Below, in pieces: positions 1 through 64,000 of a DNA stretch of 64,000 nt. Where the stretch lies: positions 14,145 through 78,144 of the forward strand of contig NZ_NVEC01000017.1 of the NCBI RefSeq assembly GCF_002571225.1, read 5' to 3'. Both the position numbers and the translations under genes were made by a program. The notes below the pieces were generated by a model. The model saw only the letters and a list, made by a program, of their open reading frames with translations, searched no databases and was not told the DNA's origin. Numbering within the stretch: the stretch's first letter is position 1; every line of letters begins with the position of its first letter. The stretch is from Bacillus sp. AFS059628 (GTDB taxonomy: Bacteria; Bacillota; Bacilli; Bacillales; Bacillaceae_G).

Positions 1-424
1 GATTCTGTTTTTCTTTTTATTAGGGGTAAGGTATTCTATGAGATTCATAGAAGCCTTATTACATTTCATTATATAGAATATATTGGAATAAATGTTTATA
101 TTTTTCATAATAATTGTGAATATTTTATGAACTTTATATTTTATGTATTTTTATACTGCTCCAAATGATGTGTATAACAGTACTTTAATAATTAAGTGTA
201 TACATGAGGGAACGCGTTAGGTTGCTTATCAAATTAGATGATGAACAAAACACATACTGATTAAAGGTTCTTTTTACATATTTATTTTTTTCTTTTTTAA
301 TTGAAAAATAAAATTTGTTCGAATAATTATTCTACAGCTATATACCTAAAGGCACATTCTTCGTATAATGGAGAAGTATAAAATTTGAATTTGTATTAAT
401 TTTACATATTGAGGTGAAAAAAGA
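1..424. other. AT-rich intergenic region, no gene seen
   Basis: No open frame with a ribosome binding site is visible on either strand. A possible -10 hexamer (TATAAT) lies at 364-369, about 55 bases before the kinase start, but no good -35 is found at the right distance. The end of the preceding gene is not in the window. Confidence 0.5.
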
Positions 425-2212
425 ATGAATGCGCGGCTAATGGAACTTATTGATGTGAGTACAATAGAAACCATGGCAGAACAATTTTATCAATTAACCA
501 ACATATCACATCAACTTCTTGATGCTGAAAAAGAATGTATATTTTCTTTCGGAATAAATGAGACGAAAATATGTAAACTTCCCAAAATTGAAATCCCCAT
601 TTTTTTATACAATCAACATTTAGGATCATTTGTAGTATGGTCAAACCAAAGTGCAATTTTCAATTGTCAAAAATATTTCGAAATGCTTTCAAATCTAATT
701 ATAGATGGGGCAACAAAAGTATTTCAAAGTAAAAATACAACATTGCTCTCTCGAAAAGAAGAGGAATTACATACAATTTTACAAAATATGCCCGTTATGG
801 TTGATGCGCTTGATTATAATGGAGATTTTGTTCTGTGGAATCGTGAGTGTGAAATTGTAACAGGTTATACCGCTGAAGAAATAATAGGGAATCCACATGC
901 ACTTCAATTATTGTACCCTGACCATGATTATCGTCACCAAATACAAACGAAATTTTTAACTTGCGGAAAAAATTTCAGAGATTGGGAAATGCACTTAACA
1001 TGTAAAAACGGTGAAACCAAAACAATTATGTGGTCCAATATTTCAGAACAGTTTCCTGTAACAGGATATAGCTACTGGGCTGTTGGTGTAGATATTACAC
1101 ATTTAAAAGCGATAGAAGAGCAGTTAAAACAACAAACGTCTGAATTGGAATTAATTTTTAAGGCTTTACCGGATTTATGTTTCTTAACAAAAGATGATGG
1201 TACAATTATAGACTATAAAGCAGGATCCCCTACAAAATTTTACGTACCGGCAGAAGCTTTTATGGGGAAAAAGTTTTTCGAAGTATTACCATCGCCAGTG
1301 GCGCAGCAGTTTCAGGAAGCTATTCGTCAAGTGAAAGAAAAAGGAACGAATGTAATTGTCGAATATCCACTTACAATCAATGGTAGTATCGATTTCTTTG
1401 AGGCTAGATGCTTACCATTATTACATGATAAAATTATGATCATTGTACGTGATATTACAGAGCGAAAAAAGACAGAAGAATTGCTAAATAAGTCAGATAC
1501 ACTTGCAGCAATCGGTCAATTAGCTGCTGGTGTTGCTCATGAAGTGAGGAACCCATTGACAGTTATTAAAGGGTTTATACAGTTATTTCAAATTAATAAA
1601 GAAGATCAGGAAAAATATTTTGATTTAATGCTTTCTGAAATTGATAGAATAGAAGCGATTCTTCAAGAGTTTTTATCAATTGCTAAAACAGATGAAATAA
1701 ATACAGAACAAAAAAATATTTATCAAATTTATAAAAATGTCGTTTCGTTAATGAATACAAAAGCAATTATGACGAATATTCAAGTGGAATTATATGCAGA
1801 CACCAAAGATATAAGTATTGAGTGCGCAGAAAATCAATTGAAACAAGTGTTTATTAATATTTTGCAAAATTCAATCGAGGCTATGCCAGATGGTGGGAAA
1901 ATCACAATTCATATAAAAGAGATAAACGATGAAGGTGTTATTATTCATGTAATTGATGAAGGAATTGGGATACCTGAAGAAAGAATTAAGAGATTAGGTG
2001 AACCGTTTTATAGTACGAAAGAAAAAGGTACCGGTATTGGATTAATGTTGAGTTATAAAATTATTGAAAGCCACCAAGGGAAAATAAGTATTATGAGTGA
2101 GGTTGGTGTCGGGACAACAGTAACGATATATTTGCCGAAAGCTCAAATCAAAAAATCTCTATCAAATTATGATGATAGATTCGAATCAATGCGTCCCATT
2201 ATTAATTCTTAA
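425..2212 (+). CDS. Orphan PAS-domain sensor histidine kinase (sporulation-kinase type)
   Basis: Soluble 595-residue sensor kinase. From the N-terminus it has an unassigned sensory segment (about 1-110), two PAS-like domains (about 115-235 and 240-350) and a HisKA domain with the phospho-accepting His372 in the motif AHEVRNPLTVIKGF. An HATPase domain follows, with an N-box (NILQNSIEAMPDGG) and G-boxes (DEGIGIP, GTGIGL). No transmembrane segment is seen, so it probably acts in the cytosol. No response regulator lies next to it. The HEVRNPLT box is shared with Bacillus Kin-type kinases that feed the Spo0A phosphorelay, and B. cereus-group genomes carry several such orphan kinases. That it phosphorylates Spo0F is inference. 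The start follows GAGGTGAAAAAAGA. A strong terminator follows the stop. Confidence 0.9.
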   Translation: MNARLMELIDVSTIETMAEQFYQLTNISHQLLDAEKECIFSFGINETKICKLPKIEIPIFLYNQHLGSFVVWSNQSAIFNCQKYFEMLSNLIIDGATKVFQSKNTTLLSRKEEELHTILQNMPVMVDALDYNGDFVLWNRECEIVTGYTAEEIIGNPHALQLLYPDHDYRHQIQTKFLTCGKNFRDWEMHLTCKNGETKTIMWSNISEQFPVTGYSYWAVGVDITHLKAIEEQLKQQTSELELIFKALPDLCFLTKDDGTIIDYKAGSPTKFYVPAEAFMGKKFFEVLPSPVAQQFQEAIRQVKEKGTNVIVEYPLTINGSIDFFEARCLPLLHDKIMIIVRDITERKKTEELLNKSDTLAAIGQLAAGVAHEVRNPLTVIKGFIQLFQINKEDQEKYFDLMLSEIDRIEAILQEFLSIAKTDEINTEQKNIYQIYKNVVSLMNTKAIMTNIQVELYADTKDISIECAENQLKQVFINILQNSIEAMPDGGKITIHIKEINDEGVIIHVIDEGIGIPEERIKRLGEPFYSTKEKGTGIGLMLSYKIIESHQGKISIMSEVGVGTTVTIYLPKAQIKKSLSNYDDRFESMRPIINS

Positions 2213-2219
2213 ATGACTA

Positions 2220-2268
2220 AATACCCAATAACCAAAAGCTTAGTTTTTGGTTATTGGGTATTTTTACA
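2220..2268 (+). terminator. Rho-independent terminator after the histidine kinase
   Basis: A long stem (AATACCCAATAACCAAAA against its complement) with a 6-base loop, followed by a T-run. Confidence 0.85.
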
Positions 2269-2433
2269 TTTAATTTAGTAAACTTTACCTTTTCTTTAGA
2301 TTTGTTTTAATTTCTATTAAGTTTTAAACATTATATTAATATTTGTAAAAGGTAATGTACGGAAGTTATACATTACTTTTAATATATAAATAAAATATTA
2401 TTCGGAATGTTATAAGGAGGAGATTAAGACGAA

Positions 2434-4560
2434 GTGAAAAAACAAGAGAAAACAAAAGGTAGAGCACTATCGATGCGGTTAAACATTTTATTCTTTTGTG
2501 TATTTTTATTATTTTCTGCCATGATCATACAATTAGGTAAAGTACAAATTATCGATGGAGAAACGTATAAAAATGAAGTAGAGAAGAGAGAAAATGCAAC
2601 CGTAAGTCTTTCTGTCCCGCGTGGGAAAATATTTGATCGAGAAGGGAATCCAGTAGTTGATAATAAATCTTTACGTACAATTACATACACAAAGATGAAA
2701 GGTGTAAAATCTGAAGAAATATTAAATACGGCAAGACAACTTGCAGACATAATTGAAATACCGCAAGAAGATATAGATAAGCTAACTGAGACGGATAAGA
2801 AAGATTTTTGGATGCAATTAAATCCGAAACTTACCGAAAAGTTAGTATCTAAAAAAGAAATAAATCAGTTCAGAGATAAAGATATTACCGGGAAAAATTT
2901 AGATAAAAAAATAGAAGAGTTAAAAAGGAAGCGTGTGACAGATAAAAATCTTCAGGAATTAACAGATAAAGATATAAAAGTGTTAGCTATTAAAAGTAAG
3001 ATGACTTCTGGTTATCAAATGGCTCCTCAAATTATTAAAAAAGATGTTAGTGAAAAGGAATTTACTATAATTAGTGAAGGCTTAGCAAATCTCCCAGGTG
3101 TAGACGTATCGGTTGATTGGGAGAGAGTGTATGTAAATGATGGATTATTTCGATCCGTTCTTGGAAATGTTTCTAATGCCGATGAAGGATTACCAAGTGA
3201 ACGATTAGATTACTATTTGGTACGTGATTATAGCCGAAATGATAGAGTTGGAAAAAGTTATATCGAGCAGCAATATGAAGATGTACTTCATGGGACAAAA
3301 AAAGAAGTAAGAAGCGTTGCTGATAAACAAGGTAATACAATGAGAACAGAAACCGTTTCTGAGGGAAAGAGCGGTAAAAATTTAACTTTAACAATAGATA
3401 TGGAATTACAGAAAAAAGTAGAAGAAAGTATTGAAAAAATATTAAAGGCATATAAAGGGTCAGAATCCATGTTGGACCGTGCTTTCGTTGTGATGATGAA
3501 TCCGAAAAACGGACAAGTATTATCCATGGCTGGGAAAAGACTTGTAGAAAAAGACGGAAAAACAGAAGTTGAAGACTATGCATTAGGTACAATGACTAGT
3601 TCATATGAGCTTGGATCAACAGTGAAAGGTGCGACAGTTCTAACTGGATTTGAAACGAAAGCTATAACTCCAGGTACATATTTTTATGATGTACCAATGA
3701 AGTTTAAAGGAACTAAGGAAAAAAAGTCTTGGAAAGAGTTTGGGAATATTGATGATTTAAGAGCGTTACAAGTCTCTTCAAACGTTTATATGTTCCATAC
3801 AGCATTAAAAATTGCTGGTGTGGATTATGTGAAAAATAGTTCATTAAACATTAAACAGGAGTACTTTGATAAAATGAGGTATTATTTCAGGCAATTTGGA
3901 TTAGGTGTTCCAACGGGTATCGATTTACCGAATGAAACAGCTGGACAAATTGGTAAAAAAGATAATCAACCTGGTTTTTTATTAGATTACTCAATTGGCC
4001 AGTATGACACGTATACACCACTTCAGCTTGTACAGTATATTTCAACAATTGCAAACGGTGGATATCGAATGAAGCCACAAATTGTTCAAGAGGTAAGAGA
4101 GCAAACATCGCAAAAAGATGAGATTGGTAAAGTGGTGCATGCAGTAGAACCAATCGTTTTAAATAAAATAGATATGAAAGAGGAATATATAAATCAAGTA
4201 AAAGAAGGATTTAGAAGGGTATTCCAGGAAGGGGATGGAACAGGAGTAAGGGCGTTCCAAAAAGCATCTTATAAACCAGCAGGTAAAACAGGGACAGCAC
4301 AGACAGTTTACGGTGGAGAAAGTGATATCGGAAGAAATGAAAAGGGTGATAGAAGAGAATGTTATAATTTAACGTTAGCAGGATATGCGCCATATGATAA
4401 TCCTGAAGTAGCATTCTCTGTGGTTGTGCCGTGGGTTATTAATGATAAATCTGGTATTAACTCTGATATTGGAAAAGAAGTTTTAGATGCTTATTTTGAA
4501 TTGAAAAATAAGCGATTGACTGGAGAACCTATAAAAATAGATAGCTCTCAGGAAGGTTAA
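2434..4560 (+). CDS. Class B penicillin-binding protein (transpeptidase)
   Basis: Membrane-anchored peptidoglycan transpeptidase of 708 residues. A short basic N-terminus is followed by one transmembrane segment (about 14-33), then the pedestal/dimerisation domain with the RGKIFDREG motif. The transpeptidase domain has all three catalytic motifs: S395-TVK, S448-SN and K618-TG. There is no PASTA domain at the C-terminus, unlike the second PBP of this window. The start is GTG with AAGGAGGAG 11 bases upstream. It stands alone between two terminators. It belongs to the PBP2/SpoVD-like group. A vegetative, sporulation or stress role cannot be decided from sequence. Confidence 0.92.
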   Translation: MKKQEKTKGRALSMRLNILFFCVFLLFSAMIIQLGKVQIIDGETYKNEVEKRENATVSLSVPRGKIFDREGNPVVDNKSLRTITYTKMKGVKSEEILNTARQLADIIEIPQEDIDKLTETDKKDFWMQLNPKLTEKLVSKKEINQFRDKDITGKNLDKKIEELKRKRVTDKNLQELTDKDIKVLAIKSKMTSGYQMAPQIIKKDVSEKEFTIISEGLANLPGVDVSVDWERVYVNDGLFRSVLGNVSNADEGLPSERLDYYLVRDYSRNDRVGKSYIEQQYEDVLHGTKKEVRSVADKQGNTMRTETVSEGKSGKNLTLTIDMELQKKVEESIEKILKAYKGSESMLDRAFVVMMNPKNGQVLSMAGKRLVEKDGKTEVEDYALGTMTSSYELGSTVKGATVLTGFETKAITPGTYFYDVPMKFKGTKEKKSWKEFGNIDDLRALQVSSNVYMFHTALKIAGVDYVKNSSLNIKQEYFDKMRYYFRQFGLGVPTGIDLPNETAGQIGKKDNQPGFLLDYSIGQYDTYTPLQLVQYISTIANGGYRMKPQIVQEVREQTSQKDEIGKVVHAVEPIVLNKIDMKEEYINQVKEGFRRVFQEGDGTGVRAFQKASYKPAGKTGTAQTVYGGESDIGRNEKGDRRECYNLTLAGYAPYDNPEVAFSVVVPWVINDKSGINSDIGKEVLDAYFELKNKRLTGEPIKIDSSQEG

Positions 4561-4896
4561 TACATATGAAATAGTATAGAAACTAGAGTCGTTTTATTTA
4601 GGAATAAATCCAAAATGGGTGATAGAAAGGTAAAATTATGCTATCAATTATTCACGCTTTATAAAATAAATCATATATTGATAGCATAGGACAAGCTGAA
4701 AAGCTTATTCTAAACTCACAGAACACTCCTTATCACGGTTTGGCATCTACTTATGTAGATGCCTTTTTTAATTTAATCACTAACAATTATTTATCAACCT
4801 AAAGTAGCAAGCATATTAGGACTATTAGGTGAAGATTGACGGTAATAATTACAGTATGCTTAATAAGCGAATTGAAATGTAAGGAGTGAGAAATAA
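4561..4896. other. Intergenic region with terminator, no gene seen
   Basis: Contains the terminator at 4742-4770. The first half has an imperfect inverted repeat of CTATCAAT...ATTGATAG (about 4640-4686) of unknown function. No supported coding frame. Confidence 0.5.
4742..4770 (+). terminator. Rho-independent terminator
   Basis: Perfect 9-bp stem GGCATCTAC/GTAGATGCC with a 4-base loop followed by six T. It lies 180 bases after the PBP stop. Confidence 0.8.
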
Positions 4897-6075
4897 GTGC
4901 TAAATATTTTAGTGGTTAATTTTCCAGCAGAGGGACATGTAAATCCTACATTAAGTTTAGTCAAATCCTATACTGAACGGGGTGATCACGTACATTATAT
5001 TACGACAGAACAATTTAAAGACAGAATTGAAGATTTGGGAGCTACTGTATATACACATCCAGATTTATTAAAGGAGATTTCTATTGATTCTGAAACTCCA
5101 GATGGGCTGAATTCTTTCTTTCGTGTACATGTTCAAACTTCTTTATATATATTAGAAATTACGAAACAATTATGTGAAAACATACATTTTGATTTCGTAA
5201 TTTATGATATATTTGGCGCTGGAGAGTTGGTAAAGGAATATTTACAAATTCCAGGCATAGTTTCTTCTCCTATATTTTTAATTCCTCCAAAATTTTTGGA
5301 GACATTACCTTTTCATCCAAATGCAGAAATACCATTCGAACCTGATGAAATTTCTGAACAGTTACTATATGAAATGGGACATGAATTTGGAGTAAAGCCT
5401 AAAAATAATCTTCAATTTATGCATAACAAGGGAGATATTACTCTTGTATATACAAGTCGTTATTTTCAACCTAATAGCGATTTGTTTGGGAGAAATAATA
5501 TTTTTATTGGTCCGAGTATTTTAAGGCGTAAAACAAATGTAGAGTTTCCACTTAAATTGCTTAAAGGTAAGAAGGTTATATATATTTCAATGGGAACACT
5601 GCTTGAAGGGCTTGAACCATTCTTTAATATGTGCATTGATACTTTCTCGGATTTTGATGGAATAGTTGTAATGGCAATTGGTGATAGGAATGATCGTTCT
5701 AAAATTAAGAAAGCGCCAGACAATTTTATAATTTCTTCATACGTACCCCAGTCAGAAATATTAAGTGAAGCAGATGTTTTTATTACACATGGCGGCATGA
5801 ACAGCGTACAAGACGCTATTTATTTTAATGTTCCATTTGTCATCATTCCACATGATAAAGACCAGCCAATGATAGCACAAAGATTAACTGAGCTTGAAGC
5901 AGCACATCGGTTATTGAAAGAGAATGTTAATATGCAAACGTTAAAAGAAGCGGTAACAGATGTTTTTTCAAATGAAAAGTATAAGCATGGAATACGAAAA
6001 CTGAAAGAAAGTTTTTTAGAATGTGGTGGTTCAAAAGAAGCAATTGCAGTGATTGCATCTCTTTTAAATAAATAG
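4897..6075 (+). CDS. MGT-family (YjiC-like) UDP-glycosyltransferase
   Basis: GT-B fold glycosyltransferase of 392 residues, a usual length for bacterial macrolide glycosyltransferase-like enzymes. The N-terminal acceptor domain opens with a Rossmann strand (ILVVNFPAEGHVNPT). The C-terminal donor-binding domain has the family signature around residues 285-330 (VPQSEIL, FITHGGMNS, and a D-Q pair in HDKDQPMIA) that binds the UDP-sugar. Relatives glucosylate macrolides, flavonoids and other small phenolics; the substrate here cannot be told. The GTG start has AAGGAGTGAG upstream. It is monocistronic and convergent with the racemase gene. Confidence 0.88.
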   Translation: MLNILVVNFPAEGHVNPTLSLVKSYTERGDHVHYITTEQFKDRIEDLGATVYTHPDLLKEISIDSETPDGLNSFFRVHVQTSLYILEITKQLCENIHFDFVIYDIFGAGELVKEYLQIPGIVSSPIFLIPPKFLETLPFHPNAEIPFEPDEISEQLLYEMGHEFGVKPKNNLQFMHNKGDITLVYTSRYFQPNSDLFGRNNIFIGPSILRRKTNVEFPLKLLKGKKVIYISMGTLLEGLEPFFNMCIDTFSDFDGIVVMAIGDRNDRSKIKKAPDNFIISSYVPQSEILSEADVFITHGGMNSVQDAIYFNVPFVIIPHDKDQPMIAQRLTELEAAHRLLKENVNMQTLKEAVTDVFSNEKYKHGIRKLKESFLECGGSKEAIAVIASLLNK

Positions 6076-6084
6076 TGTAGACAA

Positions 6085-6121
6085 TATAAAAGCATAGAGG
6101 CTCTACCTTTATGCTTTTATA
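6085..6121. terminator. Bidirectional terminator between convergent genes
   Basis: Stem TATAAAAGCAT/ATGCTTTTATA with a smaller inner stem. It separates the glycosyltransferase from the minus-strand racemase and has an A/T tract on both sides. Confidence 0.7.
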
Positions 6122-6124
6122 CTA

Positions 6125-6805
6125 TTATTCTGCAAACTGTACAGCAGTACTTGCATGTAAAAAAGCAGTATCAAAAACAGGAACAGTAAGGTCGTTTTGG
6201 GAAATGAGCAATGGTATTTCAGTGCAACCTAGTAGTATACCTTCTGCGCCATTTTGAATTAATGATTTTGTAATTTGTAATAGCTTTTCTTTTGATGTTT
6301 CTGAAATAATTCCTTTACTTAATTCATTTAAAATAACATGATGAATAAAATTTCTTTCCTCTTTATTTGGAATAATTGTCTCAATGTTATAGTTCGCTAG
6401 ACGTGATTTATAGAAGTCTTGTTCCATCGTTTGTTTCGTACCTAATAGTCCGATCCGCTTTATATTCTGCTCTACCATTTCTTTAGCACTTACATCACCA
6501 ATGTGAAGAAGTGGAATAGATATTGCTTGTTCTACTTCTTCAGCAAATAAATGGACTGTATTGGAACATATTAATAAACATTCAGCTCCGGATTTTTCAA
6601 CCTTTTTTGCAACTGTAACTAATTCATTTTTCACTTCTTCATATTGATGATTTTGTAATAAAGTAGTTACCTCACCAAAGTCCATACTATATAAAACAAG
6701 CTTTGCATTCTGATCATATTGAGAGAGTGTAAGTGTATTAATATGTTTATAGTATAATGATGTGGATTCCCAACTTAGGCCACCAATTAAACCGATTACT
6801 TTCAT
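6125..6805 (-). CDS. Aspartate/glutamate racemase family protein
   Basis: 226 residues, typical for cofactor-independent Asp/Glu racemases (RacX/YgeA group). It opens with IGLIGGLSWEST. Both catalytic cysteines are visible: Cys84 in LICSNTVH and a second in LLGCTEIPLL near residue 194, the pair that abstracts and donates the alpha proton. Relatives interconvert D- and L-forms of aspartate, glutamate or other amino acids, including D-amino acids released to remodel the cell wall; the substrate is unknown here. A GGGAGGAATG ribosome site precedes the ATG. It is transcribed alone, divergent from the SAM-riboswitch operon. Confidence 0.88.
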   Translation of the reverse strand: MKVIGLIGGLSWESTSLYYKHINTLTLSQYDQNAKLVLYSMDFGEVTTLLQNHQYEEVKNELVTVAKKVEKSGAECLLICSNTVHLFAEEVEQAISIPLLHIGDVSAKEMVEQNIKRIGLLGTKQTMEQDFYKSRLANYNIETIIPNKEERNFIHHVILNELSKGIISETSKEKLLQITKSLIQNGAEGILLGCTEIPLLISQNDLTVPVFDTAFLHASTAVQFAE

Positions 6806-6912
6806 CGCACATTCCTCCCGTAACTATTTAAATTTATCATTTCATAATTCCGATAAGAATACAATGATTTAAATGCACTGTTAAACGAAAAATAAAAATA
6901 ATTAGAAAAGTG

Positions 6913-6941
6913 TTGAAATTTATTCTTCTAAGTGCCATAAT
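6913..6941 (+). promoter_or_regulatory. Sigma-A-type promoter of the S-box operon
   Basis: TTGAAA at 6913-6918 and CATAAT at 6936-6941 with a 17-bp spacer, ending about 18 bases before the riboswitch begins. Confidence 0.65.
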
Positions 6942-6958
6942 ACGAATTACAAATTAAT

Positions 6959-7763
<805 letters not shown>

Positions 7764-7773
7764 GGATGTTAAC

Positions 7774-9474
7774 ATGCAACCAATTATTTCTTTAGAAAAA
7801 TTTAGTTTTCAATATAAGCATGCGGCACAGCCTACTGTAAAAGACATTACGTTTCATATATATCCTGGGGAAAAAGTATTAATTGCTGGGCGTAGTGGTT
7901 CAGGGAAATCAACGTTAGCTCATTGTATCAATGGGCTAATCCCATTTTCTTATGAAGGGAGTAGTACTGGAACTATTTCTATTGCCGGAAAAGACCCGAG
8001 GAAAGGGAGTATTTTTGAGCAGAGTAAACAGGTAGGAACAATTTTGCAAGATCAAGATGCCCAATTTATTGGTCTTACAGTAGAAGAAGATGTGGCTTTT
8101 TATTTAGAAAATGAATGTGTAAATCAAGATGATATGAAAAAGATTGTTTCAGAATCATTAAAAAAAGTAAAGATGCATACTTTTCATAAACAAAGTCCTC
8201 ATGAATTATCAGGAGGGCAAAAACAAACTGTTTCTTTAGCGGGTCTGTTAACGACAAATGCTAATATATTATTGTTTGATGAACCTTTAGCGAATTTAGA
8301 TCCAGTAAGTAGTTTACATACAATAGAACTTATTAAAGATATACATAAACAATATAATAAAACAATTGTAATTATTGAACATCGAATAGAAGAAATGTTA
8401 AATCTGGATTTAGATAAAATTATTTTAATGGATGAAGGGGAAATCGTTGAGATAGGAACACCAGAAGAGATTTTGGCCTCAAATATATTACCATCTATTG
8501 GCTTAAGGGAACCTATGTACATGGAAGGATTACAGAGGTTACAGTTTGATAGTAATAATGAGGGAATATACCCACTTGAAAATCTTCAAAGAGAAAGTGT
8601 TCGTAGCGCAATAAATGAGTGGATGGAGAAGCAAGTTTTTTATAAAAATACTCCTAATAACAAAGAAATATTGACAGTAGAAAATTTGTCGTTCTCCTAT
8701 TCTAATAAACAAAAAGTATTAGATAATGTAAATTTCTCTATAAAAGAAGGGGAAATTGTTGCACTTTTGGGGCATAATGGTGCTGGAAAATCAACATTAG
8801 CTCATAGTCTTATAGGTATTAACAAAACAAATAATGATAGGATTTTATTTAATGGAATAAATATTAATACTTGGTCTATTCGTAAACGTGGAGAGATTAT
8901 ATCATATGTCATGCAAAATCCAAATCATATGATTACACAGCCTACTGTTATAGAAGAGGTTTCATTCACATTAAAATTAAAAAAGGTATCAAAGGAAGAA
9001 ATTAAGTTTAGAGCGGAAGAAACGTTAAAAATTTGTGGCTTGTATCCATTTCGAAATTGGCCAATCCAGGCATTAAGTTACGGACAAAAAAAGAGAGTAA
9101 CGATTGCATCTGTACTAACGACAAATCCGAAACTTATCATATTAGATGAGCCGACAGCGGGACAAGATTATTATCATTATAAACAGTTTATAACGTTTAT
9201 AAGAAAACTAGCTGCAAAGGGAATATCTTTTATTTTTATTACACACGATATGAATCTTGCATTAGAATATACAGACAGAGCGATAGTTTTACATGAAGGG
9301 GAAATTATTGCGAATGATACCGCGTCTACTGTATTAGGACATCCAAAAACGTTACATAGAGCGAACTTAAGGGAGAGTTCTTTATTCAAACTCGTTAAAT
9401 TAAGTGGTATTGCAAATCCTGAAAGGTTTATAGAACTTTATTTTAATGTTATGAGGGGGGAGGAAGGTGTATAG
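7774..9474 (+). CDS. ECF transporter energising ATPase, fused double ABC domain
   Basis: One chain of 566 residues carries two ABC domains, equivalent to EcfA and EcfA'. The first has Walker A AGRSGSGKST, signature LSGGQKQ and Walker B LLFDEP. The second has Walker A LGHNGAGKST, a degenerate signature LSYGQKK and Walker B LIILDEP. It should power uptake by the S component upstream together with the EcfT protein downstream. I chose ATG 7774, 10 bases after the previous stop, over an in-frame TTG at 7753 that lies inside the S gene. The stop overlaps the start of the next gene by 8 bases, so translation is probably coupled. Confidence 0.92.
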   Translation: MQPIISLEKFSFQYKHAAQPTVKDITFHIYPGEKVLIAGRSGSGKSTLAHCINGLIPFSYEGSSTGTISIAGKDPRKGSIFEQSKQVGTILQDQDAQFIGLTVEEDVAFYLENECVNQDDMKKIVSESLKKVKMHTFHKQSPHELSGGQKQTVSLAGLLTTNANILLFDEPLANLDPVSSLHTIELIKDIHKQYNKTIVIIEHRIEEMLNLDLDKIILMDEGEIVEIGTPEEILASNILPSIGLREPMYMEGLQRLQFDSNNEGIYPLENLQRESVRSAINEWMEKQVFYKNTPNNKEILTVENLSFSYSNKQKVLDNVNFSIKEGEIVALLGHNGAGKSTLAHSLIGINKTNNDRILFNGININTWSIRKRGEIISYVMQNPNHMITQPTVIEEVSFTLKLKKVSKEEIKFRAEETLKICGLYPFRNWPIQALSYGQKKRVTIASVLTTNPKLIILDEPTAGQDYYHYKQFITFIRKLAAKGISFIFITHDMNLALEYTDRAIVLHEGEIIANDTASTVLGHPKTLHRANLRESSLFKLVKLSGIANPERFIELYFNVMRGEEGV

Positions 9475-10267
9475 TACATATTTTCATCGTATGGATGGAG
9501 CAGTGAAATTATTGTTATTTATTTTTTGTATGACGCTTACTTTTTTATTTTTTGATTTTCGCGTATTGCTATTTGTATTTATAATTGGATGTATTGGACT
9601 CCTAGTTGCTAAAATTCCATTTCGTAAAATTTTTATTGTTTTTACTGTTATATTTACATTTAGTTTATTAAATTCTGTCATGATCTTATTTATTACACCC
9701 ACCCATGGATCTGAATTAACGGAATCATATACTTCATTTCTGCATATTGGATATGCAACGATTACTTATGAAACTTTATTTTATGCAGCTACACTTTCGT
9801 TAAAGTATTTTACGTTATTACCATTTACACTTATTTTTATTTATACGACTGATCCAAGTGGATTTGTGAGTAGCCTAAGTAAATTTCGAATTCATTATAA
9901 GATTACTTATGCGATAAATATTGCATTACGTTACATACCTGATATTCAGTCTGAATATAAAATTATTAAACATGCGCAAGAGGCAAGAGGAGTAGCGTTT
10001 GAAAAAGGAGAAGCAAGTTTATGGATTCGTATGAAAAACCGAGTCTTAATTTTCTGGCCTTTAATTATTCATTCTCTAGATAGAATCGATACAGTTTCAA
10101 ATGCAATGGATTTAAGAGGATTTGGTAAGAAGGATACACGTACGTGGTTTTATACAAATAAAGCGAAAAGAGGGGATTTTATTGCTTTATTTGTAGGTGT
10201 TTGTATTTTAATTGTTGCTGTGTATTTAAAGTTACATGTATTTCAAAACTTTTGGTATCCATTTTAA
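9467..10267 (+). CDS. ECF transporter transmembrane component EcfT
   Basis: 266-residue membrane protein with several hydrophobic segments and the two coupling-helix Ala-Arg-Gly-type motifs of EcfT proteins (QEARGVAF near 175 and MDLRGFGKK near 212), which contact the ATPase subunits. The GTG start overlaps the ATPase gene and has GGGGGGAGGAA just upstream. Last gene of the S-box operon, followed directly by a terminator. It completes a dedicated three-gene ECF transporter. Confidence 0.92.
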   Translation: MYSTYFHRMDGAVKLLLFIFCMTLTFLFFDFRVLLFVFIIGCIGLLVAKIPFRKIFIVFTVIFTFSLLNSVMILFITPTHGSELTESYTSFLHIGYATITYETLFYAATLSLKYFTLLPFTLIFIYTTDPSGFVSSLSKFRIHYKITYAINIALRYIPDIQSEYKIIKHAQEARGVAFEKGEASLWIRMKNRVLIFWPLIIHSLDRIDTVSNAMDLRGFGKKDTRTWFYTNKAKRGDFIALFVGVCILIVAVYLKLHVFQNFWYPF

Positions 10268-10291
10268 AGCACTCTCAAATGAGTGCTTTTA
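10266..10291 (+). terminator. Terminator of the ECF operon
   Basis: Stem AAAGCACTC/GAGTGCTTT, 6-base loop, starting inside the stop codon of ecfT; a short T-run follows. Confidence 0.75.
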
Positions 10292-10402
10292 CTTATTTTT
10301 ATATAGACATGCTCAAAAAGGGGATATTTACATAATGTATAATACGAACCAGTTAAAATGATCAACTACCTATTAGTTTTCAAACCAAAAGGAGGAGAAA
10401 AT

Positions 10403-10510
10403 ATGAGTTACGGTGGTTCTTGTGGTTTTGGTGGAGGTTTCGCTTTATTAGTTGTGTTATTCATTTTGTTAATTATCGTTGGATGCAGCTGTTGGGGCGG
10501 AGGGTACTAA
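10403..10510 (+). CDS. YjcZ-family micro-protein (35 aa)
   Basis: A 35-residue reading frame with an excellent GGAGGAGAAAAT ribosome site. It starts [13 protein letters not shown], continues into one hydrophobic helix and ends CSCWGGGY. The Gly-rich head, single membrane segment and Cys/Trp/Gly tail are those of the YjcZ/YtzM-type sporulation micro-proteins that occur in many copies in Bacillus. It is probably membrane-associated. Its function is not known; expression in sporulating cells is family knowledge, not visible here. Confidence 0.88.
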
Positions 10511-10572
10511 TTTCTAATTAGTCTCCACAAATGTAAACTTACAAAACATATAAGATACTTATGTATCGAAAC

Positions 10573-10608
10573 AAATAAAAAAGGAGCAACTATGCTCCTT
10601 TTTTATTT
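10573..10608. terminator. Bidirectional terminator
   Basis: Stem AAATAAAAAAGGAGCA against TGCTCCTTTTTTATTT with a 4-base loop, between the YjcZ gene and the convergent kinase; the end of the kinase gene lies within it. Confidence 0.8.
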
Positions 10609-11871
10609 GTTTTTAGATGAGTTCATATTACATTTCGGTAATGTAATTGTCAAAATTGTGCCTTTATTAATAACGCTTCGGATTTTTAAATTACCTTGCA
10701 TCGTTTCAATAATTTTAACAGCAACCATTGTGCCTAAACCTGTACCCTTCGTTTTTGTACTAAAATACGGTTCACCAAATCGATTTATTTGCTCTTGTGA
10801 CATACCAATTCCGCTATCCTCAATTCGTATGATAACCTTATTATTACTAATAGATGAGGAAATATTTAAAGTACCACCATTAGGCATTGCTTCAATACCA
10901 TTTTTTATTAAGTTTAAAAAGCATTGTTGAAAGTGCTGCTTATTACCAACAATTGTTGCCGTAGAGAAATCTTTTGTAATATGTATTGTGTTCATGTTAC
11001 ATAAAGGTAAGATCATATTAATAACTCGATTTAACTCTTGTTCTACTGAAATATGATCTAACTTTTCTGAAGCAGGTTTGGCGAAAGTTAAATAATCATC
11101 AATAATTCCTTGGGCACGATGTAACTCTTCAAGTATATGTTCAATATACTCGTCCCTTGATTCTGGAGTTAAATTTGGTGTTTTTAAAAGCTGAGTAAAT
11201 CCTTTTACGACAGTTAAAGGATTTCTTACCTCGTGCGATATACTAGCAGCGAGTTGGCTAACAATCTCCATTTTCTCCATTTTGATTAACTTCGACCGCA
11301 TACATACTGCATCTTTTAAAACTTCATTAAAATAAATTACAAATAACATTAAAATATTTGGTAATATTATGAAATAAATAATATATAAATTATTCACTTC
11401 AAAATCTGATAAGGTTAATACAATTACAGTTGTAAATATTGCTAGAAAAAATGTTAAAAACATTCCGTAAGCTACTTTAACTTTTCTATTATACTTATTA
11501 AATTTTGCGGATGCGAACGCTGTAATGATAAACATTGTGCCATAAACTAATATTGTTAACATACTAAATCCATAAAATGAAAACCTTGTAATTAATAAGA
11601 TGGCAAACAATATTATACCAACAGGGAAGCCACCATAAAGCGTACCTATAATAACTGGTATTTGTCTTAAATCATGAATACAATTTTCATCCATATAGAT
11701 AGGATAGCGCATACATAAAATAAGAGGGATACTCGTACAAAGTATAATAAGTAGTTTTTTATATTTCTTCAAATTGCGCCCGCTATCATATAAAAAATAA
11801 AAAATAAATATACTACTTAAAATGTAAAGAAGATTATTTAATACGTTTTGATTAATATAAACAAAGTTCAT
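10603..11871 (-). CDS. Membrane-bound orphan sensor histidine kinase (KinB-like)
   Basis: The N-terminal half (about 1-185) holds six or so membrane segments of the 5TM/LYT type seen in KinB-like kinases. The cytoplasmic kinase core follows, with His213 in SHEVRNPLTVVKGF, an N-box (NLIKNGIEAMPNGG) and G-boxes (DSGIGMS, GTGLGTMVA). I prefer ATG 11871, which has ACGAGG upstream, giving 422 residues; an ATG at 11919 would add 16 but lacks a ribosome site. No response regulator is adjacent. The HEVRNPLT box is very like that of the kinase at 425-2212, and both probably feed the sporulation phosphorelay. The signal sensed is unknown. Confidence 0.9.
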   Translation of the reverse strand: MNFVYINQNVLNNLLYILSSIFIFYFLYDSGRNLKKYKKLLIILCTSIPLILCMRYPIYMDENCIHDLRQIPVIIGTLYGGFPVGIILFAILLITRFSFYGFSMLTILVYGTMFIITAFASAKFNKYNRKVKVAYGMFLTFFLAIFTTVIVLTLSDFEVNNLYIIYFIILPNILMLFVIYFNEVLKDAVCMRSKLIKMEKMEIVSQLAASISHEVRNPLTVVKGFTQLLKTPNLTPESRDEYIEHILEELHRAQGIIDDYLTFAKPASEKLDHISVEQELNRVINMILPLCNMNTIHITKDFSTATIVGNKQHFQQCFLNLIKNGIEAMPNGGTLNISSSISNNKVIIRIEDSGIGMSQEQINRFGEPYFSTKTKGTGLGTMVAVKIIETMQGNLKIRSVINKGTILTITLPKCNMNSSKNK

Positions 11872-11957
11872 AATATTTGCCTCGTTATTTTGAATTTCCA
11901 TTTCAAATATATTATACATGATTATAGTAGAAACTTTTTGCTTTTAATAATATAAGT

Positions 11958-12839
11958 TTATATCTTTTCAGCATTAGCCACGTTTAGCCACTCTTCATAA
12001 AATGCTTCAACCGATACATATCGTTCAATTCGGTTTTCGTTTACAGCACGATACGCTATTTCATATAAATCTTTACTTGCTTCCCATTTCGTAAAGGAGC
12101 GATCTTTTCCACCGCCCAAGAGAGCAAAAGCCATTGCCCCCATATTAAAAACGTTTGTTCTTGCGTCAATCATTGCATGTAGCTCGAATTCTTCAGGAGA
12201 CATAAAACGAGAGGAACCCCATAATCGTCCCATTTTATTCACGTATGGTTTTTTAGAATATAAATCAATATCACAAATCTTCGTCTCGTTTGTATGAAAA
12301 TTATATAAAATACTACCGTCATAAAAATCTATTGCTACATAGTTTTTCTTTTCAACAAATGTATGGAAAGAAAAAATGGAATGTAATGATTGAATTCGTT
12401 CCATAACTGATAAATGCTTAAATTTATAAAATGGAGAGCTTGGGTTAGTATATTTTTCAGGAGGTGGGAAACTCCAATGTGAATGAAGACATTCACCATC
12501 AAACCAATCGAAAATTAGTACATATCCAGAGTGAACTGGATAATGTTCAATTAGTTTTATAAGTGAGTCATGCTTTAATTCCTCGTATAGGGAAGCTGAA
12601 TTTTTTAATCTTTCAATAGCGTCTTTTATTGTCCCTTTATATGCAAGTGTTTGTGCCCCTGCATATTTAATAAATTTCTTACGCCCATCTTTTTCTACAC
12701 CAAAAGATAAATTGCCTGAATCTTGCTGGTCAAAAACAGCAAATACGTTTCCTAATTTCAATAGCCAATCAAAATTATGATGTTCTTTTAACTGGAATGT
12801 AACTTGATTCAACTGAATTTCAACTGGATTATCTTTCAT
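11958..12839 (-). CDS. Protein-kinase-like protein
   Basis: 293 residues from ATG 12839, which has GCGAGGTAT upstream; the frame stays open to 12917 without a better site. A Ser/Thr-kinase-like fold is suggested. A lysine sits in KKFIKYAG (ATP-binding lysine position), a catalytic-loop-like stretch IDFYDGSILYN carries D and N, and CDIDLY stands in place of DFG. The glycine loop is weak. It may be an active small-molecule or protein kinase or a pseudokinase. It stands alone, divergent from the GrpB gene. Confidence 0.7.
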   Translation of the reverse strand: MKDNPVEIQLNQVTFQLKEHHNFDWLLKLGNVFAVFDQQDSGNLSFGVEKDGRKKFIKYAGAQTLAYKGTIKDAIERLKNSASLYEELKHDSLIKLIEHYPVHSGYVLIFDWFDGECLHSHWSFPPPEKYTNPSSPFYKFKHLSVMERIQSLHSIFSFHTFVEKKNYVAIDFYDGSILYNFHTNETKICDIDLYSKKPYVNKMGRLWGSSRFMSPEEFELHAMIDARTNVFNMGAMAFALLGGGKDRSFTKWEASKDLYEIAYRAVNENRIERYVSVEAFYEEWLNVANAEKI

Positions 12840-12966
12840 AATATACCTCGCATTTATTATAATAAAGTTGTATATTTCAGTATTCGACATATTTTTTGAA
12901 AATCCTATGTTAATCACATGAAATTTTATAAATATAATAATAAATAATTATAAGAAGGTGGCTAAA

Positions 12967-13479
12967 ATGGAACAACAAATCGTTATTAAACCGTATCAAA
13001 AAGAATGGCATGAAGAGTATGTAATAGAAAAAGAGAAATTTATTTCTTTATTCGGAGAAGATTGTATTGCTATTGAACATATAGGAAGTACATCCGTAGA
13101 GGGATTAGGTGCGAAACCTTTAATTGATATGATGATTGGTGTAACTGATTTGAAAGTTACCGAAAATTGGATTGAAGCGTTATTAAAAATTGGATATGAG
13201 TATGTTCCAAAAGAAACCCCTAATTGGCGTTTTTTTAGAAAGGGAAAATGGACAGCAGGCACCCACCATTTACATGTTTATATTTATAATAGTGAGGAGT
13301 GGCAGAATAACATTTTATTTCGTGATTTTCTTATAGAACATAAATGGGCACAAAAAGAATATAGAGAATTAAAAGAGAAACTTGCTGCTACATATCCTTT
13401 TGATCGTGCTTCATATACAAATGCAAAAGCACCGTTTATTCAAAATATATTAGAATTGGCCAAAACCCAAAAAAATTAA
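12967..13479 (+). CDS. GrpB family protein (nucleotidyltransferase-like)
   Basis: 170 residues with the GrpB/UPF0157 pattern: an early W in YQKEW, the IEHIGSTSVEGLGAKPLIDMMIGV block with the GST and acidic residues typical of nucleotidyltransferase-fold proteins, and the HHLHVY motif. I chose ATG 12967, five bases after AGAAGGTGGC. The GTG at 12958 lies inside that ribosome site. Some relatives are fused to CoaE dephospho-CoA kinase, but the function of stand-alone members is not established. Monocistronic. Confidence 0.88.
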   Translation: MEQQIVIKPYQKEWHEEYVIEKEKFISLFGEDCIAIEHIGSTSVEGLGAKPLIDMMIGVTDLKVTENWIEALLKIGYEYVPKETPNWRFFRKGKWTAGTHHLHVYIYNSEEWQNNILFRDFLIEHKWAQKEYRELKEKLAATYPFDRASYTNAKAPFIQNILELAKTQKN

Positions 13480-13640
13480 AGATTGTTATTTGAAGAAATT
13501 TAAAAATCCCTTCCAAAGATATTTATAAGGAGGGGGGCTTTTGTCACAACGATATACATTATTTCTAATTATTGGAGGCAAATTCTTTTATTTATTTCGA
13601 TATATCTAGTACATTGAAAATATTAAGGGGGAATGAAGCA

Positions 13641-14630
13641 ATGAAAGCTATTGTACATCAATATAAAAGAGGGGTAGAAGGATTAGAATATAGATTGTCA
13701 TCTGAAATCAATCCTAATGCTGGTGAAGTAAAAGTAAAGTTAAAAGCTGCAGGATTAAATCATAGGGATTTATTTATTATAAACAATAGAAAAGAATTGG
13801 ATCTGCCATTAGTAATAGGCTCAGATGGTTCAGGAATTGTTACAGAAATCGGAGAAGGCGTTTCAAATCATTTATTAAATAAAGAGGTTATTATTAATCC
13901 TAGCATTGGATGGGATACTATTGCCGAAGTACCAGAGTTACCAGAGGTGTTAGGTGGACCGAAAGATGGAACGTTTGCTGAATATGTCATTGTGCCAGCT
14001 GAAAATGTAGTGGCAAAACCGTCATATCTTACTTGGGAAGAGTCTGGCGTATTATCTTTATCGGCATTAACTGCATATAGAGCGCTTTTTACAAAGGGTA
14101 GATTAAAGTGTGGAGAACATGTTTTAATTCCAGGAATAGGCGGCGGTGTAGCGACGTTTGCCATGTTATTTGCGAAAGCAATTGGCGCAAAAGTCAGTGT
14201 TACTTCAAGAGTTGAGAACAAAAGGAACTTTGCCGAAACATACGGTGCAGACTTTTCTTTTAATAGTACTGGAAATTGGGAAGAGAGTTTACACGGAGAG
14301 AAAGTAGATTTAATCATCGATAGTATAGGACCAGCAACATTCTTAAAATACTTTGATGTATTAAAACCTAATGGGAGAATTGTTAATTTTGGTGCAAGCT
14401 CAGGAGATAAAATTGAATTACCATTACGAGCATTATTTTATAATCAAATCGATATTATGGGGACATCTATGGGTAGCCGTGAGGAATTTGATGAAATGAT
14501 TACGTTTATAGAGAAATATAAGATTAAACCAATTATGGATAAAGTTTATTCGTTAGAAGAGGCTACTCAAGCATTAAAACGTATGGAACAGGGAGAACAG
14601 TTTGGTAATATCGCTCTACGGATGGAATAA
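13641..14630 (+). CDS. Zinc-less MDR-family alcohol dehydrogenase / quinone-oxidoreductase-like
   Basis: 329 residues of the medium-chain dehydrogenase/reductase superfamily. It has a GroES-like N-terminal domain (KAAGLNHRDL, GSDGSGIV) and a Rossmann domain with the NADPH-binding turn PGIGGGVATFA near 160-170. The cysteines that bind catalytic zinc in ADHs are absent from their usual places, so a quinone- or enone-reductase type of activity is more likely. I chose ATG 13641, which follows AAGGGGG at a good distance; the frame runs open upstream to a TTG at 13572. The substrate is unknown. Confidence 0.88.
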   Translation: MKAIVHQYKRGVEGLEYRLSSEINPNAGEVKVKLKAAGLNHRDLFIINNRKELDLPLVIGSDGSGIVTEIGEGVSNHLLNKEVIINPSIGWDTIAEVPELPEVLGGPKDGTFAEYVIVPAENVVAKPSYLTWEESGVLSLSALTAYRALFTKGRLKCGEHVLIPGIGGGVATFAMLFAKAIGAKVSVTSRVENKRNFAETYGADFSFNSTGNWEESLHGEKVDLIIDSIGPATFLKYFDVLKPNGRIVNFGASSGDKIELPLRALFYNQIDIMGTSMGSREEFDEMITFIEKYKIKPIMDKVYSLEEATQALKRMEQGEQFGNIALRME

Positions 14631-14868
14631 AAATATGATTTAATAACCAATCTTTTTATATGGCTATGTTATGTAATATATACACTTATTGTTTGTGAAT
14701 CATTTAATTTAAAAGGTTTTTTAATATTATATATCTTTAATTCATGTAAATAGTTACATAATTGTCAAATGAAAAATAGTAAAATGAATAAAGTGAAAAT
14801 CTAAATATGTGTAAATGTTGTATACTGTGTAAATCAAGTAATATAAGAAATTATAAGGAGAGAGTAAC

Positions 14869-15468
14869 GTGAATTACACAGTATTTCAATGGATAAACAA
14901 TTTAGCGGGTACATCTGCGCTCTTAGATAAGATAATGATTGCTATTACAAATAGCGCTGCATATGTGGCTATTCTATTCATGTTTATCTTATGGTTTCAT
15001 AACGGAAAGAAAGAGAATGCGATAAGGAAACAATATACAGTGTTGTATACGACACTTTCAGTAATAATTGCATTACTAGTAAATGTTTTTATTCATGCGG
15101 TATATTATCATCCACGTCCTTTTGTATCATATGATGTGAATCAATTAGTACCTCATGCAGAAAATTCATCATTTGTTAGTGATCATTCTGTACTTGTATT
15201 ATCGATTGCATTCATTTTTGTTCTTAGAGGAGAAAAGTTAAGATATATTGCACTTTTATGGGCGGGTTTAGTTTGTATATCACGTTTGTATGTAGGTGTT
15301 CATTTTCCTTTAGATATAATAGGTGCGGCTGTAATAACAATTGTAACAAGCAGTTTATTGTTGCAGAAAAAACGTATATTTGAACCAATCGCAAAACTTA
15401 TTTTCAAAATGTATGCACTCGTAGCGAAACGAATTCCCTTTTTAGAAAAATATAATCATGTAGCTTAA
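14869..15468 (+). CDS. bcrC: Undecaprenyl-diphosphatase, PAP2 family (BcrC)
   Basis: 199-residue membrane phosphatase. The three PAP2 motifs are visible: HPRPF (C1), SDHS (C2, histidine) and SRLYVGVHFPLD (C3, Arg and His). Five or six membrane segments are predicted. It dephosphorylates undecaprenyl pyrophosphate at the outer face, recycling the lipid carrier for peptidoglycan and teichoic acid synthesis, and it gives bacitracin resistance in Bacillus. GTG start with AAGGAGAGAG upstream. The window also carries the unrelated UppP/BacA enzyme at 59313-60092. It is followed by a terminator and then a PBP gene. Confidence 0.9.
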   Translation: MNYTVFQWINNLAGTSALLDKIMIAITNSAAYVAILFMFILWFHNGKKENAIRKQYTVLYTTLSVIIALLVNVFIHAVYYHPRPFVSYDVNQLVPHAENSSFVSDHSVLVLSIAFIFVLRGEKLRYIALLWAGLVCISRLYVGVHFPLDIIGAAVITIVTSSLLLQKKRIFEPIAKLIFKMYALVAKRIPFLEKYNHVA

Positions 15469-15500
15469 ATTTCATAACTAGCCTTTCATAGATTAGGTGA

Positions 15501-15538
15501 AAAAATCCTCCTTTGGAAATCCAGAGGAGGGTTTTTTA
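15501..15538 (+). terminator. Terminator after bcrC
   Basis: Stem AAAAATCCTCC/GGAGGGTTTTT with extra pairing, T-run after it. Confidence 0.75.
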
Positions 15539-15793
15539 TTGTATATAATTGAATGGATTATTTCCAATAAGAATTTGAATGTTATGGAGTAGAATGAAAA
15601 GAATGAATATTCTAAAATTTCACGTACTGTATTTTAAGTATATAAATAAACTAGCAATAACAATAATTAGTTTCACATTGTTTTAAAGGAATTAAAAGGA
15701 AAACTTCGAAACATATAGTATTGAAAGCAAAAAACTACATAATTTATAGCACACCATATCGCAGTAATTAATTGTGAAAGAAAGGAGATAAAT
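15539..15793. other. Upstream region of the PASTA PBP gene
   Basis: About 255 bases of AT-rich DNA with no supported gene. At 15614-15638 it holds the motif AATTTCACGTACTGTA, a close variant of which (AATTTCACGCACCGTA) recurs after the PBP gene near 17988. Confidence 0.4.
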
Positions 15794-17932
15794 ATGCATA
15801 AATTTCAAACGAATAAAGGCGCGCGGTATTTTATGGTTGCTTTTATTATTTTGTTTCTCATTATGCTTTTGCGTTTTTTCTATATTCAGGCAGTAGGAGT
15901 GTTGCATAATGTCAATGTAAAGGATCTAGCAAATGAACAACATAATAAAAATGGTGTTTTGGAAGCGAATCGTGGCACAATATATGATCAAGCTGGAAAA
16001 GTGTTAGTCCAAGATTCCACAACGTATCGTGTTGTTGTGAATTTAAAAGGAACAAATAAAGTGAAAAATAAAGATGAAACCGCAGAGCGATTAGCTGATG
16101 CGCTTGAAATTGATAAAGAGGACGTATTAAAAAATTTTCATGAGGGACGCACGCAAGTTGAAATTGGAAAAGTTGGCCGGAATTTATCTAGAGAAGTAAA
16201 AGAAAGAATTGGAAAATTAAAAATTCCAGGGGTATCTTTTATGTCAGAAAAAGCAAGAGTATATCCAAATGAAGATTTTGCATCCTATATACTTGGTTTT
16301 GCGAGACCTGACGATAAAGGAAATACAGAAGGGAAATTTGGACTTGAAAAGAGCCTGGATAAATATTTGCGCTCGACAAACGGAAATATAGAATATGTTG
16401 GAGCACCAAGAGGGATCCCGCTTACAAATGATATAGGGAAAATAGAACCAGCTAAAAATGGGAATAACGTATACCTTACGCTCGATAAACAAATTAATAG
16501 TTTTTTAGAAGAAGCAATGAATAAGGCGCAAGAGCACTATGATCCTTCTATGTTAGTAGGAATCATAGCGGATCCAAAGACAGGGAAAATTTTAGCAATG
16601 TCTAGTAAACCTAGTTTTAATCCTAATAAAGGCGATATCGAATATTTTTTAAATGATCCAATCGCAAATGCATACGAACCAGGTTCAACAATGAAAATAT
16701 TTACGTTAGCTGCCGCGATTAATGAAGGTGTATATAACGGGAAAGAATATTTCCAATCCGGAAAATATTCCGTTGGTTCATCTGATATTAAAGATCATAA
16801 CGGTGGATTTGGATGGGGATCCATTACATTTGATGAAGGTTTTGAAAGATCATCTAACGTGGCTTTTTCTATTTTAGAAGATCAGCTATTGAAACCGAAT
16901 AAATTTAAACAATATATGAATAAATTTGGATTTAATCAAAAAACCGGAATAGATTTACCTGGTGAAAGTAAAAACACTTTATTATTAAATACACAAATTC
17001 AACAAGTCACAACTTCTTTCGGACAAGGCTCTACAGTAACGCCTATTCAATTAATCCAAGCTGCTACTGCTATAGCAAATGATGGGAAAATGATGCAACC
17101 ATATATCGTTGACAAAGTTGTAAATCCAATAAATAAACAAGTTATTATGGAAAATCAACCGAAAGAAATTGGGAATCCGATAAAAAAAGAGACAGCGGAC
17201 AAGGTAAGAGATTTAATGGAGCGTGTTATTACATCTTCAAAAGGTACTGGTACAATGTATAAAGTGGATGGTTATCCAATAGGAGGTAAGACAGGAACAG
17301 CGCAAATTCCGAATCCTGAAAATGGGCGATATATGGAAGGAAAAGAAAACTATATTTTTTCATTTTTAGGAATGGCTCCGATTGATGACCCTGAGTTAAT
17401 TGTATACTTAGCTATTAAGCAGCCAAAGTTAAAGGGAGATGAGTATGGAGCTCAGCCGCTCGCTGAAATATTTAAACCAGTTATGAAAAATAGCCTTGAA
17501 TATTTAAAAGTGAAACCATATACAGAAAAACAAATGGCAGATGCAACGAAACGTTCTGAATTAAAAGTACAAAATTATGTAAATCAATCAATGGATACAG
17601 TAGAGAATAGTGTAAAAAAAGAGAAACTTGAACCGATAGTTTTAGGAGAAGGAAAAATAAAAAAACAATATCCGCAATCTGGTGAAATAATGAGTGAAGG
17701 AGATCGTATCTTTTTATTAGGTGCCGACGCAAAAATGCCTAATTTACAAGGTTGGTCCATGCGTGATGTTATGTATTTCTCTAAACTATTAAAATTAGAA
17801 TTAAAGACTACAGGTACGGGCTATGTAACGAGTCAAAGCATTGAAAAGGGGCAAGATATACAAGAAGGCGATACATTAGAACTAAACTTAGAACCACCTT
17901 TACAACCGTTAGTAGAGGCGAATACAAATTAA
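15794..17932 (+). CDS. Class B penicillin-binding protein with C-terminal PASTA domains (PBP2B/SpoVD-like)
   Basis: Membrane-anchored transpeptidase of 712 residues. One N-terminal membrane segment (about 14-33) precedes the RGTIYDQAG motif of the pedestal domain. The catalytic motifs are S298-TMK, S353-SN and K499-TG. Two PASTA-like modules fill the last 120 residues (about 595-705). PASTA-bearing class B PBPs are the septal PBP2B or the sporulation SpoVD type; the usual dcw-cluster neighbours are absent here, so this is an extra paralogue. ATG start with AAAGGAGATAAAT upstream. It may contribute beta-lactam tolerance or a stage-specific wall function; that is inference. Confidence 0.93.
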   Translation: MHKFQTNKGARYFMVAFIILFLIMLLRFFYIQAVGVLHNVNVKDLANEQHNKNGVLEANRGTIYDQAGKVLVQDSTTYRVVVNLKGTNKVKNKDETAERLADALEIDKEDVLKNFHEGRTQVEIGKVGRNLSREVKERIGKLKIPGVSFMSEKARVYPNEDFASYILGFARPDDKGNTEGKFGLEKSLDKYLRSTNGNIEYVGAPRGIPLTNDIGKIEPAKNGNNVYLTLDKQINSFLEEAMNKAQEHYDPSMLVGIIADPKTGKILAMSSKPSFNPNKGDIEYFLNDPIANAYEPGSTMKIFTLAAAINEGVYNGKEYFQSGKYSVGSSDIKDHNGGFGWGSITFDEGFERSSNVAFSILEDQLLKPNKFKQYMNKFGFNQKTGIDLPGESKNTLLLNTQIQQVTTSFGQGSTVTPIQLIQAATAIANDGKMMQPYIVDKVVNPINKQVIMENQPKEIGNPIKKETADKVRDLMERVITSSKGTGTMYKVDGYPIGGKTGTAQIPNPENGRYMEGKENYIFSFLGMAPIDDPELIVYLAIKQPKLKGDEYGAQPLAEIFKPVMKNSLEYLKVKPYTEKQMADATKRSELKVQNYVNQSMDTVENSVKKEKLEPIVLGEGKIKKQYPQSGEIMSEGDRIFLLGADAKMPNLQGWSMRDVMYFSKLLKLELKTTGTGYVTSQSIEKGQDIQEGDTLELNLEPPLQPLVEANTN

Positions 17933-17944
17933 TTCGGACAAAGT

Positions 17945-17977
17945 GAAGGGTCTATATACAATAGGCTCTTTATTTTA
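17945..17977 (+). terminator. Weak terminator after the PASTA PBP
   Basis: Imperfect stem AAGGGTCTAT with AATAGGCTCTT (including G-U pairs), then TTATTTTAT. Confidence 0.4.
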
Positions 17978-18072
17978 TAAATTTAAGTAATTTCACGCAC
18001 CGTAATTTTTAGAAAAAATAATAAATAAAAGAATTAACAAAAACAAGTCATTAAATGTCTGATTATTTGTTA

Positions 18073-18101
18073 TTTACAGTCAAATATTTTTGTGATAATA
18101 T
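18073..18101 (+). promoter_or_regulatory. Promoter of the T-box leader
   Basis: TTTACA at 18073-18078 and TAATAT at 18096-18101, spacer 17 bp, just before the start of T-box stem I. Confidence 0.6.
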
Positions 18102-18105
18102 GGGA

Positions 18106-18394
18106 AAATTAAATGCAGTGAAGAGAAGAGTAAATAAAATGAATTTTTCACAGAGAGCTCCATTTAGCTGAAAAGGAGTAAAAATTTTTTATTGAACCAA
18201 GCCTCTGAGCAGCACATCCGAACCTTTTATTAGGGGAGGACGTGAGCTCCCGTTATAGAGCTATGGTATAAGCATGATTTACAATGCAGTACCTGATAAG
18301 GTTAATAAGGCGACATATTAACAAACTAGGGTGGCACCGTGATGATAAATCTCGTCCCTAAGACAAAAAGTCTTGGGGGTGGGATTTTTTTATT
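18106..18394 (+). promoter_or_regulatory. T-box leader (tRNA-sensing) with terminator
   Basis: The leader has stem I elements (AGTA at about 18130, CAGAGAGCTC distal loop) and the invariant T-box sequence AGGGTGGCACCGTG at 18328-18341. The terminator pairs the region ATCTCGTCCCTAAGAC with GTCTTGGGGGTGGGAT and ends in a T-run (18347-18394). Uncharged tRNA pairing with the T-box bulge should switch transcription on. The specifier lies in TTGAACCAAGCCTCTGAG (about 18202-18219). CCA (Pro) and CAA (Gln) both fit, with AAC (Asn) less likely; I cannot settle it by eye. The gene it controls is a broken MFS transporter, presumably once an amino-acid transporter. Confidence 0.93.
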
Positions 18395-18427
18395 GTTTAA
18401 ATACAATTTGAAAAGCGGGGGCCTAAA

Positions 18428-19596
18428 ATGAAAAACTTACTTAAAGATTGGAAATATCCTTTATTACTACTGTCCGGAGTTGGTATTGCGAATTTAGGGG
18501 CATGGATTTATTTAATAGCACTGAATGTACTGGTCTATCATAGCTGTTGCTACTTTATATGTAATTAAACCATTAGCCGCTTTATTTACAAACGCATGGT
18601 CAGGAAGTATGATTGATCGTTTAAATAAACGGAAGTTAATGATTCACCTCAATATATATCGTGCGGTATTTATCGCTATTTTACCTTTACTTCCATCACT
18701 TTGGATTGTTTATGTATTCGTATTCTTTATCAGTATGGCCAGTGCAATTTATGAGCCAACTGCTATGACGTATATGACGAAATTAATACCAGTAGAGAAA
18801 AGACAACGTTTTAATTCATTACGTAGTTTAATAGGATCTGGTGCATCTTTAATTGTTCCAGCGGTAGCAGGCTTATTGTTAATAGCGGGTACATCGGAGT
18901 TTGCTATATATATATAAATGCTATAGCATTTCTCTTATCAGGAGTAATTACATTACTGTTACCTAATCTTGATAAAAATCCCATATTACTACGTCAAATG
19001 ATAAGTTATCTTTAGCTGTACTAAAAAAAGATTGGAACATCGTTTTAAATTCCAGTAAAAAATCTTTATATATCGTTTTTGTGTATTTCTTATTTCAAGG
19101 AATGATGGTTTTAGTTGCCGCAACTGATTCACTTGAATTGTCATTTGCGAAAGAAGTTTTATTGTTAACAGATAGTGAATATGGCTTTTTAGTTAGTATC
19201 GCTGGAGCTGGGTTTATTTTAGGAGCCATAACAAATACAATATTATCAAAAAAATTAACACCTTCATTTTTAATTGGAATAGGATCATTATTCATCGCAA
19301 TCGGTTATTTAATTTATGCTTTTTCAAATGAGTTTTTAATTGCTACTATCGGATTCTTTATTTTATCTTTCTCTATGGCATATGCAAATACAGGATTTAA
19401 CACCTTTTATCAAAATAATGTTCCTGTCCATATGATGGGACGGATTGGGAGTATATATGGGCTTGTGATTGCAGGCGTCACTATTTTAATTACGATTTTA
19501 TTCGGAGTTGCAACTCAATTTATTTCTATACAACTTGTTGTTATTGTAGGGGCAGTAGTAATGCTGCTTATAACTATCATGTGTGTAGTTACTTAA
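18428..19596 (+). pseudogene. MFS transporter, broken by several frameshifts
   Basis: A single MFS transporter of about 400 residues is recoverable only by changing frame at least three times. Segment 1 starts at ATG 18428 (MKNLLKDWKYP) and goes out of frame near 18530, where a few codons also seem lost. Segment 2 runs to the dinucleotide run (TA)6 at 18905-18916, where slippage introduces a stop. Segment 3 shifts again near 18985-18995. Segment 4 reaches the stop at 19596. Transmembrane segments and the MFS loop (SGSMIDRLNKRKL) are conserved. The T-box leader in front is still intact, so the loss is probably recent. Sequencing error could explain one shift but hardly all three. Confidence 0.88.
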
Positions 19597-19680
19597 TTGC
19601 CATCACAGTCTAAAGAGCATTCCTCTAAGCCAATAAATTTGAAATAGTTCTCTTAGTTTTGATGTAAATCTTACGATATT

Positions 19681-19707
19681 AAATAGGAGGGTTCTCCCTC
19701 CTATTTA
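19681..19707 (+). terminator. Terminator-like hairpin after the MFS pseudogene
   Basis: Perfect 11-bp stem AAATAGGAGGG/CCCTCCTATTT with a 4-base loop; the following T-run is poor. Confidence 0.6.
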
Positions 19708-19733
19708 TGGAAATATAAGAAAGGAGAACAATA

Positions 19734-20783
19734 TTGATAAACAAGGGTGATTTCGGAATGAAAATAAAAGATCAAATAGACAGCATTGTAAAAGAAATGC
19801 ATCGACATATAGATTTCTCTGGGGTAATTTTAGTAAAAGAAGAAAAAGGCTTAGTCTATGAAGAGGCGTTTGGTTACGCAAATCGCAATGAATGTATAAA
19901 CAATACGCTACAAACAAGGTTCGGAATTGCCTCCGGTTGTAAAATATTCACTGCTATCGGTATCTGTCAACTTGTTGAAAATGGGGTAATTACCTTTCAC
20001 ACAAAGTTAAAAGAATGTTTACGTATTAACTTTCCAAACTTCAATGAAGATATTACAATACATCACCTTTTGACGCATAGTTCGGGTATTCCAGATTATT
20101 TTGATGAAAATATTATGGATAACTTCGAAGATCTTTGGAGACAAACTCCTATGTATCTATTAAAAAATTTAAAAGACTTCTTACCATTATTCCAAAACAG
20201 AAATATAATGTTTGTACCTGGAGGTAAGTTTCACTACAACAATGCAGGTTTTATTATACTGGGGTTAATAATCGAAGAACAGACAGGACTTAAATTTACG
20301 GAGTATATAGAAAAAAACATATTTAAACCAATTGGTATGAATGATTCTGGCTATTTTTCTTTAGATACATTACCAAGACAAACAGCTCTTGGATATATAA
20401 AAGATGAAACTAACCAAAATTGGAGAACAAACATCTACTCTATACCAATAATAGGAGGGTCTGATGGTGGTGCTTTTATTACTGCGCCAGACATGTTGAA
20501 GTTCTGGGAAGCATTATGTAACTATGAAATCATAAGCCGAGAATATACAAACATACTTTTAACTCCTCAAATTCAAGTAAATAAAAATCAGTCTTACGGA
20601 TATGGAATATGGATTGAAACAAGAAAAAACAAGATATTCAAATTTCATGTAATGGGGTATGATCCAGGCGTTAGTTTTCGCTCGGCTGTATATCCAGGCT
20701 TAGGAATTACTCTAGTTATTCCATCAAATAAAGGAACAGGACCCGAAAAAATAATGAAAGAATTAGAAAACTCTTTTTCATAA
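19734..20783 (+). CDS. Serine hydrolase of the beta-lactamase / class C PBP-like family
   Basis: 349 residues with the serine beta-lactamase fold. The nucleophile motif is S-G-C-K in FGIASGCKIFT, Y-N-N serves as the second motif (FHYNNAGF), and GGSDGGAF is near the third position. The TTG start at 19734 has AAGGAG 7 bases upstream; ATG 19758 is a possible later start. No signal peptide is seen, so it is probably cytosolic. Relatives are esterases, D-amino-acid peptidases or AmpH-like enzymes rather than true beta-lactamases. The substrate is unknown. Confidence 0.85.
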   Translation: MINKGDFGMKIKDQIDSIVKEMHRHIDFSGVILVKEEKGLVYEEAFGYANRNECINNTLQTRFGIASGCKIFTAIGICQLVENGVITFHTKLKECLRINFPNFNEDITIHHLLTHSSGIPDYFDENIMDNFEDLWRQTPMYLLKNLKDFLPLFQNRNIMFVPGGKFHYNNAGFIILGLIIEEQTGLKFTEYIEKNIFKPIGMNDSGYFSLDTLPRQTALGYIKDETNQNWRTNIYSIPIIGGSDGGAFITAPDMLKFWEALCNYEIISREYTNILLTPQIQVNKNQSYGYGIWIETRKNKIFKFHVMGYDPGVSFRSAVYPGLGITLVIPSNKGTGPEKIMKELENSFS

Positions 20784-20815
20784 GGTTAAAAGAGTTTATG
20801 AATGCACTAATAAAT

Positions 20816-20853
20816 GCAAAAAAGACGTACTATTTATTTGTGCGTTTTTTTTG
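20816..20853 (+). terminator. Probable terminator after the serine hydrolase
   Basis: Imperfect stem AAAAAAGACGTAC with GTGCGTTTTTTTT and a long T-run. Confidence 0.5.
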
Positions 20854-20988
20854 TATAAATAATGCTTAAAACTGATGGGAATCACATTCTATATTTTATG
20901 ATTTTTAGTAGCTAGTTTATTTAAAATATGGAATAAAAAGAAGCGAATATAATCTTCAAATGTAAACAAGTAAATAGGAGGACTCTAA

Positions 20989-21456
20989 ATGGAAATTCTA
21001 TTTGTTATTCTACTTGTTGTTTTTATTATCATACTAATGCAAGGTAAAGAATATAAAGTGAATATTAATCGTATTTGGCTCATTCCGGCTTTGCTGTGCT
21101 TTGTGACAATCCAGTCTATTATTCATATGGGACAATTAACTATATTGAAAGTATTACTATTCGCTGTAATGCTGGGGATTGGATTTGGTCTTGGAGTGAT
21201 TAGGGGAAAAGTTTTAACATTTTGATTAGATAGTGAAACGGGTCATGTATTAAGAAAAGGAAATTGGTTAAGTACAATTATTCTACTTGCTCTTCTAGGT
21301 ACGAAGGTTTTGATTAAACAAAGTATGTTTTCTGGCAGTACCCACTATACATTAATGGTTGTAACAAATACCTTTTTATGTATCACATTAGGTACTGTAA
21401 TTAGTAGACGATATTATATTTGGAAAAAGTATAATGAATTAATACAAAAAACATGA
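20989..21456 (+). pseudogene. CcdC-like membrane protein interrupted by one in-frame stop
   Basis: The frame codes for a multi-pass membrane protein. Translation stops at TGA 21223-21225 after 78 residues, but the same frame continues without another stop to TGA 21454-21456. The continuation reads LDSETGHVLRKGNWLS followed by two more hydrophobic helices and a basic tail, 155 codons in all. A single C-to-T change (CGA to TGA) would explain the stop. The layout (short helices, a conserved polar loop, then two more helices) resembles CcdC/DUF1453 proteins; that assignment is tentative. Ribosome site AGGAGGACTCTAA. Confidence 0.75.
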
Positions 21457-21535
21457 AAGTATTCATCCATTGTTTAACAGCGCCGTGAACGGTAATACTA
21501 AATAACATTGAACTTTTACAACAAGGGATGATAAT

Positions 21536-22042
21536 ATGATATTCATTTACACAGATTTCGGCGGAACACATTCAACTGCACTTGCTGCAGCTTATCATTT
21601 AAATAAATTGCCAACGGATCGTAAGTTAACGAAAGAGGAAATTTTGAATGTAGAGTACTTTAATAAATTGAAAACAGAAGATATGGGGAAAATCATTTTT
21701 CATGGAGTAGATGAAAATAGTAATCCGGTTTATACAATTGGATGCGGCGCATCAAAAGTCGTTGTACCTGCGATGAAGCATTTAGGAGAGATTCTGCAAA
21801 AACATTATCAAAGTCATGAAAAGATTATTTTTTCTAATACATCACCAACAGTACCTTTACCGATGACTTTCGGTGGTCTGTTTTCTAGAAGGTTCCACAT
21901 TGATTTTATCGGCGTACCATTACTTGTATGGGGAGCGAAACTAAGCTGTGATAACATACAAAGACTTGTTAGTTATACGAAGGAAGCTGGCCGATTGACA
22001 AATGATTATGTAGTAATTTTAGATAATGAAACTTTTAAATAA
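21536..22042 (+). CDS. DUF3189 family protein
   Basis: 168 residues starting MIFIYTDFGGTHST, the characteristic head of DUF3189 proteins of Bacillus, where the conserved H-S/T follows a Gly-Gly. Other conserved stretches are HGVDENSNPVYTIGCG and FGGLFSRRFHIDFIG. No membrane segment or signal is seen. The function of the family is unknown. Ribosome site AAGGGATG precedes the ATG. Confidence 0.82.
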   Translation: MIFIYTDFGGTHSTALAAAYHLNKLPTDRKLTKEEILNVEYFNKLKTEDMGKIIFHGVDENSNPVYTIGCGASKVVVPAMKHLGEILQKHYQSHEKIIFSNTSPTVPLPMTFGGLFSRRFHIDFIGVPLLVWGAKLSCDNIQRLVSYTKEAGRLTNDYVVILDNETFK

Positions 22043-22240
22043 TGTATGATAAGAGAAAATTGGGAAAAACTCCAGTTTTCTTCTTTTTTTGTCGAAAATG
22101 ACAAAAAATATCCACATTTACTATTCATCTACTATAGCCAAAACAATAAAGTCCTGTTACTATTACAGGGATATTCTCTTTTCGTAACATAAATATATAG
22201 AAAAGTCAGAAAAGAGGAATTGAATTAAGGGAGGAACAAC

Positions 22241-23047
22241 ATGAAGCGTGTTGCTTGGATTACTGATAGTACAACTGCGAGTTTTAAAACAGAAGGAGAT
22301 AACTTTGTTATCCCAATTGAAGTTATTATTGATGGTGTGTCGTACAAAGATTGTGAAGAAGGTGTGCGTGAACGCGTTTATAATGCTTTGAACGAAGGTA
22401 AAACTGTCACTACATCACAACCTAACATAGGGGAAATGGTAGATTTATTTTCGAAATGCAAAGAAGAATATGAAGAGGGATTTGCAGTTGCTATTAGCGG
22501 AAAAGTAAGTGGAACCTATCAAAACATGAAGTTAGCTGCAGAAATGGCTGGTTTCCCATTAACGGTATTAGATAGCGAAACAACAAGCTATCCAATGGAT
22601 GAACTAATTAGAAAAGCGAAAACGTTATACAATGATGGTATGACTTTACAAGATATACACAATACATTAGTAAATGAAAAAAGAAGACCTTTCCACGTAT
22701 TCCCGAAAAGTTTAAAAGGCCTTTACGCAAGTGGACGTGTAAAAGGCGTTCAATTTTTACTTGGAAGTTTATTAAGTGTTAACTTAATATTAGAAGTAAA
22801 AGGTGGAGAGTTATTACTTGAAAAGAGAGTTCGTAAAATCCAAAAATGTCGAGAATACATTAAAAATGAACTTGAAAAAGAATTACCAAAAGTACTTCAT
22901 ATGTTCCATGCAAACGATAAAGATGGAGCTGAAGAATGGATTGCAGACATTAGACAAGCATTCCCTGAAATGGATTTCAAACTATATCCATTACCAATTT
23001 CATTTGCGGTTCATGCAGGTGAAGGTACAATAGCAATTAGTTATTAA
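22241..23047 (+). CDS. DegV family fatty-acid-binding protein
   Basis: 268 residues matching DegV proteins: the N-terminal WITDSTTASF head, the TSQPNIGEM segment that contacts the fatty-acid carboxylate, the ISGKVSGTYQN stretch and a C-terminal AHAGEG-like motif (VHAGEGTIAISY). Family members bind a fatty acid and, as FakB, deliver it to the kinase FakA for phosphorylation and entry into phospholipid synthesis. No fakA is adjacent. Start ATG with AAGGGAGGAAC upstream; terminator right after the stop. Confidence 0.9.
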   Translation: MKRVAWITDSTTASFKTEGDNFVIPIEVIIDGVSYKDCEEGVRERVYNALNEGKTVTTSQPNIGEMVDLFSKCKEEYEEGFAVAISGKVSGTYQNMKLAAEMAGFPLTVLDSETTSYPMDELIRKAKTLYNDGMTLQDIHNTLVNEKRRPFHVFPKSLKGLYASGRVKGVQFLLGSLLSVNLILEVKGGELLLEKRVRKIQKCREYIKNELEKELPKVLHMFHANDKDGAEEWIADIRQAFPEMDFKLYPLPISFAVHAGEGTIAISY

Positions 23048-23051
23048 GAGG

Positions 23052-23082
23052 AAAACCCGTGAATGATTCGCGGGTTTTTTAT
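23052..23082 (+). terminator. Terminator after degV-like gene
   Basis: 13-bp stem AAAACCCGTGAAT/ATTCGCGGGTTTT followed by T-run. Confidence 0.88.
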
Positions 23083-23170
23083 TTAATTAAAATGAAATTG
23101 GAGGCATATTACGTCGCCATCAATCACAAAAGCTCATTTTATCGTTTTGGGAGCTCTACTTGATTTGAAA

Positions 23171-23743
23171 TTAAAAATATAAACCTTTGCCTACTGGCTG
23201 AACAGTTTCTAGCACAGTATCGACCATTTTTTCATTGATTAAGGTTCTTATAATCCAAGCTGAAAGATCTTGAGCAGCAAAACAACCTGCAGCAGTCGAG
23301 ATATTTCCTTCGTTCACAAAACTTTGTTCAATAACATTCACATCAAATTTTTTAAGCTGTTCTACTGCGGATGGATATGTAGTGGCTTTTTTACCTGTTA
23401 GCAATTTTTTTGCTCCTAGTAGTAATGAACCAGAACACATAGATCCTATTAATTGTCTTTGGGGATCTACATGAATGCTATTAATATATTCTTCGTTTTT
23501 ATATAAATCTTGTACACCTTTACCGCTTGCAAATATTACTGCGTCAGCAGTAGGAATATGAGATATGCTTCCTGTCATAGGAATACGTAAGCCAGACATG
23601 GATATATGAGTTTTTTCCGTTCCTAATAGTTGAACGTTCCAATCAGAAATACCACCAACTAAACGTACACGATTTAATAAATCCCATGGTAAAAAAACAT
23701 CTATATCAGTAAAATTATCGAAACAGACTATTGCAATTTTCAT
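23171..23743 (-). CDS. DJ-1/PfpI family protein
   Basis: 190 residues of the class I glutamine amidotransferase-like fold. The nucleophile elbow is visible as GSMCSGSLLLGA near residue 98, with the cysteine at the sharp turn; an acidic partner lies early (IDVFLPWD). The ISDWNVQLLG and AAGCFAAQDL stretches resemble isonitrile hydratase- and transcriptional-regulator-type DJ-1 proteins, but there is no HTH. Possible roles are glyoxalase III, deglycase or hydratase activity; none can be selected. GAGGGATT ribosome site. Divergent from the MerR fusion gene. Confidence 0.87.
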   Translation of the reverse strand: MKIAIVCFDNFTDIDVFLPWDLLNRVRLVGGISDWNVQLLGTEKTHISMSGLRIPMTGSISHIPTADAVIFASGKGVQDLYKNEEYINSIHVDPQRQLIGSMCSGSLLLGAKKLLTGKKATTYPSAVEQLKKFDVNVIEQSFVNEGNISTAAGCFAAQDLSAWIIRTLINEKMVDTVLETVQPVGKGLYF

Positions 23744-24003
23744 TTTCTAATCCCTCATCCCGTATGTATGTCCCCTTATTTAGAATATAAACTTCTTCTT
23801 TTTATGTTCTATATTAAGTTATAAATTCCTGTATATTCTATGCGATGGAAATTTAATTAAATAAAAGAATTATACACCTATAAAATAAGTGACATTCAAA
23901 TATCCTATACATATCGTAAATAATGTTGTTTAGAAAGTTTAAAGGGTTTTTAAATGTAAAAATAGAAATTTATATAAAAAAATATATAAATGGTAGTGAT
24001 GCT

Positions 24004-25221
24004 ATGAAAATAGGTAAATTTGGTGAATTAAATAACATAAGTATTGATACAATAAGACATTACATGGATCTCGGTCTCATTATTCCTGAAAAAAAGGGAG
24101 GTCACTATTTTTTTGACGAGTATTGTCAAACCGATTTAGAGTTTATATTACAATACAAAGAGCTAGGATTTAGCTTGAATGAAATTAAAGAACTATTTTT
24201 TTATAAAAATTTAGCGAAATCTATGAATTACGAAAAAGATACTTTTTACCAATCTTTATTTAAACTGAAATATGACAAGGTGGAACAGGAAATAAAACTT
24301 TTGGAGAAGAAACGGAATAAATTAAAAGAAGTGCTACATGATTTATTATTAACAAATGAAACTTCTAATTCAATTATTGGGGTAGATTTAAGTGTACTAC
24401 ATTTACTTACATGTTCTAAGTGTAGACAAAAACTAATTCTTCAAGATGGAATTATTAATAACAATCAAATTACAGAGGGAAAGTTAATTTGTAATTGTGG
24501 TGAAGAATATATAATTACTTCAGGAATAATAACTGCTGATAAATCATTTCATGCAAATGAGCAACCGTCACATGAAAATACTATTTCGGATTATATTCAT
24601 GAAACTGATAATGCGTATTTGGAAAATATGCATAGAGAAGGGCAATGGGCGAAAAAGAAACTATTACATTTAAATTTAAATAGTAAATTAATACTGGATA
24701 TAGGATCGGGGCTTGGGTTCTTTTTGAGAAACATTTATGAAGAACTGCCAGAGGATTGCTTATACATTGCAGTGGATCGAGATTTTAATAAACTTTTATT
24801 TTTAAAGGATGTATTAGCAAGTAGAAATCCGAAAAGAAATATTCTCTTTATCTGTGCTGATTTTTTGAACATCCCTATTCAGAATCAGTCTGTTGATATT
24901 GTAATTGATCATTCTGGTACGAGCAATTATAGTTTTGAGCATGAGAATTTTTTACTTCACGAATTAAATCCACTTTTTAAAACGGATTGTTATTTATTAA
25001 GCCTATTTATTTTATTTAAAAATTTCAGCCCAAATAGCCAAATTACAAACAACTTTCGAGCAAATTTTACACTTTCAAAAGTAACAAAAGAAGTCCAAAA
25101 TCTACAGTTTCAATCCATAGATGAAAGTACTTCAAACCATTTGAAGCGAGGTGGAAAGTACGAGGATTTCTTTGTTCAAGGAGAAGAGATTTATACATAT
25201 TCATTTTTCGGAAAAAGATAA
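24004..25221 (+). CDS. MerR-type regulator fused to a SAM-dependent methyltransferase
   Basis: About 405 residues from ATG 24004, where the MerR winged helix begins (MKIGKFGELNNIS, then IRHYMDLGLI); upstream ATG 23923 is in frame but lacks a ribosome site. After the DNA-binding domain (1-70) comes a coiled coil (about 85-118). A zinc-ribbon-like Cys block follows (CSKC near 138 and CNC near 164), then a class I methyltransferase domain with motif I LDIGSGLGFF near 228-237. The effector domain of an ordinary MerR protein is therefore replaced by an enzyme. Neighbouring transport genes (PbuE, and an MFS gene with a MerR-type promoter at 26854-26884) are candidate targets. The methyl acceptor is unknown. 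Confidence 0.85.
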   Translation: MKIGKFGELNNISIDTIRHYMDLGLIIPEKKGGHYFFDEYCQTDLEFILQYKELGFSLNEIKELFFYKNLAKSMNYEKDTFYQSLFKLKYDKVEQEIKLLEKKRNKLKEVLHDLLLTNETSNSIIGVDLSVLHLLTCSKCRQKLILQDGIINNNQITEGKLICNCGEEYIITSGIITADKSFHANEQPSHENTISDYIHETDNAYLENMHREGQWAKKKLLHLNLNSKLILDIGSGLGFFLRNIYEELPEDCLYIAVDRDFNKLLFLKDVLASRNPKRNILFICADFLNIPIQNQSVDIVIDHSGTSNYSFEHENFLLHELNPLFKTDCYLLSLFILFKNFSPNSQITNNFRANFTLSKVTKEVQNLQFQSIDESTSNHLKRGGKYEDFFVQGEEIYTYSFFGKR

Positions 25222-25230
25222 GATTAACCT

Positions 25231-25272
25231 CAACATAAAAAGTCCGGCTATAAAACCGGACTTTTTATGTTG
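25231..25272. terminator. Strong bidirectional terminator
   Basis: Perfect 17-bp stem (CAACATAAAAAGTCCGG and its complement) with an 8-base loop between convergent genes. Confidence 0.92.
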
Positions 25273-25308
25273 ATTTATACTTTTTGCGATTAAAAGAAAA
25301 AGAGAATG

Positions 25309-26499
25309 TTAATCTACATATTTAGCACTTACATGACAGTCTCTTGTCGGTATATGTCTAGTAAGAGAAAAGATAGCCAAACCTAAAGATAATAAAACTA
25401 GAGATCCACCAACCCAGGCCATATTGGCGACATCATGTACTTGTTTTAAAGCTATACCTCCAACTGCAGAGCCAAGTGAAATTCCTATTTGTAGGGCTGA
25501 ATTATTAAAACTTTGCTGTATATCTGACGTATCCGGGGTAGTTTGGATTAAATAACTTTGTTGAGGTGGTGCAAGCCCCCAACTCAATGCAGCCCAAACT
25601 ATCATAACAGGAATAAATAGGATAATAGAAACTGCCATAAACGGTAATATAAATAAGATTAGAGCAAATAAAGTAATAACTATCACAATACTTTTTGGAG
25701 CGCCTATTTTATCTGATAAAACACCGCCGAACGCTCCGCCACTTACTGCAGCTATACCAAACACTAAATAAAATATGCTAATCCAATAAGGGTTTAGGTG
25801 GAACTTATCTTCTAAAAAAGGAGTAAAATAAGCATATAGAGTATAGTGTCCCGCTAACATAAACATGGTAGCTAGATGAGCAGCGCCTAGTTTTGGACTA
25901 CACACGGCCTTTAATTGAATAGATAAAGGAATTCGATTTTCCTTTTCCTCTCCAGGTATTTTCTCTAAAAATACTGAAATTAAGATGATAGATCCCAATG
26001 ATAAAATAGCAATACATAAAAAAATAACTCTCCACCCAAATGTGTTCGAAATTAATATGCCTAGTGGTACTCCTAGAACAAGTGAAGAGCTAATACCCAT
26101 ATAAATTAATCCTAATGCTTTTGCTCGGTAAGAGGGATTAACAATCTTTGCTGCAATTGTAAGGGAAAGTACTACAACTAAAGCTGTACTCATAGCGGTT
26201 AAAATTCTTGCTATCATCATAAAAGTAAAGTTCGGACTGAAATACGTAAGTATATTACCGATTAGAAAAATGTAAAGTGAAATAATATACAATTTTTTTC
26301 TTTCCACTTTACTCGTGAAAATTAATAATACAGGCCCTGCTATTGCATAAGTAAAGGCGAAAATTGTAATTAATTGACCAGCGGAACTTAATGAAACATT
26401 AAAATCTTTAGCGATGTCTGGCAATATTCCTCCAACAATAAGCTCTACAAGACCTACTGCTATTGTTGCTAAAGCTAATATAAATACTTTGAAATTCAT
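25309..26499 (-). CDS. pbuE: MFS purine efflux transporter PbuE
   Basis: 396-residue, 12-helix MFS protein of the DHA1 group. Its start [24 protein letters not shown] and several internal stretches ([68 protein letters not shown]) agree with my memory of B. subtilis PbuE, which exports hypoxanthine and purine analogues. A purine riboswitch lies directly upstream, as in B. subtilis, which supports the call. GAAGGG precedes the ATG. It is convergent with the MerR-methyltransferase gene. Confidence 0.9.
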
Positions 26500-26537
26500 T
26501 TTTTGTAATCCCTTCTCGTCATTATTTACCTTAGAAC

Positions 26538-26640
26538 AAAAAAACTCCTGACTACAAACGCTATAATACGCATTTTGTAGTCAGGAGTTATTGGTTCCTG
26601 GTAGAGACCCCCAAGCCATATTCTTGGAGTTATACATGAT
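26538..26640 (-). promoter_or_regulatory. Purine riboswitch upstream of pbuE (C at the specificity position)
   Basis: Read on the minus strand from 26637: P1 GTATAA, P2 CTCCAAG/CTTGGGG around AATATGG, then GTCTCTACCAGGAACC, P3 and the 3' strand CCTGACTACA. Core residues of the purine aptamer are all present. The base that pairs with the ligand (position 74 in the xpt numbering) is C in GA-C-UAC, where B. subtilis pbuE has U; C predicts guanine or hypoxanthine, not adenine. The aptamer's P3/P1 3' strand (AACTCCTGACTACAAA) is also the left arm of a terminator whose right arm is TTTGTAGTCAGGAGTT plus T-run (26538-26560). Ligand binding should therefore prevent termination: an ON switch. Confidence 0.93.
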
Positions 26641-26668
26641 TCTCATATGTAATTAATCAATGTAATAG

Positions 26669-26697
26669 AAGATACCATATTACTTTTTATATTTCAA
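26669..26697 (-). promoter_or_regulatory. Probable promoter of the pbuE leader
   Basis: Minus-strand TTGAAA (26697-26692) and TATCTT (26674-26669) with a 17-bp spacer, about 30 bases before the aptamer. Confidence 0.45.
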
Positions 26698-26790
26698 TAA
26701 AAAATTAGCATTCGTATATATAATCCTAAGTCTTTTATAGCAATCATTTTATTTCTATCAGTACAGAGAGACGTAAAAACCCACAGTTGA

Positions 26791-26818
26791 TAAAAGATGG
26801 GGTTGGCCCCATCTTTTA
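26791..26818 (+). terminator. Terminator-like hairpin of unassigned role
   Basis: Perfect 12-bp stem TAAAAGATGGGG/CCCCATCTTTTA with a 4-base loop and a following TTTATTT. No gene ends just before it on either strand. It lies upstream of the MFS promoter and may insulate the two divergent units. Confidence 0.6.
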
Positions 26819-26853
26819 TTTATTTCTCCTTAAAACTTTTCAAATTGTACATA

Positions 26854-26884
26854 TTGATATCGGGTTAACCCGAGACCTTACACT
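26854..26884 (+). promoter_or_regulatory. MerR-type promoter with palindromic operator
   Basis: TTGATA at 26854-26859 and TACACT at 26879-26884 are 19 bp apart. The spacer carries a perfect 14-bp palindrome TCGGGTTAACCCGA (26860-26873). A 19-bp spacer with an inverted repeat between -35 and -10 is the classic arrangement for MerR-family activators, which untwist the DNA. Confidence 0.6.
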
Positions 26885-26917
26885 ATACGTAATACAAAGA
26901 AAAGCGAGGGAAATGTT

Positions 26918-28222
26918 ATGGGAAGTTTACGATTACATATAGAAAATAAAAAAAGCAATCAAGAACTTAGAAACATTTTTTTATATTCAATTGCAAAAAC
27001 AGTATCAATATTCGGTAGCTCTATTTATAGTTTCGCATTAGGATTATATGTTTTACAAATAACTGGGTCCGCATTAAATTTCGCGATTACGCTCATATTA
27101 GGAACGATTCCAATGATTGTTATGAATCCGTTTGCTGGTGTCATTGCTGATAAGGTTGATAAAAAGAAACTAGTTGTTTGTATGGATTTACTCAGTGGAT
27201 GTTTATTAATAGCTATTTATATATTAAGCAGCTATTATGGATTAAACTTATTCTTCATTTATACTACAACCTTTCTTATGACAGTATTTACAACCTTTTT
27301 TGGAATAGGATTAGAAGCTGCAAAACCTAATATCGTCTCTAAAGAGAGGCTTATGAGTATTAATTCTATAAGTAAAATTATCGATTCCATATCTTTAATT
27401 CTAGGCCCTATGCTAGGGGGGATTGTTTTTGTAGTCTTTGATATGAAAACATTTATCATTATAAACGGTATTTCATTTATTCTTTCGGGTATATCCATAT
27501 TATTTATTAACTTTAAATTGTTCGAGCAAAACATAAATGAGGAATATTCTATTAGAGAAATTCATTTTATTAAAGATATAAAAGAGGGATACTCTTACTT
27601 AATGGAGAGGGAAAGTTTAAAGAATACGTTTAATATATTAATTTCCCTTAATTTCTTCTTAGGTTTTTCTGTAACTGTTCCATTGCCATACATTATTAAT
27701 ACAGTTCTCAATCTTAGTTCTAAACAATTTGGTATGATTCAAGGGACTTTTCCGATAGGTATGATAGTTGGTGCAGTATTAGTAAAAAAGATAACTGATC
27801 GTTATTCTTATTCCTATCTATTGAAAAAAATAAGTTTTATGTTGGCGATTTTTATGATAGTTTCAGGTATTCCTGTTTTATTCAAAAGTATTGAAGTAAA
27901 TAATATTATATTTGTTACTATGTATTGCGCTATTATGTTCTTTGTAGGGCTAACGATAGCATTCATTGATATCCCTTTAATTTATTTTATGCAAAAAGAG
28001 ATCCCGGATGAATATAGGGGTAGAGTGCTTAGTATTGGATTAAGTATAGGTAAAATGATGCAGCCGATAGCATTGGTATTATCAGGTCTATTATTAAATC
28101 ATATTCCAGCCTACACGATTCCAATTGGAGGAGGCATTGTATTTCTTATTTTGAATAAAGTTTATTCAAATAAGTTGAATTTAGAAATTCATTCAAAAGG
28201 GTATAGTGTTGAACGTAATTAA
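26918..28222 (+). CDS. MFS efflux transporter (MFS_3 / drug-export type)
   Basis: 434 residues with 12 predicted membrane helices and the MFS loop 2-3 signature GVIADKVDKKKL. A second-half loop has the degenerate form VLVKKITDRYSYSYL. The protein resembles the macrolide/bacteriocin-type MFS_3 exporters. GCGAGGGAAATGTT precedes the ATG. Its promoter has the layout used by MerR-family activators, and a MerR-methyltransferase gene lies 2.9 kb away, so drug- or metabolite-induced expression is plausible. The substrate is unknown. Confidence 0.87.
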   Translation: MGSLRLHIENKKSNQELRNIFLYSIAKTVSIFGSSIYSFALGLYVLQITGSALNFAITLILGTIPMIVMNPFAGVIADKVDKKKLVVCMDLLSGCLLIAIYILSSYYGLNLFFIYTTTFLMTVFTTFFGIGLEAAKPNIVSKERLMSINSISKIIDSISLILGPMLGGIVFVVFDMKTFIIINGISFILSGISILFINFKLFEQNINEEYSIREIHFIKDIKEGYSYLMERESLKNTFNILISLNFFLGFSVTVPLPYIINTVLNLSSKQFGMIQGTFPIGMIVGAVLVKKITDRYSYSYLLKKISFMLAIFMIVSGIPVLFKSIEVNNIIFVTMYCAIMFFVGLTIAFIDIPLIYFMQKEIPDEYRGRVLSIGLSIGKMMQPIALVLSGLLLNHIPAYTIPIGGGIVFLILNKVYSNKLNLEIHSKGYSVERN

Positions 28223-28231
28223 ATAATATCG

Positions 28232-28262
28232 AAAAAGCGCAGGATCATCATCCTGCGCTTGT
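28232..28262 (+). terminator. Terminator after the MFS gene
   Basis: Stem AAGCGCAGGAT.../..ATCCTGCGCTT. Nearly identical in sequence to the terminator at 29279-29311, and part of a duplicated segment. Confidence 0.8.
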
Positions 28263-28365
28263 CTATCGTAATTCCGTTTTATTCAACTCATACACTTATC
28301 AATATTATCTTTTTTAATACCAATAAATAATCCTCATTCTTTTAAATCGAGATTGTAGAAATACT
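28262..28365 (-). pseudogene. Remnant of a second copy of the duplicated-domain gene (3' end)
   Basis: Minus-strand DNA here aligns with the last ~30 codons and terminator of the gene at 29310-30008. Both read GLFIG, then an acidic or lysine-rich stretch with DNIDK/DDIDK, and both are followed by the same GCGCAGGAT hairpin. In this copy the frame carries two stops (an Arg position is TGA) and no upstream portion is recognisable. It is the tail of a decayed paralogue about 1 kb from the intact gene. Confidence 0.7.
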
Positions 28366-28601
28366 GTTAATTGTAGCATGTCTCTTCACTGAATACTTAG
28401 ACAAAAAGGGGCTTAAATGTTGAAAAATATATTAGAGAGAGTATTGAAAAAGCATACGGTGGGGGGGATTATCTACAACTATAATACATGTTATCATATG
28501 TTCATATTGTTAAAAACCTAAATTTCCCATTAGAGGAAAGGAAGACTAAAGAAAGAGTTGGAAGAAACGTAGATATAGTTTAAACAAAGGGGTAAATATT
28601 A
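28366..28601. other. Intergenic stretch with possible gene debris
   Basis: ATG 28417 with AAAAGGGG upstream opens only 34 codons. Another frame ending at about 28581 reads HIVKNLNFPLEERKTKERV before its stop and looks like coding debris, but it has stops upstream. I assign no function. Confidence 0.3.
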
Positions 28602-29111
28602 ATGAAACATAAAATATTAACAGTAGTCTTACCAATTACATTAGCATTAGGAGTAGGTTGCAGTAAGGATGTCTCCGAAACAAAGAAAACTGATAGTATA
28701 AAAGTAGCAGAAGAAAAGCAAGATGATGGTAGATTAAAAAACGCACATGATTACAAAGAAAAGGTTAATGATGTAGCAAAAGAGTGGGTAAACCAGTATC
28801 AAGTTATATCAGATGTAATAGCAAAAGACCCTTCATTTGCTACTACAGAAAATGAGTTTAAAGCAGAAATAGGTAATTTTAAGGTTGTAACACAGAAAAT
28901 GAAAGAGATAAAACCACCTAAGAAATATGATGATTTACAAAAAGAGTTGTCTGATGCAATGTTAATGTACGAAGACTCCTTAACAGAAATGGTAGAAGGT
29001 TTAGATAAAGGTAACCCTGAAACAGTCACACAGTCTTCTAAACATATGGATGATGCTTTAAAGAAGATAAAGAAAACAATACAGACAATAAAAGAACTAA
29101 AAGATAAATAG
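28602..29111 (+). CDS. Putative lipoprotein
   Basis: 169 residues with a type II signal peptide: a basic MKHK start, a hydrophobic core and lipobox LGVGC with Cys20 as the likely lipidation site. The mature part is hydrophilic, lysine- and glutamate-rich and mostly helical, with IKPPKKYDDLQKEL near 105-118. That pattern is shared by B. cereus-group surface lipoproteins of unknown role (DUF7018-like). It should sit on the outer face of the membrane. AAAGGGGTAAATATT precedes the ATG. Confidence 0.82.
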   Translation: MKHKILTVVLPITLALGVGCSKDVSETKKTDSIKVAEEKQDDGRLKNAHDYKEKVNDVAKEWVNQYQVISDVIAKDPSFATTENEFKAEIGNFKVVTQKMKEIKPPKKYDDLQKELSDAMLMYEDSLTEMVEGLDKGNPETVTQSSKHMDDALKKIKKTIQTIKELKDK

Positions 29112-29278
29112 TAGTAATTAGGATATAGATTTCTATGAGATACAAAATTTTAACTATATCTACAAGGGATTCTTTTGCATAGTGATCAAAATTCCCGGGA
29201 TATTCTAAGCTAATTTAATGATTCCCTACAAAAAATAAGACAGGACACGATATTGATTTAAAGTAAAACGTAAATTAT

Positions 29279-29311
29279 AAAAAGCGCAGGATCCATATCC
29301 TGCGCTTTTTT
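29279..29311. terminator. Bidirectional terminator
   Basis: Stem AAAAGCGCAGGAT/ATCCTGCGCTTTT with a short loop; it overlaps the stop of the minus-strand gene that follows. Confidence 0.85.
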
Positions 29312-30008
29312 ATCGCAATTCAGCTGTTTTTCTAATAACAATCTTATCAATATCATCTTCTTCATCACCAATAAATAACCCGCGTTCCTTTAAGTACGCC
29401 TCAAAATATAAATCTGCTTCTGCACGTTCATCATATGGTTTTACAGATAGAACGAAACCTAATTTATTTTGTTCCTCTAAATGAGAAGTGGAGATGTAGG
29501 CCGGTACATTGTGGCGTAAAAAGAGTTCTTTAACTGGAATAATCATATCTTTCATTAATTTCGTTAACATACCCATTTCAAACTCGAAATTAAAACGATC
29601 TATGCTACATAAATCAGCGAATACAACACCGATAAAACCCGTATTAAATACTTCTTGATATTCCACTTCTTCGTTACCGTAAAAATTCTTTTCGATTAAA
29701 TAATTTACAAAATACGCAACACCGTCACTTTGTTCAAATGGTTTCGTTGAAAGAACAAAGCCTATTTTCTTTTGTTTATGTAAATACACACATGACATGT
29801 ATGCTGAAATGTTATGTTCTTTAAATAGAGAACTTGTTGCCCCAGAGAGACCATCTAGTACGTGATGAACAATTTGAAGTTTTTTACGAGCGAAATAATA
29901 GGATTTCTTTTGTAACTCCAATGTATCAATAAAGACAGAGCCGATAAAGCCTGTATTTGAAATAATAGGTGTTTGCTTTTTTCTTCCTCTGCGCTTTGCT
30001 TGAGCCAT
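29310..30008 (-). CDS. Protein with two tandem copies of an unknown ~95-residue domain
   Basis: 232 residues from ATG 30008 (MAQAKRRGRKK), chosen because AAGGGA lies 11 bases upstream; ATG 30020 abuts that site. After a basic tail the protein is an internal duplication. Copy 1 (about 18-115) and copy 2 (about 120-218) both begin NTGFIG.VF.D, share a middle helix ending in HN(I/V).AY(M/I)S and an (K/N)K(I/L)GFVLS.KP motif, and close with Y(L/F)..(G)N/GDEE. No signal or membrane segment. I do not recognise a characterised family; it is known to me only as a B. cereus-group conserved protein. A decayed copy lies at 28262-28365. Confidence 0.78.
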   Translation of the reverse strand: MAQAKRRGRKKQTPIISNTGFIGSVFIDTLELQKKSYYFARKKLQIVHHVLDGLSGATSSLFKEHNISAYMSCVYLHKQKKIGFVLSTKPFEQSDGVAYFVNYLIEKNFYGNEEVEYQEVFNTGFIGVVFADLCSIDRFNFEFEMGMLTKLMKDMIIPVKELFLRHNVPAYISTSHLEEQNKLGFVLSVKPYDERAEADLYFEAYLKERGLFIGDEEDDIDKIVIRKTAELR

Positions 30009-30124
30009 TGTAAAAATCATCCCTTCATGTACAATTAAAATAAAAAGAACGTTTGTTCGTATATTTATATTTTACTATTAAAACGCTCTAAAGTAAAGGG
30101 TTTTTGACGAAAAAAACAACAAAA

Positions 30125-30148
30125 AAGACACCTGTAAAAGGTGTCTTA
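30125..30148 (-). terminator. Terminator of the 34-codon gene
   Basis: Stem AAGACACCT/AGGTGTCTT; on the minus strand it is followed by TTTTTTGTTGTTTTTTT. Confidence 0.8.
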
Positions 30149-30186
30149 AACGCTGTAGGGAAGAGGGTTCGCTCCTACAATTTATA

Positions 30187-30291
30187 TTATGATACAGAAA
30201 CGATCTCTTCTGTATCTTCTACATCTAAATGACAGTCCATTGTACGAACATCTTGATCTTCATGACTTCCGAAATAAATAGTAATTTTCAT
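30187..30291 (-). CDS. Small acidic protein, 34 aa, unknown
   Basis: ATG 30291 has AAAGGAGCGATACAT just upstream, an excellent ribosome site. The product starts MKITIYFGSHEDQD, contains one Cys-His pair (DCHL) and ends in an acidic stretch. A proper terminator lies about 40 bases after the stop on the same strand. Start site, size and terminator together make a real gene likely. I do not recognise a family. Confidence 0.65.
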   Translation of the reverse strand: MKITIYFGSHEDQDVRTMDCHLDVEDTEEIVSVS

Positions 30292-30516
30292 ATGTATCGC
30301 TCCTTTATTCTAGGAATACCTAAAATAATTACTAGTAATGTTAATATTTATTATATACCACTTTTTTCATTCCGACAACGTTATATCGTTTTTAATTCTT
30401 TTAGGACAAAAAGAGTGATATATAGAGCTATTTTTATAGAAATAGGTACATTTCTTATATGTTATATTTAATACTGAAGGATTCGAATGTTAATTTTTAT
30501 GAAAGGAGAAAAATGA

Positions 30517-31317
30517 ATGAATTATAAACAGTTATTAATAGATAATTTTACATATAAAACGTCATATATTGCGTGGCAGTTACATGGAATGAATGTAAAA
30601 GAAACGAAGGACTATATTGTTGTTGACTGTGGTTTACCGGCAGATACATTCAATATCATTACTTTGCTAAACAATAATTTAACGGAAGGCATTGAGCCAT
30701 TATATAAAGAGGTAAACAACTATAATCAAAAGAAATTTCCAATGAGTGTTTGGTTTTGGGACGATAGGCAAAAACAGACTATAAAAAGCGAATTAATAAA
30801 ACTTGGCTTACAAGAAGCAGAACAAAATATTGCGATGGTAGCAAACTTAAAAACAATACATCCAACAATAAATATACCAAAAGATTTTAAGATACAAAAA
30901 GCCTTTTCACCAGGACAAATTAAAAATTTTGGAGAAGCGTTAGCTAGTCTATTTGGTACATCAGAGGAAGGTATACATGTTCAAACATTCTACAATCAGA
31001 CCGCTTATTTCGACTTATGGAATAGTGGAAATATGAAACTATACTTAGGAATTTATAAAGATGAAGTCGTATCAGTCGGTTCATTAGTATGTACAAAAGA
31101 TAGTGTTGGTATTTATGATATAGCAACGAAAGAAGAAATGAGAGGAAAAGGATTTGGCTCTACTATGTTTCATTACTTGCTGCAGGAAGCAAAGAAATTA
31201 AATGTTGCTCAATGCGTATTACAAGCTTCACCTGATGGGATTAATATTTATAAAAAGGCCGGTTTTCAATCTGTTGGACAAATGACTGTATTTGAAAATC
31301 GACATTTAATCGAATAA
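30517..31317 (+). CDS. GNAT family N-acetyltransferase
   Basis: 266 residues. The C-terminal half carries a GNAT fold with the acetyl-CoA-binding motif A (ATKEEMRGKGFGSTMF, R/Q-x-x-G-x-G/A pattern near 205-217) and a final YKKAGFQSVGQM. The N-terminal half is a second, degenerate GNAT-like domain, an arrangement seen in two-domain acetyltransferases. GAAAGGAGAAAAATGA precedes the ATG. The acceptor is unknown. Confidence 0.85.
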   Translation: MNYKQLLIDNFTYKTSYIAWQLHGMNVKETKDYIVVDCGLPADTFNIITLLNNNLTEGIEPLYKEVNNYNQKKFPMSVWFWDDRQKQTIKSELIKLGLQEAEQNIAMVANLKTIHPTINIPKDFKIQKAFSPGQIKNFGEALASLFGTSEEGIHVQTFYNQTAYFDLWNSGNMKLYLGIYKDEVVSVGSLVCTKDSVGIYDIATKEEMRGKGFGSTMFHYLLQEAKKLNVAQCVLQASPDGINIYKKAGFQSVGQMTVFENRHLIE

Positions 31318-31362
31318 ATTATTCGATCCAAATTGCTTTTATGTAGGAGTTAATACATCATT

Positions 31363-32226
31363 ATGAAAAAGATATATATTATTACAATACTTTGCACCTT
31401 TATAGTAATAGGTACTTTTGTTTTTTATAAAGTAGATGAACTTAAGTACACGAAAGCTATTAATCAATCAACTCATATAAAAAACATTGCACATAGAGGA
31501 GCTTCTGCGTATGCACCAGAACATACAATAGCAGCTTATACATTAGGACAACAACTAAAAGGAGATTATATAGAAATTGATCTTCAAATGACAAAAGATG
31601 GACATTTAGTAGCTATGCATGATGAAACAGTAAACCGCACTACAAATGGTACTGGGCTAGTAAAGGAACATACGTTAGAAGAAATAAAGCAACTTAATGC
31701 AGGTTCTTTTTTTAATAAAAAGCATCCAACTTTAGCAAAGAAAGAATATGAAAATGCAACAGTTCCAACATTAGAAGAAATTATTGAAACGTTCGGGCGT
31801 AACGCTAACTATTATATTGAAACAAAATCACCAGATAAATATACTGGTATGGAAGAAAAACTATTAGAAATTATAAAGCAATACGAAATAAATGATAAAG
31901 TTATGATTCAATCATTTAGTGAAGAAAGTCTCCAAAAAATTCATAGTTTAGATGTTACTTTACCGCTAGTACAATTACTATCTTACAAAAAGGCAGCTCA
32001 ATTAACCGAATTAGAGATGAAAAAGTATAAAACATACTGCATCGGTCTTGGGATGAACTATAAATATATTGATTCAGCTTATGTAAAGAGAATAAAGAAA
32101 TATGGATTAGAAATTCACCTATTTACTGTAGATAATGAAAAAGATATGAAAAAGTTACTTTTATGGGGCGTTGACGGGATGTTTACGAATTACCCGAATC
32201 GTTTACATTCGTTATTACAATCTTAA
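31363..32226 (+). CDS. Glycerophosphodiester phosphodiesterase
   Basis: 287 residues. An uncleaved or cleaved N-terminal hydrophobic segment (about 4-22) places it at the membrane or outside. The GDPD motifs are complete: AHRGASAYAPEHT (general-acid His and Glu), IEIDLQMTKDG (metal-binding Glu and Asp) and MHDETVNRTTNGTG (second His). It splits glycerophosphodiesters, products of phospholipid or teichoic acid turnover, into glycerol-3-phosphate and an alcohol. It directly follows an acetyltransferase gene (45-base gap). Confidence 0.92.
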   Translation: MKKIYIITILCTFIVIGTFVFYKVDELKYTKAINQSTHIKNIAHRGASAYAPEHTIAAYTLGQQLKGDYIEIDLQMTKDGHLVAMHDETVNRTTNGTGLVKEHTLEEIKQLNAGSFFNKKHPTLAKKEYENATVPTLEEIIETFGRNANYYIETKSPDKYTGMEEKLLEIIKQYEINDKVMIQSFSEESLQKIHSLDVTLPLVQLLSYKKAAQLTELEMKKYKTYCIGLGMNYKYIDSAYVKRIKKYGLEIHLFTVDNEKDMKKLLLWGVDGMFTNYPNRLHSLLQS

Positions 32227-32273
32227 TCTGTAATGGTGTAATTATCACTGAACCAATAAAACAAGTATATATA

Positions 32274-32333
32274 GATAGTTCGTGATCCAGATAGTAACAT
32301 CATTGAATACTTAAGGCCAATATTGAAATGAAA
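32274..32333 (+). pseudogene. Possible C-terminal remnant of a VOC/glyoxalase-family gene
   Basis: The frame ending at TGA 32333 reads VRDPDSNIIEYLRPILK, which matches the conserved tail (RDPDGNxIE) of vicinal-oxygen-chelate proteins including the metal-ligand Glu. It is cut off by a TAG just upstream and no other part of the domain is visible. Confidence 0.4.
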
Positions 32334-32339
32334 TCGGAA

Positions 32340-32373
32340 AAAGAATCCAATAAAAGTATTGGATTCTTTTTAT
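32340..32373 (+). terminator. Terminator
   Basis: Stem AAAGAATCCAA/TTGGATTCTTT, 8-base loop, T-run. It ends the GDPD unit and the VOC remnant. Confidence 0.85.
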
Positions 32374-32487
32374 TTAGCTCTATGTGACTAACTTAAAGCA
32401 ATACGATTTTCAATTTATAAATAAAATATTACATTGAGTATGATTTTTCGTAATAATCATCAGAAAGTAACGAAAATGTAATGGATT

Positions 32488-32952
32488 TTAACTACGCTTT
32501 TTATATTTTTTTGATACACTGACTACGAGAGGAATACCGATTAATGTAGGTAAAAACCAAAACCATATAGGTGGCAGTAAGTTGATTAAGGGAATATGAA
32601 TACCGACATTTACTAAAAGTGCAGTAACAGCACCAATATAAGAGCCTAACATACCTCTAATATGATGGTGAAGCCAATTTTTCCAACGTTTTTTTCGTGC
32701 GAGGTATCCATAAATCGCAAATGAATAAGAGAAAATTGCTACATAAAATAAATATGCGATTTTATCCCAGTTTATAATGGATAATATAATGGCAGTAACG
32801 GTGATAACAACATAGGATGCGTGATATATTTCACCCCATTCCGTATGTTTACCTTTCTTCTTTTGAGCAACCATCGCTATTATCCCAGTTATTAAACATA
32901 TCGTTCCAAATAATATGTGGATGGTTAAAAGAATGTTGAAAATGCTCATCAT
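32488..32952 (-). CDS. Small multi-pass membrane protein (DUF2306-like)
   Basis: 154 residues with four or five membrane helices and conserved histidines in the first and fourth helices (LLTIHILFG, HHHIRGMLG), an arrangement seen in DUF2306 and haem-type membrane proteins. I chose ATG 32952, just after GGGAGGAATT; the next codon is also ATG and is equally possible. Function unknown. Confidence 0.75.
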   Translation of the reverse strand: MMSIFNILLTIHILFGTICLITGIIAMVAQKKKGKHTEWGEIYHASYVVITVTAIILSIINWDKIAYLFYVAIFSYSFAIYGYLARKKRWKNWLHHHIRGMLGSYIGAVTALLVNVGIHIPLINLLPPIWFWFLPTLIGIPLVVSVSKKYKKRS

Positions 32953-33123
32953 AATTCCTCCCTTTTTATTTTTATAGTATTGCAGCATAGGAGAAAAGTT
33001 GAAACATATTGTTTATTCACTTTAATATATTGAAGTAAAGGTACTTCAAGAACAAATTTACACGGACAAATTTTTCTTGAGTCTAGTGAGACACGTATTA
33101 CGTGAAATGAAGGAGAGACTTCC

Positions 33124-33654
33124 ATGTTTACATCTATTACATATTTACAATCAGGGAATGACAAGCAACAAAAAGTATATGATGTTTTGAACAAACTAAA
33201 TATTATGGAGGATTTAGCTTTGTATAGTCCCGTTCTTTGTGGGACAATCCCTATAAGAATTGATACTCTTCAATCTGACTTAGATATAGTAATGGAAGTA
33301 CATAACTTTGATGTTTTTGAACAAGAAATGAAATCTTTATATGGTTCTTATGAAGGGTTCAAAATAAAAAAGAAAAAAATGAAAAATACTGAATCGATAA
33401 AGGTAAATTTTAAATTTGAAGGTTTTGAATTTGAATTATTTGCTCAGCCTAAGCCAGTGCGTAATCAAAATGCATATAGACATATGATAGTAGAGCATAT
33501 GCTATTAATGCAGCATCCCCATATAAGGGAAGAAATTATTCGTTTGAAAGAAAACGGTATGAAAACAGAACCTGCTTTTGCTCAAATATTAAATATTGAC
33601 GGAGATCCTTATGAGGAACTTATTTTGTTAGGGCAGGAAATGAGATTGTGGTAA
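33124..33654 (+). CDS. DUF4269 family protein (nucleotidyltransferase-like fold)
   Basis: 176 residues. The block LCGTIPIRIDTLQSDLDIVM (residues about 38-57) has the G-(T)-x-x-(D)-x-D spacing of nucleotidyltransferase-fold proteins. The C-terminal ENGMKTEPAFAQ and GDPYEELILL are the conserved tail of DUF4269. No activity is established. Ribosome site AAGGAGAGACTTCC. Confidence 0.85.
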   Translation: MFTSITYLQSGNDKQQKVYDVLNKLNIMEDLALYSPVLCGTIPIRIDTLQSDLDIVMEVHNFDVFEQEMKSLYGSYEGFKIKKKKMKNTESIKVNFKFEGFEFELFAQPKPVRNQNAYRHMIVEHMLLMQHPHIREEIIRLKENGMKTEPAFAQILNIDGDPYEELILLGQEMRLW

Positions 33655-33664
33655 ATAAGATACA

Positions 33665-33699
33665 CAAAAACTCCTTTATAGATAGAAGAGGAGTTTTTG
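33665..33699. terminator. Bidirectional terminator
   Basis: Stem CAAAAACTCCTT/AGAGGAGTTTTTG between two convergent genes. Confidence 0.85.
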
Positions 33700-35133
33700 T
33701 TATGCCATTAGCTTACGAATTAATTCACTCAGTAATTTAATCCCGTTAGTTATTTGCTCTGGAGAAGCATATCCATATGATAAACGAATGTATTGATCTG
33801 ATTCTTCTTCATAAATACGCCCTGGGTTTAAAAGAATTCCTTTTGATAGTGCCTCTGAAAATAATTTCTTCATCGGAATGCTAGGTATAATCTTTAGCCA
33901 TATAAAGAATCCGCCGCTAGGAATATCCCACGTTGCAACATATGCACAATACTTATTTAAAGCCCGTATCATGATTTGTCTTCGTTCTTTTAGTTGAATT
34001 CTTACGTTCGCTACATGTTCTTCATAAAAACCTTTTTTTATCCATTCAGCAGCAACTCTTTGAGATAAAGAGCTCGATCCATAGTCTGTTTGCATTTTTA
34101 TATCTGACAATCTATCAATAACAGGTTCGGGTCCAATAATCCATCCAATTCTAAGTCCTGGGCTAAGTGTTTTAGATAGGCTACCAATATATAATACATG
34201 TCCATGTTTATCTATCGACTTTAAAGGAGCTGGAGGTGGTTCATCAATCCATAACTCACGGTAAATATCATCTTCAATAATAGGTAACTGTTCCTTTTCA
34301 CATATTTTTATTATTTCTTTTCTTCGCTCTTTAGACATTAACATCCCTGTTGGGTTTTGAAAACTAGGGATAGAATATAAAATGTTTTTCTTTTGACTAT
34401 ATTTAATGCGTTTTAATAATTCGTTAGGTAAAACACCGTGATGATCCATAGCTATACCAGATAAATTTATATTTGCTGATTGAAATACATGAAGTGAATA
34501 TAAGTAAGAAGGTTGTTCAAGTAAAACAGTTGATTCTCGATGTAAAAGACCAATTGATATTAATTGCAATGCTTGTAATGCACCAGAGACGATTAATATA
34601 GAACTCGGTGACGTATGGATTCCAAATGATTTTACGTATTTACTTATTGCTTCACGTAACGGATAAAACCCTTTTTGTTCTTCGTATCCGAAATAATCTA
34701 ATTCGTCACTTACGCTTTTCATAATGGACTGCATCGTTTTTAGCGGGAAAAATTCAGGAGCAAGTTCACCTTTACTAAGGTGGATAAGTGTTTTATTTGC
34801 TTCTGCTTCATTTATTTCTCGCACCATTAACTTGCTAGGCTTATGAATACCAGCCTTTACATATTCACTCCAATCAGGCGGGGGATTCGTCGCTAATAAT
34901 GACCATGTATTATTCGTTACAATTGTTCCTGATCCGATTTGTCCTTGAATTAAGCCATCTGCCATAAGTTCATCTAGCGCAGTTATTACAGTACTTCGAT
35001 TTACATGAAATAATTTAGCTAACTGCCGTTGACTAGGAATCTTACTTCCAATAGGCCATTCTCCGTTTTCAATTTTTTCTTTCATATAGTCTACTATCTG
35101 CCGATATTTAGGCAGTTTTTTATTAATTGTCAT
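33700..35133 (-). CDS. MocR-type GntR/aminotransferase transcriptional regulator
   Basis: 477 residues. The N-terminal GntR winged helix (about 5-75; IPSQRQLAKLFHVNRSTV) is joined to a class I aminotransferase domain with the PLP-binding lysine in GSLSKTLSPGLRIGW. MocR proteins such as PdxR and GabR use PLP-bound ligands to control a divergent or distant target. It is divergent from the EamA transporter gene with 146 bases between starts, which contain direct repeats, so it probably regulates that transporter and itself. Confidence 0.92.
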   Translation of the reverse strand: MTINKKLPKYRQIVDYMKEKIENGEWPIGSKIPSQRQLAKLFHVNRSTVITALDELMADGLIQGQIGSGTIVTNNTWSLLATNPPPDWSEYVKAGIHKPSKLMVREINEAEANKTLIHLSKGELAPEFFPLKTMQSIMKSVSDELDYFGYEEQKGFYPLREAISKYVKSFGIHTSPSSILIVSGALQALQLISIGLLHRESTVLLEQPSYLYSLHVFQSANINLSGIAMDHHGVLPNELLKRIKYSQKKNILYSIPSFQNPTGMLMSKERRKEIIKICEKEQLPIIEDDIYRELWIDEPPPAPLKSIDKHGHVLYIGSLSKTLSPGLRIGWIIGPEPVIDRLSDIKMQTDYGSSSLSQRVAAEWIKKGFYEEHVANVRIQLKERRQIMIRALNKYCAYVATWDIPSGGFFIWLKIIPSIPMKKLFSEALSKGILLNPGRIYEEESDQYIRLSYGYASPEQITNGIKLLSELIRKLMA

Positions 35134-35164
35134 AAAAAAACTCCCTCGTTCACTTTAAAAATGC

Positions 35165-35268
35165 TAAGTGGTTGGTTTTTACGATAAGTAACTGGTTGAA
35201 GACATTGTATCAACTATTAAATATGATGAAAAGAAATAATTGGTAATTATAAAGTGGTTGGTTTGAAG
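35165..35268. promoter_or_regulatory. Direct-repeat operator candidate for the MocR regulator
   Basis: Three related direct repeats lie in the divergent intergenic region: TAAGTGGTTGGTTTTT (35165-35180), TAAGTAACTGGTTGAAG (35185-35201) and TAAAGTGGTTGGTTTGAAG (35250-35268). MocR/GabR-type dimers typically bind direct repeats. The third copy lies at the ribosome site of the transporter. Confidence 0.55.
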
Positions 35269-35279
35269 GGGGAGAAAAC

Positions 35280-36194
35280 ATGAATTATAAAAAACGAGAT
35301 ATTCCGATTATTTGTGCTCATGCTTTTACGATTTTAATATGGGGGACTGCCTTTCCGGCAATTCGTATGGGGCTTGAATCTTATACACCTGAGCATCTTA
35401 CTTTACTACGTTTATTAATCGCTTCATTTATACTCCTGTTGTTTTCTTTTATTTACAAGTTACGGCTACCAGATTTAAAGGATATCCCAGCAATTTTTAT
35501 GTTCGGTGCGTTAGGATTCACTTTTTATCACATAGCATTAAACTATGGCGAAAAAACAGTAAATGCTGGGTCTGCAAGTTTAATTGTTTCCGTCACACCT
35601 ATAGTAACGGCAATTCTTGCTTCTGTTTTTTTGAACGAAAAAATGAAATTAAATGGTTGGATCGGTGGGGTAATTAGTTTTATAGGAATTGCTCTCATAT
35701 CATTTAGTCAAGGAGATGCTATTCAATTGAATAGTGGGGGATTATTTATATTATTAGCAGCTATTTCGGAAAGCCTATATTTTGTTTTCCAAACTTCTCA
35801 CTTAAAAAAGTACGGCTTTTTACCATTTACCATATATACAATTTTATCTAGTACTGTATGTATGCTTATTTTCTTACCTGGAATGTATACAGAAATACTA
35901 GCAGCTCCTCTTGAAGTGAATATGAGTGTTATATATTTAGGTTTATTTCCAACAGTACTCCCATATATCGCATTGGCTTATATCATATCTCATTCTGGTG
36001 CTGCCGAGGCAACAAGTTCCCTATATTTAACGCCAGTAACTGCATGTTTTATTGCTTGGATATGGTTAGGAGAAATGCCAACTTTAGTTTCGATAATTGG
36101 CGGAGGGATTACTATACTTGGAATTGTGATTGCTCATATACCAGTATTAAGAAAAGAAAAGAATAGGAATTTAGCAAATAATCAATCCGTATAA
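35280..36194 (+). CDS. EamA-family (DMT) transporter
   Basis: 304 residues, ten predicted membrane helices arranged as two EamA repeats (helices 1-5 and 6-10), with the typical GTAFPAIRMGLE in helix 1 and LNEKMKLNGWIGGVI between repeats. DMT proteins of this type export amino acids or metabolites. Divergently paired with a MocR regulator, an arrangement that suggests ligand-induced export. AAGGGGGAGAAAAC precedes the ATG. Confidence 0.9.
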   Translation: MNYKKRDIPIICAHAFTILIWGTAFPAIRMGLESYTPEHLTLLRLLIASFILLLFSFIYKLRLPDLKDIPAIFMFGALGFTFYHIALNYGEKTVNAGSASLIVSVTPIVTAILASVFLNEKMKLNGWIGGVISFIGIALISFSQGDAIQLNSGGLFILLAAISESLYFVFQTSHLKKYGFLPFTIYTILSSTVCMLIFLPGMYTEILAAPLEVNMSVIYLGLFPTVLPYIALAYIISHSGAAEATSSLYLTPVTACFIAWIWLGEMPTLVSIIGGGITILGIVIAHIPVLRKEKNRNLANNQSV

Positions 36195-36332
36195 TGTAAT
36201 TCAATAATAATTTTATGATACTTTTTCATATAGTTTCTTTCTTATGTTGATAAATATAATACTTTATATTTCAGTTAAATATTGTATGTTACATTTTACG
36301 TAGTAAGCATTTTAAAAGGAGATGACAACATA

Positions 36333-37694
36333 ATGAATGGAAAAAGAAATATTTTCACATGTATTTCTATTATAGCAATCGGTCTAGCTAGTTTTTCTAA
36401 TTCTAGTTTCGCGGCAAGTGTAACGGACAATTCAGCACAAAATTCTATTCCCGTAGTTAATCAACAAGTAGCTGCTGCAAAAGAAATGAAACCATTTCCC
36501 CAGCAAGTTAATTATGCAGGTGTTATAAAACCTAATCATGTTACACAGGAAAGTTTAAATGCTTCTGTAAGAAGTTACTACGATAACTGGAAAAAGAAAT
36601 ATTTGAAAAATGATTTATCTTCTTTACCTGGTGGTTATTACGTAAAAGGAGAGATTACGGGTGATGCGGATGGGTTTAAGCCACTTGGAACTTCAGAAGG
36701 TCAAGGATATGGGATGATAATTACGGTATTAATGGCTGGTTATGATTCGAATGCTCAAAAAATCTATGACGGTTTATTTAAAACAGCAAGAACTTTTAAA
36801 AGCTCTCAAAATCCTAATTTAATGGGATGGGTTGTCGCAGATAGTAAAAAAGCACAAGGTCATTTTGATTCTGCTACTGATGGGGATTTAGATATTGCGT
36901 ATTCCCTTCTGCTTGCTCATAAGCAGTGGGGATCAAATGGAACGGTTAATTATTTGAAAGAAGCACAAGACATGATTACAAAAGGTATTAAAGCTAGTAA
37001 TGTTACAAATAATAACCGACTAAATTTAGGAGATTGGGATTCTAAAAGTTCACTTGATACGAGACCATCTGATTGGATGATGTCACACCTTAGAGCATTT
37101 TATGAATTTACAGGTGATAAAACTTGGCTTACTGTTATTAATAATTTGTACGATGTTTATACGCAATTTAGTAATAAGTACTCTCCAAATACAGGGCTTA
37201 TTTCAGATTTTGTTGTGAAAAACCCACCACAACCAGCACCTAAAGATTTCTTAGATGAGTCACAGTATACAAATGCATATTATTACAATGCTAGTCGGGT
37301 ACCATTAAGGATTGTAATGGACTATGCGATGTATGGAGAGAAAAGAAGTAAAGTTATCTCTGACAAAGTCTCTTCATGGATTCAAAATAAGACGAATGGA
37401 AATCCTTCTAAAATTGTGGATGGTTATCAATTAAATGGATCAAATATAGGTAGTTATCCAACTGCTGTATTTGTGTCACCGTTTATTGCTGCAAGTACAA
37501 CGAAAAGCGATAATCAAAAGTGGGTAAATAGTGGATGGGATTGGATGAAGAATAAGAAAGAAAGTTACTTTAGTGATAGTTATAATTTATTAACTATGCT
37601 ATTTATTACAGGTAATTGGTGGAAACCAGTACCTGATGATAAGAAAATAGAAAACCTAATAAATGATGAAGCTCAAAAAGGATACGATAAATAA
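36333..37694 (+). CDS. csn: Secreted glycoside hydrolase family 8 chitosanase
   Basis: 453 residues with a Sec signal peptide (about 1-27, cleavage near SSFA-A) and one GH8 catalytic domain. Counting from ATG 36333 puts the acid/base glutamate at E122 (TSEGQGYGM) and the second catalytic aspartate at D183 (ATDGDLD). These are the positions reported for the well-studied Bacillus GH8 chitosanase (ChoK), which also confirms this start over any upstream one. The enzyme cleaves beta-1,4-linked glucosamine polymers outside the cell; Bacillus members often also act on beta-glucans. AAAAGGAGATG precedes the start. Monocistronic with its own terminator. Confidence 0.93.
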   Translation: MNGKRNIFTCISIIAIGLASFSNSSFAASVTDNSAQNSIPVVNQQVAAAKEMKPFPQQVNYAGVIKPNHVTQESLNASVRSYYDNWKKKYLKNDLSSLPGGYYVKGEITGDADGFKPLGTSEGQGYGMIITVLMAGYDSNAQKIYDGLFKTARTFKSSQNPNLMGWVVADSKKAQGHFDSATDGDLDIAYSLLLAHKQWGSNGTVNYLKEAQDMITKGIKASNVTNNNRLNLGDWDSKSSLDTRPSDWMMSHLRAFYEFTGDKTWLTVINNLYDVYTQFSNKYSPNTGLISDFVVKNPPQPAPKDFLDESQYTNAYYYNASRVPLRIVMDYAMYGEKRSKVISDKVSSWIQNKTNGNPSKIVDGYQLNGSNIGSYPTAVFVSPFIAASTTKSDNQKWVNSGWDWMKNKKESYFSDSYNLLTMLFITGNWWKPVPDDKKIENLINDEAQKGYDK

Positions 37695-37712
37695 CAGGGT
37701 ATTCTTTTTAGT

Positions 37713-37745
37713 AAAAGGAATTAGCACTATGCTAGTTCCTTTTTA
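37713..37745 (+). terminator. Terminator of the chitosanase gene
   Basis: Stem AAAAGGAATTAGC/GCTAGTTCCTTTT followed by T-run. Confidence 0.85.
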
Positions 37746-37887
37746 ATATTTCGTGAAGCAATATAGGTTTACAATTAAATAAAGAAAAATTTAATAAGAT
37801 CATGTTGTAGGTTGTTGTTGGAAAAGGGAGAATATGTCACTCTGTTGAATATAAAAATACAACTTATTTATAAAGGAGCCTAAAATA

Positions 37888-38346
37888 TTGAATATCCAGT
37901 TAAAGATTGTTACGAGAGCAAATTGGGAAGATGCATTAAAATTACAAGTTAAAGAAGAGCAAAGAAAATTTGTACCAACTGTAGCAGTTTCACTTGCTAA
38001 AGTATATATAAAACCAGATGGTGACAATGTAGAATACATACCATTTGCGATATACGACGGCGAGCTAATGGTTGGTTTTGTAATGCACGCTGTTATAAAA
38101 GAGACAACTGATATGTATTGGATAAACGGCTTTATTATCGATCAAAAGCAGCAAGGCAATGGGTATGGAAAAGCAGCATTACAGAAAAGCATTTATTTAA
38201 TAAAAAATACATATAAGGCGTGTAGAGAAATAAGGTTAACGGTACATAAAGATAATGTCTCTGCAAAGAAATTATATGAACATTACGGTTTTCAACCATT
38301 GGGACATGATTATGATGGGGAGCAAGTGTATCGTTTATTTGTTTAA
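37888..38346 (+). CDS. GNAT family N-acetyltransferase (PaiA/BltD-like)
   Basis: 152 residues with a complete GNAT core: IIDQKQQGNGYGKAAL is acetyl-CoA motif A (Q-x-x-G-x-G), and VHKDNVSAKKLYEHYGFQ is the C-terminal motif B. It resembles spermidine/spermine acetyltransferases of Bacillus (BltD, PaiA), but the acceptor is not certain. TTG start with AAAGGAGCC 8 bases upstream. Possibly the first gene of a short run with the two genes after it. Confidence 0.87.
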   Translation: MNIQLKIVTRANWEDALKLQVKEEQRKFVPTVAVSLAKVYIKPDGDNVEYIPFAIYDGELMVGFVMHAVIKETTDMYWINGFIIDQKQQGNGYGKAALQKSIYLIKNTYKACREIRLTVHKDNVSAKKLYEHYGFQPLGHDYDGEQVYRLFV

Positions 38347-38376
38347 GTATTATAAAGTAAAGGTGTGAAAGGAAAG

Positions 38377-38715
38377 ATGCAATTTTCGGAAGTGAAAATC
38401 GAAGTGTTTATTCCTGAAGAATACATTGAGATATTGCGGGATGAGCTAAATAGAATTGGTGCTTGTAAAACAGGAAAATATGACCATTGTCTTTCCTATA
38501 GTTCCGTGAAAGGATACTGGAGACCATTAGACGATGCAGCACCTTTTAACGGAGAAATTGGTCAAATATGTGAAGGGAACGAATGTAAAATTGAAATAAA
38601 GTGTAAAGAGGACCTTGTAAAGGATGCACTTAAAGTGATTAACGAAATTCATCCGTATGAAACCCCTATGATTTATATTATACCGATATTAAATGACTAT
38701 TTTAATCAAATATAA
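38377..38715 (+). CDS. YqfO/NIF3 C-terminal-like (CutA-fold) protein
   Basis: 112 residues from ATG 38377; a GTG at 38365 is also possible. It corresponds to the PII/CutA-like insert domain of NIF3/YqfO proteins standing alone: VFIPEEYIEILRDELNRIG at the start, YSSVKGYWRP in the middle and IHPYETPMIYIIPI at the end. Small trimeric proteins of this type are thought to bind metals or nucleotides; function is not established. It overlaps the open frame of the next gene. Confidence 0.75.
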   Translation: MQFSEVKIEVFIPEEYIEILRDELNRIGACKTGKYDHCLSYSSVKGYWRPLDDAAPFNGEIGQICEGNECKIEIKCKEDLVKDALKVINEIHPYETPMIYIIPILNDYFNQI

Positions 38716-38740
38716 AGTAAATGACTGGGAGGAAGAAAAA

Positions 38741-39187
38741 TTGAAAAATAAATTTCATCATATTGTGCGAGCTGTATTGATAAAGGATAAAAAATTGTTA
38801 GTGGCTGAATATATTGGCCATCATTATTTTTTACCAGGTGGTCACGTTGAAGTTGGCGAATCGGCTGAGAATGCATTAATAAGAGAATTGCGAGAAGAAC
38901 TCGGAGTTAACTGTAGTATAAAACAATTTTTAGGCGTAATAGAAAACAAATGGGAAGACCGAGAAGTTCTTCATCATGAAATTAATCACATTTTTGAAAT
39001 AGATTCACAAGAGTTACATAATGATTTCATACCAAAATCTAAAGAGTCTCATTTAGCGTTTCACTGGATAGATTTTACTCAAGAAGCTTTAAATACTTAT
39101 AAAATCATGCCAGCGCCTTCAGTTAAAGAGTTGCTAGAAAGAAAATTAAGCGATGAACTACTAAACTGTTGGATTAGTAATTTTTAA
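38741..39187 (+). CDS. Nudix hydrolase
   Basis: 148 residues from TTG 38741, which has GGGAGGAAG five bases upstream; the frame extends further back to ATG 38693 inside the previous gene, without a site. The Nudix box is intact: GGHVEVGESAENALIRELREELG, reading G-x5-E-x7-R-E-x2-E-E-x-G. It would hydrolyse a nucleoside diphosphate linked to another moiety; the substrate is open. One of three Nudix genes in the window. Confidence 0.87.
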   Translation: MKNKFHHIVRAVLIKDKKLLVAEYIGHHYFLPGGHVEVGESAENALIRELREELGVNCSIKQFLGVIENKWEDREVLHHEINHIFEIDSQELHNDFIPKSKESHLAFHWIDFTQEALNTYKIMPAPSVKELLERKLSDELLNCWISNF

Positions 39188-39386
39188 ATACCTCTATTAA
39201 TAATAAATTTGTCTACCGAAAAGGAATTAAGAAAATAGGCTAAAAAACAAGGTACATCACCTAGTGTAAGTTCATATTTTGTTGATGTACGCATTTAGTC
39301 TATAGTCTTGTTTCTACCTTGTTTGCAAAATTATACGAACTTTAACATTGGGACGGAATTTATTTTTATAAATGGAGGGTTTCGTA

Positions 39387-39656
39387 ATGAATCAGTTTCA
39401 ACAAGAACTACAATCATTAAATCTTAATGATTATCAATCTGGTAATGTTGTGTATTGGGATCAACTACAACAAAATCAATATCCATACTATTACATTCAA
39501 GACGATGCACGTCGTTGCGGCGGATGCGGTGGTTGTGGTGGACGCTGTGGCGGATGTGGCGGTAGATGCGGTGGTTGTGCAGGTCGTTGCGGCGGATGCA
39601 TAGGTTGTGCGGGATGTTTCGGTTGCTTTAATTGCTGGAACTGGTGGATCATTTAA
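39387..39656 (+). CDS. Heterocycloanthracin/sonorensin-family bacteriocin precursor
   Basis: 89 residues from ATG 39387, with GGAGGG at a good distance. The leader (about 1-43) is Gln/Asn-rich and ends DDARR. The core (44-83) has 13 cysteines, mostly in a C-G-G or C-G-G-R repeat, then C-x-x units to a Trp-rich end (NCWNWWII). This is the pattern of the thiazole/oxazole-modified peptide family described from B. anthracis and B. cereus (repeated Cys-x-x motifs). The modifying cyclodehydratase and dehydrogenase are not encoded next to it. They must be elsewhere in the genome or absent. Own terminator follows. Confidence 0.93.
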   Translation: MNQFQQELQSLNLNDYQSGNVVYWDQLQQNQYPYYYIQDDARRCGGCGGCGGRCGGCGGRCGGCAGRCGGCIGCAGCFGCFNCWNWWII

Positions 39657-39680
39657 GTATAGAACATCAAAGCTAGTTTA

Positions 39681-39724
39681 CTTGAAAGAAAGGTGTGAAT
39701 ACTATTTTGCACTTTTCTTTCAAG
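39681..39724 (+). terminator. Terminator of the bacteriocin precursor
   Basis: 15-bp stem CTTGAAAGAAAGGTG/CACTTTTCTTTCAAG with one G-T pair and a 14-base loop. Confidence 0.75.
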
Positions 39725-39757
39725 CTGTAATTTTTATGCGTATTAAGGGGGAATTAT

Positions 39758-40774
39758 TTGTATACATATGATAAGTTAATTTCTTGGGTAGAGAATATAA
39801 AAGAAAAAAACCATAGTTCTGCAACGGCACTTTGTATTATAAAAGATAACAAAATTGTACTAGAGTATTATAGTGGATATCACTCAAATGCATCGAATAA
39901 TAAAAAAGTATCAGCATCTTCACAATTTAACGTTGCTTCTGCGAGAAAAAGTTATTTAGGATTAATGATAGCGTATGCGCTTTACGAGGGGAAAATAAAC
40001 TCTATTGATGATGAAGCGATAAAATACTTTAAAGACTTTGATCCTGCATTGCTTGGTAAAACAACGATAAGACATTTAGTAACACATTCGCACGGATTAG
40101 AAGAAACGAATGACGGGACAATTTTTCGTGAATTTGAACCGGGGCAAGGATGGGCGTATAGAGATATTAATGTAAGAATGATGACACGTCTTATTTACCA
40201 GCTATATAACAAAAGTTTTCCTGAATTGTTAAGAGAGCGTGTGTTTAGACCTGCTAATTTTCAAGAAACAGGTTGGAGAGTTCAGCAAGATGAAAATTTA
40301 GTTGACGTTGTTAATAATCCAAATGAAGACGCGATTAGTGAAATTGGTACGGTAGATGACGGTACTGAAAAAAATCTATTTGTCTCAGCTAAAGAATTTG
40401 TGCAGTGGGGCAATCTTCATTTAAATCAAGGTATGATAGATGATAAACAAATTGTTCCAAAAGAAGTTATAAAAATCGCTACGAGTTTGCAGAGTCCAAC
40501 ATTTATAAACAAAGAGCTACCACAAAATGGGGTGTTTTGGTTCATCCAAAATGAGCCTGCACAATTAAGCGAAATTGGTGAACGTGTTTCAAAAGGGTCG
40601 TATCAAATATTAGGGATTACTGGACCGACTATTTTAGTAATACCTGAATATAATGTAGTTGTTGCAAAAATGTATAACAAAAGATATAACTACGGCGGTG
40701 ATAATTATTTATATTATTTACGTGAATTCAGCAATTTAGTCGCTGATACATTTCGTAACGGTAATGGGGCATAA
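39758..40774 (+). CDS. Serine hydrolase of the beta-lactamase-like family
   Basis: 338 residues. The nucleophile motif is S-A-R-K in NVASARKSYLG; a Tyr motif (WAYRDINVRMM) lies at the usual place, though with Asp before the Asn. No signal peptide, so probably cytosolic. It belongs to the same broad family as the protein at 19734-20783 but is not close to it. TTG start with AAGGGGG six bases upstream. Likely an esterase or peptidase; the substrate is unknown. Confidence 0.85.
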   Translation: MYTYDKLISWVENIKEKNHSSATALCIIKDNKIVLEYYSGYHSNASNNKKVSASSQFNVASARKSYLGLMIAYALYEGKINSIDDEAIKYFKDFDPALLGKTTIRHLVTHSHGLEETNDGTIFREFEPGQGWAYRDINVRMMTRLIYQLYNKSFPELLRERVFRPANFQETGWRVQQDENLVDVVNNPNEDAISEIGTVDDGTEKNLFVSAKEFVQWGNLHLNQGMIDDKQIVPKEVIKIATSLQSPTFINKELPQNGVFWFIQNEPAQLSEIGERVSKGSYQILGITGPTILVIPEYNVVVAKMYNKRYNYGGDNYLYYLREFSNLVADTFRNGNGA

Positions 40775-40805
40775 TTACTCCTATAATGAAAAGGAGTGAG
40801 AGAAA

Positions 40806-40949
40806 GTGAAAGATAAAATGAATAAAAACAAAAAGCAAAACATTAAAGGTGTAAATACAGAACAAAATGCAATTTATAGCGATCCGAAAGATGCGGCTAA
40901 TATGCAAACGGTACCGCAGCCGAAAGATTTTGATGAAATTGAATATTAA
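40806..40949 (+). CDS. Small hydrophilic protein, 47 aa, unknown
   Basis: GTG start preceded by AAAAGGAGTGAGAGAAA, 31 bases after the serine hydrolase stop. The product is lysine/asparagine-rich at the start (MKDKMNKNKKQN) and acidic at the end (KDFDEIEY), with no hydrophobic segment. Size and composition resemble minor spore proteins of Bacillus, but I see no diagnostic motif. Confidence 0.6.
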   Translation: MKDKMNKNKKQNIKGVNTEQNAIYSDPKDAANMQTVPQPKDFDEIEY

Positions 40950-41098
40950 TTTTTTCGTTCATCCGACTATATGATGAATAAAAAATACATCTTAAGTCCC
41001 ATCACATGATTGAAATCTTTTGGTACTCTATATACATAAGCATTTGAAAATGTCTTATCTTAACAAAGCTTTCTTTAAGTAAATCTAATATAACCTGC

Positions 41099-41130
41099 AG
41101 AAAGACACTTCATTATGGAGTGTCTTTTTG
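41099..41130 (+). terminator. Terminator
   Basis: Stem AAAGACACT/AGTGTCTTT with T-run; probably ends the hydrolase/47-aa unit. Confidence 0.7.
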
Positions 41131-41234
41131 TGTACATGAATTCAATTTCCATTTTTCATGCAGTATCTTACTTCTTATGGTGGTTATACTAACTGTGAAA
41201 ATTCATGTCATGATAAAAGAAGGGGACAGTTAGT

Positions 41235-42443
41235 ATGAAACAAACCTCTATAAATCCGTTACTAATTGTTCTAGGTACAATCATTGTTCAAATTGGTCTT
41301 GGGACAATTTATACATGGAGTTTATTTAATCAACCCCTTGTTAGTAAGTTTGGATGGAATCTCAATGCAGTTGCAATAACTTTCTCCATAACAAGCTTTT
41401 CTTTATCATTTTCAACCTTATTTGCAGGAAAGTTGCAGCAAAAATTAGGGCTTCGAAAACTCATCGCTACTGCTGGGGTTGTGCTGGGACTCGGTTTAAT
41501 ACTTAGTTCACAAGTTTCTTCCTTACCATTACTATATTTATTAGCTGGTGTAGTAGTTGGTTATGCCGATGGAACTGCTTATATTACTTCATTATCTAAT
41601 TTAATTAAATGGTTTCCAAATCGAAAAGGACTTATTTCTGGTATATCTGTTTCTGCATATGGAATGGGCAGCTTAATTTTTAGATATATAAACGGAAGTC
41701 TTATCGATAGTCTTGGTGTATCACAAGCATTTTTATATTGGGGGATTATCGTTTTACTTTTAGTATTGACTGGATCGTTCTTCTTACGTGAAGCAATAGT
41801 AAGTAACACTGTAACTGAGACTTTACACAATGATTATACACCTCGTGAAATGATGCGAACGAAACAAGTATATCTTTTGTTTTTTATGCTATTCACATCG
41901 TGTATGGGCGGTCTATATTTAATCGGTATGGTAAAAGATATCGGAGTGCAGCTCGTTGGACTTAGCGCAGCAACTGCAGCTAATGCCGTCGCAATGATTG
42001 CAATTTTTAATACAGTAGGTAGAATTGTTCTTGGCACGTTATCAGATAAAATTGGCCGCATGAAAATTGTTTCTGCAACATTTATTATTATTGGATTGTC
42101 AGTCTTTACTTTAAGTTTCATCCCACTAAATTATGGCATTTATTTCGCTTGTGTAGCAAGCGTTGCATTTTGCTTTGGTGGTAATATCACAATCTTCCCA
42201 GCAATTGTTGGAGATTTCTTCGGATTAAAAAACCATAGCACAAATTATGGGATTGTATATCAAGGTTTCGGATTTGGTGCACTTGCAGGAGCGTTCATTG
42301 GAGCTTTACTGGGGGGATTTCAACCGACCTTTATTATAATCGGTGTTTTAAGCGTTATTTCCTTCATTATTTCGATATTAATTCGTCCGCCAAAAGCAGA
42401 AAACAAAAAAGAAACACGACATTTATATCGGAAAGTAGCTTAA
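41235..42443 (+). CDS. OFA-family MFS transporter (oxalate/formate-antiporter-like)
   Basis: 402 residues, 12 membrane helices. It begins with the family pattern IVQIGLGTIYTWSLFNQPL, which matches oxalate:formate antiporter (OFA) and YhjX-type carriers. The loop TLSDKIGRMKIV is the MFS signature in the second half. The substrate is probably a small monocarboxylate such as pyruvate, lactate or formate, but this is inference from family. GAAGGGGACAG precedes the ATG. Monocistronic with its own terminator. Confidence 0.88.
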   Translation: MKQTSINPLLIVLGTIIVQIGLGTIYTWSLFNQPLVSKFGWNLNAVAITFSITSFSLSFSTLFAGKLQQKLGLRKLIATAGVVLGLGLILSSQVSSLPLLYLLAGVVVGYADGTAYITSLSNLIKWFPNRKGLISGISVSAYGMGSLIFRYINGSLIDSLGVSQAFLYWGIIVLLLVLTGSFFLREAIVSNTVTETLHNDYTPREMMRTKQVYLLFFMLFTSCMGGLYLIGMVKDIGVQLVGLSAATAANAVAMIAIFNTVGRIVLGTLSDKIGRMKIVSATFIIIGLSVFTLSFIPLNYGIYFACVASVAFCFGGNITIFPAIVGDFFGLKNHSTNYGIVYQGFGFGALAGAFIGALLGGFQPTFIIIGVLSVISFIISILIRPPKAENKKETRHLYRKVA

Positions 42444-42445
42444 TT

Positions 42446-42479
42446 TAAAAAAGAGTCCTTGTGTATAGGGCTCTTTTTA
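42446..42479 (+). terminator. Terminator of the OFA transporter
   Basis: Stem AAAAAGAGTCCT/AGGGCTCTTTTT followed by TAT. Confidence 0.8.
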
Positions 42480-42681
42480 TATTACAAAATAAGTAAAAAT
42501 GATTTGACAAGGTAATAAAGTAATTTATTTCTTTAGCAACTAAGTAGCAGATTAGTAAAATATTCATATTGTTTTATAAAGGCACTGAAGTCATGTTATA
42601 AACCTACATTAACCACCTTTGTTATTAGATATGCAATTCATTTGTAAACCATTATTTTATTATAAAGGTAGTTGGCTTATA

Positions 42682-43308
42682 TTGGTTACAGCTATAATTT
42701 CTTCTTTTATCGCATTCACTTCAACAAATATTGATGACATTTTTATACTTCTTGTTTTATTTTCACAAGCAAGAACAGGAGTAATTAAGAAAGAAGGTAG
42801 AACTGTCCGAGGAAAAACTAAAATGAAAGAACTTTATATTGTTATTGGACAATATTTTGGGTTTAGTTTCATTATTTTCCTAAGTATCATCGGTTCTTTA
42901 AGTGCTTTTTTCATGCCTGTTTCCTGGATCGGATTATTAGGATTCGTGCCAATTTATATGGGAGTGAAAGGACTATTGTCACTTCATTCTTATAAAAGTA
43001 ATCAAGTCACTGATAACGCTTCTAGTTCAATATTTAAAGTAGCTTCAATTACATTAGCTAATGGAGCTGATAATATTTCGATTTATATATCAATGTTTGC
43101 TAGTCAAAATCTTAATGCCAATATCGCTACATTAGTAATCTTTTATTGCATGATAGCAATATGGTGTTTTATTAGCTACAAATTGTTAAGAGCTCCTATA
43201 TTAGCTAAAGTACTTGAGAAATATTGTCATATTATCGTTCCAATCGTTCTAATTGGTTTAGGCATGTTCATTCTTTTTCGCAGTAATACAATTGAATTAT
43301 TGTACTAA
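42682..43308 (+). CDS. CadD-family cadmium-resistance-like transporter
   Basis: 208 residues from TTG 42682, where homologues of CadD begin (MVTAIISSF...STNIDDIFILLVLF). The frame is open back to 42619 but has no ribosome site there. It has five or six membrane helices and the N-I-D-D motif in helix 1 plus NGADNISIY in the second half, the paired acidic motifs of CadD/LysE-type exporters. Staphylococcal CadD gives cadmium tolerance; the true substrate here is unknown. AAAGGTAG precedes the proposed start at about 10 bases. Confidence 0.82.
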   Translation: MVTAIISSFIAFTSTNIDDIFILLVLFSQARTGVIKKEGRTVRGKTKMKELYIVIGQYFGFSFIIFLSIIGSLSAFFMPVSWIGLLGFVPIYMGVKGLLSLHSYKSNQVTDNASSSIFKVASITLANGADNISIYISMFASQNLNANIATLVIFYCMIAIWCFISYKLLRAPILAKVLEKYCHIIVPIVLIGLGMFILFRSNTIELLY

Positions 43309-43330
43309 TTAAAAAGAATCAAACGCGGTA

Positions 43331-43370
43331 AAAAACCATACTACAGATAAAATGTAGTATGGTTTTTCTT
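43331..43370 (+). terminator. Terminator of the CadD-like gene
   Basis: Stem AAAAACCATACTACA/TGTAGTATGGTTTTT with 8-base loop. Confidence 0.9.
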
Positions 43371-43459
43371 TATATTAGTGAAATGACGACTATTAAGTTA
43401 GACAGGATATTACGATTATTAAATTGAATAGATACTTTAAAAGGAGCGTGATAATTAAA

Positions 43460-43885
43460 ATGAAAATAGTAAAACAATGGATCCAGGAAGATAGTGATTA
43501 CATAAGAGAAAAAGTAATTGAATATAACCAAAAACATATTTCGGATGAAGAGAAAAAGCCTTCAGAAAAAATTAGTTTTATAGTGCGAAATGAAAAGGAA
43601 GAAATTGTAGGCGGAATAACTGCAATTACATTTTGGCACCACGTACATGTCGATTTCCTTTGGGTTTCTGAAGAATATAGACACGCAGGCTACGGAACCA
43701 AGTTATTAAAACTTATTGAAGAATTTGCAATTGAACAAGAGTGTAGGCTAATCAATTTAGATACTTTTAGCTTTCAGGCACCTGCGTTTTATAAAAAACA
43801 TGGATATAAAGTAATTGGAGTAAGTGCAGATCACCCTAAAGGGCACAATCGATACTATTTAGAAAAAAGGTTAGAAATTATATAG
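43460..43885 (+). CDS. GNAT family N-acetyltransferase
   Basis: 141 residues from ATG 43460, with AAGGAGCG upstream; an in-frame ATG 43424 lies before that site. The GNAT core is clear: VSEEYRHAGYGTKLL (R-x-x-G-x-G) and FYKKHGYKVIG. Acceptor unknown. A terminator follows. Confidence 0.86.
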   Translation: MKIVKQWIQEDSDYIREKVIEYNQKHISDEEKKPSEKISFIVRNEKEEIVGGITAITFWHHVHVDFLWVSEEYRHAGYGTKLLKLIEEFAIEQECRLINLDTFSFQAPAFYKKHGYKVIGVSADHPKGHNRYYLEKRLEII

Positions 43886-43912
43886 AATCCAAAAATGAAT
43901 TTATCAAAGTAT

Positions 43913-43957
43913 AAAGAGCGTACGTTGAATAGTTGCTTTCAAAATACGTTCTTTTTT
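43913..43957 (+). terminator. Terminator after the GNAT gene
   Basis: Imperfect stem AAAGAGCGTA with TACGTTCTTTTT and a T-run. Confidence 0.6.
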
Positions 43958-44100
43958 ATTTAGTAATAAAGAGATATCGATTATTACCTTTACTAAGCGC
44001 AGATAAATGAAATACTCAATTAACTTTTTTATATTTTAAAATGATTAAATGGTAGAATGTAACAAAGGCAGAAAATTCTTGTTATTAAAGGTGGACTTAG

Positions 44101-44544
44101 ATGAAAAAAGTAAATGTTACATATGCACTTTTATACGATACAACAAATGAAAAGATCTTAATGGTAAAAAACAAAGGAAAGAATGGTTCTTATTACACAT
44201 TACCAGGTGGCGCAGTTAAATTTGGGGAAACGTTAGAAGAGGCAGTCATTCGAGAAGTGAAGGAAGAAACTGGGCTACATATAACTGTAAACGGTATTTG
44301 TTACATTAGCGAAGCTTTTTTTGAAGAGAGAGGACACCATGCAATTTTCTTTAATTTTTTAGGGGAAATAATTGGCGGGGAAACAAATATATCAAGACCA
44401 AAAGAAATTGAAGAGATTACTTGGATGGAATTACATAGAGCAGCACCACATTTACGTATACCAGAACACTTATTAAATACATTACAAAGGAAAGAAACAG
44501 TACCTTACTTTTTTAACGGAACAATCGTTCATCAATCTTCATAA
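44101..44544 (+). CDS. Nudix hydrolase (MutT-like)
   Basis: 147 residues. The Nudix box GGAVKFGETLEEAVIREVKEETG is complete, and the N-terminal strand LMVKNKGKNGSYYTLPGG is typical of MutT-like enzymes that clean damaged or non-standard nucleotides. AAAGGTGGACTTAG precedes the ATG. It lies 30 bases upstream of a second DnaN gene, with another Nudix gene after it, so a shared transcript is likely. Confidence 0.88.
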   Translation: MKKVNVTYALLYDTTNEKILMVKNKGKNGSYYTLPGGAVKFGETLEEAVIREVKEETGLHITVNGICYISEAFFEERGHHAIFFNFLGEIIGGETNISRPKEIEEITWMELHRAAPHLRIPEHLLNTLQRKETVPYFFNGTIVHQSS

Positions 44545-44574
44545 AATTATCATATTATGTAAGGCGGGGGAAAA

Positions 44575-45708
44575 ATGGATTTTATCGTTAATCATAAACA
44601 GTTCACTCAAGCACTTTCAGAAGTAAGTAAGGCTATATCTACGAAAGCTATAATCCCTATACTATCCGGTATAAAAATAACTGCAGATCAATCCGGAATT
44701 ACTTTAATCGCAAGTAATTCAAACATTTTCATTGAAAAATTCATCCCTAGTTCTACTGAAGACGACCGAATAACAACTATATTAAAAGCAGGAACTATAG
44801 TAGTACCTGCTAAATATTTTATTGAAATTATAAAGAAAATGCCAAGCCATGTAACAATAAAAAGTAAGGATGAGCAAATCATTACGATACAGTCAGAAGA
44901 AATCACATTAAACTTAAATGGACTTCCAACATACGAGTTTCCGAATGTACCACTTATAAACGATCATGCAAAAGTTCAAGTAGAAATAGAGCAATTAATT
45001 GAAGTGTTTAAACAAACTGTCTTTGCGGTAGCGAAAAATGAATCTAGACCTGTTCTTACCGGTGTTCATTTAGAGTTAGATCAAAATAAATTAACTTGCG
45101 TAGCAACTGATTCACATAGACTTGCTATACGCGAAATGATAATTGCTACAGATGCGAAAGCAAGTTGTATCGTACCAAGTGCAACTATTAGCGAACTGCT
45201 AAAATTAATGAGTAGTAATTCAGAATTCGTATACATCTATCTTTCAGAAAGTCACATTATTTTTACATTCGGTACAACTACATTATATTCAAGACTAATT
45301 GAAGGGAAATATCCTAATATATCTAGTTTAATTCCAAATGACTTTCAAACAGTCATTAACATAGATAGAAAAAAGATTTTACAAGGCGTAGATCGATCAA
45401 GCTTATTAGCAAGTGAATGGGCAAATAACAATGTTAACTTAGAAATTGTAAACGAATCTACAATTAAAGTTTCTTCTAACGCTTCTCAGATTGGAAAAAT
45501 ATATGAGACACAACAAGTAGATGCAATTCAAGGTGAAAAACAATTAAATATATCTTTCGATGGACGATTTATGTTAGATGCTTTAAAGGCAATAAAAGAA
45601 GAAACGGTTACTTTAAGCTTCAGTGGTTCTATGAGACCAATATTAATTGAAGCAGGGACACAATCTGCAGCAGTACATCTTATATCTCCAGTGAGAACTT
45701 ATTCATAA
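44575..45708 (+). CDS. dnaN: DNA polymerase III beta sliding clamp, second copy (DnaN2)
   Basis: 377 residues, the full length of a bacterial beta clamp with its three clamp domains. Recognisable stretches are FTQALSEVSKAISTKAIIPILSGI at the head, ESRPVLTGVHLE and ATDSHRLA in domain 2 and a final MRPILIEAG, followed by LISPVRTYS (usual clamp end LI.PVRTY). There is no dnaA, recF or gyrB nearby, so this is not the origin-linked clamp but a paralogue. B. cereus-group genomes are known to have two. It may serve repair or spore-outgrowth synthesis; that is not shown by sequence. AAGGCGGGGG precedes the ATG. Confidence 0.93.
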   Translation: MDFIVNHKQFTQALSEVSKAISTKAIIPILSGIKITADQSGITLIASNSNIFIEKFIPSSTEDDRITTILKAGTIVVPAKYFIEIIKKMPSHVTIKSKDEQIITIQSEEITLNLNGLPTYEFPNVPLINDHAKVQVEIEQLIEVFKQTVFAVAKNESRPVLTGVHLELDQNKLTCVATDSHRLAIREMIIATDAKASCIVPSATISELLKLMSSNSEFVYIYLSESHIIFTFGTTTLYSRLIEGKYPNISSLIPNDFQTVINIDRKKILQGVDRSSLLASEWANNNVNLEIVNESTIKVSSNASQIGKIYETQQVDAIQGEKQLNISFDGRFMLDALKAIKEETVTLSFSGSMRPILIEAGTQSAAVHLISPVRTYS

Positions 45709-45726
45709 CAATGGAAGGAATCACTT

Positions 45727-46239
45727 ATGTACAAGCATACTTTATGTTTTATAAAAAGAAATGAAGAGATACTTATGTTAAATAGAGAATATGACCCTGT
45801 AAAAGGATTGTGGAATGGGGTAGGGGGAAAGATAGAAAAGGGAGAAATACCTTTAGAAAATGCAATTCGTGAAATAAAAGAAGAGACTAATATAGAAGTT
45901 TCGCATGACCAAATTCAATTTAAAGGCATTATTAAGTGGGAGGATTCTTCATATTCTGGGGGTATGTATCTTTATCTAATAGAGCTAATGAATGAATTTA
46001 CATATCAAACTCCAAAAAAAGTAGCAGAAGGAATTTTAGATTGGAAAGAGATTTCTTGGATTTTAAGCGACTATAATTACGGCGTAGGAGAGATGATACC
46101 AAAATTTTTATATGAAATACTCCATAATGAATTAATATTAGAACACAACTTTGTTTTATCTAATCATAAATTAATAGATTATAGGAATGAAGAATTAGCT
46201 AAGCAGGAAAGTTCTATCGATAATATAGTTCAATTATAA
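45727..46239 (+). CDS. Nudix hydrolase (8-oxo-dGTP-diphosphatase-like)
   Basis: 170 residues. The Nudix box GGKIEKGEIPLENAIREIKEET is present. The surrounding MLNREYDPVKGLWNGVGG and YSGGMYLYLIEL are like the MutT/YtkD group that hydrolyses 8-oxo-dGTP. It starts 19 bases after dnaN2 with GGAAGGAATCACTT as ribosome site, so it very likely shares the transcript. The C-terminal 35 residues are an extra tail. Confidence 0.87.
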   Translation: MYKHTLCFIKRNEEILMLNREYDPVKGLWNGVGGKIEKGEIPLENAIREIKEETNIEVSHDQIQFKGIIKWEDSSYSGGMYLYLIELMNEFTYQTPKKVAEGILDWKEISWILSDYNYGVGEMIPKFLYEILHNELILEHNFVLSNHKLIDYRNEELAKQESSIDNIVQL

Positions 46240-46321
46240 AAAGAAGGAATTGTAATCTATCATACACAGCAAAATAATTATAACTCAAATGATTCGAAGA
46301 GTAGCTAAGGAGAAAATTCAA

Positions 46322-47260
46322 ATGGGGATGAGTGTAATGAAGAAAATAATTATTTTACTCATAGCTGTAGTTTTAATTACTTTTGCTTTTTATCAATACA
46401 ACCAAAAAGATAGTGTAGCTAAAAATGATAAAGTGTATGTAGAAGACTTTAAAGGTAAAAATGATTCAATCAAAATACAATCTGCTATTAATAAAGCAGA
46501 ATCTAGTAAAATTAAAACAGTATTACTGGATGATAAGAAGTACAAAATCACCTCACCAATTACAGTGAAACAAGATGTAAAGTTATTATTTGGGTATGGA
46601 ACACAATTTGTTGTGGAAGGTAATTTTAGAGTTCTAGAATTAGAAAAAAATGCTTCTATCGAAGGAGCCTATATAGCTATAGACGATCCTACATTTAATT
46701 CTGAAGTTATATATTTAGATGGTAAAAATAAGTATTATAACTCGTGGCACAAGACACAAATAAAAGATATAAATATTATTAATTGGACAGAAACAAATAA
46801 AGGTACCGGAATTTCTTTATACTCCGCTGAAAAAGAAAATGAAATTTCGTTTGTTAACTTTGAAAACGTTAAAGTTGTGGGAATGGAAACTGGACTGAAA
46901 TTAATAGCGAAAAAACCGAGCAGCGGACAAGCTTGGATAAATGCTAATCGTTTTATGAACTTTTCTTTAGAAGACTGTGTAAATATGATTTATATAGATA
47001 GTCAAGTAACTACGCCAAATGAAATTAGCGGAAATCAATTTGCAAATCTACAAATACAGCCATCCAGTAAAACGAAAAATATATTAAGAGTAAGTGGACA
47101 GCATAACGAGTTCAGGGGAATGGTGTGGGATTTGCAGAGAATCAATCATGAAAAGGAGCTTATTGAACTAACTGAGAAGAGTATGAATACAGTGATTGAA
47201 ATGCCCAGCGTACCAGCAAATAGAATTTTAGATAGCGGGAAAGCTAATATAGTAAAGTAA
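46322..47260 (+). CDS. Exported or membrane-anchored right-handed beta-helix-like protein
   Basis: 312 residues from ATG 46322, which has AAGGAG nine bases upstream. One hydrophobic segment (about 8-26) acts as signal or anchor. The rest has the look of a parallel beta-helix pectate-lyase-like fold: DFKGKNDSIKIQSAINKAESS at the start is the usual entry of glycan-active beta-helix proteins and phage tail spikes, and short Asn/Gly-turn strands follow. No catalytic residues can be assigned. It may bind or cleave polysaccharide outside the cell. Confidence 0.7.
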   Translation: MGMSVMKKIIILLIAVVLITFAFYQYNQKDSVAKNDKVYVEDFKGKNDSIKIQSAINKAESSKIKTVLLDDKKYKITSPITVKQDVKLLFGYGTQFVVEGNFRVLELEKNASIEGAYIAIDDPTFNSEVIYLDGKNKYYNSWHKTQIKDINIINWTETNKGTGISLYSAEKENEISFVNFENVKVVGMETGLKLIAKKPSSGQAWINANRFMNFSLEDCVNMIYIDSQVTTPNEISGNQFANLQIQPSSKTKNILRVSGQHNEFRGMVWDLQRINHEKELIELTEKSMNTVIEMPSVPANRILDSGKANIVK

Positions 47261-47321
47261 TATTTTTATTTATGAATTCACTTCTAAAAAGCAGATAAAA
47301 ATTTTAGACAGGAGATTCAAT

Positions 47322-48155
47322 ATGTGGAAAACAAATATTATCAAAACTACTAGAGGCAATTTTGAGTATTTTGTGAAGGGAGAAGGTCCGCCTTTATGCG
47401 TTACACATATGTATAGCGAGTATAACGATAATGGAAATACTTTTGCAAACCCGTTCACTAATTTTTATAGCGTATATTTAGTTAATTTAAAGGGTTGCGG
47501 TAATTCAGATTTAGCAAATACCGATTCCCAATATAGTATGATGGAAACGGTTAAAGATTTAGAAGCGATTCGGGAAGCTTTATATATTAATAAGTGGGGG
47601 TTTGCTGGTCATTCAACAGGAGGGATGTTAGCTCTTGTATATGCGACTGAAGGACAAGAAAGTTTAACGAAAATAATTGTTGGTGGCGCAGCAGCGAGTA
47701 TGGAATATGCATCTCACAAAGATAGTATATACTGTAGTAAAAATGAAAATTTTAATAGAATCATATCAATTATGAATGCATTAAATGATGATAGTACATT
47801 ACAAGAAGAAAGAAAAGTATTAAGTAAAGAGTGGGCACTTATGTCTTTTTATTCTGAAGAAAAGCTTGAAGAGGCATTGAAATTGCCGAATAGTGGGAAG
47901 ACAGTTGGCAATCGGTTAAATTATTTTAGACAAGTTGAATATAAAGATTATGATGTTCGTCAGAAACTTAAATTTATAAAAATTCCAAGCTTTATATACT
48001 GTGGTAAGCATGATGCACAATGTCCCTACATATTTTCTCGTGAAATAGCAAATTTAATCCCGAACGCAGTATTAACTAAATTTGAAGAAAGTAATCATAA
48101 TCCATTCGTTGAAGAAATAGACAAATTTAATCAGTTTGTAAAAAATACATTATAA
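47322..48155 (+). CDS. Alpha/beta hydrolase
   Basis: 277 residues of the alpha/beta hydrolase fold. The nucleophile elbow is GHSTGGML (Ser near 97), the acid lies in YCGKHDAQCP, and the histidine is in EESNHNPFVEE near the end. The pattern resembles proline iminopeptidase/esterase-type enzymes. No signal peptide. The substrate is unknown. ACAGGAGATTCAAT precedes the ATG. Confidence 0.88.
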   Translation: MWKTNIIKTTRGNFEYFVKGEGPPLCVTHMYSEYNDNGNTFANPFTNFYSVYLVNLKGCGNSDLANTDSQYSMMETVKDLEAIREALYINKWGFAGHSTGGMLALVYATEGQESLTKIIVGGAAASMEYASHKDSIYCSKNENFNRIISIMNALNDDSTLQEERKVLSKEWALMSFYSEEKLEEALKLPNSGKTVGNRLNYFRQVEYKDYDVRQKLKFIKIPSFIYCGKHDAQCPYIFSREIANLIPNAVLTKFEESNHNPFVEEIDKFNQFVKNTL

Positions 48156-48164
48156 TTAATAAGA

Positions 48165-48216
48165 AAAAAAGCGAATCTTCTATATAAGACAGATTATAAG
48201 ACAGATTCGCTTTTTA
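48165..48216. terminator. Bidirectional terminator with internal direct repeat
   Basis: Stem AAAAAGCGAATCT/AGATTCGCTTTTT; the loop holds two copies of ATAAGACAGATT in tandem. It separates two convergent genes. Confidence 0.75.
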
Positions 48217-48222
48217 TTATAA

Positions 48223-48988
48223 TTAGATTTTTCGCCACCAAGCATACCTAGGATAGTCTGTAGATTTTAACGTAATAGATTCGCCAATTTGAGGCGTTGT
48301 AATTTTAACTCCTAAACGGTTAGCTTCTTTCGTAACACGTTCTATAGGGTCACTCCATTCGTGTAAAGCTAATGTAAAAGCACCCCAATGAATCGGAAGA
48401 AGTAATTCTCCTTTTACATCAATATGTGCTTGCACTGTCTCTTCTGGCAACATATGAATAGCAGACCATCTCGGATCATATTGTCCGCATTCCATTAACG
48501 TAAGATCGAATGGACCGTACTTATCACCAATTTCCTTAAAGTGAGGAGCATAACCGCTATCACCACTAAAGAAAACTTTTGTCTCTTTCCCTAAAATAAG
48601 CCATGAACACCATAACGAACAATCTCTATCTGTCATACTCCGTCCAGAGAAATGCCTTGCAGGTGCACAAACTAATTTTATATTATCAAATATAACTTCG
48701 TCCCACCAATTATGTTCACTAATTTTACATCGCATCAATTTTTTGAAGGTTTTCACGTTCTAAAGAAAAAGCACCACAATAACGTTTACTATTAAACAGA
48801 GGAAATGGGGAAGAGGCATCTCCAAACATCGGGTCTAATAACAATGTTTTACCTTCTATTTTCACAAGGGAAGGAGAGTGCCCAAACCATGTCACACTCT
48901 CTAAAGACTCATTGTTTTTATCCGATAAAACAATGGGTAATTTCTTTAAAGGACGCAGCTTTGATTTCATTTTAAAGTAATCAGTCAT
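48223..48988 (-). pseudogene. MBL-fold metallo-hydrolase (NAPE-PLD-like), lacking its metal-binding block
   Basis: Two frames code for the two halves of one beta-lactamase-fold metallo-hydrolase. The N-terminal part (48988 to about 48725) has VTWFGHSPSLVKIEGKTLLLDP, and the C-terminal part (about 48756 to 48223) has FSGDSGYAPHFKEIG and LPIHWGAFTLALHEW. The segment that should join them carries H-x-H-x-D-H in relatives (L-x-x-H-D-H-Y-D-H). It is missing and the frame changes at the junction. An internal deletion of about 50 codons with a net frameshift explains this. Even fused, the product would lack its zinc site. A short in-frame stretch upstream suggests the original N-terminus began beyond 48988. 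Confidence 0.85.
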
Positions 48989-49282
48989 TAAACCGATAAT
49001 ATCTTTCGGTTTAAAAGTTACATCAGTATATTGTAGCTATTTGTAGTTTAAACGAAATTAATTTACCTTTCATCTTTAATGCTGTACCTTTCATAAATTT
49101 GTCGAATTCATTATTCTTATATACAAAAAACAAATCATGCAGCAGTTAAAACGAATATAAAGTAAATGTAAATTGTTTTAATTTGGTAAATAATTTCTTG
49201 CAAACAACAAAGAACATACGTTTTGTTATATGTTATAGAAGAAAATACGTCTCTAATTATTAAAAGGAAGGAGAGAATGTAA
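48989..49282. other. Intergenic region, no gene seen
   Basis: AT-rich; the first 50 bases continue the N-terminal frame of the broken metallo-hydrolase up to an in-frame TAG. Two copies of TACCTTTCAT occur near 49070 and 49085. No promoter can be assigned with confidence. Confidence 0.35.
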
Positions 49283-49922
<640 letters not shown>

Positions 49923-49936
49923 ATATAAAACTCTAG

Positions 49937-49981
49937 AAAACCTTAGTATAGATATGAAGATAGCAATACTAAGGTTTTTAA
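49937..49981 (+). terminator. Terminator
   Basis: Perfect 13-bp stem AAAACCTTAGTAT/ATACTAAGGTTTT, T-run after it. Confidence 0.85.
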
Positions 49982-50074
49982 TTTGAAATCATTAAAGGAT
50001 TCTTAGTTTTATTTATAGAACATAACAAATACATAGATTTTATAATTAATTTGCTAAAAAAGGAGAGGGACACC

Positions 50075-50470
50075 TTGCAAAAGAAATTTATCAATCCAGA
50101 AACGATGCCACCAACTTTTGGATACTCGCATGTAGTCGAAGTTAGTAACGCTAAACGAACAATTTACATATCTGGACAAGTAGCGATTAATGCTGATGGT
50201 CAAATAGTTGGCGTTGACGATTTAGCTACACAAACGCGACAAGTATTCGAAAACCTCAAAAGTGCATTAGAAACTTCGGAATTAAAATTTAATGATGTAG
50301 TAAAATTAACATTTTTCTTAACAGATATTTCTCAAATGGCCATTGTTAGAGATATACGAGACCAATACATTGACACTAAAAATCCTCCAGCAAGTTCGGC
50401 TGTAGAAGTTAAAAAGTTAATTAACGATAACTTATTAATTGAAGTCGAAGCAATCGCTGTAGCAAACTAA
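50075..50470 (+). CDS. RidA family protein (enamine/imine deaminase)
   Basis: 131 residues, the usual RidA/YjgF length. The hydrophobic start and IYISGQVAINADGQIVG, the central LESALETSELKFNDVVKLTFFLTD-like block (conserved here with N and D) and the C-terminal SSAVEVKKLINDNLLIEVEAIAV are family features. The catalytic arginine of true RidA sits in the C-terminal part; here the nearby residues read PPASSAVEV. The usual arginine is therefore not obvious, and this may be a RidA-subfamily member with a different role. TTG 50075 has AGGAGAGGG upstream; the frame is open back to 50051. Confidence 0.85.
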   Translation: MQKKFINPETMPPTFGYSHVVEVSNAKRTIYISGQVAINADGQIVGVDDLATQTRQVFENLKSALETSELKFNDVVKLTFFLTDISQMAIVRDIRDQYIDTKNPPASSAVEVKKLINDNLLIEVEAIAVAN

Positions 50471-50497
50471 TTTTAAAAACTTATTCGTCATCATATC

Positions 50498-50545
50498 AAT
50501 GCAATTCGTTTAATGCGTTCATTTAAAACGAATTGCATTTTTTAT
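50498..50545 (+). terminator. Terminator of the ridA-like gene
   Basis: Stem AATGCAATTCGTTT/AAACGAATTGCATT with a T-run. Confidence 0.88.
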
Positions 50546-51136
<591 letters not shown>

Positions 51137-51173
51137 TTAAAAAATCTCCCTCACCTTCAGGAAGATTTTTTAG
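51137..51173 (-). terminator. Terminator of the YwqG-like gene
   Basis: Stem TTAAAAAATCTCCCT with AGGAAGATTTTTTAG, T-run on the minus strand. Confidence 0.8.
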
Positions 51174-51199
51174 CTTGCTAGTATTTCAGTTATATACTC

Positions 51200-52015
51200 T
51201 TAATAACAATCCCAATTATAAATTACATTGGAAAAATCTAGATTTAACAAATCGTCTTTCTTTATAAAGAAATTAGCAACACCAGAATCTCCCCACATAA
51301 TATTTAATGAATCGTCTGTGTCGATTTGTAGTAATAATACCTCATGTTGCTGGTATTTTTCTTCCCATTCCCTTGGATCTGTCTGTGTAAAAAATGGGTA
51401 CCCACCAATTTTATGTCCTTGATCTTCACATAAATCATCATATAGTTCGCCTAATTCTGTATTATTTTCTTCATCAACAATTTCTTCCCAATCAATTTCC
51501 TCACTAAACATCTTTTCAAATCGATAATCTCTTGATGTTACTGGTTGATAACCTAATTCAAACTTTAATTTTGCTGCTTCGGGAATAATAAAGCCCTCTA
51601 ATTCTAAAGTGTTTAAATAACTAAAATCAGTAATTACCTTATTTAAATCTTTTATAATTGTCGAATGATAAATAATTCGAAAGTCTTTTTGGGCTGTTGG
51701 ATGATCAAAATCTGCTCCGTAAAGTTCATCATCAGCACTTACGAAAAACTGTAACATTCCCTCTTGAGGCATGTATTCAACATGCGGCATTTCTTCAAAG
51801 TTTAGCTGCGCAAGTAACATCATAGGTTGTCCATTTGAATCTTTAGGATGCTCATGATCTATAGGTAAATACGGATAACCACCAAACTTACTCTCAAAAA
51901 GTGTTGTCTCTGCTAATGTTCCAGACACGTTAATATACGGTTTCACACTTTCTTCTAAAATAGTACGATACTGCTCTAGTTTTTTTGGAATTTGAAGTTG
52001 ATACGTATTCTTCAT
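51200..52015 (-). CDS. YwqG family (DUF1963) protein
   Basis: 271 residues with the DUF1963/YwqG layout: SKFGGYPYLP near 45, then MMLLAQLNFEEMP, MLQFFVSADDE, KIGGYPFFTQTDPRE and a C-terminal LLLQIDTDDSLNIMWGDSGVANFFI. Members are common in Firmicutes and sometimes belong to polymorphic toxin immunity groups (SUKH-like context), but no toxin is adjacent. Ribosome site GGGAGGCAAATGCA. Confidence 0.85.
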   Translation of the reverse strand: MKNTYQLQIPKKLEQYRTILEESVKPYINVSGTLAETTLFESKFGGYPYLPIDHEHPKDSNGQPMMLLAQLNFEEMPHVEYMPQEGMLQFFVSADDELYGADFDHPTAQKDFRIIYHSTIIKDLNKVITDFSYLNTLELEGFIIPEAAKLKFELGYQPVTSRDYRFEKMFSEEIDWEEIVDEENNTELGELYDDLCEDQGHKIGGYPFFTQTDPREWEEKYQQHEVLLLQIDTDDSLNIMWGDSGVANFFIKKDDLLNLDFSNVIYNWDCY

Positions 52016-52093
52016 TGCATTTGCCTCCCTTTAATAATGAATTGAAAATGCCTTACTTAATTATATAGCAAAAGATAGCTTCATTAAAAACCG

Positions 52094-52501
52094 TTAAAAA
52101 TCCGTTTTTACCCTCGTTTTTTGCGCACTTGGTGGACAAAGTAAATTATGTTCTAAAACCTTTTTATTAATAGTTCGAATTAAATTCGCTGCTTCTGCAG
52201 TATTTGTATTTTCTTTTAGCTTTTCTTTTAAATCATCAATTTCCTTTGAAAGCTCAATCCACCTAGGTAATACATGATTATTTTTCAAAGTTCTATACAG
52301 TTGCTTTTCAGGATTGTACGAAAGATCTTTATCTAGATTTAGAGGCTTCCCTTTACCAGGTAAATTATCAAAAGACCCTTTCTTTTCTGCTTCTTTCACG
52401 ATAGAACTAATATGGTCCTCATACGTAAAGGTCCAAACCTTCTCATCTTTTACTAAAATCTCTTGCTTTTTTAGTTTTTTATCTAGTTCTTCTTGATTCA
52501 T
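52094..52501 (-). CDS. DUF1992 (DnaJ homologue subfamily C member 28-like) protein
   Basis: 135 residues. The DUF1992 core is visible: HISSIVKEAEKKGSFDNLPGKGKPLNL, followed by LPRWIELSKEIDDL. The family is widespread, usually a short stand-alone domain, with no known activity; no J-domain is present. AAAGGGGAGAGATTCT precedes the ATG. Followed downstream, 79 bases away, by the YwqG gene on the same strand. Confidence 0.87.
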   Translation of the reverse strand: MNQEELDKKLKKQEILVKDEKVWTFTYEDHISSIVKEAEKKGSFDNLPGKGKPLNLDKDLSYNPEKQLYRTLKNNHVLPRWIELSKEIDDLKEKLKENTNTAEAANLIRTINKKVLEHNLLCPPSAQKTRVKTDF

Positions 52502-52522
52502 AGAATCTCTCCCCTTTATATT

Positions 52523-53720
52523 TTATAGAAGTGTTTTTGTAGATTTTAATGCTTTTAACCCATCGAATAACTTTTCTCGCCACCAAACACTGTCATGACC
52601 GCCTTGAAACTCTTCATAAGTAAATTTGGTATTCCTTTTCTTTTAAAGCTTTATACAGGCGTCTATTAGCCGTTAAAAGAGGTTTGTTTTCAATTTCTCC
52701 TGCTGCTATATAAAAATGAGGTTTAGTTGCATTTGAATTTATAGTTGAAATTTGATTTTCAATCCAAGGAATTTTATTTTCATACCCATCTTTTTTCCAA
52801 TGAACGGATCCAGACATTGACAGCACGTTCCCGAAAATGTGTGGATTTTGAAGCGTTGCATAACAAGCTGCTAAGCCACCAAGACTGAAACCGGCAATTG
52901 TTGTATGTTTTGCTTCTTGATGCACACGATACTTCGCCTGAATCCACGGAAGTAATTCCTCCTTGAAAAATGTATTCATTTTATCGTTATAAGTTAGCTC
53001 CTCTAGGCGATTAACTGAATCTATAGCAACAGCAATACAAGATGGGATTTCTTTTTTGTAAATTAAATAATTGAGTGTTTTTGCGATTGAAAGGTCATTA
53101 ATGAATGAATTTCCATCAAATACAATGAGAAGTTCTTGAAGATGTGAAGTGTGAGAATAATCATGAGGCGTATAAATATGAATTTTACGTGTGTTATTTA
53201 AAATCTTACTATGAAATGAATATGTTTCAATTTTTCCGGATGGATAATGATTTGAAGGAAAACGACTGCTATATTGCACCTCCATTCCTATGTTTAACAA
53301 AGACGCTTTATTGGTACCCTCTCCAAATGTACTTTCATTAAATTGGTCTAATCGATACTGTTCACTACGCTTTATCCAATCATTTTCGAAAACATCGTTT
53401 ACTGAAAAATAGTACGTTGAAATAAAACTCTTATCCGTCCTAAACGTTGCATACCAAATATCTGTCTGTAACAACCGTTGTAGTTGATTTACAGACAGAT
53501 CCCAACCAGGAAAACTACCGAATACATAAACGTTTTCAGTTTTTCGGTCCCCTAACCAAATATATGTTATAAGCTTATGCTGACTTGCTACAGGACATTG
53601 TTCTATTAGTGGCGTACTATTCGACTTTATTTCATGCAATAAAGTATAAAAAGCTTGCTCGTTTCCATTCTTTAATTGATTAGTAAGCTCCTCTAACTTA
53701 GGACTAATTATTGAAGTCAC
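52523..53720 (-). pseudogene. Fes-like alpha/beta esterase with a C-terminal frameshift
   Basis: GTG 53720 (AAAGGAGGAAGATGG upstream) opens 368 codons. An N-terminal Ig-like/enterochelin-esterase domain (about 40-150) is followed by an esterase D-type hydrolase with the nucleophile in AGFSLGGLAAC near 272. The frame ends at 52614 in KEYQIYL. The other frame picks up at once with TYEEFQGGHDSVWWREKLFDG and runs to TAA 52523. This is the expected C-terminus, with the catalytic histidine in GGHD. One extra base in the AAATTT run near 52630 explains it. As it stands the product lacks its catalytic His. Relatives hydrolyse siderophore or acyl esters. Confidence 0.82.
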
Positions 53721-53799
53721 CCATCTTCCTCCTTTGTATTTCTTTTTACTAGATTGCTTTTATGAAATTTAGGATTAGGATGTTATGTATGTAGATGAG

Positions 53800-54165
53800 T
53801 TATTTATTAGAAAGTTTATCAATTGCCTGAATAGACAGTTCTAATGCTTTTATCCGTCTTGTTAAAAGTGTTCTTTGAGGACTTCCAGCTTTAGACTTAT
53901 CATAGGCCCTCTCTATTGATGGAAGCAAACCAGTAAGGATATTACGAGCTTCTGCTAGCTCTTCTTGGCCATACTGGTGATTTTCTTGATTCCAAATATT
54001 TTCTAGTACTGCTAACCCTACGCAAACTGCTTTAAGTCGTTTTTTTACTAATGTAGTATTTGCACCTTTTTGAGTCATTTGTGATAGTGCATTTTCAAGT
54101 TTACGAATTGTTGATTGTAAAGATTTTATTGATTCCAATTTATCTATATTTGATACATTTTCCAT
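53800..54165 (-). CDS. Conserved small helical protein with internal repeat, unknown
   Basis: 121 residues, all-helical by appearance, with no signal or membrane segment. Two halves look alike: LENALSQMTQKGANTTLVKKRLKAV and IERAYDKSKAGSPQRTLLTRRIKAL share (K/R)-(K/R)-R-(L/I)-K-A and the hydrophobic pattern after it. I do not recognise a family. AGGAGGGACAACATTAAC precedes the ATG. Monocistronic. Confidence 0.7.
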   Translation of the reverse strand: MENVSNIDKLESIKSLQSTIRKLENALSQMTQKGANTTLVKKRLKAVCVGLAVLENIWNQENHQYGQEELAEARNILTGLLPSIERAYDKSKAGSPQRTLLTRRIKALELSIQAIDKLSNK

Positions 54166-54389
54166 GTTAATGTTGTCCCTCCTGTCTTAATTTCACTCGA
54201 AATATTTTAACATAAATAACTAACGATATTCGAGTAGGACAATGCATTAAAGGAAAACAATTGCTAAACGCTTCTCCTCCCTTACTGTATTTTATATGTA
54301 CTTCTTTCTGCACTTTAAAATCCCTATATAAACAAGGTATTAAAATTGTATTTTTTATGAACAAAAAATGCACCCGTACGTTTATATTT

Positions 54390-54761
54390 TTATTCAGTAA
54401 GATAATATAGTAATAATTTTCGTGTCTTCTCATAATTCATGAAATCTCTATACAAAATGGGATACTTCACAATTTCCGTTTCTAGAAAACGATATTGCGG
54501 AAACCATTCATAAAACGATTTTCTTAGCCACTGTATTTGCTGAAACGAAATATTCTTTTCTTTTTTATTTAGTACAGAATTTAAAGTACCTGCTGTATAC
54601 ATCCAATAATGATTAAAAACAGCGTTTATACAGTCATCTTCGGTAAATTTACTTTTTAAGTCTCGCTGCAATTTTGCAGTAGCACGATACGGAAACGATT
54701 TATGCAGTGAACTATACATTTTCTGCAATTCATTAAAAATAACTTTTTTTCCTATTAGCAA
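54390..54761 (-). CDS. Conserved protein of unknown function
   Basis: 123 residues, basic and aromatic (many Tyr, Phe, Trp), e.g. DDCINAVFNHYWMYTAGTLN. No signal or membrane segment. TTG start with GGGGTGGAAAG just upstream, 12 bases after the stop of the patatin gene on the same strand, so the two are probably co-transcribed. I recognise no family. Confidence 0.65.
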   Translation of the reverse strand: MLIGKKVIFNELQKMYSSLHKSFPYRATAKLQRDLKSKFTEDDCINAVFNHYWMYTAGTLNSVLNKKEKNISFQQIQWLRKSFYEWFPQYRFLETEIVKYPILYRDFMNYEKTRKLLLYYLTE

Positions 54762-54773
54762 CTTTCCACCCCT

Positions 54774-55625
54774 TTATTTCTCTATCCAACTTAATAATTT
54801 TTCATAATGATATTGAGCATCTGTATAGCCAAGATTATATAGGTTAACAAGTTTCTCTTTATTCCTTTCTATTCCGCTTATAGGAAGCTGTACGCTAGGC
54901 TGAATGACATAAAAATTGTCTTTTTGTTCTATTCGATTCATATAAGATATCGTCTCATTATAAAAACGATAATGTTCTACTAAAGACTCTGCGATATTCG
55001 GATATTTTCTATATAAAATTTTAGCTAGTCCAGAAAACTTATTTCGCTGCTTCTCATATCCTACTGGTTTTGTCATAATTACGACGTTCTTTTGATAACC
55101 ATCAGTTTGCGCTTTTAAAACCGGTATAGGATCTATAATCCCTCCATCTAGCAATTTCCGATTATCATATTCTACAACAGGTGCTATAAATGGGACCGAG
55201 CTTGATGCACGAATGATTTTTAAAATATCATTGCCATGTTCTATTTTATTGTAATAAACTGCTTTTCCAGAATCACAATCCGTCGTGCCTATAACAAACT
55301 GCTCCTTTGAGTTTAAGAAAGTATGAAAATCAAATGGTACAATTTTATTTGGTACTTCATCAAATAAAAAATCCATTCCGAATAATTCACGTTTTCGTAT
55401 CAAATTTCGATAAGATATATAACGGTGATCTGATACGAGCTCTGTATTTACTTTTTTATTTCTTCCTTTTTGGCGTGATAAATAAGTGGCTCCCATACAT
55501 GCTCCAGCCGATACACCGACTACATAAGGAAAGTATAAGTTCTTTTCCATAAAATATTCGAGTACGCCCGCAGTATATAATCCTTTCATTCCTCCGCCCT
55601 CTAATACTAAACCGATATTTTTCAT
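54774..55625 (-). CDS. Patatin-like phospholipase family protein
   Basis: 283 residues. The oxyanion loop GGGMKGLYTAG (10-20), the nucleophile motif G-V-S39-A-G and the catalytic Asp in DGGIIDPIPV form the full Ser-Asp dyad of patatins. It is like the YchK/RssA/YjjU group. No signal peptide, so it acts in the cytosol or at the inner membrane face. Relatives hydrolyse phospholipid or acyl esters. The substrate is unknown. AGAGGGATATAGC precedes the ATG; the next gene on the transcript is the 123-aa protein. Confidence 0.92.
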   Translation of the reverse strand: MKNIGLVLEGGGMKGLYTAGVLEYFMEKNLYFPYVVGVSAGACMGATYLSRQKGRNKKVNTELVSDHRYISYRNLIRKRELFGMDFLFDEVPNKIVPFDFHTFLNSKEQFVIGTTDCDSGKAVYYNKIEHGNDILKIIRASSSVPFIAPVVEYDNRKLLDGGIIDPIPVLKAQTDGYQKNVVIMTKPVGYEKQRNKFSGLAKILYRKYPNIAESLVEHYRFYNETISYMNRIEQKDNFYVIQPSVQLPISGIERNKEKLVNLYNLGYTDAQYHYEKLLSWIEK

Positions 55626-55804
55626 GCTATATCCCTCTGCTTCTATTTTCTTACTTATATATTAGCATAAGATATTAAGATGAGGTTATATAAAAGGGTT
55701 ACAACAATAGCCAGAAACTACTAATGTAATATCATAACTTCACATCGAGTTGCATGGTACAATATAAGTAACACAATCCACAAATAATGGAGGAGGAATT
55801 TCCT

Positions 55805-56182
55805 ATGGGTTTATTTAGCGGTATTTTAGGGAATGCATCAAATGCGAGTACAGAAAGTGTTGAACGTGATTTAGAGAAGATTATGTTAAACGATGAGAAA
55901 GTTGAGCATGCTTATAAATTAATTCGTGATTTAATCGTATTTACAAATCGTCGTCTTATTTTAGTAGATAAACAAGGGATATCAGGTAAAAAAACAGAGT
56001 ATCATTCTATTCCTTATAAAAGCATTACACAATTTAGCATTGAAACAGCTGGGCATTTTGATTTAGATGCTGAGCTTAAAATTTGGGTATCTAGTTTGAG
56101 TACGCCAATTACGAAAGAATTTAAAGGTGACGATAGTGTTTTAAGCATTCAAAAAGCGTTAGTAACATATACGACGAAATAA
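55805..56182 (+). CDS. Bacterial PH-domain protein (YvbH-like)
   Basis: 125 residues from ATG 55805, preceded by GGAGGAGGAATTTCCT. It has the bPH fold pattern: an initial helix SVERDLEKIML, then strands with TNRRLILVDKQG, KTEYHSIPYKSI and IWVSSLSTPI, and a C-terminal helix. Such proteins are cytosolic and often membrane-peripheral. Function unknown. Upstream of it, 55680-55780 holds only AT-rich intergenic DNA. Confidence 0.87.
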   Translation: MGLFSGILGNASNASTESVERDLEKIMLNDEKVEHAYKLIRDLIVFTNRRLILVDKQGISGKKTEYHSIPYKSITQFSIETAGHFDLDAELKIWVSSLSTPITKEFKGDDSVLSIQKALVTYTTK

Positions 56183-56276
56183 CGCCTTTTTGTATGTTTA
56201 TTCATTTCTAAAATTACTAACCCGATTATTTTGGAAGAATATGCATAGATTTTGTATATTTAATCTTAGGTAACAG

Positions 56277-56318
56277 AAAAAGGTAAAGCATATTTCAAAT
56301 GCTTTACCTTTCTTTTTT
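56277..56318. terminator. Bidirectional terminator
   Basis: Stem AAAGGTAAAGCA/TGCTTTACCTTT with T-run; its right arm includes the stop region of the minus-strand GNAT gene. Confidence 0.85.
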
Positions 56319-56777
56319 GTAATAAACAAGTGTAGTTTTATCATTTAATTTCTTTGTTACTTCTGTTCTTTTATATCCCATCTTTTCGTATAGAAAACAA
56401 TTTCTTTCTTCTTCTAAAATCATAGCAAGTTCAAAGCTTCGTGCTTCTGGAAACATCTCTTCAATTAAAATAAGTATCTGCTGAGCAATTCCTTTCCCTT
56501 GATAGATTGGATGAATGAACATTGGACTAATCCCAAATTTATATGGTATTTCTTTTTTGGAAATGCATATCGCTCCAGCAAGGTTCGAATCAAATATAAT
56601 CTTATAAAAGTTATTACTTGGATTATTTATCCTTAAAATCGTTTTTTCAATAGATTCATTCGCTGGATTTGTTTCATAGTCTTTATATTTATTTAATAAA
56701 GGGTTAAACGATTCTATTTGCATTTGAAATAAAGCTGCTGCATCATTTTCTGTCGCCTTCTTTAAAGTAATCTTCAT
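56304..56777 (-). CDS. GNAT family N-acetyltransferase
   Basis: 157 residues with a GNAT core: MFIHPIYQGKGIAQQILILIE is motif A (Q-x-x-G-x-A) and LYEKMGYKRTEV the last motif. Its ATG is one base after the stop of the YfiT gene, so translation is coupled. Acceptor unknown. Confidence 0.87.
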   Translation of the reverse strand: MKITLKKATENDAAALFQMQIESFNPLLNKYKDYETNPANESIEKTILRINNPSNNFYKIIFDSNLAGAICISKKEIPYKFGISPMFIHPIYQGKGIAQQILILIEEMFPEARSFELAMILEEERNCFLYEKMGYKRTEVTKKLNDKTTLVYYKKER

Positions 56778-56778
56778 G

Positions 56779-57300
56779 TTACCAATTTAGTCGCTTTCTT
56801 AATGAAGTAATATGAGCTGTATGATGACGTCCGTGCCATGCATATAGTCCAATTGCAGCAGCAAGTTTTGTTTCGCCTGTTTCTGGATGATTAAATGTCT
56901 TTTCAAGATCTTCAAGTTCTAGAGAATATAAAAGGTTAACCCATCTTTTATGTAATGAATCTAACATTACTAGTGAAACATCTACTGGTAATTGAGAATC
57001 AGGTAGTTCTGCCCACTTTTCTTCTTTATACGGTTTAATCGTAGGGTTCTTTTCTGTTAGTGCTAATTTAAAGCGTATGTAGCTGTTCATATGGCTATCA
57101 ACAACGTGATGGACTACTTGACGAACCGTCCATCCACCAACTCGATATGGCGTATCTAACTGCTTCTGATCTAAATCTTTAATAGCCTTTGTTAGTTCAT
57201 TTGGTAAATCTTCAATTTCTTGAATCCATGTATCTATCATTTCTTCCGTTATAGGGCGTTTGTATGTAAATTGCCCAATTGGATAACGTAAATCATTCAT
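56779..57300 (-). CDS. YfiT-family DinB-fold metal-dependent hydrolase / bacillithiol transferase
   Basis: 173 residues from ATG 57300, which has AAGGGGGA seven bases upstream; the open frame extends further but lacks a site. DinB/YfiT fold with the three metal histidines: one in VVHHVVDSH (about 65) and two in WHGRHHTAH near 155-160. YfiT of B. subtilis binds Ni or Zn, and the family includes bacillithiol S-transferases. The name bacillithiol transferase is by family. Middle gene of three on the minus strand. Confidence 0.9.
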
Positions 57301-57316
57301 GAATAAGTCCCCCTTA

Positions 57317-57844
57317 TTATAAGCGCGAAGTATTTCTCCATATATAATGTACAAATTTCACATGTTCTCCATTTAATTCTACAAATGTTGTATCTGCTTC
57401 GTTTTGATAGGAAGAAAACCCGCTTTTTTCTAATACACTTTGTGATGCGAGATTATTAGTAGTTGTTTTAGCATGAATCTCATTAATTTTATTATTTTTC
57501 GCTACTTCTAAAACTAATTTTACAGCTGCTGTTGCAACTCCTTTTTTAGTAAACTTTTCTCCAACTCGATAACCTAGCGAACTGCTTCGAGTTTCTGTAT
57601 CAATATCCACTAAATTTATTCGTCCTACAATTTCTTTTTTTTCATTACGAATTAAATAAAAATAGGAATCTCCATCCGCCTGTTCTATTAATAAATCGTC
57701 TAGTAGTTTTTGGAAATATTCAAAATCGAAATATTGCGAGCCACGATTTGGTACCATTGTTTCAAAAAAAGATTTATTCGTAAGTTCAAATGTAAATAAA
57801 TCTTTAGCATCGTGTTTCTTTAATTGTTCTATGTATATTTTCAT
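57317..57844 (-). CDS. GNAT family N-acetyltransferase (RimJ/RimL-like)
   Basis: 175 residues of the RimJ/RimL type: [21 protein letters not shown] carries the acetyl-CoA loop, and [19 protein letters not shown] the C-terminal motif. Family members acetylate ribosomal-protein N-termini or small amines; the acceptor is unknown. AGAAGGGGTAATCGAG precedes the ATG. Its stop is 16 bases before the YfiT start, so the three genes down to 56304 look like one transcript. Confidence 0.88.
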
Positions 57845-57907
57845 CTCGATTACCCCTTCTATATCTACTAACTGTTATATATTCTTTTTTAATCAACTAT
57901 TTTCCTT

Positions 57908-59230
57908 CTATTTCTTTCGCTTCAGTAATACAGCAAATAACACTTTCGGATGAAATAGGTGCAATGGACTACGAATTAAATTCATCACTCTTACTAATCG
58001 AATATAAACGTCAGAGTCAATTGCAGATAGTTGATATATTTGTTTCGTATACCATAGCTGAAATTTTTGCTTTATCGTTAATTCTCTTTTTAACTGAGGA
58101 TGACGCGATATCTCCGTTGTAGTCATCTCCCATGGAGTTTGTATGATATGAGCAGTTTCTTTATAAAACTGCTGTGTAAATGCTTTATCAAGCTTTTGTT
58201 TTCTTTGCAAAAGTACCTGTAATTGGTAAGCTTCCATAGCAGCAACTGAAACACCTTGACCGAAAACAGGGTCGAAACGACAATGTGCATCCCCAACTAC
58301 TAACAATCTTTCGGGTAGATTATCCACTAAATCAAATCGCCTACGTACTTGATATGGAATTTTGTACGTTTTGGTATGTGAAATGGCTTCAGCTTTATTT
58401 AAAAAATCAGTAACATTAGAGATTGATAGGTTTTCAGCAAAATTATAAAATTCTCCATCTGTTTGTGGTGCTTTTTCATTTGCATATCCGCTGAAAGTAA
58501 CAAAATAACGATTATCCTCAATCGTTTGAATAAGAACGCCATACGGATTGTCAGGGAAACTTGGAGACATTAGCGTATTACAGTAGTCTAATTTCTCATT
58601 TTCTTTAAGTTTAAACATTCTAGTTGTGTAAAATAAATCAATACGCGCTTTCTCTTCCTGCACTTCGATATTATATTCGTGTAACCATGCTATACTTTTT
58701 GAACCGAATCCACTTGCATCAACAACTATATCTGCTTGAATTTCTTCTTGTGTACCAGTCTCTAAACATTTCGCTTTTACTCCACATACTTTATTACGTT
58801 TTCCATCTATTAATAACCCTTCAATCACTGTCTCATATTTAATAGTAATATTAGAAACCTGATCTATTCGTTTTTGAATATGCCATTCAAGCAAAAATCT
58901 ACTTTGTTGAATCATATGTACTTCTCCTGTGAATGGTTGTTTCCATAAACCAAATTGATGCCATTTTAAATCACGAGTAAAGTTATGTACGACACTACCT
59001 GCTTCTATTAATTCATTCGTAATATTAGGAAACAATTCCTCAATGGCTTTTTCTCCACCTTTTAATAACACATGAGGATGATTACTTTGTGGTACTCTTT
59101 TTCTCGAAGACTTTCCATCCCATCTTTCACCGGCTTCTATAATGATTACTTCTTTAAAAGCAGTTGATAATGCTTTTGCTGCGAGCTTTCCTGCGATACT
59201 TCCGCCAATAACGATAGCTTTATTAAACAT
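57908..59230 (-). CDS. FAD-dependent oxidoreductase (monooxygenase-like)
   Basis: 440 residues. The N-terminal Rossmann FAD site reads VIGGSIAGKLAAKAL (a G-x-G-x-x-G variant), followed by an E at the end of the second strand (IIIEAGE). A second FAD motif GDAHCRFDPVFGQGVSVAA near 320-335 is that of the PHBH/halogenase superfamily, where the DP-x-x-GQG loop contacts the flavin. No active-site Lys of halogenases can be placed. Probably a monooxygenase or dehydrogenase; the substrate is unknown. TTAAGGGGGAAAAT precedes the ATG. Confidence 0.88.
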   Translation of the reverse strand: MFNKAIVIGGSIAGKLAAKALSTAFKEVIIIEAGERWDGKSSRKRVPQSNHPHVLLKGGEKAIEELFPNITNELIEAGSVVHNFTRDLKWHQFGLWKQPFTGEVHMIQQSRFLLEWHIQKRIDQVSNITIKYETVIEGLLIDGKRNKVCGVKAKCLETGTQEEIQADIVVDASGFGSKSIAWLHEYNIEVQEEKARIDLFYTTRMFKLKENEKLDYCNTLMSPSFPDNPYGVLIQTIEDNRYFVTFSGYANEKAPQTDGEFYNFAENLSISNVTDFLNKAEAISHTKTYKIPYQVRRRFDLVDNLPERLLVVGDAHCRFDPVFGQGVSVAAMEAYQLQVLLQRKQKLDKAFTQQFYKETAHIIQTPWEMTTTEISRHPQLKRELTIKQKFQLWYTKQIYQLSAIDSDVYIRLVRVMNLIRSPLHLFHPKVLFAVLLKRKK

Positions 59231-59244
59231 ATTTTCCCCCTTAA

Positions 59245-59285
59245 TAAAAAGAAATCCTGTCTTTTATGAATGAAACAGGATCTTA
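59245..59285 (-). terminator. Terminator of uppP
   Basis: Minus-strand stem AAGATCCTGT/ACAGGATTTC then TTTTTA. It ends uppP and keeps it apart from the FAD gene. Confidence 0.7.
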
Positions 59286-59312
59286 AACTAATTAATTTCT
59301 TTACTATTATAA

Positions 59313-60092
59313 TTAAAACACATGAGTATATTGCAACGTTATAATTAAAATACCTAATCCCCATACGTAATACGCAAATACTTTTAAAGAGTGACGTTTT
59401 AAGTATTGAATCATCCATGAAACAGCTATGTAACCAAAAAATGCTGCTGATAACGTTCCGACAATTAAAGATGTACTAGAAATAGATTCTGCTTTCCCTT
59501 GAAAAACATCTGCAAATTGCAAAATAATAGCTCCGACAATGGCTGGTGTTGATAATAAAAAAGAAAAGTAAGCAGCAGTTTCGCGGTCTAACTTTCTCCA
59601 TAATGCAGCGACGATTGTCATTCCAGAACGAGAAATTGCCGGAAAAATAGCAGCCGCTTGAAATGAACCAATGATAAATGCATCTTTATATGTAATGTCG
59701 TCCATTTTTTTACGACCATTCTTTTGTTTATCCGCCATGTAGAGAAAGAATCCTGTCACTAAAAACTCCCAACCAATTGTAATACCTGTTTTTGAAATAT
59801 CCTCAAAAAAGTCTTTAAATAACAATCCGATTACAACTGCGGGTATCGTTCCGACAATAAGTAGCAACATTAGTTTTGAAAATGGATTTTTAATTAAATA
59901 TATAAATTCTTTTTTGTAATAAATAAACACTGCAAGTAAAGTTCCAATATGAAGCATCGTATCTAAAAATAATCCCGCTTCATCTAGTTGAAACAAATGC
60001 CTGCCTAAATAAAGATGACCTGTACTACTTATCGGTAAAAACTCTGTTAAACCTTGTATAATCCCTAATATAAAAGCTTCTAACCAATTCAT
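59313..60092 (-). CDS. uppP: Undecaprenyl-diphosphatase UppP (BacA family)
   Basis: 259 residues, close to the usual 270, with eight or so membrane helices. The two catalytic blocks are present: GIIQGLTEFLPISSTGH near 10-26 with the conserved Glu and Ser-Thr, and AAIFPAISRSGMTI near 150 with Ser-Arg-Ser. It dephosphorylates undecaprenyl pyrophosphate, as BcrC at 14869 does, but with an unrelated fold. AAAGGGGACCATC precedes the ATG. Monocistronic. Confidence 0.95.
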   Translation of the reverse strand: MNWLEAFILGIIQGLTEFLPISSTGHLYLGRHLFQLDEAGLFLDTMLHIGTLLAVFIYYKKEFIYLIKNPFSKLMLLLIVGTIPAVVIGLLFKDFFEDISKTGITIGWEFLVTGFFLYMADKQKNGRKKMDDITYKDAFIIGSFQAAAIFPAISRSGMTIVAALWRKLDRETAAYFSFLLSTPAIVGAIILQFADVFQGKAESISSTSLIVGTLSAAFFGYIAVSWMIQYLKRHSLKVFAYYVWGLGILIITLQYTHVF

Positions 60093-60224
60093 GATGGTCC
60101 CCTTTCTCGTTTGCTTGTACCAATATATGAAGGTTAATTTTTCGATATGAAAAAAACTATATTTCTCTATGAATTTACTTTTAACTCATGGATATATATG
60201 TAAAGAGAATTGAGGAGGGTTATT

Positions 60225-60431
60225 ATGTGGAAGCACACAAAATTCGGTAATGTATTACTTTGGGTGGGCCCTATCCTTGTATTTTTAGGACTATGTATGA
60301 CAAATGTTATTTCTGATATTCCTTTCTTTGAGGGAAAACATAAAACGATTGGAATTGTACTTATATGTATAGGTGTATGCTGCTTTATTGTTGCGAATCA
60401 TTTGAAAAAAGGAAAAAAATATGAGGACTAA
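60225..60431 (+). CDS. Small membrane protein, 68 aa
   Basis: From ATG 60225, with GAGGAGGG at 5-6 bases. It has two hydrophobic helices separated by a polar loop (DIPFFEGKHKT) and a lysine-rich cytoplasmic tail. Conserved-looking but with no family I can name. It lies divergent from uppP and ends at a terminator. Confidence 0.75.
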   Translation: MWKHTKFGNVLLWVGPILVFLGLCMTNVISDIPFFEGKHKTIGIVLICIGVCCFIVANHLKKGKKYED

Positions 60432-60439
60432 ATTTAAAT

Positions 60440-60477
60440 AAAAAACAATCCCAGTCTATGTGCTAGGATTGTTTTTT
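60440..60477. terminator. Bidirectional terminator
   Basis: Stem AAAAAACAATCC/GGATTGTTTTTT between two convergent genes. Confidence 0.88.
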
Positions 60478-60482
60478 ATTAC

Positions 60483-60863
60483 TTATTTATAGAATACTTT
60501 ATCAACGTTATATTTTGCTTTGTATTCATTAATGATATATGTTTCGTAAATTTCTCTTTCTGTTGGATCTTCTACGATACATGCATCAATGCGGTATACT
60601 TCATCACGGTGATTTTTAATTGGCGAAACGTTATCTTCGAAATGCTTCTTAATACGTTGTCTAATTTTACGAGCTTTACCTACGAAAAGAAGTTCGTCAT
60701 TAATATTGTAAAACATAAAAATGCCGCCTTTATCTCGTGGGAACAAGTGGAAATCGATAAAGCCATTGATTGGCGTAATTCTTGGCTCGTCTCCTCTAAT
60801 AACTTGTTTACGTTCAGTAATTGTAACATCAACTTCAGGGATACTAATTTTAATCAAGTTCAT
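60483..60863 (-). CDS. GIY-YIG nuclease family protein
   Basis: 126 residues. The segment IFMFYNINDELLFVGKARKIRQRIKKHF has the GIY-YIG spacing, with F-Y for GIY, LFVG for YIG, and the Arg of helix 1, and an EDPTEREIYETYIINEYK stretch supplies the metal-binding Glu. UvrC-type N-terminal domains show the same arrangement. Stand-alone members in Bacillus have unproven roles, perhaps in DNA repair. The first 40 residues are an extra N-terminal strand region. AAAAGAGGACGTGA precedes the ATG. Confidence 0.87.
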   Translation of the reverse strand: MNLIKISIPEVDVTITERKQVIRGDEPRITPINGFIDFHLFPRDKGGIFMFYNINDELLFVGKARKIRQRIKKHFEDNVSPIKNHRDEVYRIDACIVEDPTEREIYETYIINEYKAKYNVDKVFYK

Positions 60864-60940
60864 TCACGTCCTCTTTTATTATAAAGGTAAATAATAGCAT
60901 ACATATGTAAGAAAAGCTACGTTCAGAGGCATTTTTCATT

Positions 60941-61504
60941 TTATAATTTAAATATTATAGGTGTATCATGTAAACTCTTCTTCCAAATCATATGATCACT
61001 TGATTCTCTCCAATAATCCTTCAGTACATAACTAGGCTCTCCAAACTTCTTCGTCCATATACTTTGCGCTTTTTTATATCCACTATCTAAACAGTATTCT
61101 GTTATCCCTCTGCTAAGTAACGTAATATACATTGCATGTAGTAATAAATTACCTATACCCTTTTGTTGATATTCAGGTAGTACGAATACGGTTCCTATTT
61201 CATATAAATCTTTAAATACACCACTTGTACAGCTATGAATCAATGTACTTGCTGGACCGATTTCAATTGTTCCAATGATTTTATCGTTACTTGTATCAAT
61301 TGCTACTAAAAAGTAACGATTTTCCCCATTGCTCTCCAAATCATTTTTCAAATACTGTTTTTTCGTATGTATTTCATTTTCTATGTCATCTAATAATTGT
61401 AATAACCCTTCATTATTAAAGGTATCAGTAATAACAAGACGAAAAAACAAATTCATTTCATCTATATCATCCGAATTGGGTCTTCTAATTTCAATGTTAT
61501 ACAC
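60941..61504 (-). CDS. GNAT family N-acetyltransferase
   Basis: 187 residues with the GNAT motif A in VFVLPEYQQKGIGNLLLHAM (Q-x-x-G-x-G) and a C-terminal motif LDSGYKKAQSIWTKKFG. GTG start. Acceptor unknown. It is 78 bases from the GIY-YIG start on the same strand. Confidence 0.85.
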   Translation of the reverse strand: MYNIEIRRPNSDDIDEMNLFFRLVITDTFNNEGLLQLLDDIENEIHTKKQYLKNDLESNGENRYFLVAIDTSNDKIIGTIEIGPASTLIHSCTSGVFKDLYEIGTVFVLPEYQQKGIGNLLLHAMYITLLSRGITEYCLDSGYKKAQSIWTKKFGEPSYVLKDYWRESSDHMIWKKSLHDTPIIFKL

Positions 61505-61543
61505 GACCTAAATCTCCATTCTTTTATAATATAAGAGGAATTT

Positions 61544-62116
61544 TTAAGACCATACTTTATATACTCTATTCAACATTATTCTACAAAGGCCTGCATAGAC
61601 CCAACAATATAGAAAGCTCATTATAAATATCGATAATATAATTTTTATATCCAAAATTGTATGAACGGTAGGACCTAATACAGGAAAGCGAAAAATATCA
61701 AGAACGATCATAATACCTATAAGTAGACAAATCGCTGAAAAGGCAACCACCAAAATCCTCCTCTTGAATTGTATAAAGGATACTCCTAACGCTATACCCA
61801 ATAAACCAGTAGTAAAGGGAAAGACAATCAGTTCACTTGGCTCAATAATAAATAAGAGGAAAACAGTTAAAATATAAGAGAATATTCCCTCGCGAATAGA
61901 ATAACAAATAGCTAGAAAGATCGGCAGCGTCGCAAATGGACTAATAAATAACCCAATACCAGGAATTAAGTTGCCTGCAGATTGAAAAATAGCAGCAAGT
62001 GAACCGAGTAACGCTGTAGTGACTAATCTCTTTGCTGGCGTCATCTTTCTTTTATGAACAAAATTCGTACCATGAGCGATCATCGGTTGATACCAATAGT
62101 TTCTAAAGTGATTCAT
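61544..62116 (-). CDS. Multi-pass membrane protein resembling an ECF S component
   Basis: 190 residues from ATG 62116, six bases after AGGGGG. Six or so membrane helices; the first, TTALLGSLAAIFQSAGNLIPGIG, and the loop before ISPFATLPIFLAICYS are like the start of ECF substrate-binding subunits and DUF2232-type proteins. No ABC or EcfT gene is adjacent here. It could use the shared EcfA/T module elsewhere in the genome. This is a suggestion from sequence texture. Confidence 0.6.
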   Translation of the reverse strand: MNHFRNYWYQPMIAHGTNFVHKRKMTPAKRLVTTALLGSLAAIFQSAGNLIPGIGLFISPFATLPIFLAICYSIREGIFSYILTVFLLFIIEPSELIVFPFTTGLLGIALGVSFIQFKRRILVVAFSAICLLIGIMIVLDIFRFPVLGPTVHTILDIKIILSIFIMSFLYCWVYAGLCRIMLNRVYKVWS

Positions 62117-62190
62117 CAAAATCCCCCTAAAGATATCTAATTATTCAGTGGACGATTATATAATGAATAATTCCGAGAGTGTCTATCATA

Positions 62191-63621
62191 TTAAGGAACG
62201 ATTTCAAAAATAGTACCTTTGTTCAAATCCGTTACTTTCATAGAACCGTAAACCCCTAAATATAATCTAGTTTGATCTAAATTTGTTCCTAAACTCATAA
62301 AATAAGCTGCCTGCTCACCGAAATCATAATGGGTTTCAATAACATGAAAGTCATTATGTTTACCATGCGTACCAGCTCTAGAATATGCTAACGCACCTTT
62401 TACTAGAGACTGCGATTTTTCTTTTTTAGCAAGATCAGTAAACACAATACTACCAGTCAAACTAGGAATTGCAGTTCCCATATACGGCTGAACACCAGTA
62501 AGTGAAGTTCCGTCAAATTTATCTGGTCTGGAATCTTTATGATAATAACTAATTAGAGGCTGTATACGCTGTACTGATGTTTCTATAGTTTCATTATAAT
62601 AAGCCATTATTCTCTCATCTAAAGTTGGATTCTCAGAACAGTGCCTTATAAAAGAAGTTGGTAATTCTCCTTCCCATCCTCTCCAACCAAAATTAATGAA
62701 TCCATATTGATCGAGAGTAACTCTCATTAAATGAGTTTGGACAAGTTCGGTAACTGGTATTGGTTTATATTGAACAAAAGAAAAAATAGACTCTACAATA
62801 TCCTGTCCGACATTACCAGTATATTTGATATGTTGATTATAAAACCTCTGAAATGAAATACCTGTTATATTACGTACGCCTTTTGCAATGACTGTAAGTG
62901 TTTCTTGTATAGATAAAGGAAGTTCATTAAAGCGTGTAACTACTGGAGGATTGGTTATGAATGTATCTCTACTTACATCGATTTCAATTATTTTACCCGC
63001 TATTTCTAAATCATCCTGACTTAAATTAAACGGATCATAGCCTGAACCACCATCTCCATTTGTAAAAACAAGTTTTCCAGTCTCAGGTGAAAAGTTTAAG
63101 CTGTTTACGCCGTTATGATTAAAAAATGGTCTTCTTATATTAAGTAAAATTCTTCTTTTTTGAGGTTTACCGTTTGATTGTAAAATCCATTCTTCAATTG
63201 TATCGATATGATCATATTGAGTATCTCTATTTGTCCACTTTAAGTTTAAAGTTTTTTTGTCACAAGGATTCGGTTTAAATTGTTTTGAAAGCGCTCCTGG
63301 TCCTTGAGTCCCGGCTACTGAATAATGAAGATAAAATAAGCCATTATGATTAAATTGCGGATGAAACGCTAGTCCTAGTAAGCCGCGTTCATCATAACCG
63401 CTACTAGCAACACCTTCTTCAAATGTACCTAATTTAATAATTCTGTGACGAATATTTAAAAATGTCTTTATATCTCCGTCTCCTATGTAAAAAACTTCTC
63501 CTAATTGAGTTGCGATAAATAGCCTTTCGGTCGTTTCACCTGGAAGTATAGCTGTTTTTATTACAGTCGGTAAATTTAAGTTATGAACGATGGGCCGTAA
63601 ACGAATCTTAACGTTTGTCAA
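62191..63621 (-). CDS. Glucose/sorbosone dehydrogenase-like beta-propeller protein
   Basis: 476 residues of the GSDH/soluble-aldose-sugar-dehydrogenase type. ERLFIATQLGEVFYI and GLLGLAFHPQFNHNGLFYLHY are the first blades, FNHNGVNSLNFSPETGKLVFTNGDGG the hallmark middle strand, and YGFINFGWRGWEGE the later one. Relatives bind PQQ and Ca and oxidise sugars, but no signal peptide is seen and PQQ synthesis is not evident in the window. TTG start with GGGGGGAAGTTAA. Monocistronic. Confidence 0.8.
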   Translation of the reverse strand: MTNVKIRLRPIVHNLNLPTVIKTAILPGETTERLFIATQLGEVFYIGDGDIKTFLNIRHRIIKLGTFEEGVASSGYDERGLLGLAFHPQFNHNGLFYLHYSVAGTQGPGALSKQFKPNPCDKKTLNLKWTNRDTQYDHIDTIEEWILQSNGKPQKRRILLNIRRPFFNHNGVNSLNFSPETGKLVFTNGDGGSGYDPFNLSQDDLEIAGKIIEIDVSRDTFITNPPVVTRFNELPLSIQETLTVIAKGVRNITGISFQRFYNQHIKYTGNVGQDIVESIFSFVQYKPIPVTELVQTHLMRVTLDQYGFINFGWRGWEGELPTSFIRHCSENPTLDERIMAYYNETIETSVQRIQPLISYYHKDSRPDKFDGTSLTGVQPYMGTAIPSLTGSIVFTDLAKKEKSQSLVKGALAYSRAGTHGKHNDFHVIETHYDFGEQAAYFMSLGTNLDQTRLYLGVYGSMKVTDLNKGTIFEIVP

Positions 63622-63822
63622 TTAACTTCCCCCCTTTTTATATCTTTTATATAGAAGAATATGATTAGAGTAGATTAATTAGTATCAAAACTATAGCCAT
63701 GAAGTCGCAATATCTCTGTTCGTACAAGCCTGTCTTCTCCTTAGCATCAATTAACTTACATTCCTTTTTATTACATTTCTTGATATGATATAACTATAAA
63801 ATATAAATTAGGGGGACAATCC

Positions 63823-64000
63823 ATGGCAATCCTACTACAAATCATCGTACCACTTATATGTGCAATATACTTGTTTACCCTCTATCGCAATGGAACATAC
63901 GGATCAGCTTCATTCCTCTTAGCAGTCATGATAGGAATTTTCGGTTTAGAGAATATCTTTCAATATGCTAGTTTAACGGATCATGCTGTATATCCGTATT
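63823..64000 (+). CDS. Membrane protein, truncated by the window end
   Basis: ATG 63823 with TAGGGGGACAATCC upstream; the frame is open to the window edge (59 codons). Two hydrophobic helices (about 4-18 and 27-45) flank YRNGTYGSASF. Length and family cannot be told. Confidence 0.6.
   Translation, partial: MAILLQIIVPLICAIYLFTLYRNGTYGSASFLLAVMIGIFGLENIFQYASLTDHAVYPY

What the first reader, a model, noticed from the sequence alone, without database searches (positions are those of the whole stretch)
26538..26640. pbuE riboswitch has ON-switch layout but cytosine at the specificity position
In B. subtilis, pbuE is turned on by adenine through an aptamer with U at position 74. Here the minus-strand aptamer is almost the same in sequence, yet the base before the P1 3' strand is C (GA-C-UAC), which in the purine family pairs with guanine or hypoxanthine. 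The terminator still competes with the P3/P1 3' strand, so ligand should switch expression on, whereas the well-studied guanine riboswitches are OFF switches. A guanine- or hypoxanthine-induced exporter makes sense, since PbuE exports hypoxanthine.
Basis: partly seen in the sequence, partly recalled or inferred. Interest (0 to 1): 0.75.

Follow-up and report, generated by a model that had tools for sequence, protein, structure and literature searches.

The report
Purine-exporter switch probably turned on by guanine
An RNA switch in front of a probable purine export pump has the same "turn on when bound" layout as the textbook adenine switch but carries the letter that should make it sense guanine or hypoxanthine, and relatives of this pump have swapped that letter several times in evolution.

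Summary
Window 26538-26657 (minus strand) holds a purine riboswitch (RF00167, 70.9 bits, cut-off 37) with C at the specificity position (26580). A 16-pair terminator stem swallows the P3 and P1 3' strands, C74 included. It ends 38 nt before a PbuE-like MFS gene. Ligand binding should therefore prevent termination: an ON switch of the pbuE kind with a guanine/hypoxanthine pocket.

C74 is not unique to this window. Among 121 distinct PbuE-like genes with this leader, 98 have U74 and 23 C74 (window included), with at least 7 (collapsed tree) to 11 C/U changes. In the terminator nt74's partner is G in 18 of 23 C74 leaders and A in 94 of 98 U74 leaders. In the same layout 33 of 33 leaders before adenosine, adenine and related deaminases have U74 and 6 of 6 before GMP reductase have C74.

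Ligand and direction are predicted, not measured. Guanine-type ON switches were predicted before (guanine-II), with a different pocket. I found no report of this pocket/platform pairing in the papers searched; one directly relevant paper was not held.

The parts
26669..26697 (-). Promoter-like site TTGAAA-17-TATCTT with TG before the second hexamer, just upstream of the aptamer
   Evidence: Consensus scan, (1 found, 2.3 expected by chance: weak)
26574..26639 (-). Purine aptamer P1-P2-P3 (RF00167 match runs 26558-26657)
26580..26580 (-). Specificity nucleotide C74 in J3/1 (GA-C-UAC)
26543..26589 (-). Intrinsic terminator hairpin; its 5' arm (26589-26574) is the P3 3' strand + J3/1 + P1 3' strand; C74 pairs with G 26552
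26538..26544 (-). Run of seven U closing the terminator
25309..26499 (-). PbuE-like MFS gene, 396 aa
   Evidence: Pfam MFS_1 164.5 bits; 80 relatives at 61-76% identity, 80 of 80 with this leader

Best explanation
The leader is a transcriptional ON riboswitch. During transcription the purine aptamer folds first. If guanine (or hypoxanthine) is present it pairs with C74, locks P1 and P3, and stops the later strand from invading, so polymerase reads on into the exporter gene. Without ligand the 3' arm takes the P3/P1 3' strands, forms the terminator and transcription stops. The cell thus makes the exporter when guanine/hypoxanthine is in excess. The aptamer belongs to the pbuE lineage, in which the specificity letter has changed between U (adenine) and C (guanine/hypoxanthine) several times. 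Shown by sequence: aptamer, C74, overlap with the terminator, recurrence, compensation. Inferred: ligand identity, direction of response, kinetic control, exporter substrates.
For: Aptamer and layout. Pocket letters U22, U47, U51, A73, C74, U75 intact and no junction insertion (alignment; numbering recalled). In energy terms it behaves like the subtilis-type leader L131: aptamer with P1 -14.0 against -13.2 kcal/mol; full-length preference for the terminator 18.1 against 21.0. 80 of 80 PbuE relatives carry the layout, 14 of 80 with C74. 121 distinct PbuE rows: 98 U, 23 C; 11 changes on the quick tree, 7 after collapsing branches under 95% support, where 200 label shuffles gave mean 15.5, minimum 10. 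The window's nearest rows by path are U74, so its C74 looks like a separate change. Terminator partner of nt74: U-A 94, U-G 4, C-G 18, C-A mismatch 5. Gene match: 33 of 33 U74 before adenosine deaminase (21), a deaminase-like amidohydrolase (11) and adenine deaminase (1); 6 of 6 C74 before GMP reductase. In 12 of 12 genomes with a C74 pbuE every RF00167 hit found is C74 (69 placed, plus L101 read by eye), so no adenine riboswitch was found there; the one U74-pbuE genome checked, G010, has one U74 among four. An engineered guanine/hypoxanthine aptamer on the pbuE platform was reported to switch on about 14-fold in E. coli (PMC7707468 passage).
Against: No binding or expression data. The tree is unrooted, many branches are weak and the window sits on a long branch. 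5 of 23 C74 leaders keep A opposite C74 in the terminator, as expected of recent changes or of drift. The PbuE/deaminase contrast (Fisher p 0.004) ignores shared descent: the deaminases are close relatives (most 70-96% identical to the reference of their family), so they are about three independent associations, not 33. Direct chimeras of guanine-family aptamers with the pbuE platform failed until P3 and P2 features were changed (PMC7707468 passages); the window has A-C where subtilis-type pbuE has an A-A mismatch in P3, effect unknown. In B. thuringiensis nupR a C-to-T change killed the guanine response without giving an adenine response (PMC9430930 passages). Exporter function is by homology only; no NCBIfam model reached its cut-off among the 25 shown.
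Confidence: 0.83

Rival explanations
1. Same ON switch, but the physiological ligand is hypoxanthine (or xanthine) rather than guanine.
Against: GMP reductase leaders of the same layout carry C74 (6 of 6), which fits guanine best, though their P3 edge differs from the window's; no junction insertion or U51 change as in xanthine-II.
Confidence: 0.35
2. C74 is a loss-of-function change; the leader now only terminates or leaks and no longer responds.
For: 5 of 23 C74 leaders have an uncompensated C-A mismatch in the terminator; nt74 swaps can kill a natural switch (PMC9430930 passages).
Against: Window and 17 other C74 leaders have the compensating G; the pocket letters are unchanged; the letter clusters on the tree (7 changes against a shuffled mean of 15.5); none of the 121 leaders parsed has A or G at nt74.
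Confidence: 0.08
3. The leader still senses adenine despite C74.
For: Sequence otherwise close to the adenine switch (56 of 68).
Against: Specificity by pairing with nt74 is established for this family (recalled, and PMC11477304 passages); leaders before adenine-type deaminases keep U74, 33 of 33.
Confidence: 0.04
4. It is an OFF switch like xpt or yxjA, through an undetected antiterminator.
For: Most C74 aptamers in the 13 genomes checked lack the ON layout (58 of 72).
Against: The terminator consumes the aptamer's own P3/P1 3' strand and the fold shows no separate antiterminator; forcing P1 costs 18.1 kcal/mol against the terminator.
Confidence: 0.03

Closest known systems
B. subtilis pbuE (ydhL) adenine riboswitch
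   Same: Gene type, aptamer sequence (56 of 68 with L131, a subtilis-type leader by recall), terminator running through P3, ON logic
   Different: C74 in place of U74; ligand should be guanine/hypoxanthine
Guanine-I riboswitches (xpt, yxjA)
   Same: Pocket letters including C74
   Different: Those are OFF switches; in yxjA the platform does not run through the ligand-binding junction (PMC9756952 passages)
Guanine-II riboswitches of Paenibacillus
   Same: Guanine sensing with predicted ON logic (PMC9295807, section 7)
   Different: Guanine-II has a J2/3 insertion and other junction changes and mostly precedes phosphoribosyltransferases; the window has the ordinary pocket and an exporter-like gene
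2'-dG-sensing variant before purine nucleoside hydrolase (PMC9295807 passage)
   Same: Guanine-family aptamer before a terminator stem, predicted ON
   Different: Nucleoside ligand, different gene

Membership tests
Purine riboswitch, RF00167 | Three-way junction aptamer above the gathering score | tested here: met
   70.9 bits against 37
Guanine-I riboswitch | C74 with U22, U47, U51, A73, U75 unchanged, no junction insertions | tested here: met
   Alignment with OFF-type C74 aptamers, (numbering recalled)
Guanine-I riboswitch | Binds guanine | not testable with these tools
   Needs in-line probing or ITC
Adenine riboswitch | U74 | tested here: not met
   C at 26580
pbuE-type ON expression platform | Terminator 5' arm made of the P3 and P1 3' strands | tested here: met
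   16 pairs
pbuE-type ON expression platform | Ligand increases readthrough | not testable with these tools
   Needs transcription assay
Guanine-II / xanthine-II | Insertion in J2/3 (both), J3/1 insertion and U51G (xanthine-II) | tested here: not met
   No insertion, U51 kept; features from PMC9295807 passages and section 7
PbuE purine exporter | MFS family and homology | tested here: met
   MFS_1; 61-76% identity to the 80 loci and 55-75% to the PbuE-type ORFs; the name PbuE is by homology and recall
PbuE purine exporter | Exports purines | not testable with these tools
   Homology only; no curated exporter model reached its cut-off among the 25 shown

The most novel reading that the evidence does not exclude
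The pbuE ON switch is a lineage in which a riboswitch's ligand has been exchanged between adenine and guanine/hypoxanthine at least seven times by one letter while layout, direction and gene stayed the same, with the terminator strand following by compensation; bacteria with the guanine version have no adenine riboswitch left. The same architecture with matched specificity serves guanine disposal elsewhere (GMP reductase).
Probability: 0.68. Interest if true: 0.6.

Novelty: new variant of a known kind. Interest (0 to 1): 0.5.

Why it matters
The U74/C74 letter is the textbook specificity determinant of purine riboswitches, probed mostly by engineered swaps. Here nature appears to have made the swap repeatedly in front of one gene, with sister genes as controls. 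That gives a natural test of how a cell chooses which purine triggers export, and pairs of leaders for asking what else must change when specificity flips.

Tried and rejected
Own-genome inventory of purine riboswitches: no genome held. Placing the species: one plasmid match at 71% and none for window 1-25000; no relative in viral contigs; best 76% in 397 genomes of the order; 64-70% over matches longer than 500 bases in 16 large genomes; the RNA model in 17 genomes of G166's family gave only leaders already held; PDB sequences gave only distant matches. GC is 31-33%, which does not decide. Xanthine-II and guanine-II membership rejected. OFF logic rejected on structure. A first leader script found nothing because of a pattern error, corrected. 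A first script for nt74 misread J3/1 and orientation in some loci and reported U or A where there is C; replaced. Rows dropped: L198, L199, L200 were not parsed, so they are not in the 121 PbuE rows; 14 duplicates were dropped; the L001 row was cut before its terminator and is ignored, and the 'terminator no' flag of L026 and L064 only reflects nt74 lying in the C-A mismatch. The sister loci were found with a model that favours the ON layout, so they cannot give an ON/OFF ratio; L294 (no ORF found) and L284 were not classed. The duplex cut-off did not of 23 of them ON (2 NCS2, 3 oxidoreductase-like, 1 amidohydrolase, 2 XDH-like); all 6 GMP reductase leaders passed. Ten paper searches showed no natural guanine ON pbuE in the listings and passages seen; Kirchner & Schneider 2017 (RNA 23:762), on five B. 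anthracis purine riboswitches, is not held and might include an orthologue.

Full report
What is there. The minus strand from about 26640 to 26538 reads a purine aptamer followed at once by an intrinsic terminator. Rfam's purine model matches over its whole length, 70.9 bits against a cut-off of 37. The junction strands carry the ordinary guanine/adenine pocket, and the letter before the P1 3' strand is C (window 26580). A 16-pair duplex joins the P3/P1 3' strands (26589-26574) to 26558-26543, then U to 26538. The free fold is this terminator, -42.4 kcal/mol, z -5.4. A 396-residue MFS gene starts 38 nt later. A weak promoter-like site lies just upstream.

Logic. The terminator can form only by taking the strand that closes the aptamer. 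With P1 enforced, the full leader is 18.1 kcal/mol less stable than with the terminator; for L131, a subtilis-type leader by recall, the figure is 21.0, and the aptamer-only transcripts with P1 are -14.0 and -13.2. So, as in pbuE, the choice must be made during transcription, and a bound ligand should favour readthrough. This is inference from structure.

Not seen in this window alone. A protein search gave 80 PbuE-like loci at 61-76% identity (the best 80 of 125 kept); 80 of 80 have the aptamer and overlapping terminator upstream, 14 with C74. A covariance model run on 397 genomes of the order led to 90 further loci (L111-L200), of which 87 leaders were parsed, 54 of them before PbuE-type genes. 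After dropping 14 duplicates there are 121 distinct PbuE rows: 98 U, 23 C with the window. The quick protein tree needs 11 changes of letter; collapsing branches under 80% support leaves 10, under 95% leaves 7; 200 shuffles of labels at the last setting gave mean 15.5, minimum 10. So the letter is inherited but has changed repeatedly. The window's nearest rows are U74. Limits: the tree is unrooted, many branches are weak, the window sits on a long branch, and its own species is not held.

Compensation. Position 74 is also in the terminator stem. Its partner is A in 94 and G in 4 of the 98 U74 leaders; in the 23 C74 leaders it is G in 18 (window included) and A, a mismatch, in 5: L026, L044, L064, L136, L138. 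The mismatched ones look like recent U-to-C changes. L183 (U opposite G) has C74 genes L080 and L078 as its nearest rows, which suggests a change the other way. Both are inferences.

Specificity follows the gene. The same layout occurs before other genes. Of 33 such leaders parsed, 21 precede adenosine deaminase, 11 an amidohydrolase and 1 adenine deaminase; 33 of 33 have U74. The classes were set by motif and by identity to a member checked with profiles (L161, L163, L164); the amidohydrolase's best NCBIfam match, MTA/SAH deaminase, is below its cut-off. Leaders before GMP reductase have C74 in 6 of 6, with a terminator through the P3/P1 3' strand, and all six genes pass the GMP reductase cut-off; their P3 edge differs from the window's (U or A for C54, A for G72). 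PbuE, a pump for more than one purine (recalled), has both letters. Fisher's test PbuE against deaminases gives p 0.004 but ignores descent: the deaminases are close kin.

Whole-genome view. In 13 genomes holding these loci (12 with C74 pbuE), 74 purine aptamers were found; 73 were placed by script and one, L101, read by eye. All are C74 except the U74 pbuE of G010. So no adenine riboswitch was found in the 12. By the script's test 14 of 72 C74 hits and the one U74 hit have the ON layout.

Known or new. Guanine riboswitches are mostly described as OFF switches (C. difficile, PMC11477304 passages; yxjA, PMC9756952 passages; nupR of B. thuringiensis, PMC9430930 passages). Barrick & Breaker name certain glycine, adenine and lysine riboswitches as ON types (PMC2258182 passages). 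Exceptions are predicted: guanine-II riboswitches of Paenibacillus (PMC9295807, sections 5 and 7 read) and a 2'-dG variant before a nucleoside hydrolase (passage). Guanine-II has junction insertions that the window lacks. Engineered pairings of guanine-family aptamers with the pbuE platform exist, one with about 14-fold induction, while direct chimeras failed until modified (PMC7707468 passages). I found no report of a natural C74 pbuE switch in ten paper searches, of which I saw listings and passages, but the library is incomplete and Kirchner & Schneider 2017, on five B. anthracis purine riboswitches, is not held.

Verdict. The strongest addition is that the specificity letter has switched repeatedly within one ON architecture, tracks the kind of gene regulated, and is mirrored in the terminator. 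Interest 0.5; new variant of a known kind.

Noticed in passing
L200, L288, L293, L298, L299, L300: C74 purine aptamers with a terminator through the P3/P1 3' strand before GMP reductase: a predicted guanine-induced guaC.
   Followed up: partly
L199, L289, L295, L305 (NCS2-type permeases; L199 checked with Pfam); L296, L304, L306 (FAD-oxidoreductase-like; no profile match for L283 of this kind): C74 purine aptamers with a changed J2/3-P3 edge (TCTAGA in place of TCTACC) and AACTAC in J3/1; the ligand may be altered.
   Followed up: no
L285, L292: Purine aptamers with changed J3/1 (TAGCTAC, TATCTAC) before xanthine-dehydrogenase-type genes; they may be xanthine-II/guanine-II-like variants.
   Followed up: no
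L102, L252, L255, L259, L260, L263, L265, L269: C74 purine aptamers with U in place of A73 (GTCTA in J3/1); L287, which contains L259, has an ORF that looks like an NCS2 permease (no profile run).
   Followed up: no
L060, L135, L140, L141, L142: C74 pbuE leaders that share A at position 48; A48 is in 5 of 23 C74 and 0 of 98 U74 PbuE leaders.
   Followed up: no
L198: A decayed pbuE-type leader with damaged J2/3 and no PbuE ORF listed behind it in the fetched stretch.
   Followed up: no
window 18109-18362 (+) and 6958-7074 (+): A T-box leader and a SAM riboswitch, both above Rfam cut-offs.
   Followed up: no
window 26789-26820: A terminator-like hairpin (14 pairs) between the riboswitch promoter and the divergent MFS gene at 26918.
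   Followed up: no
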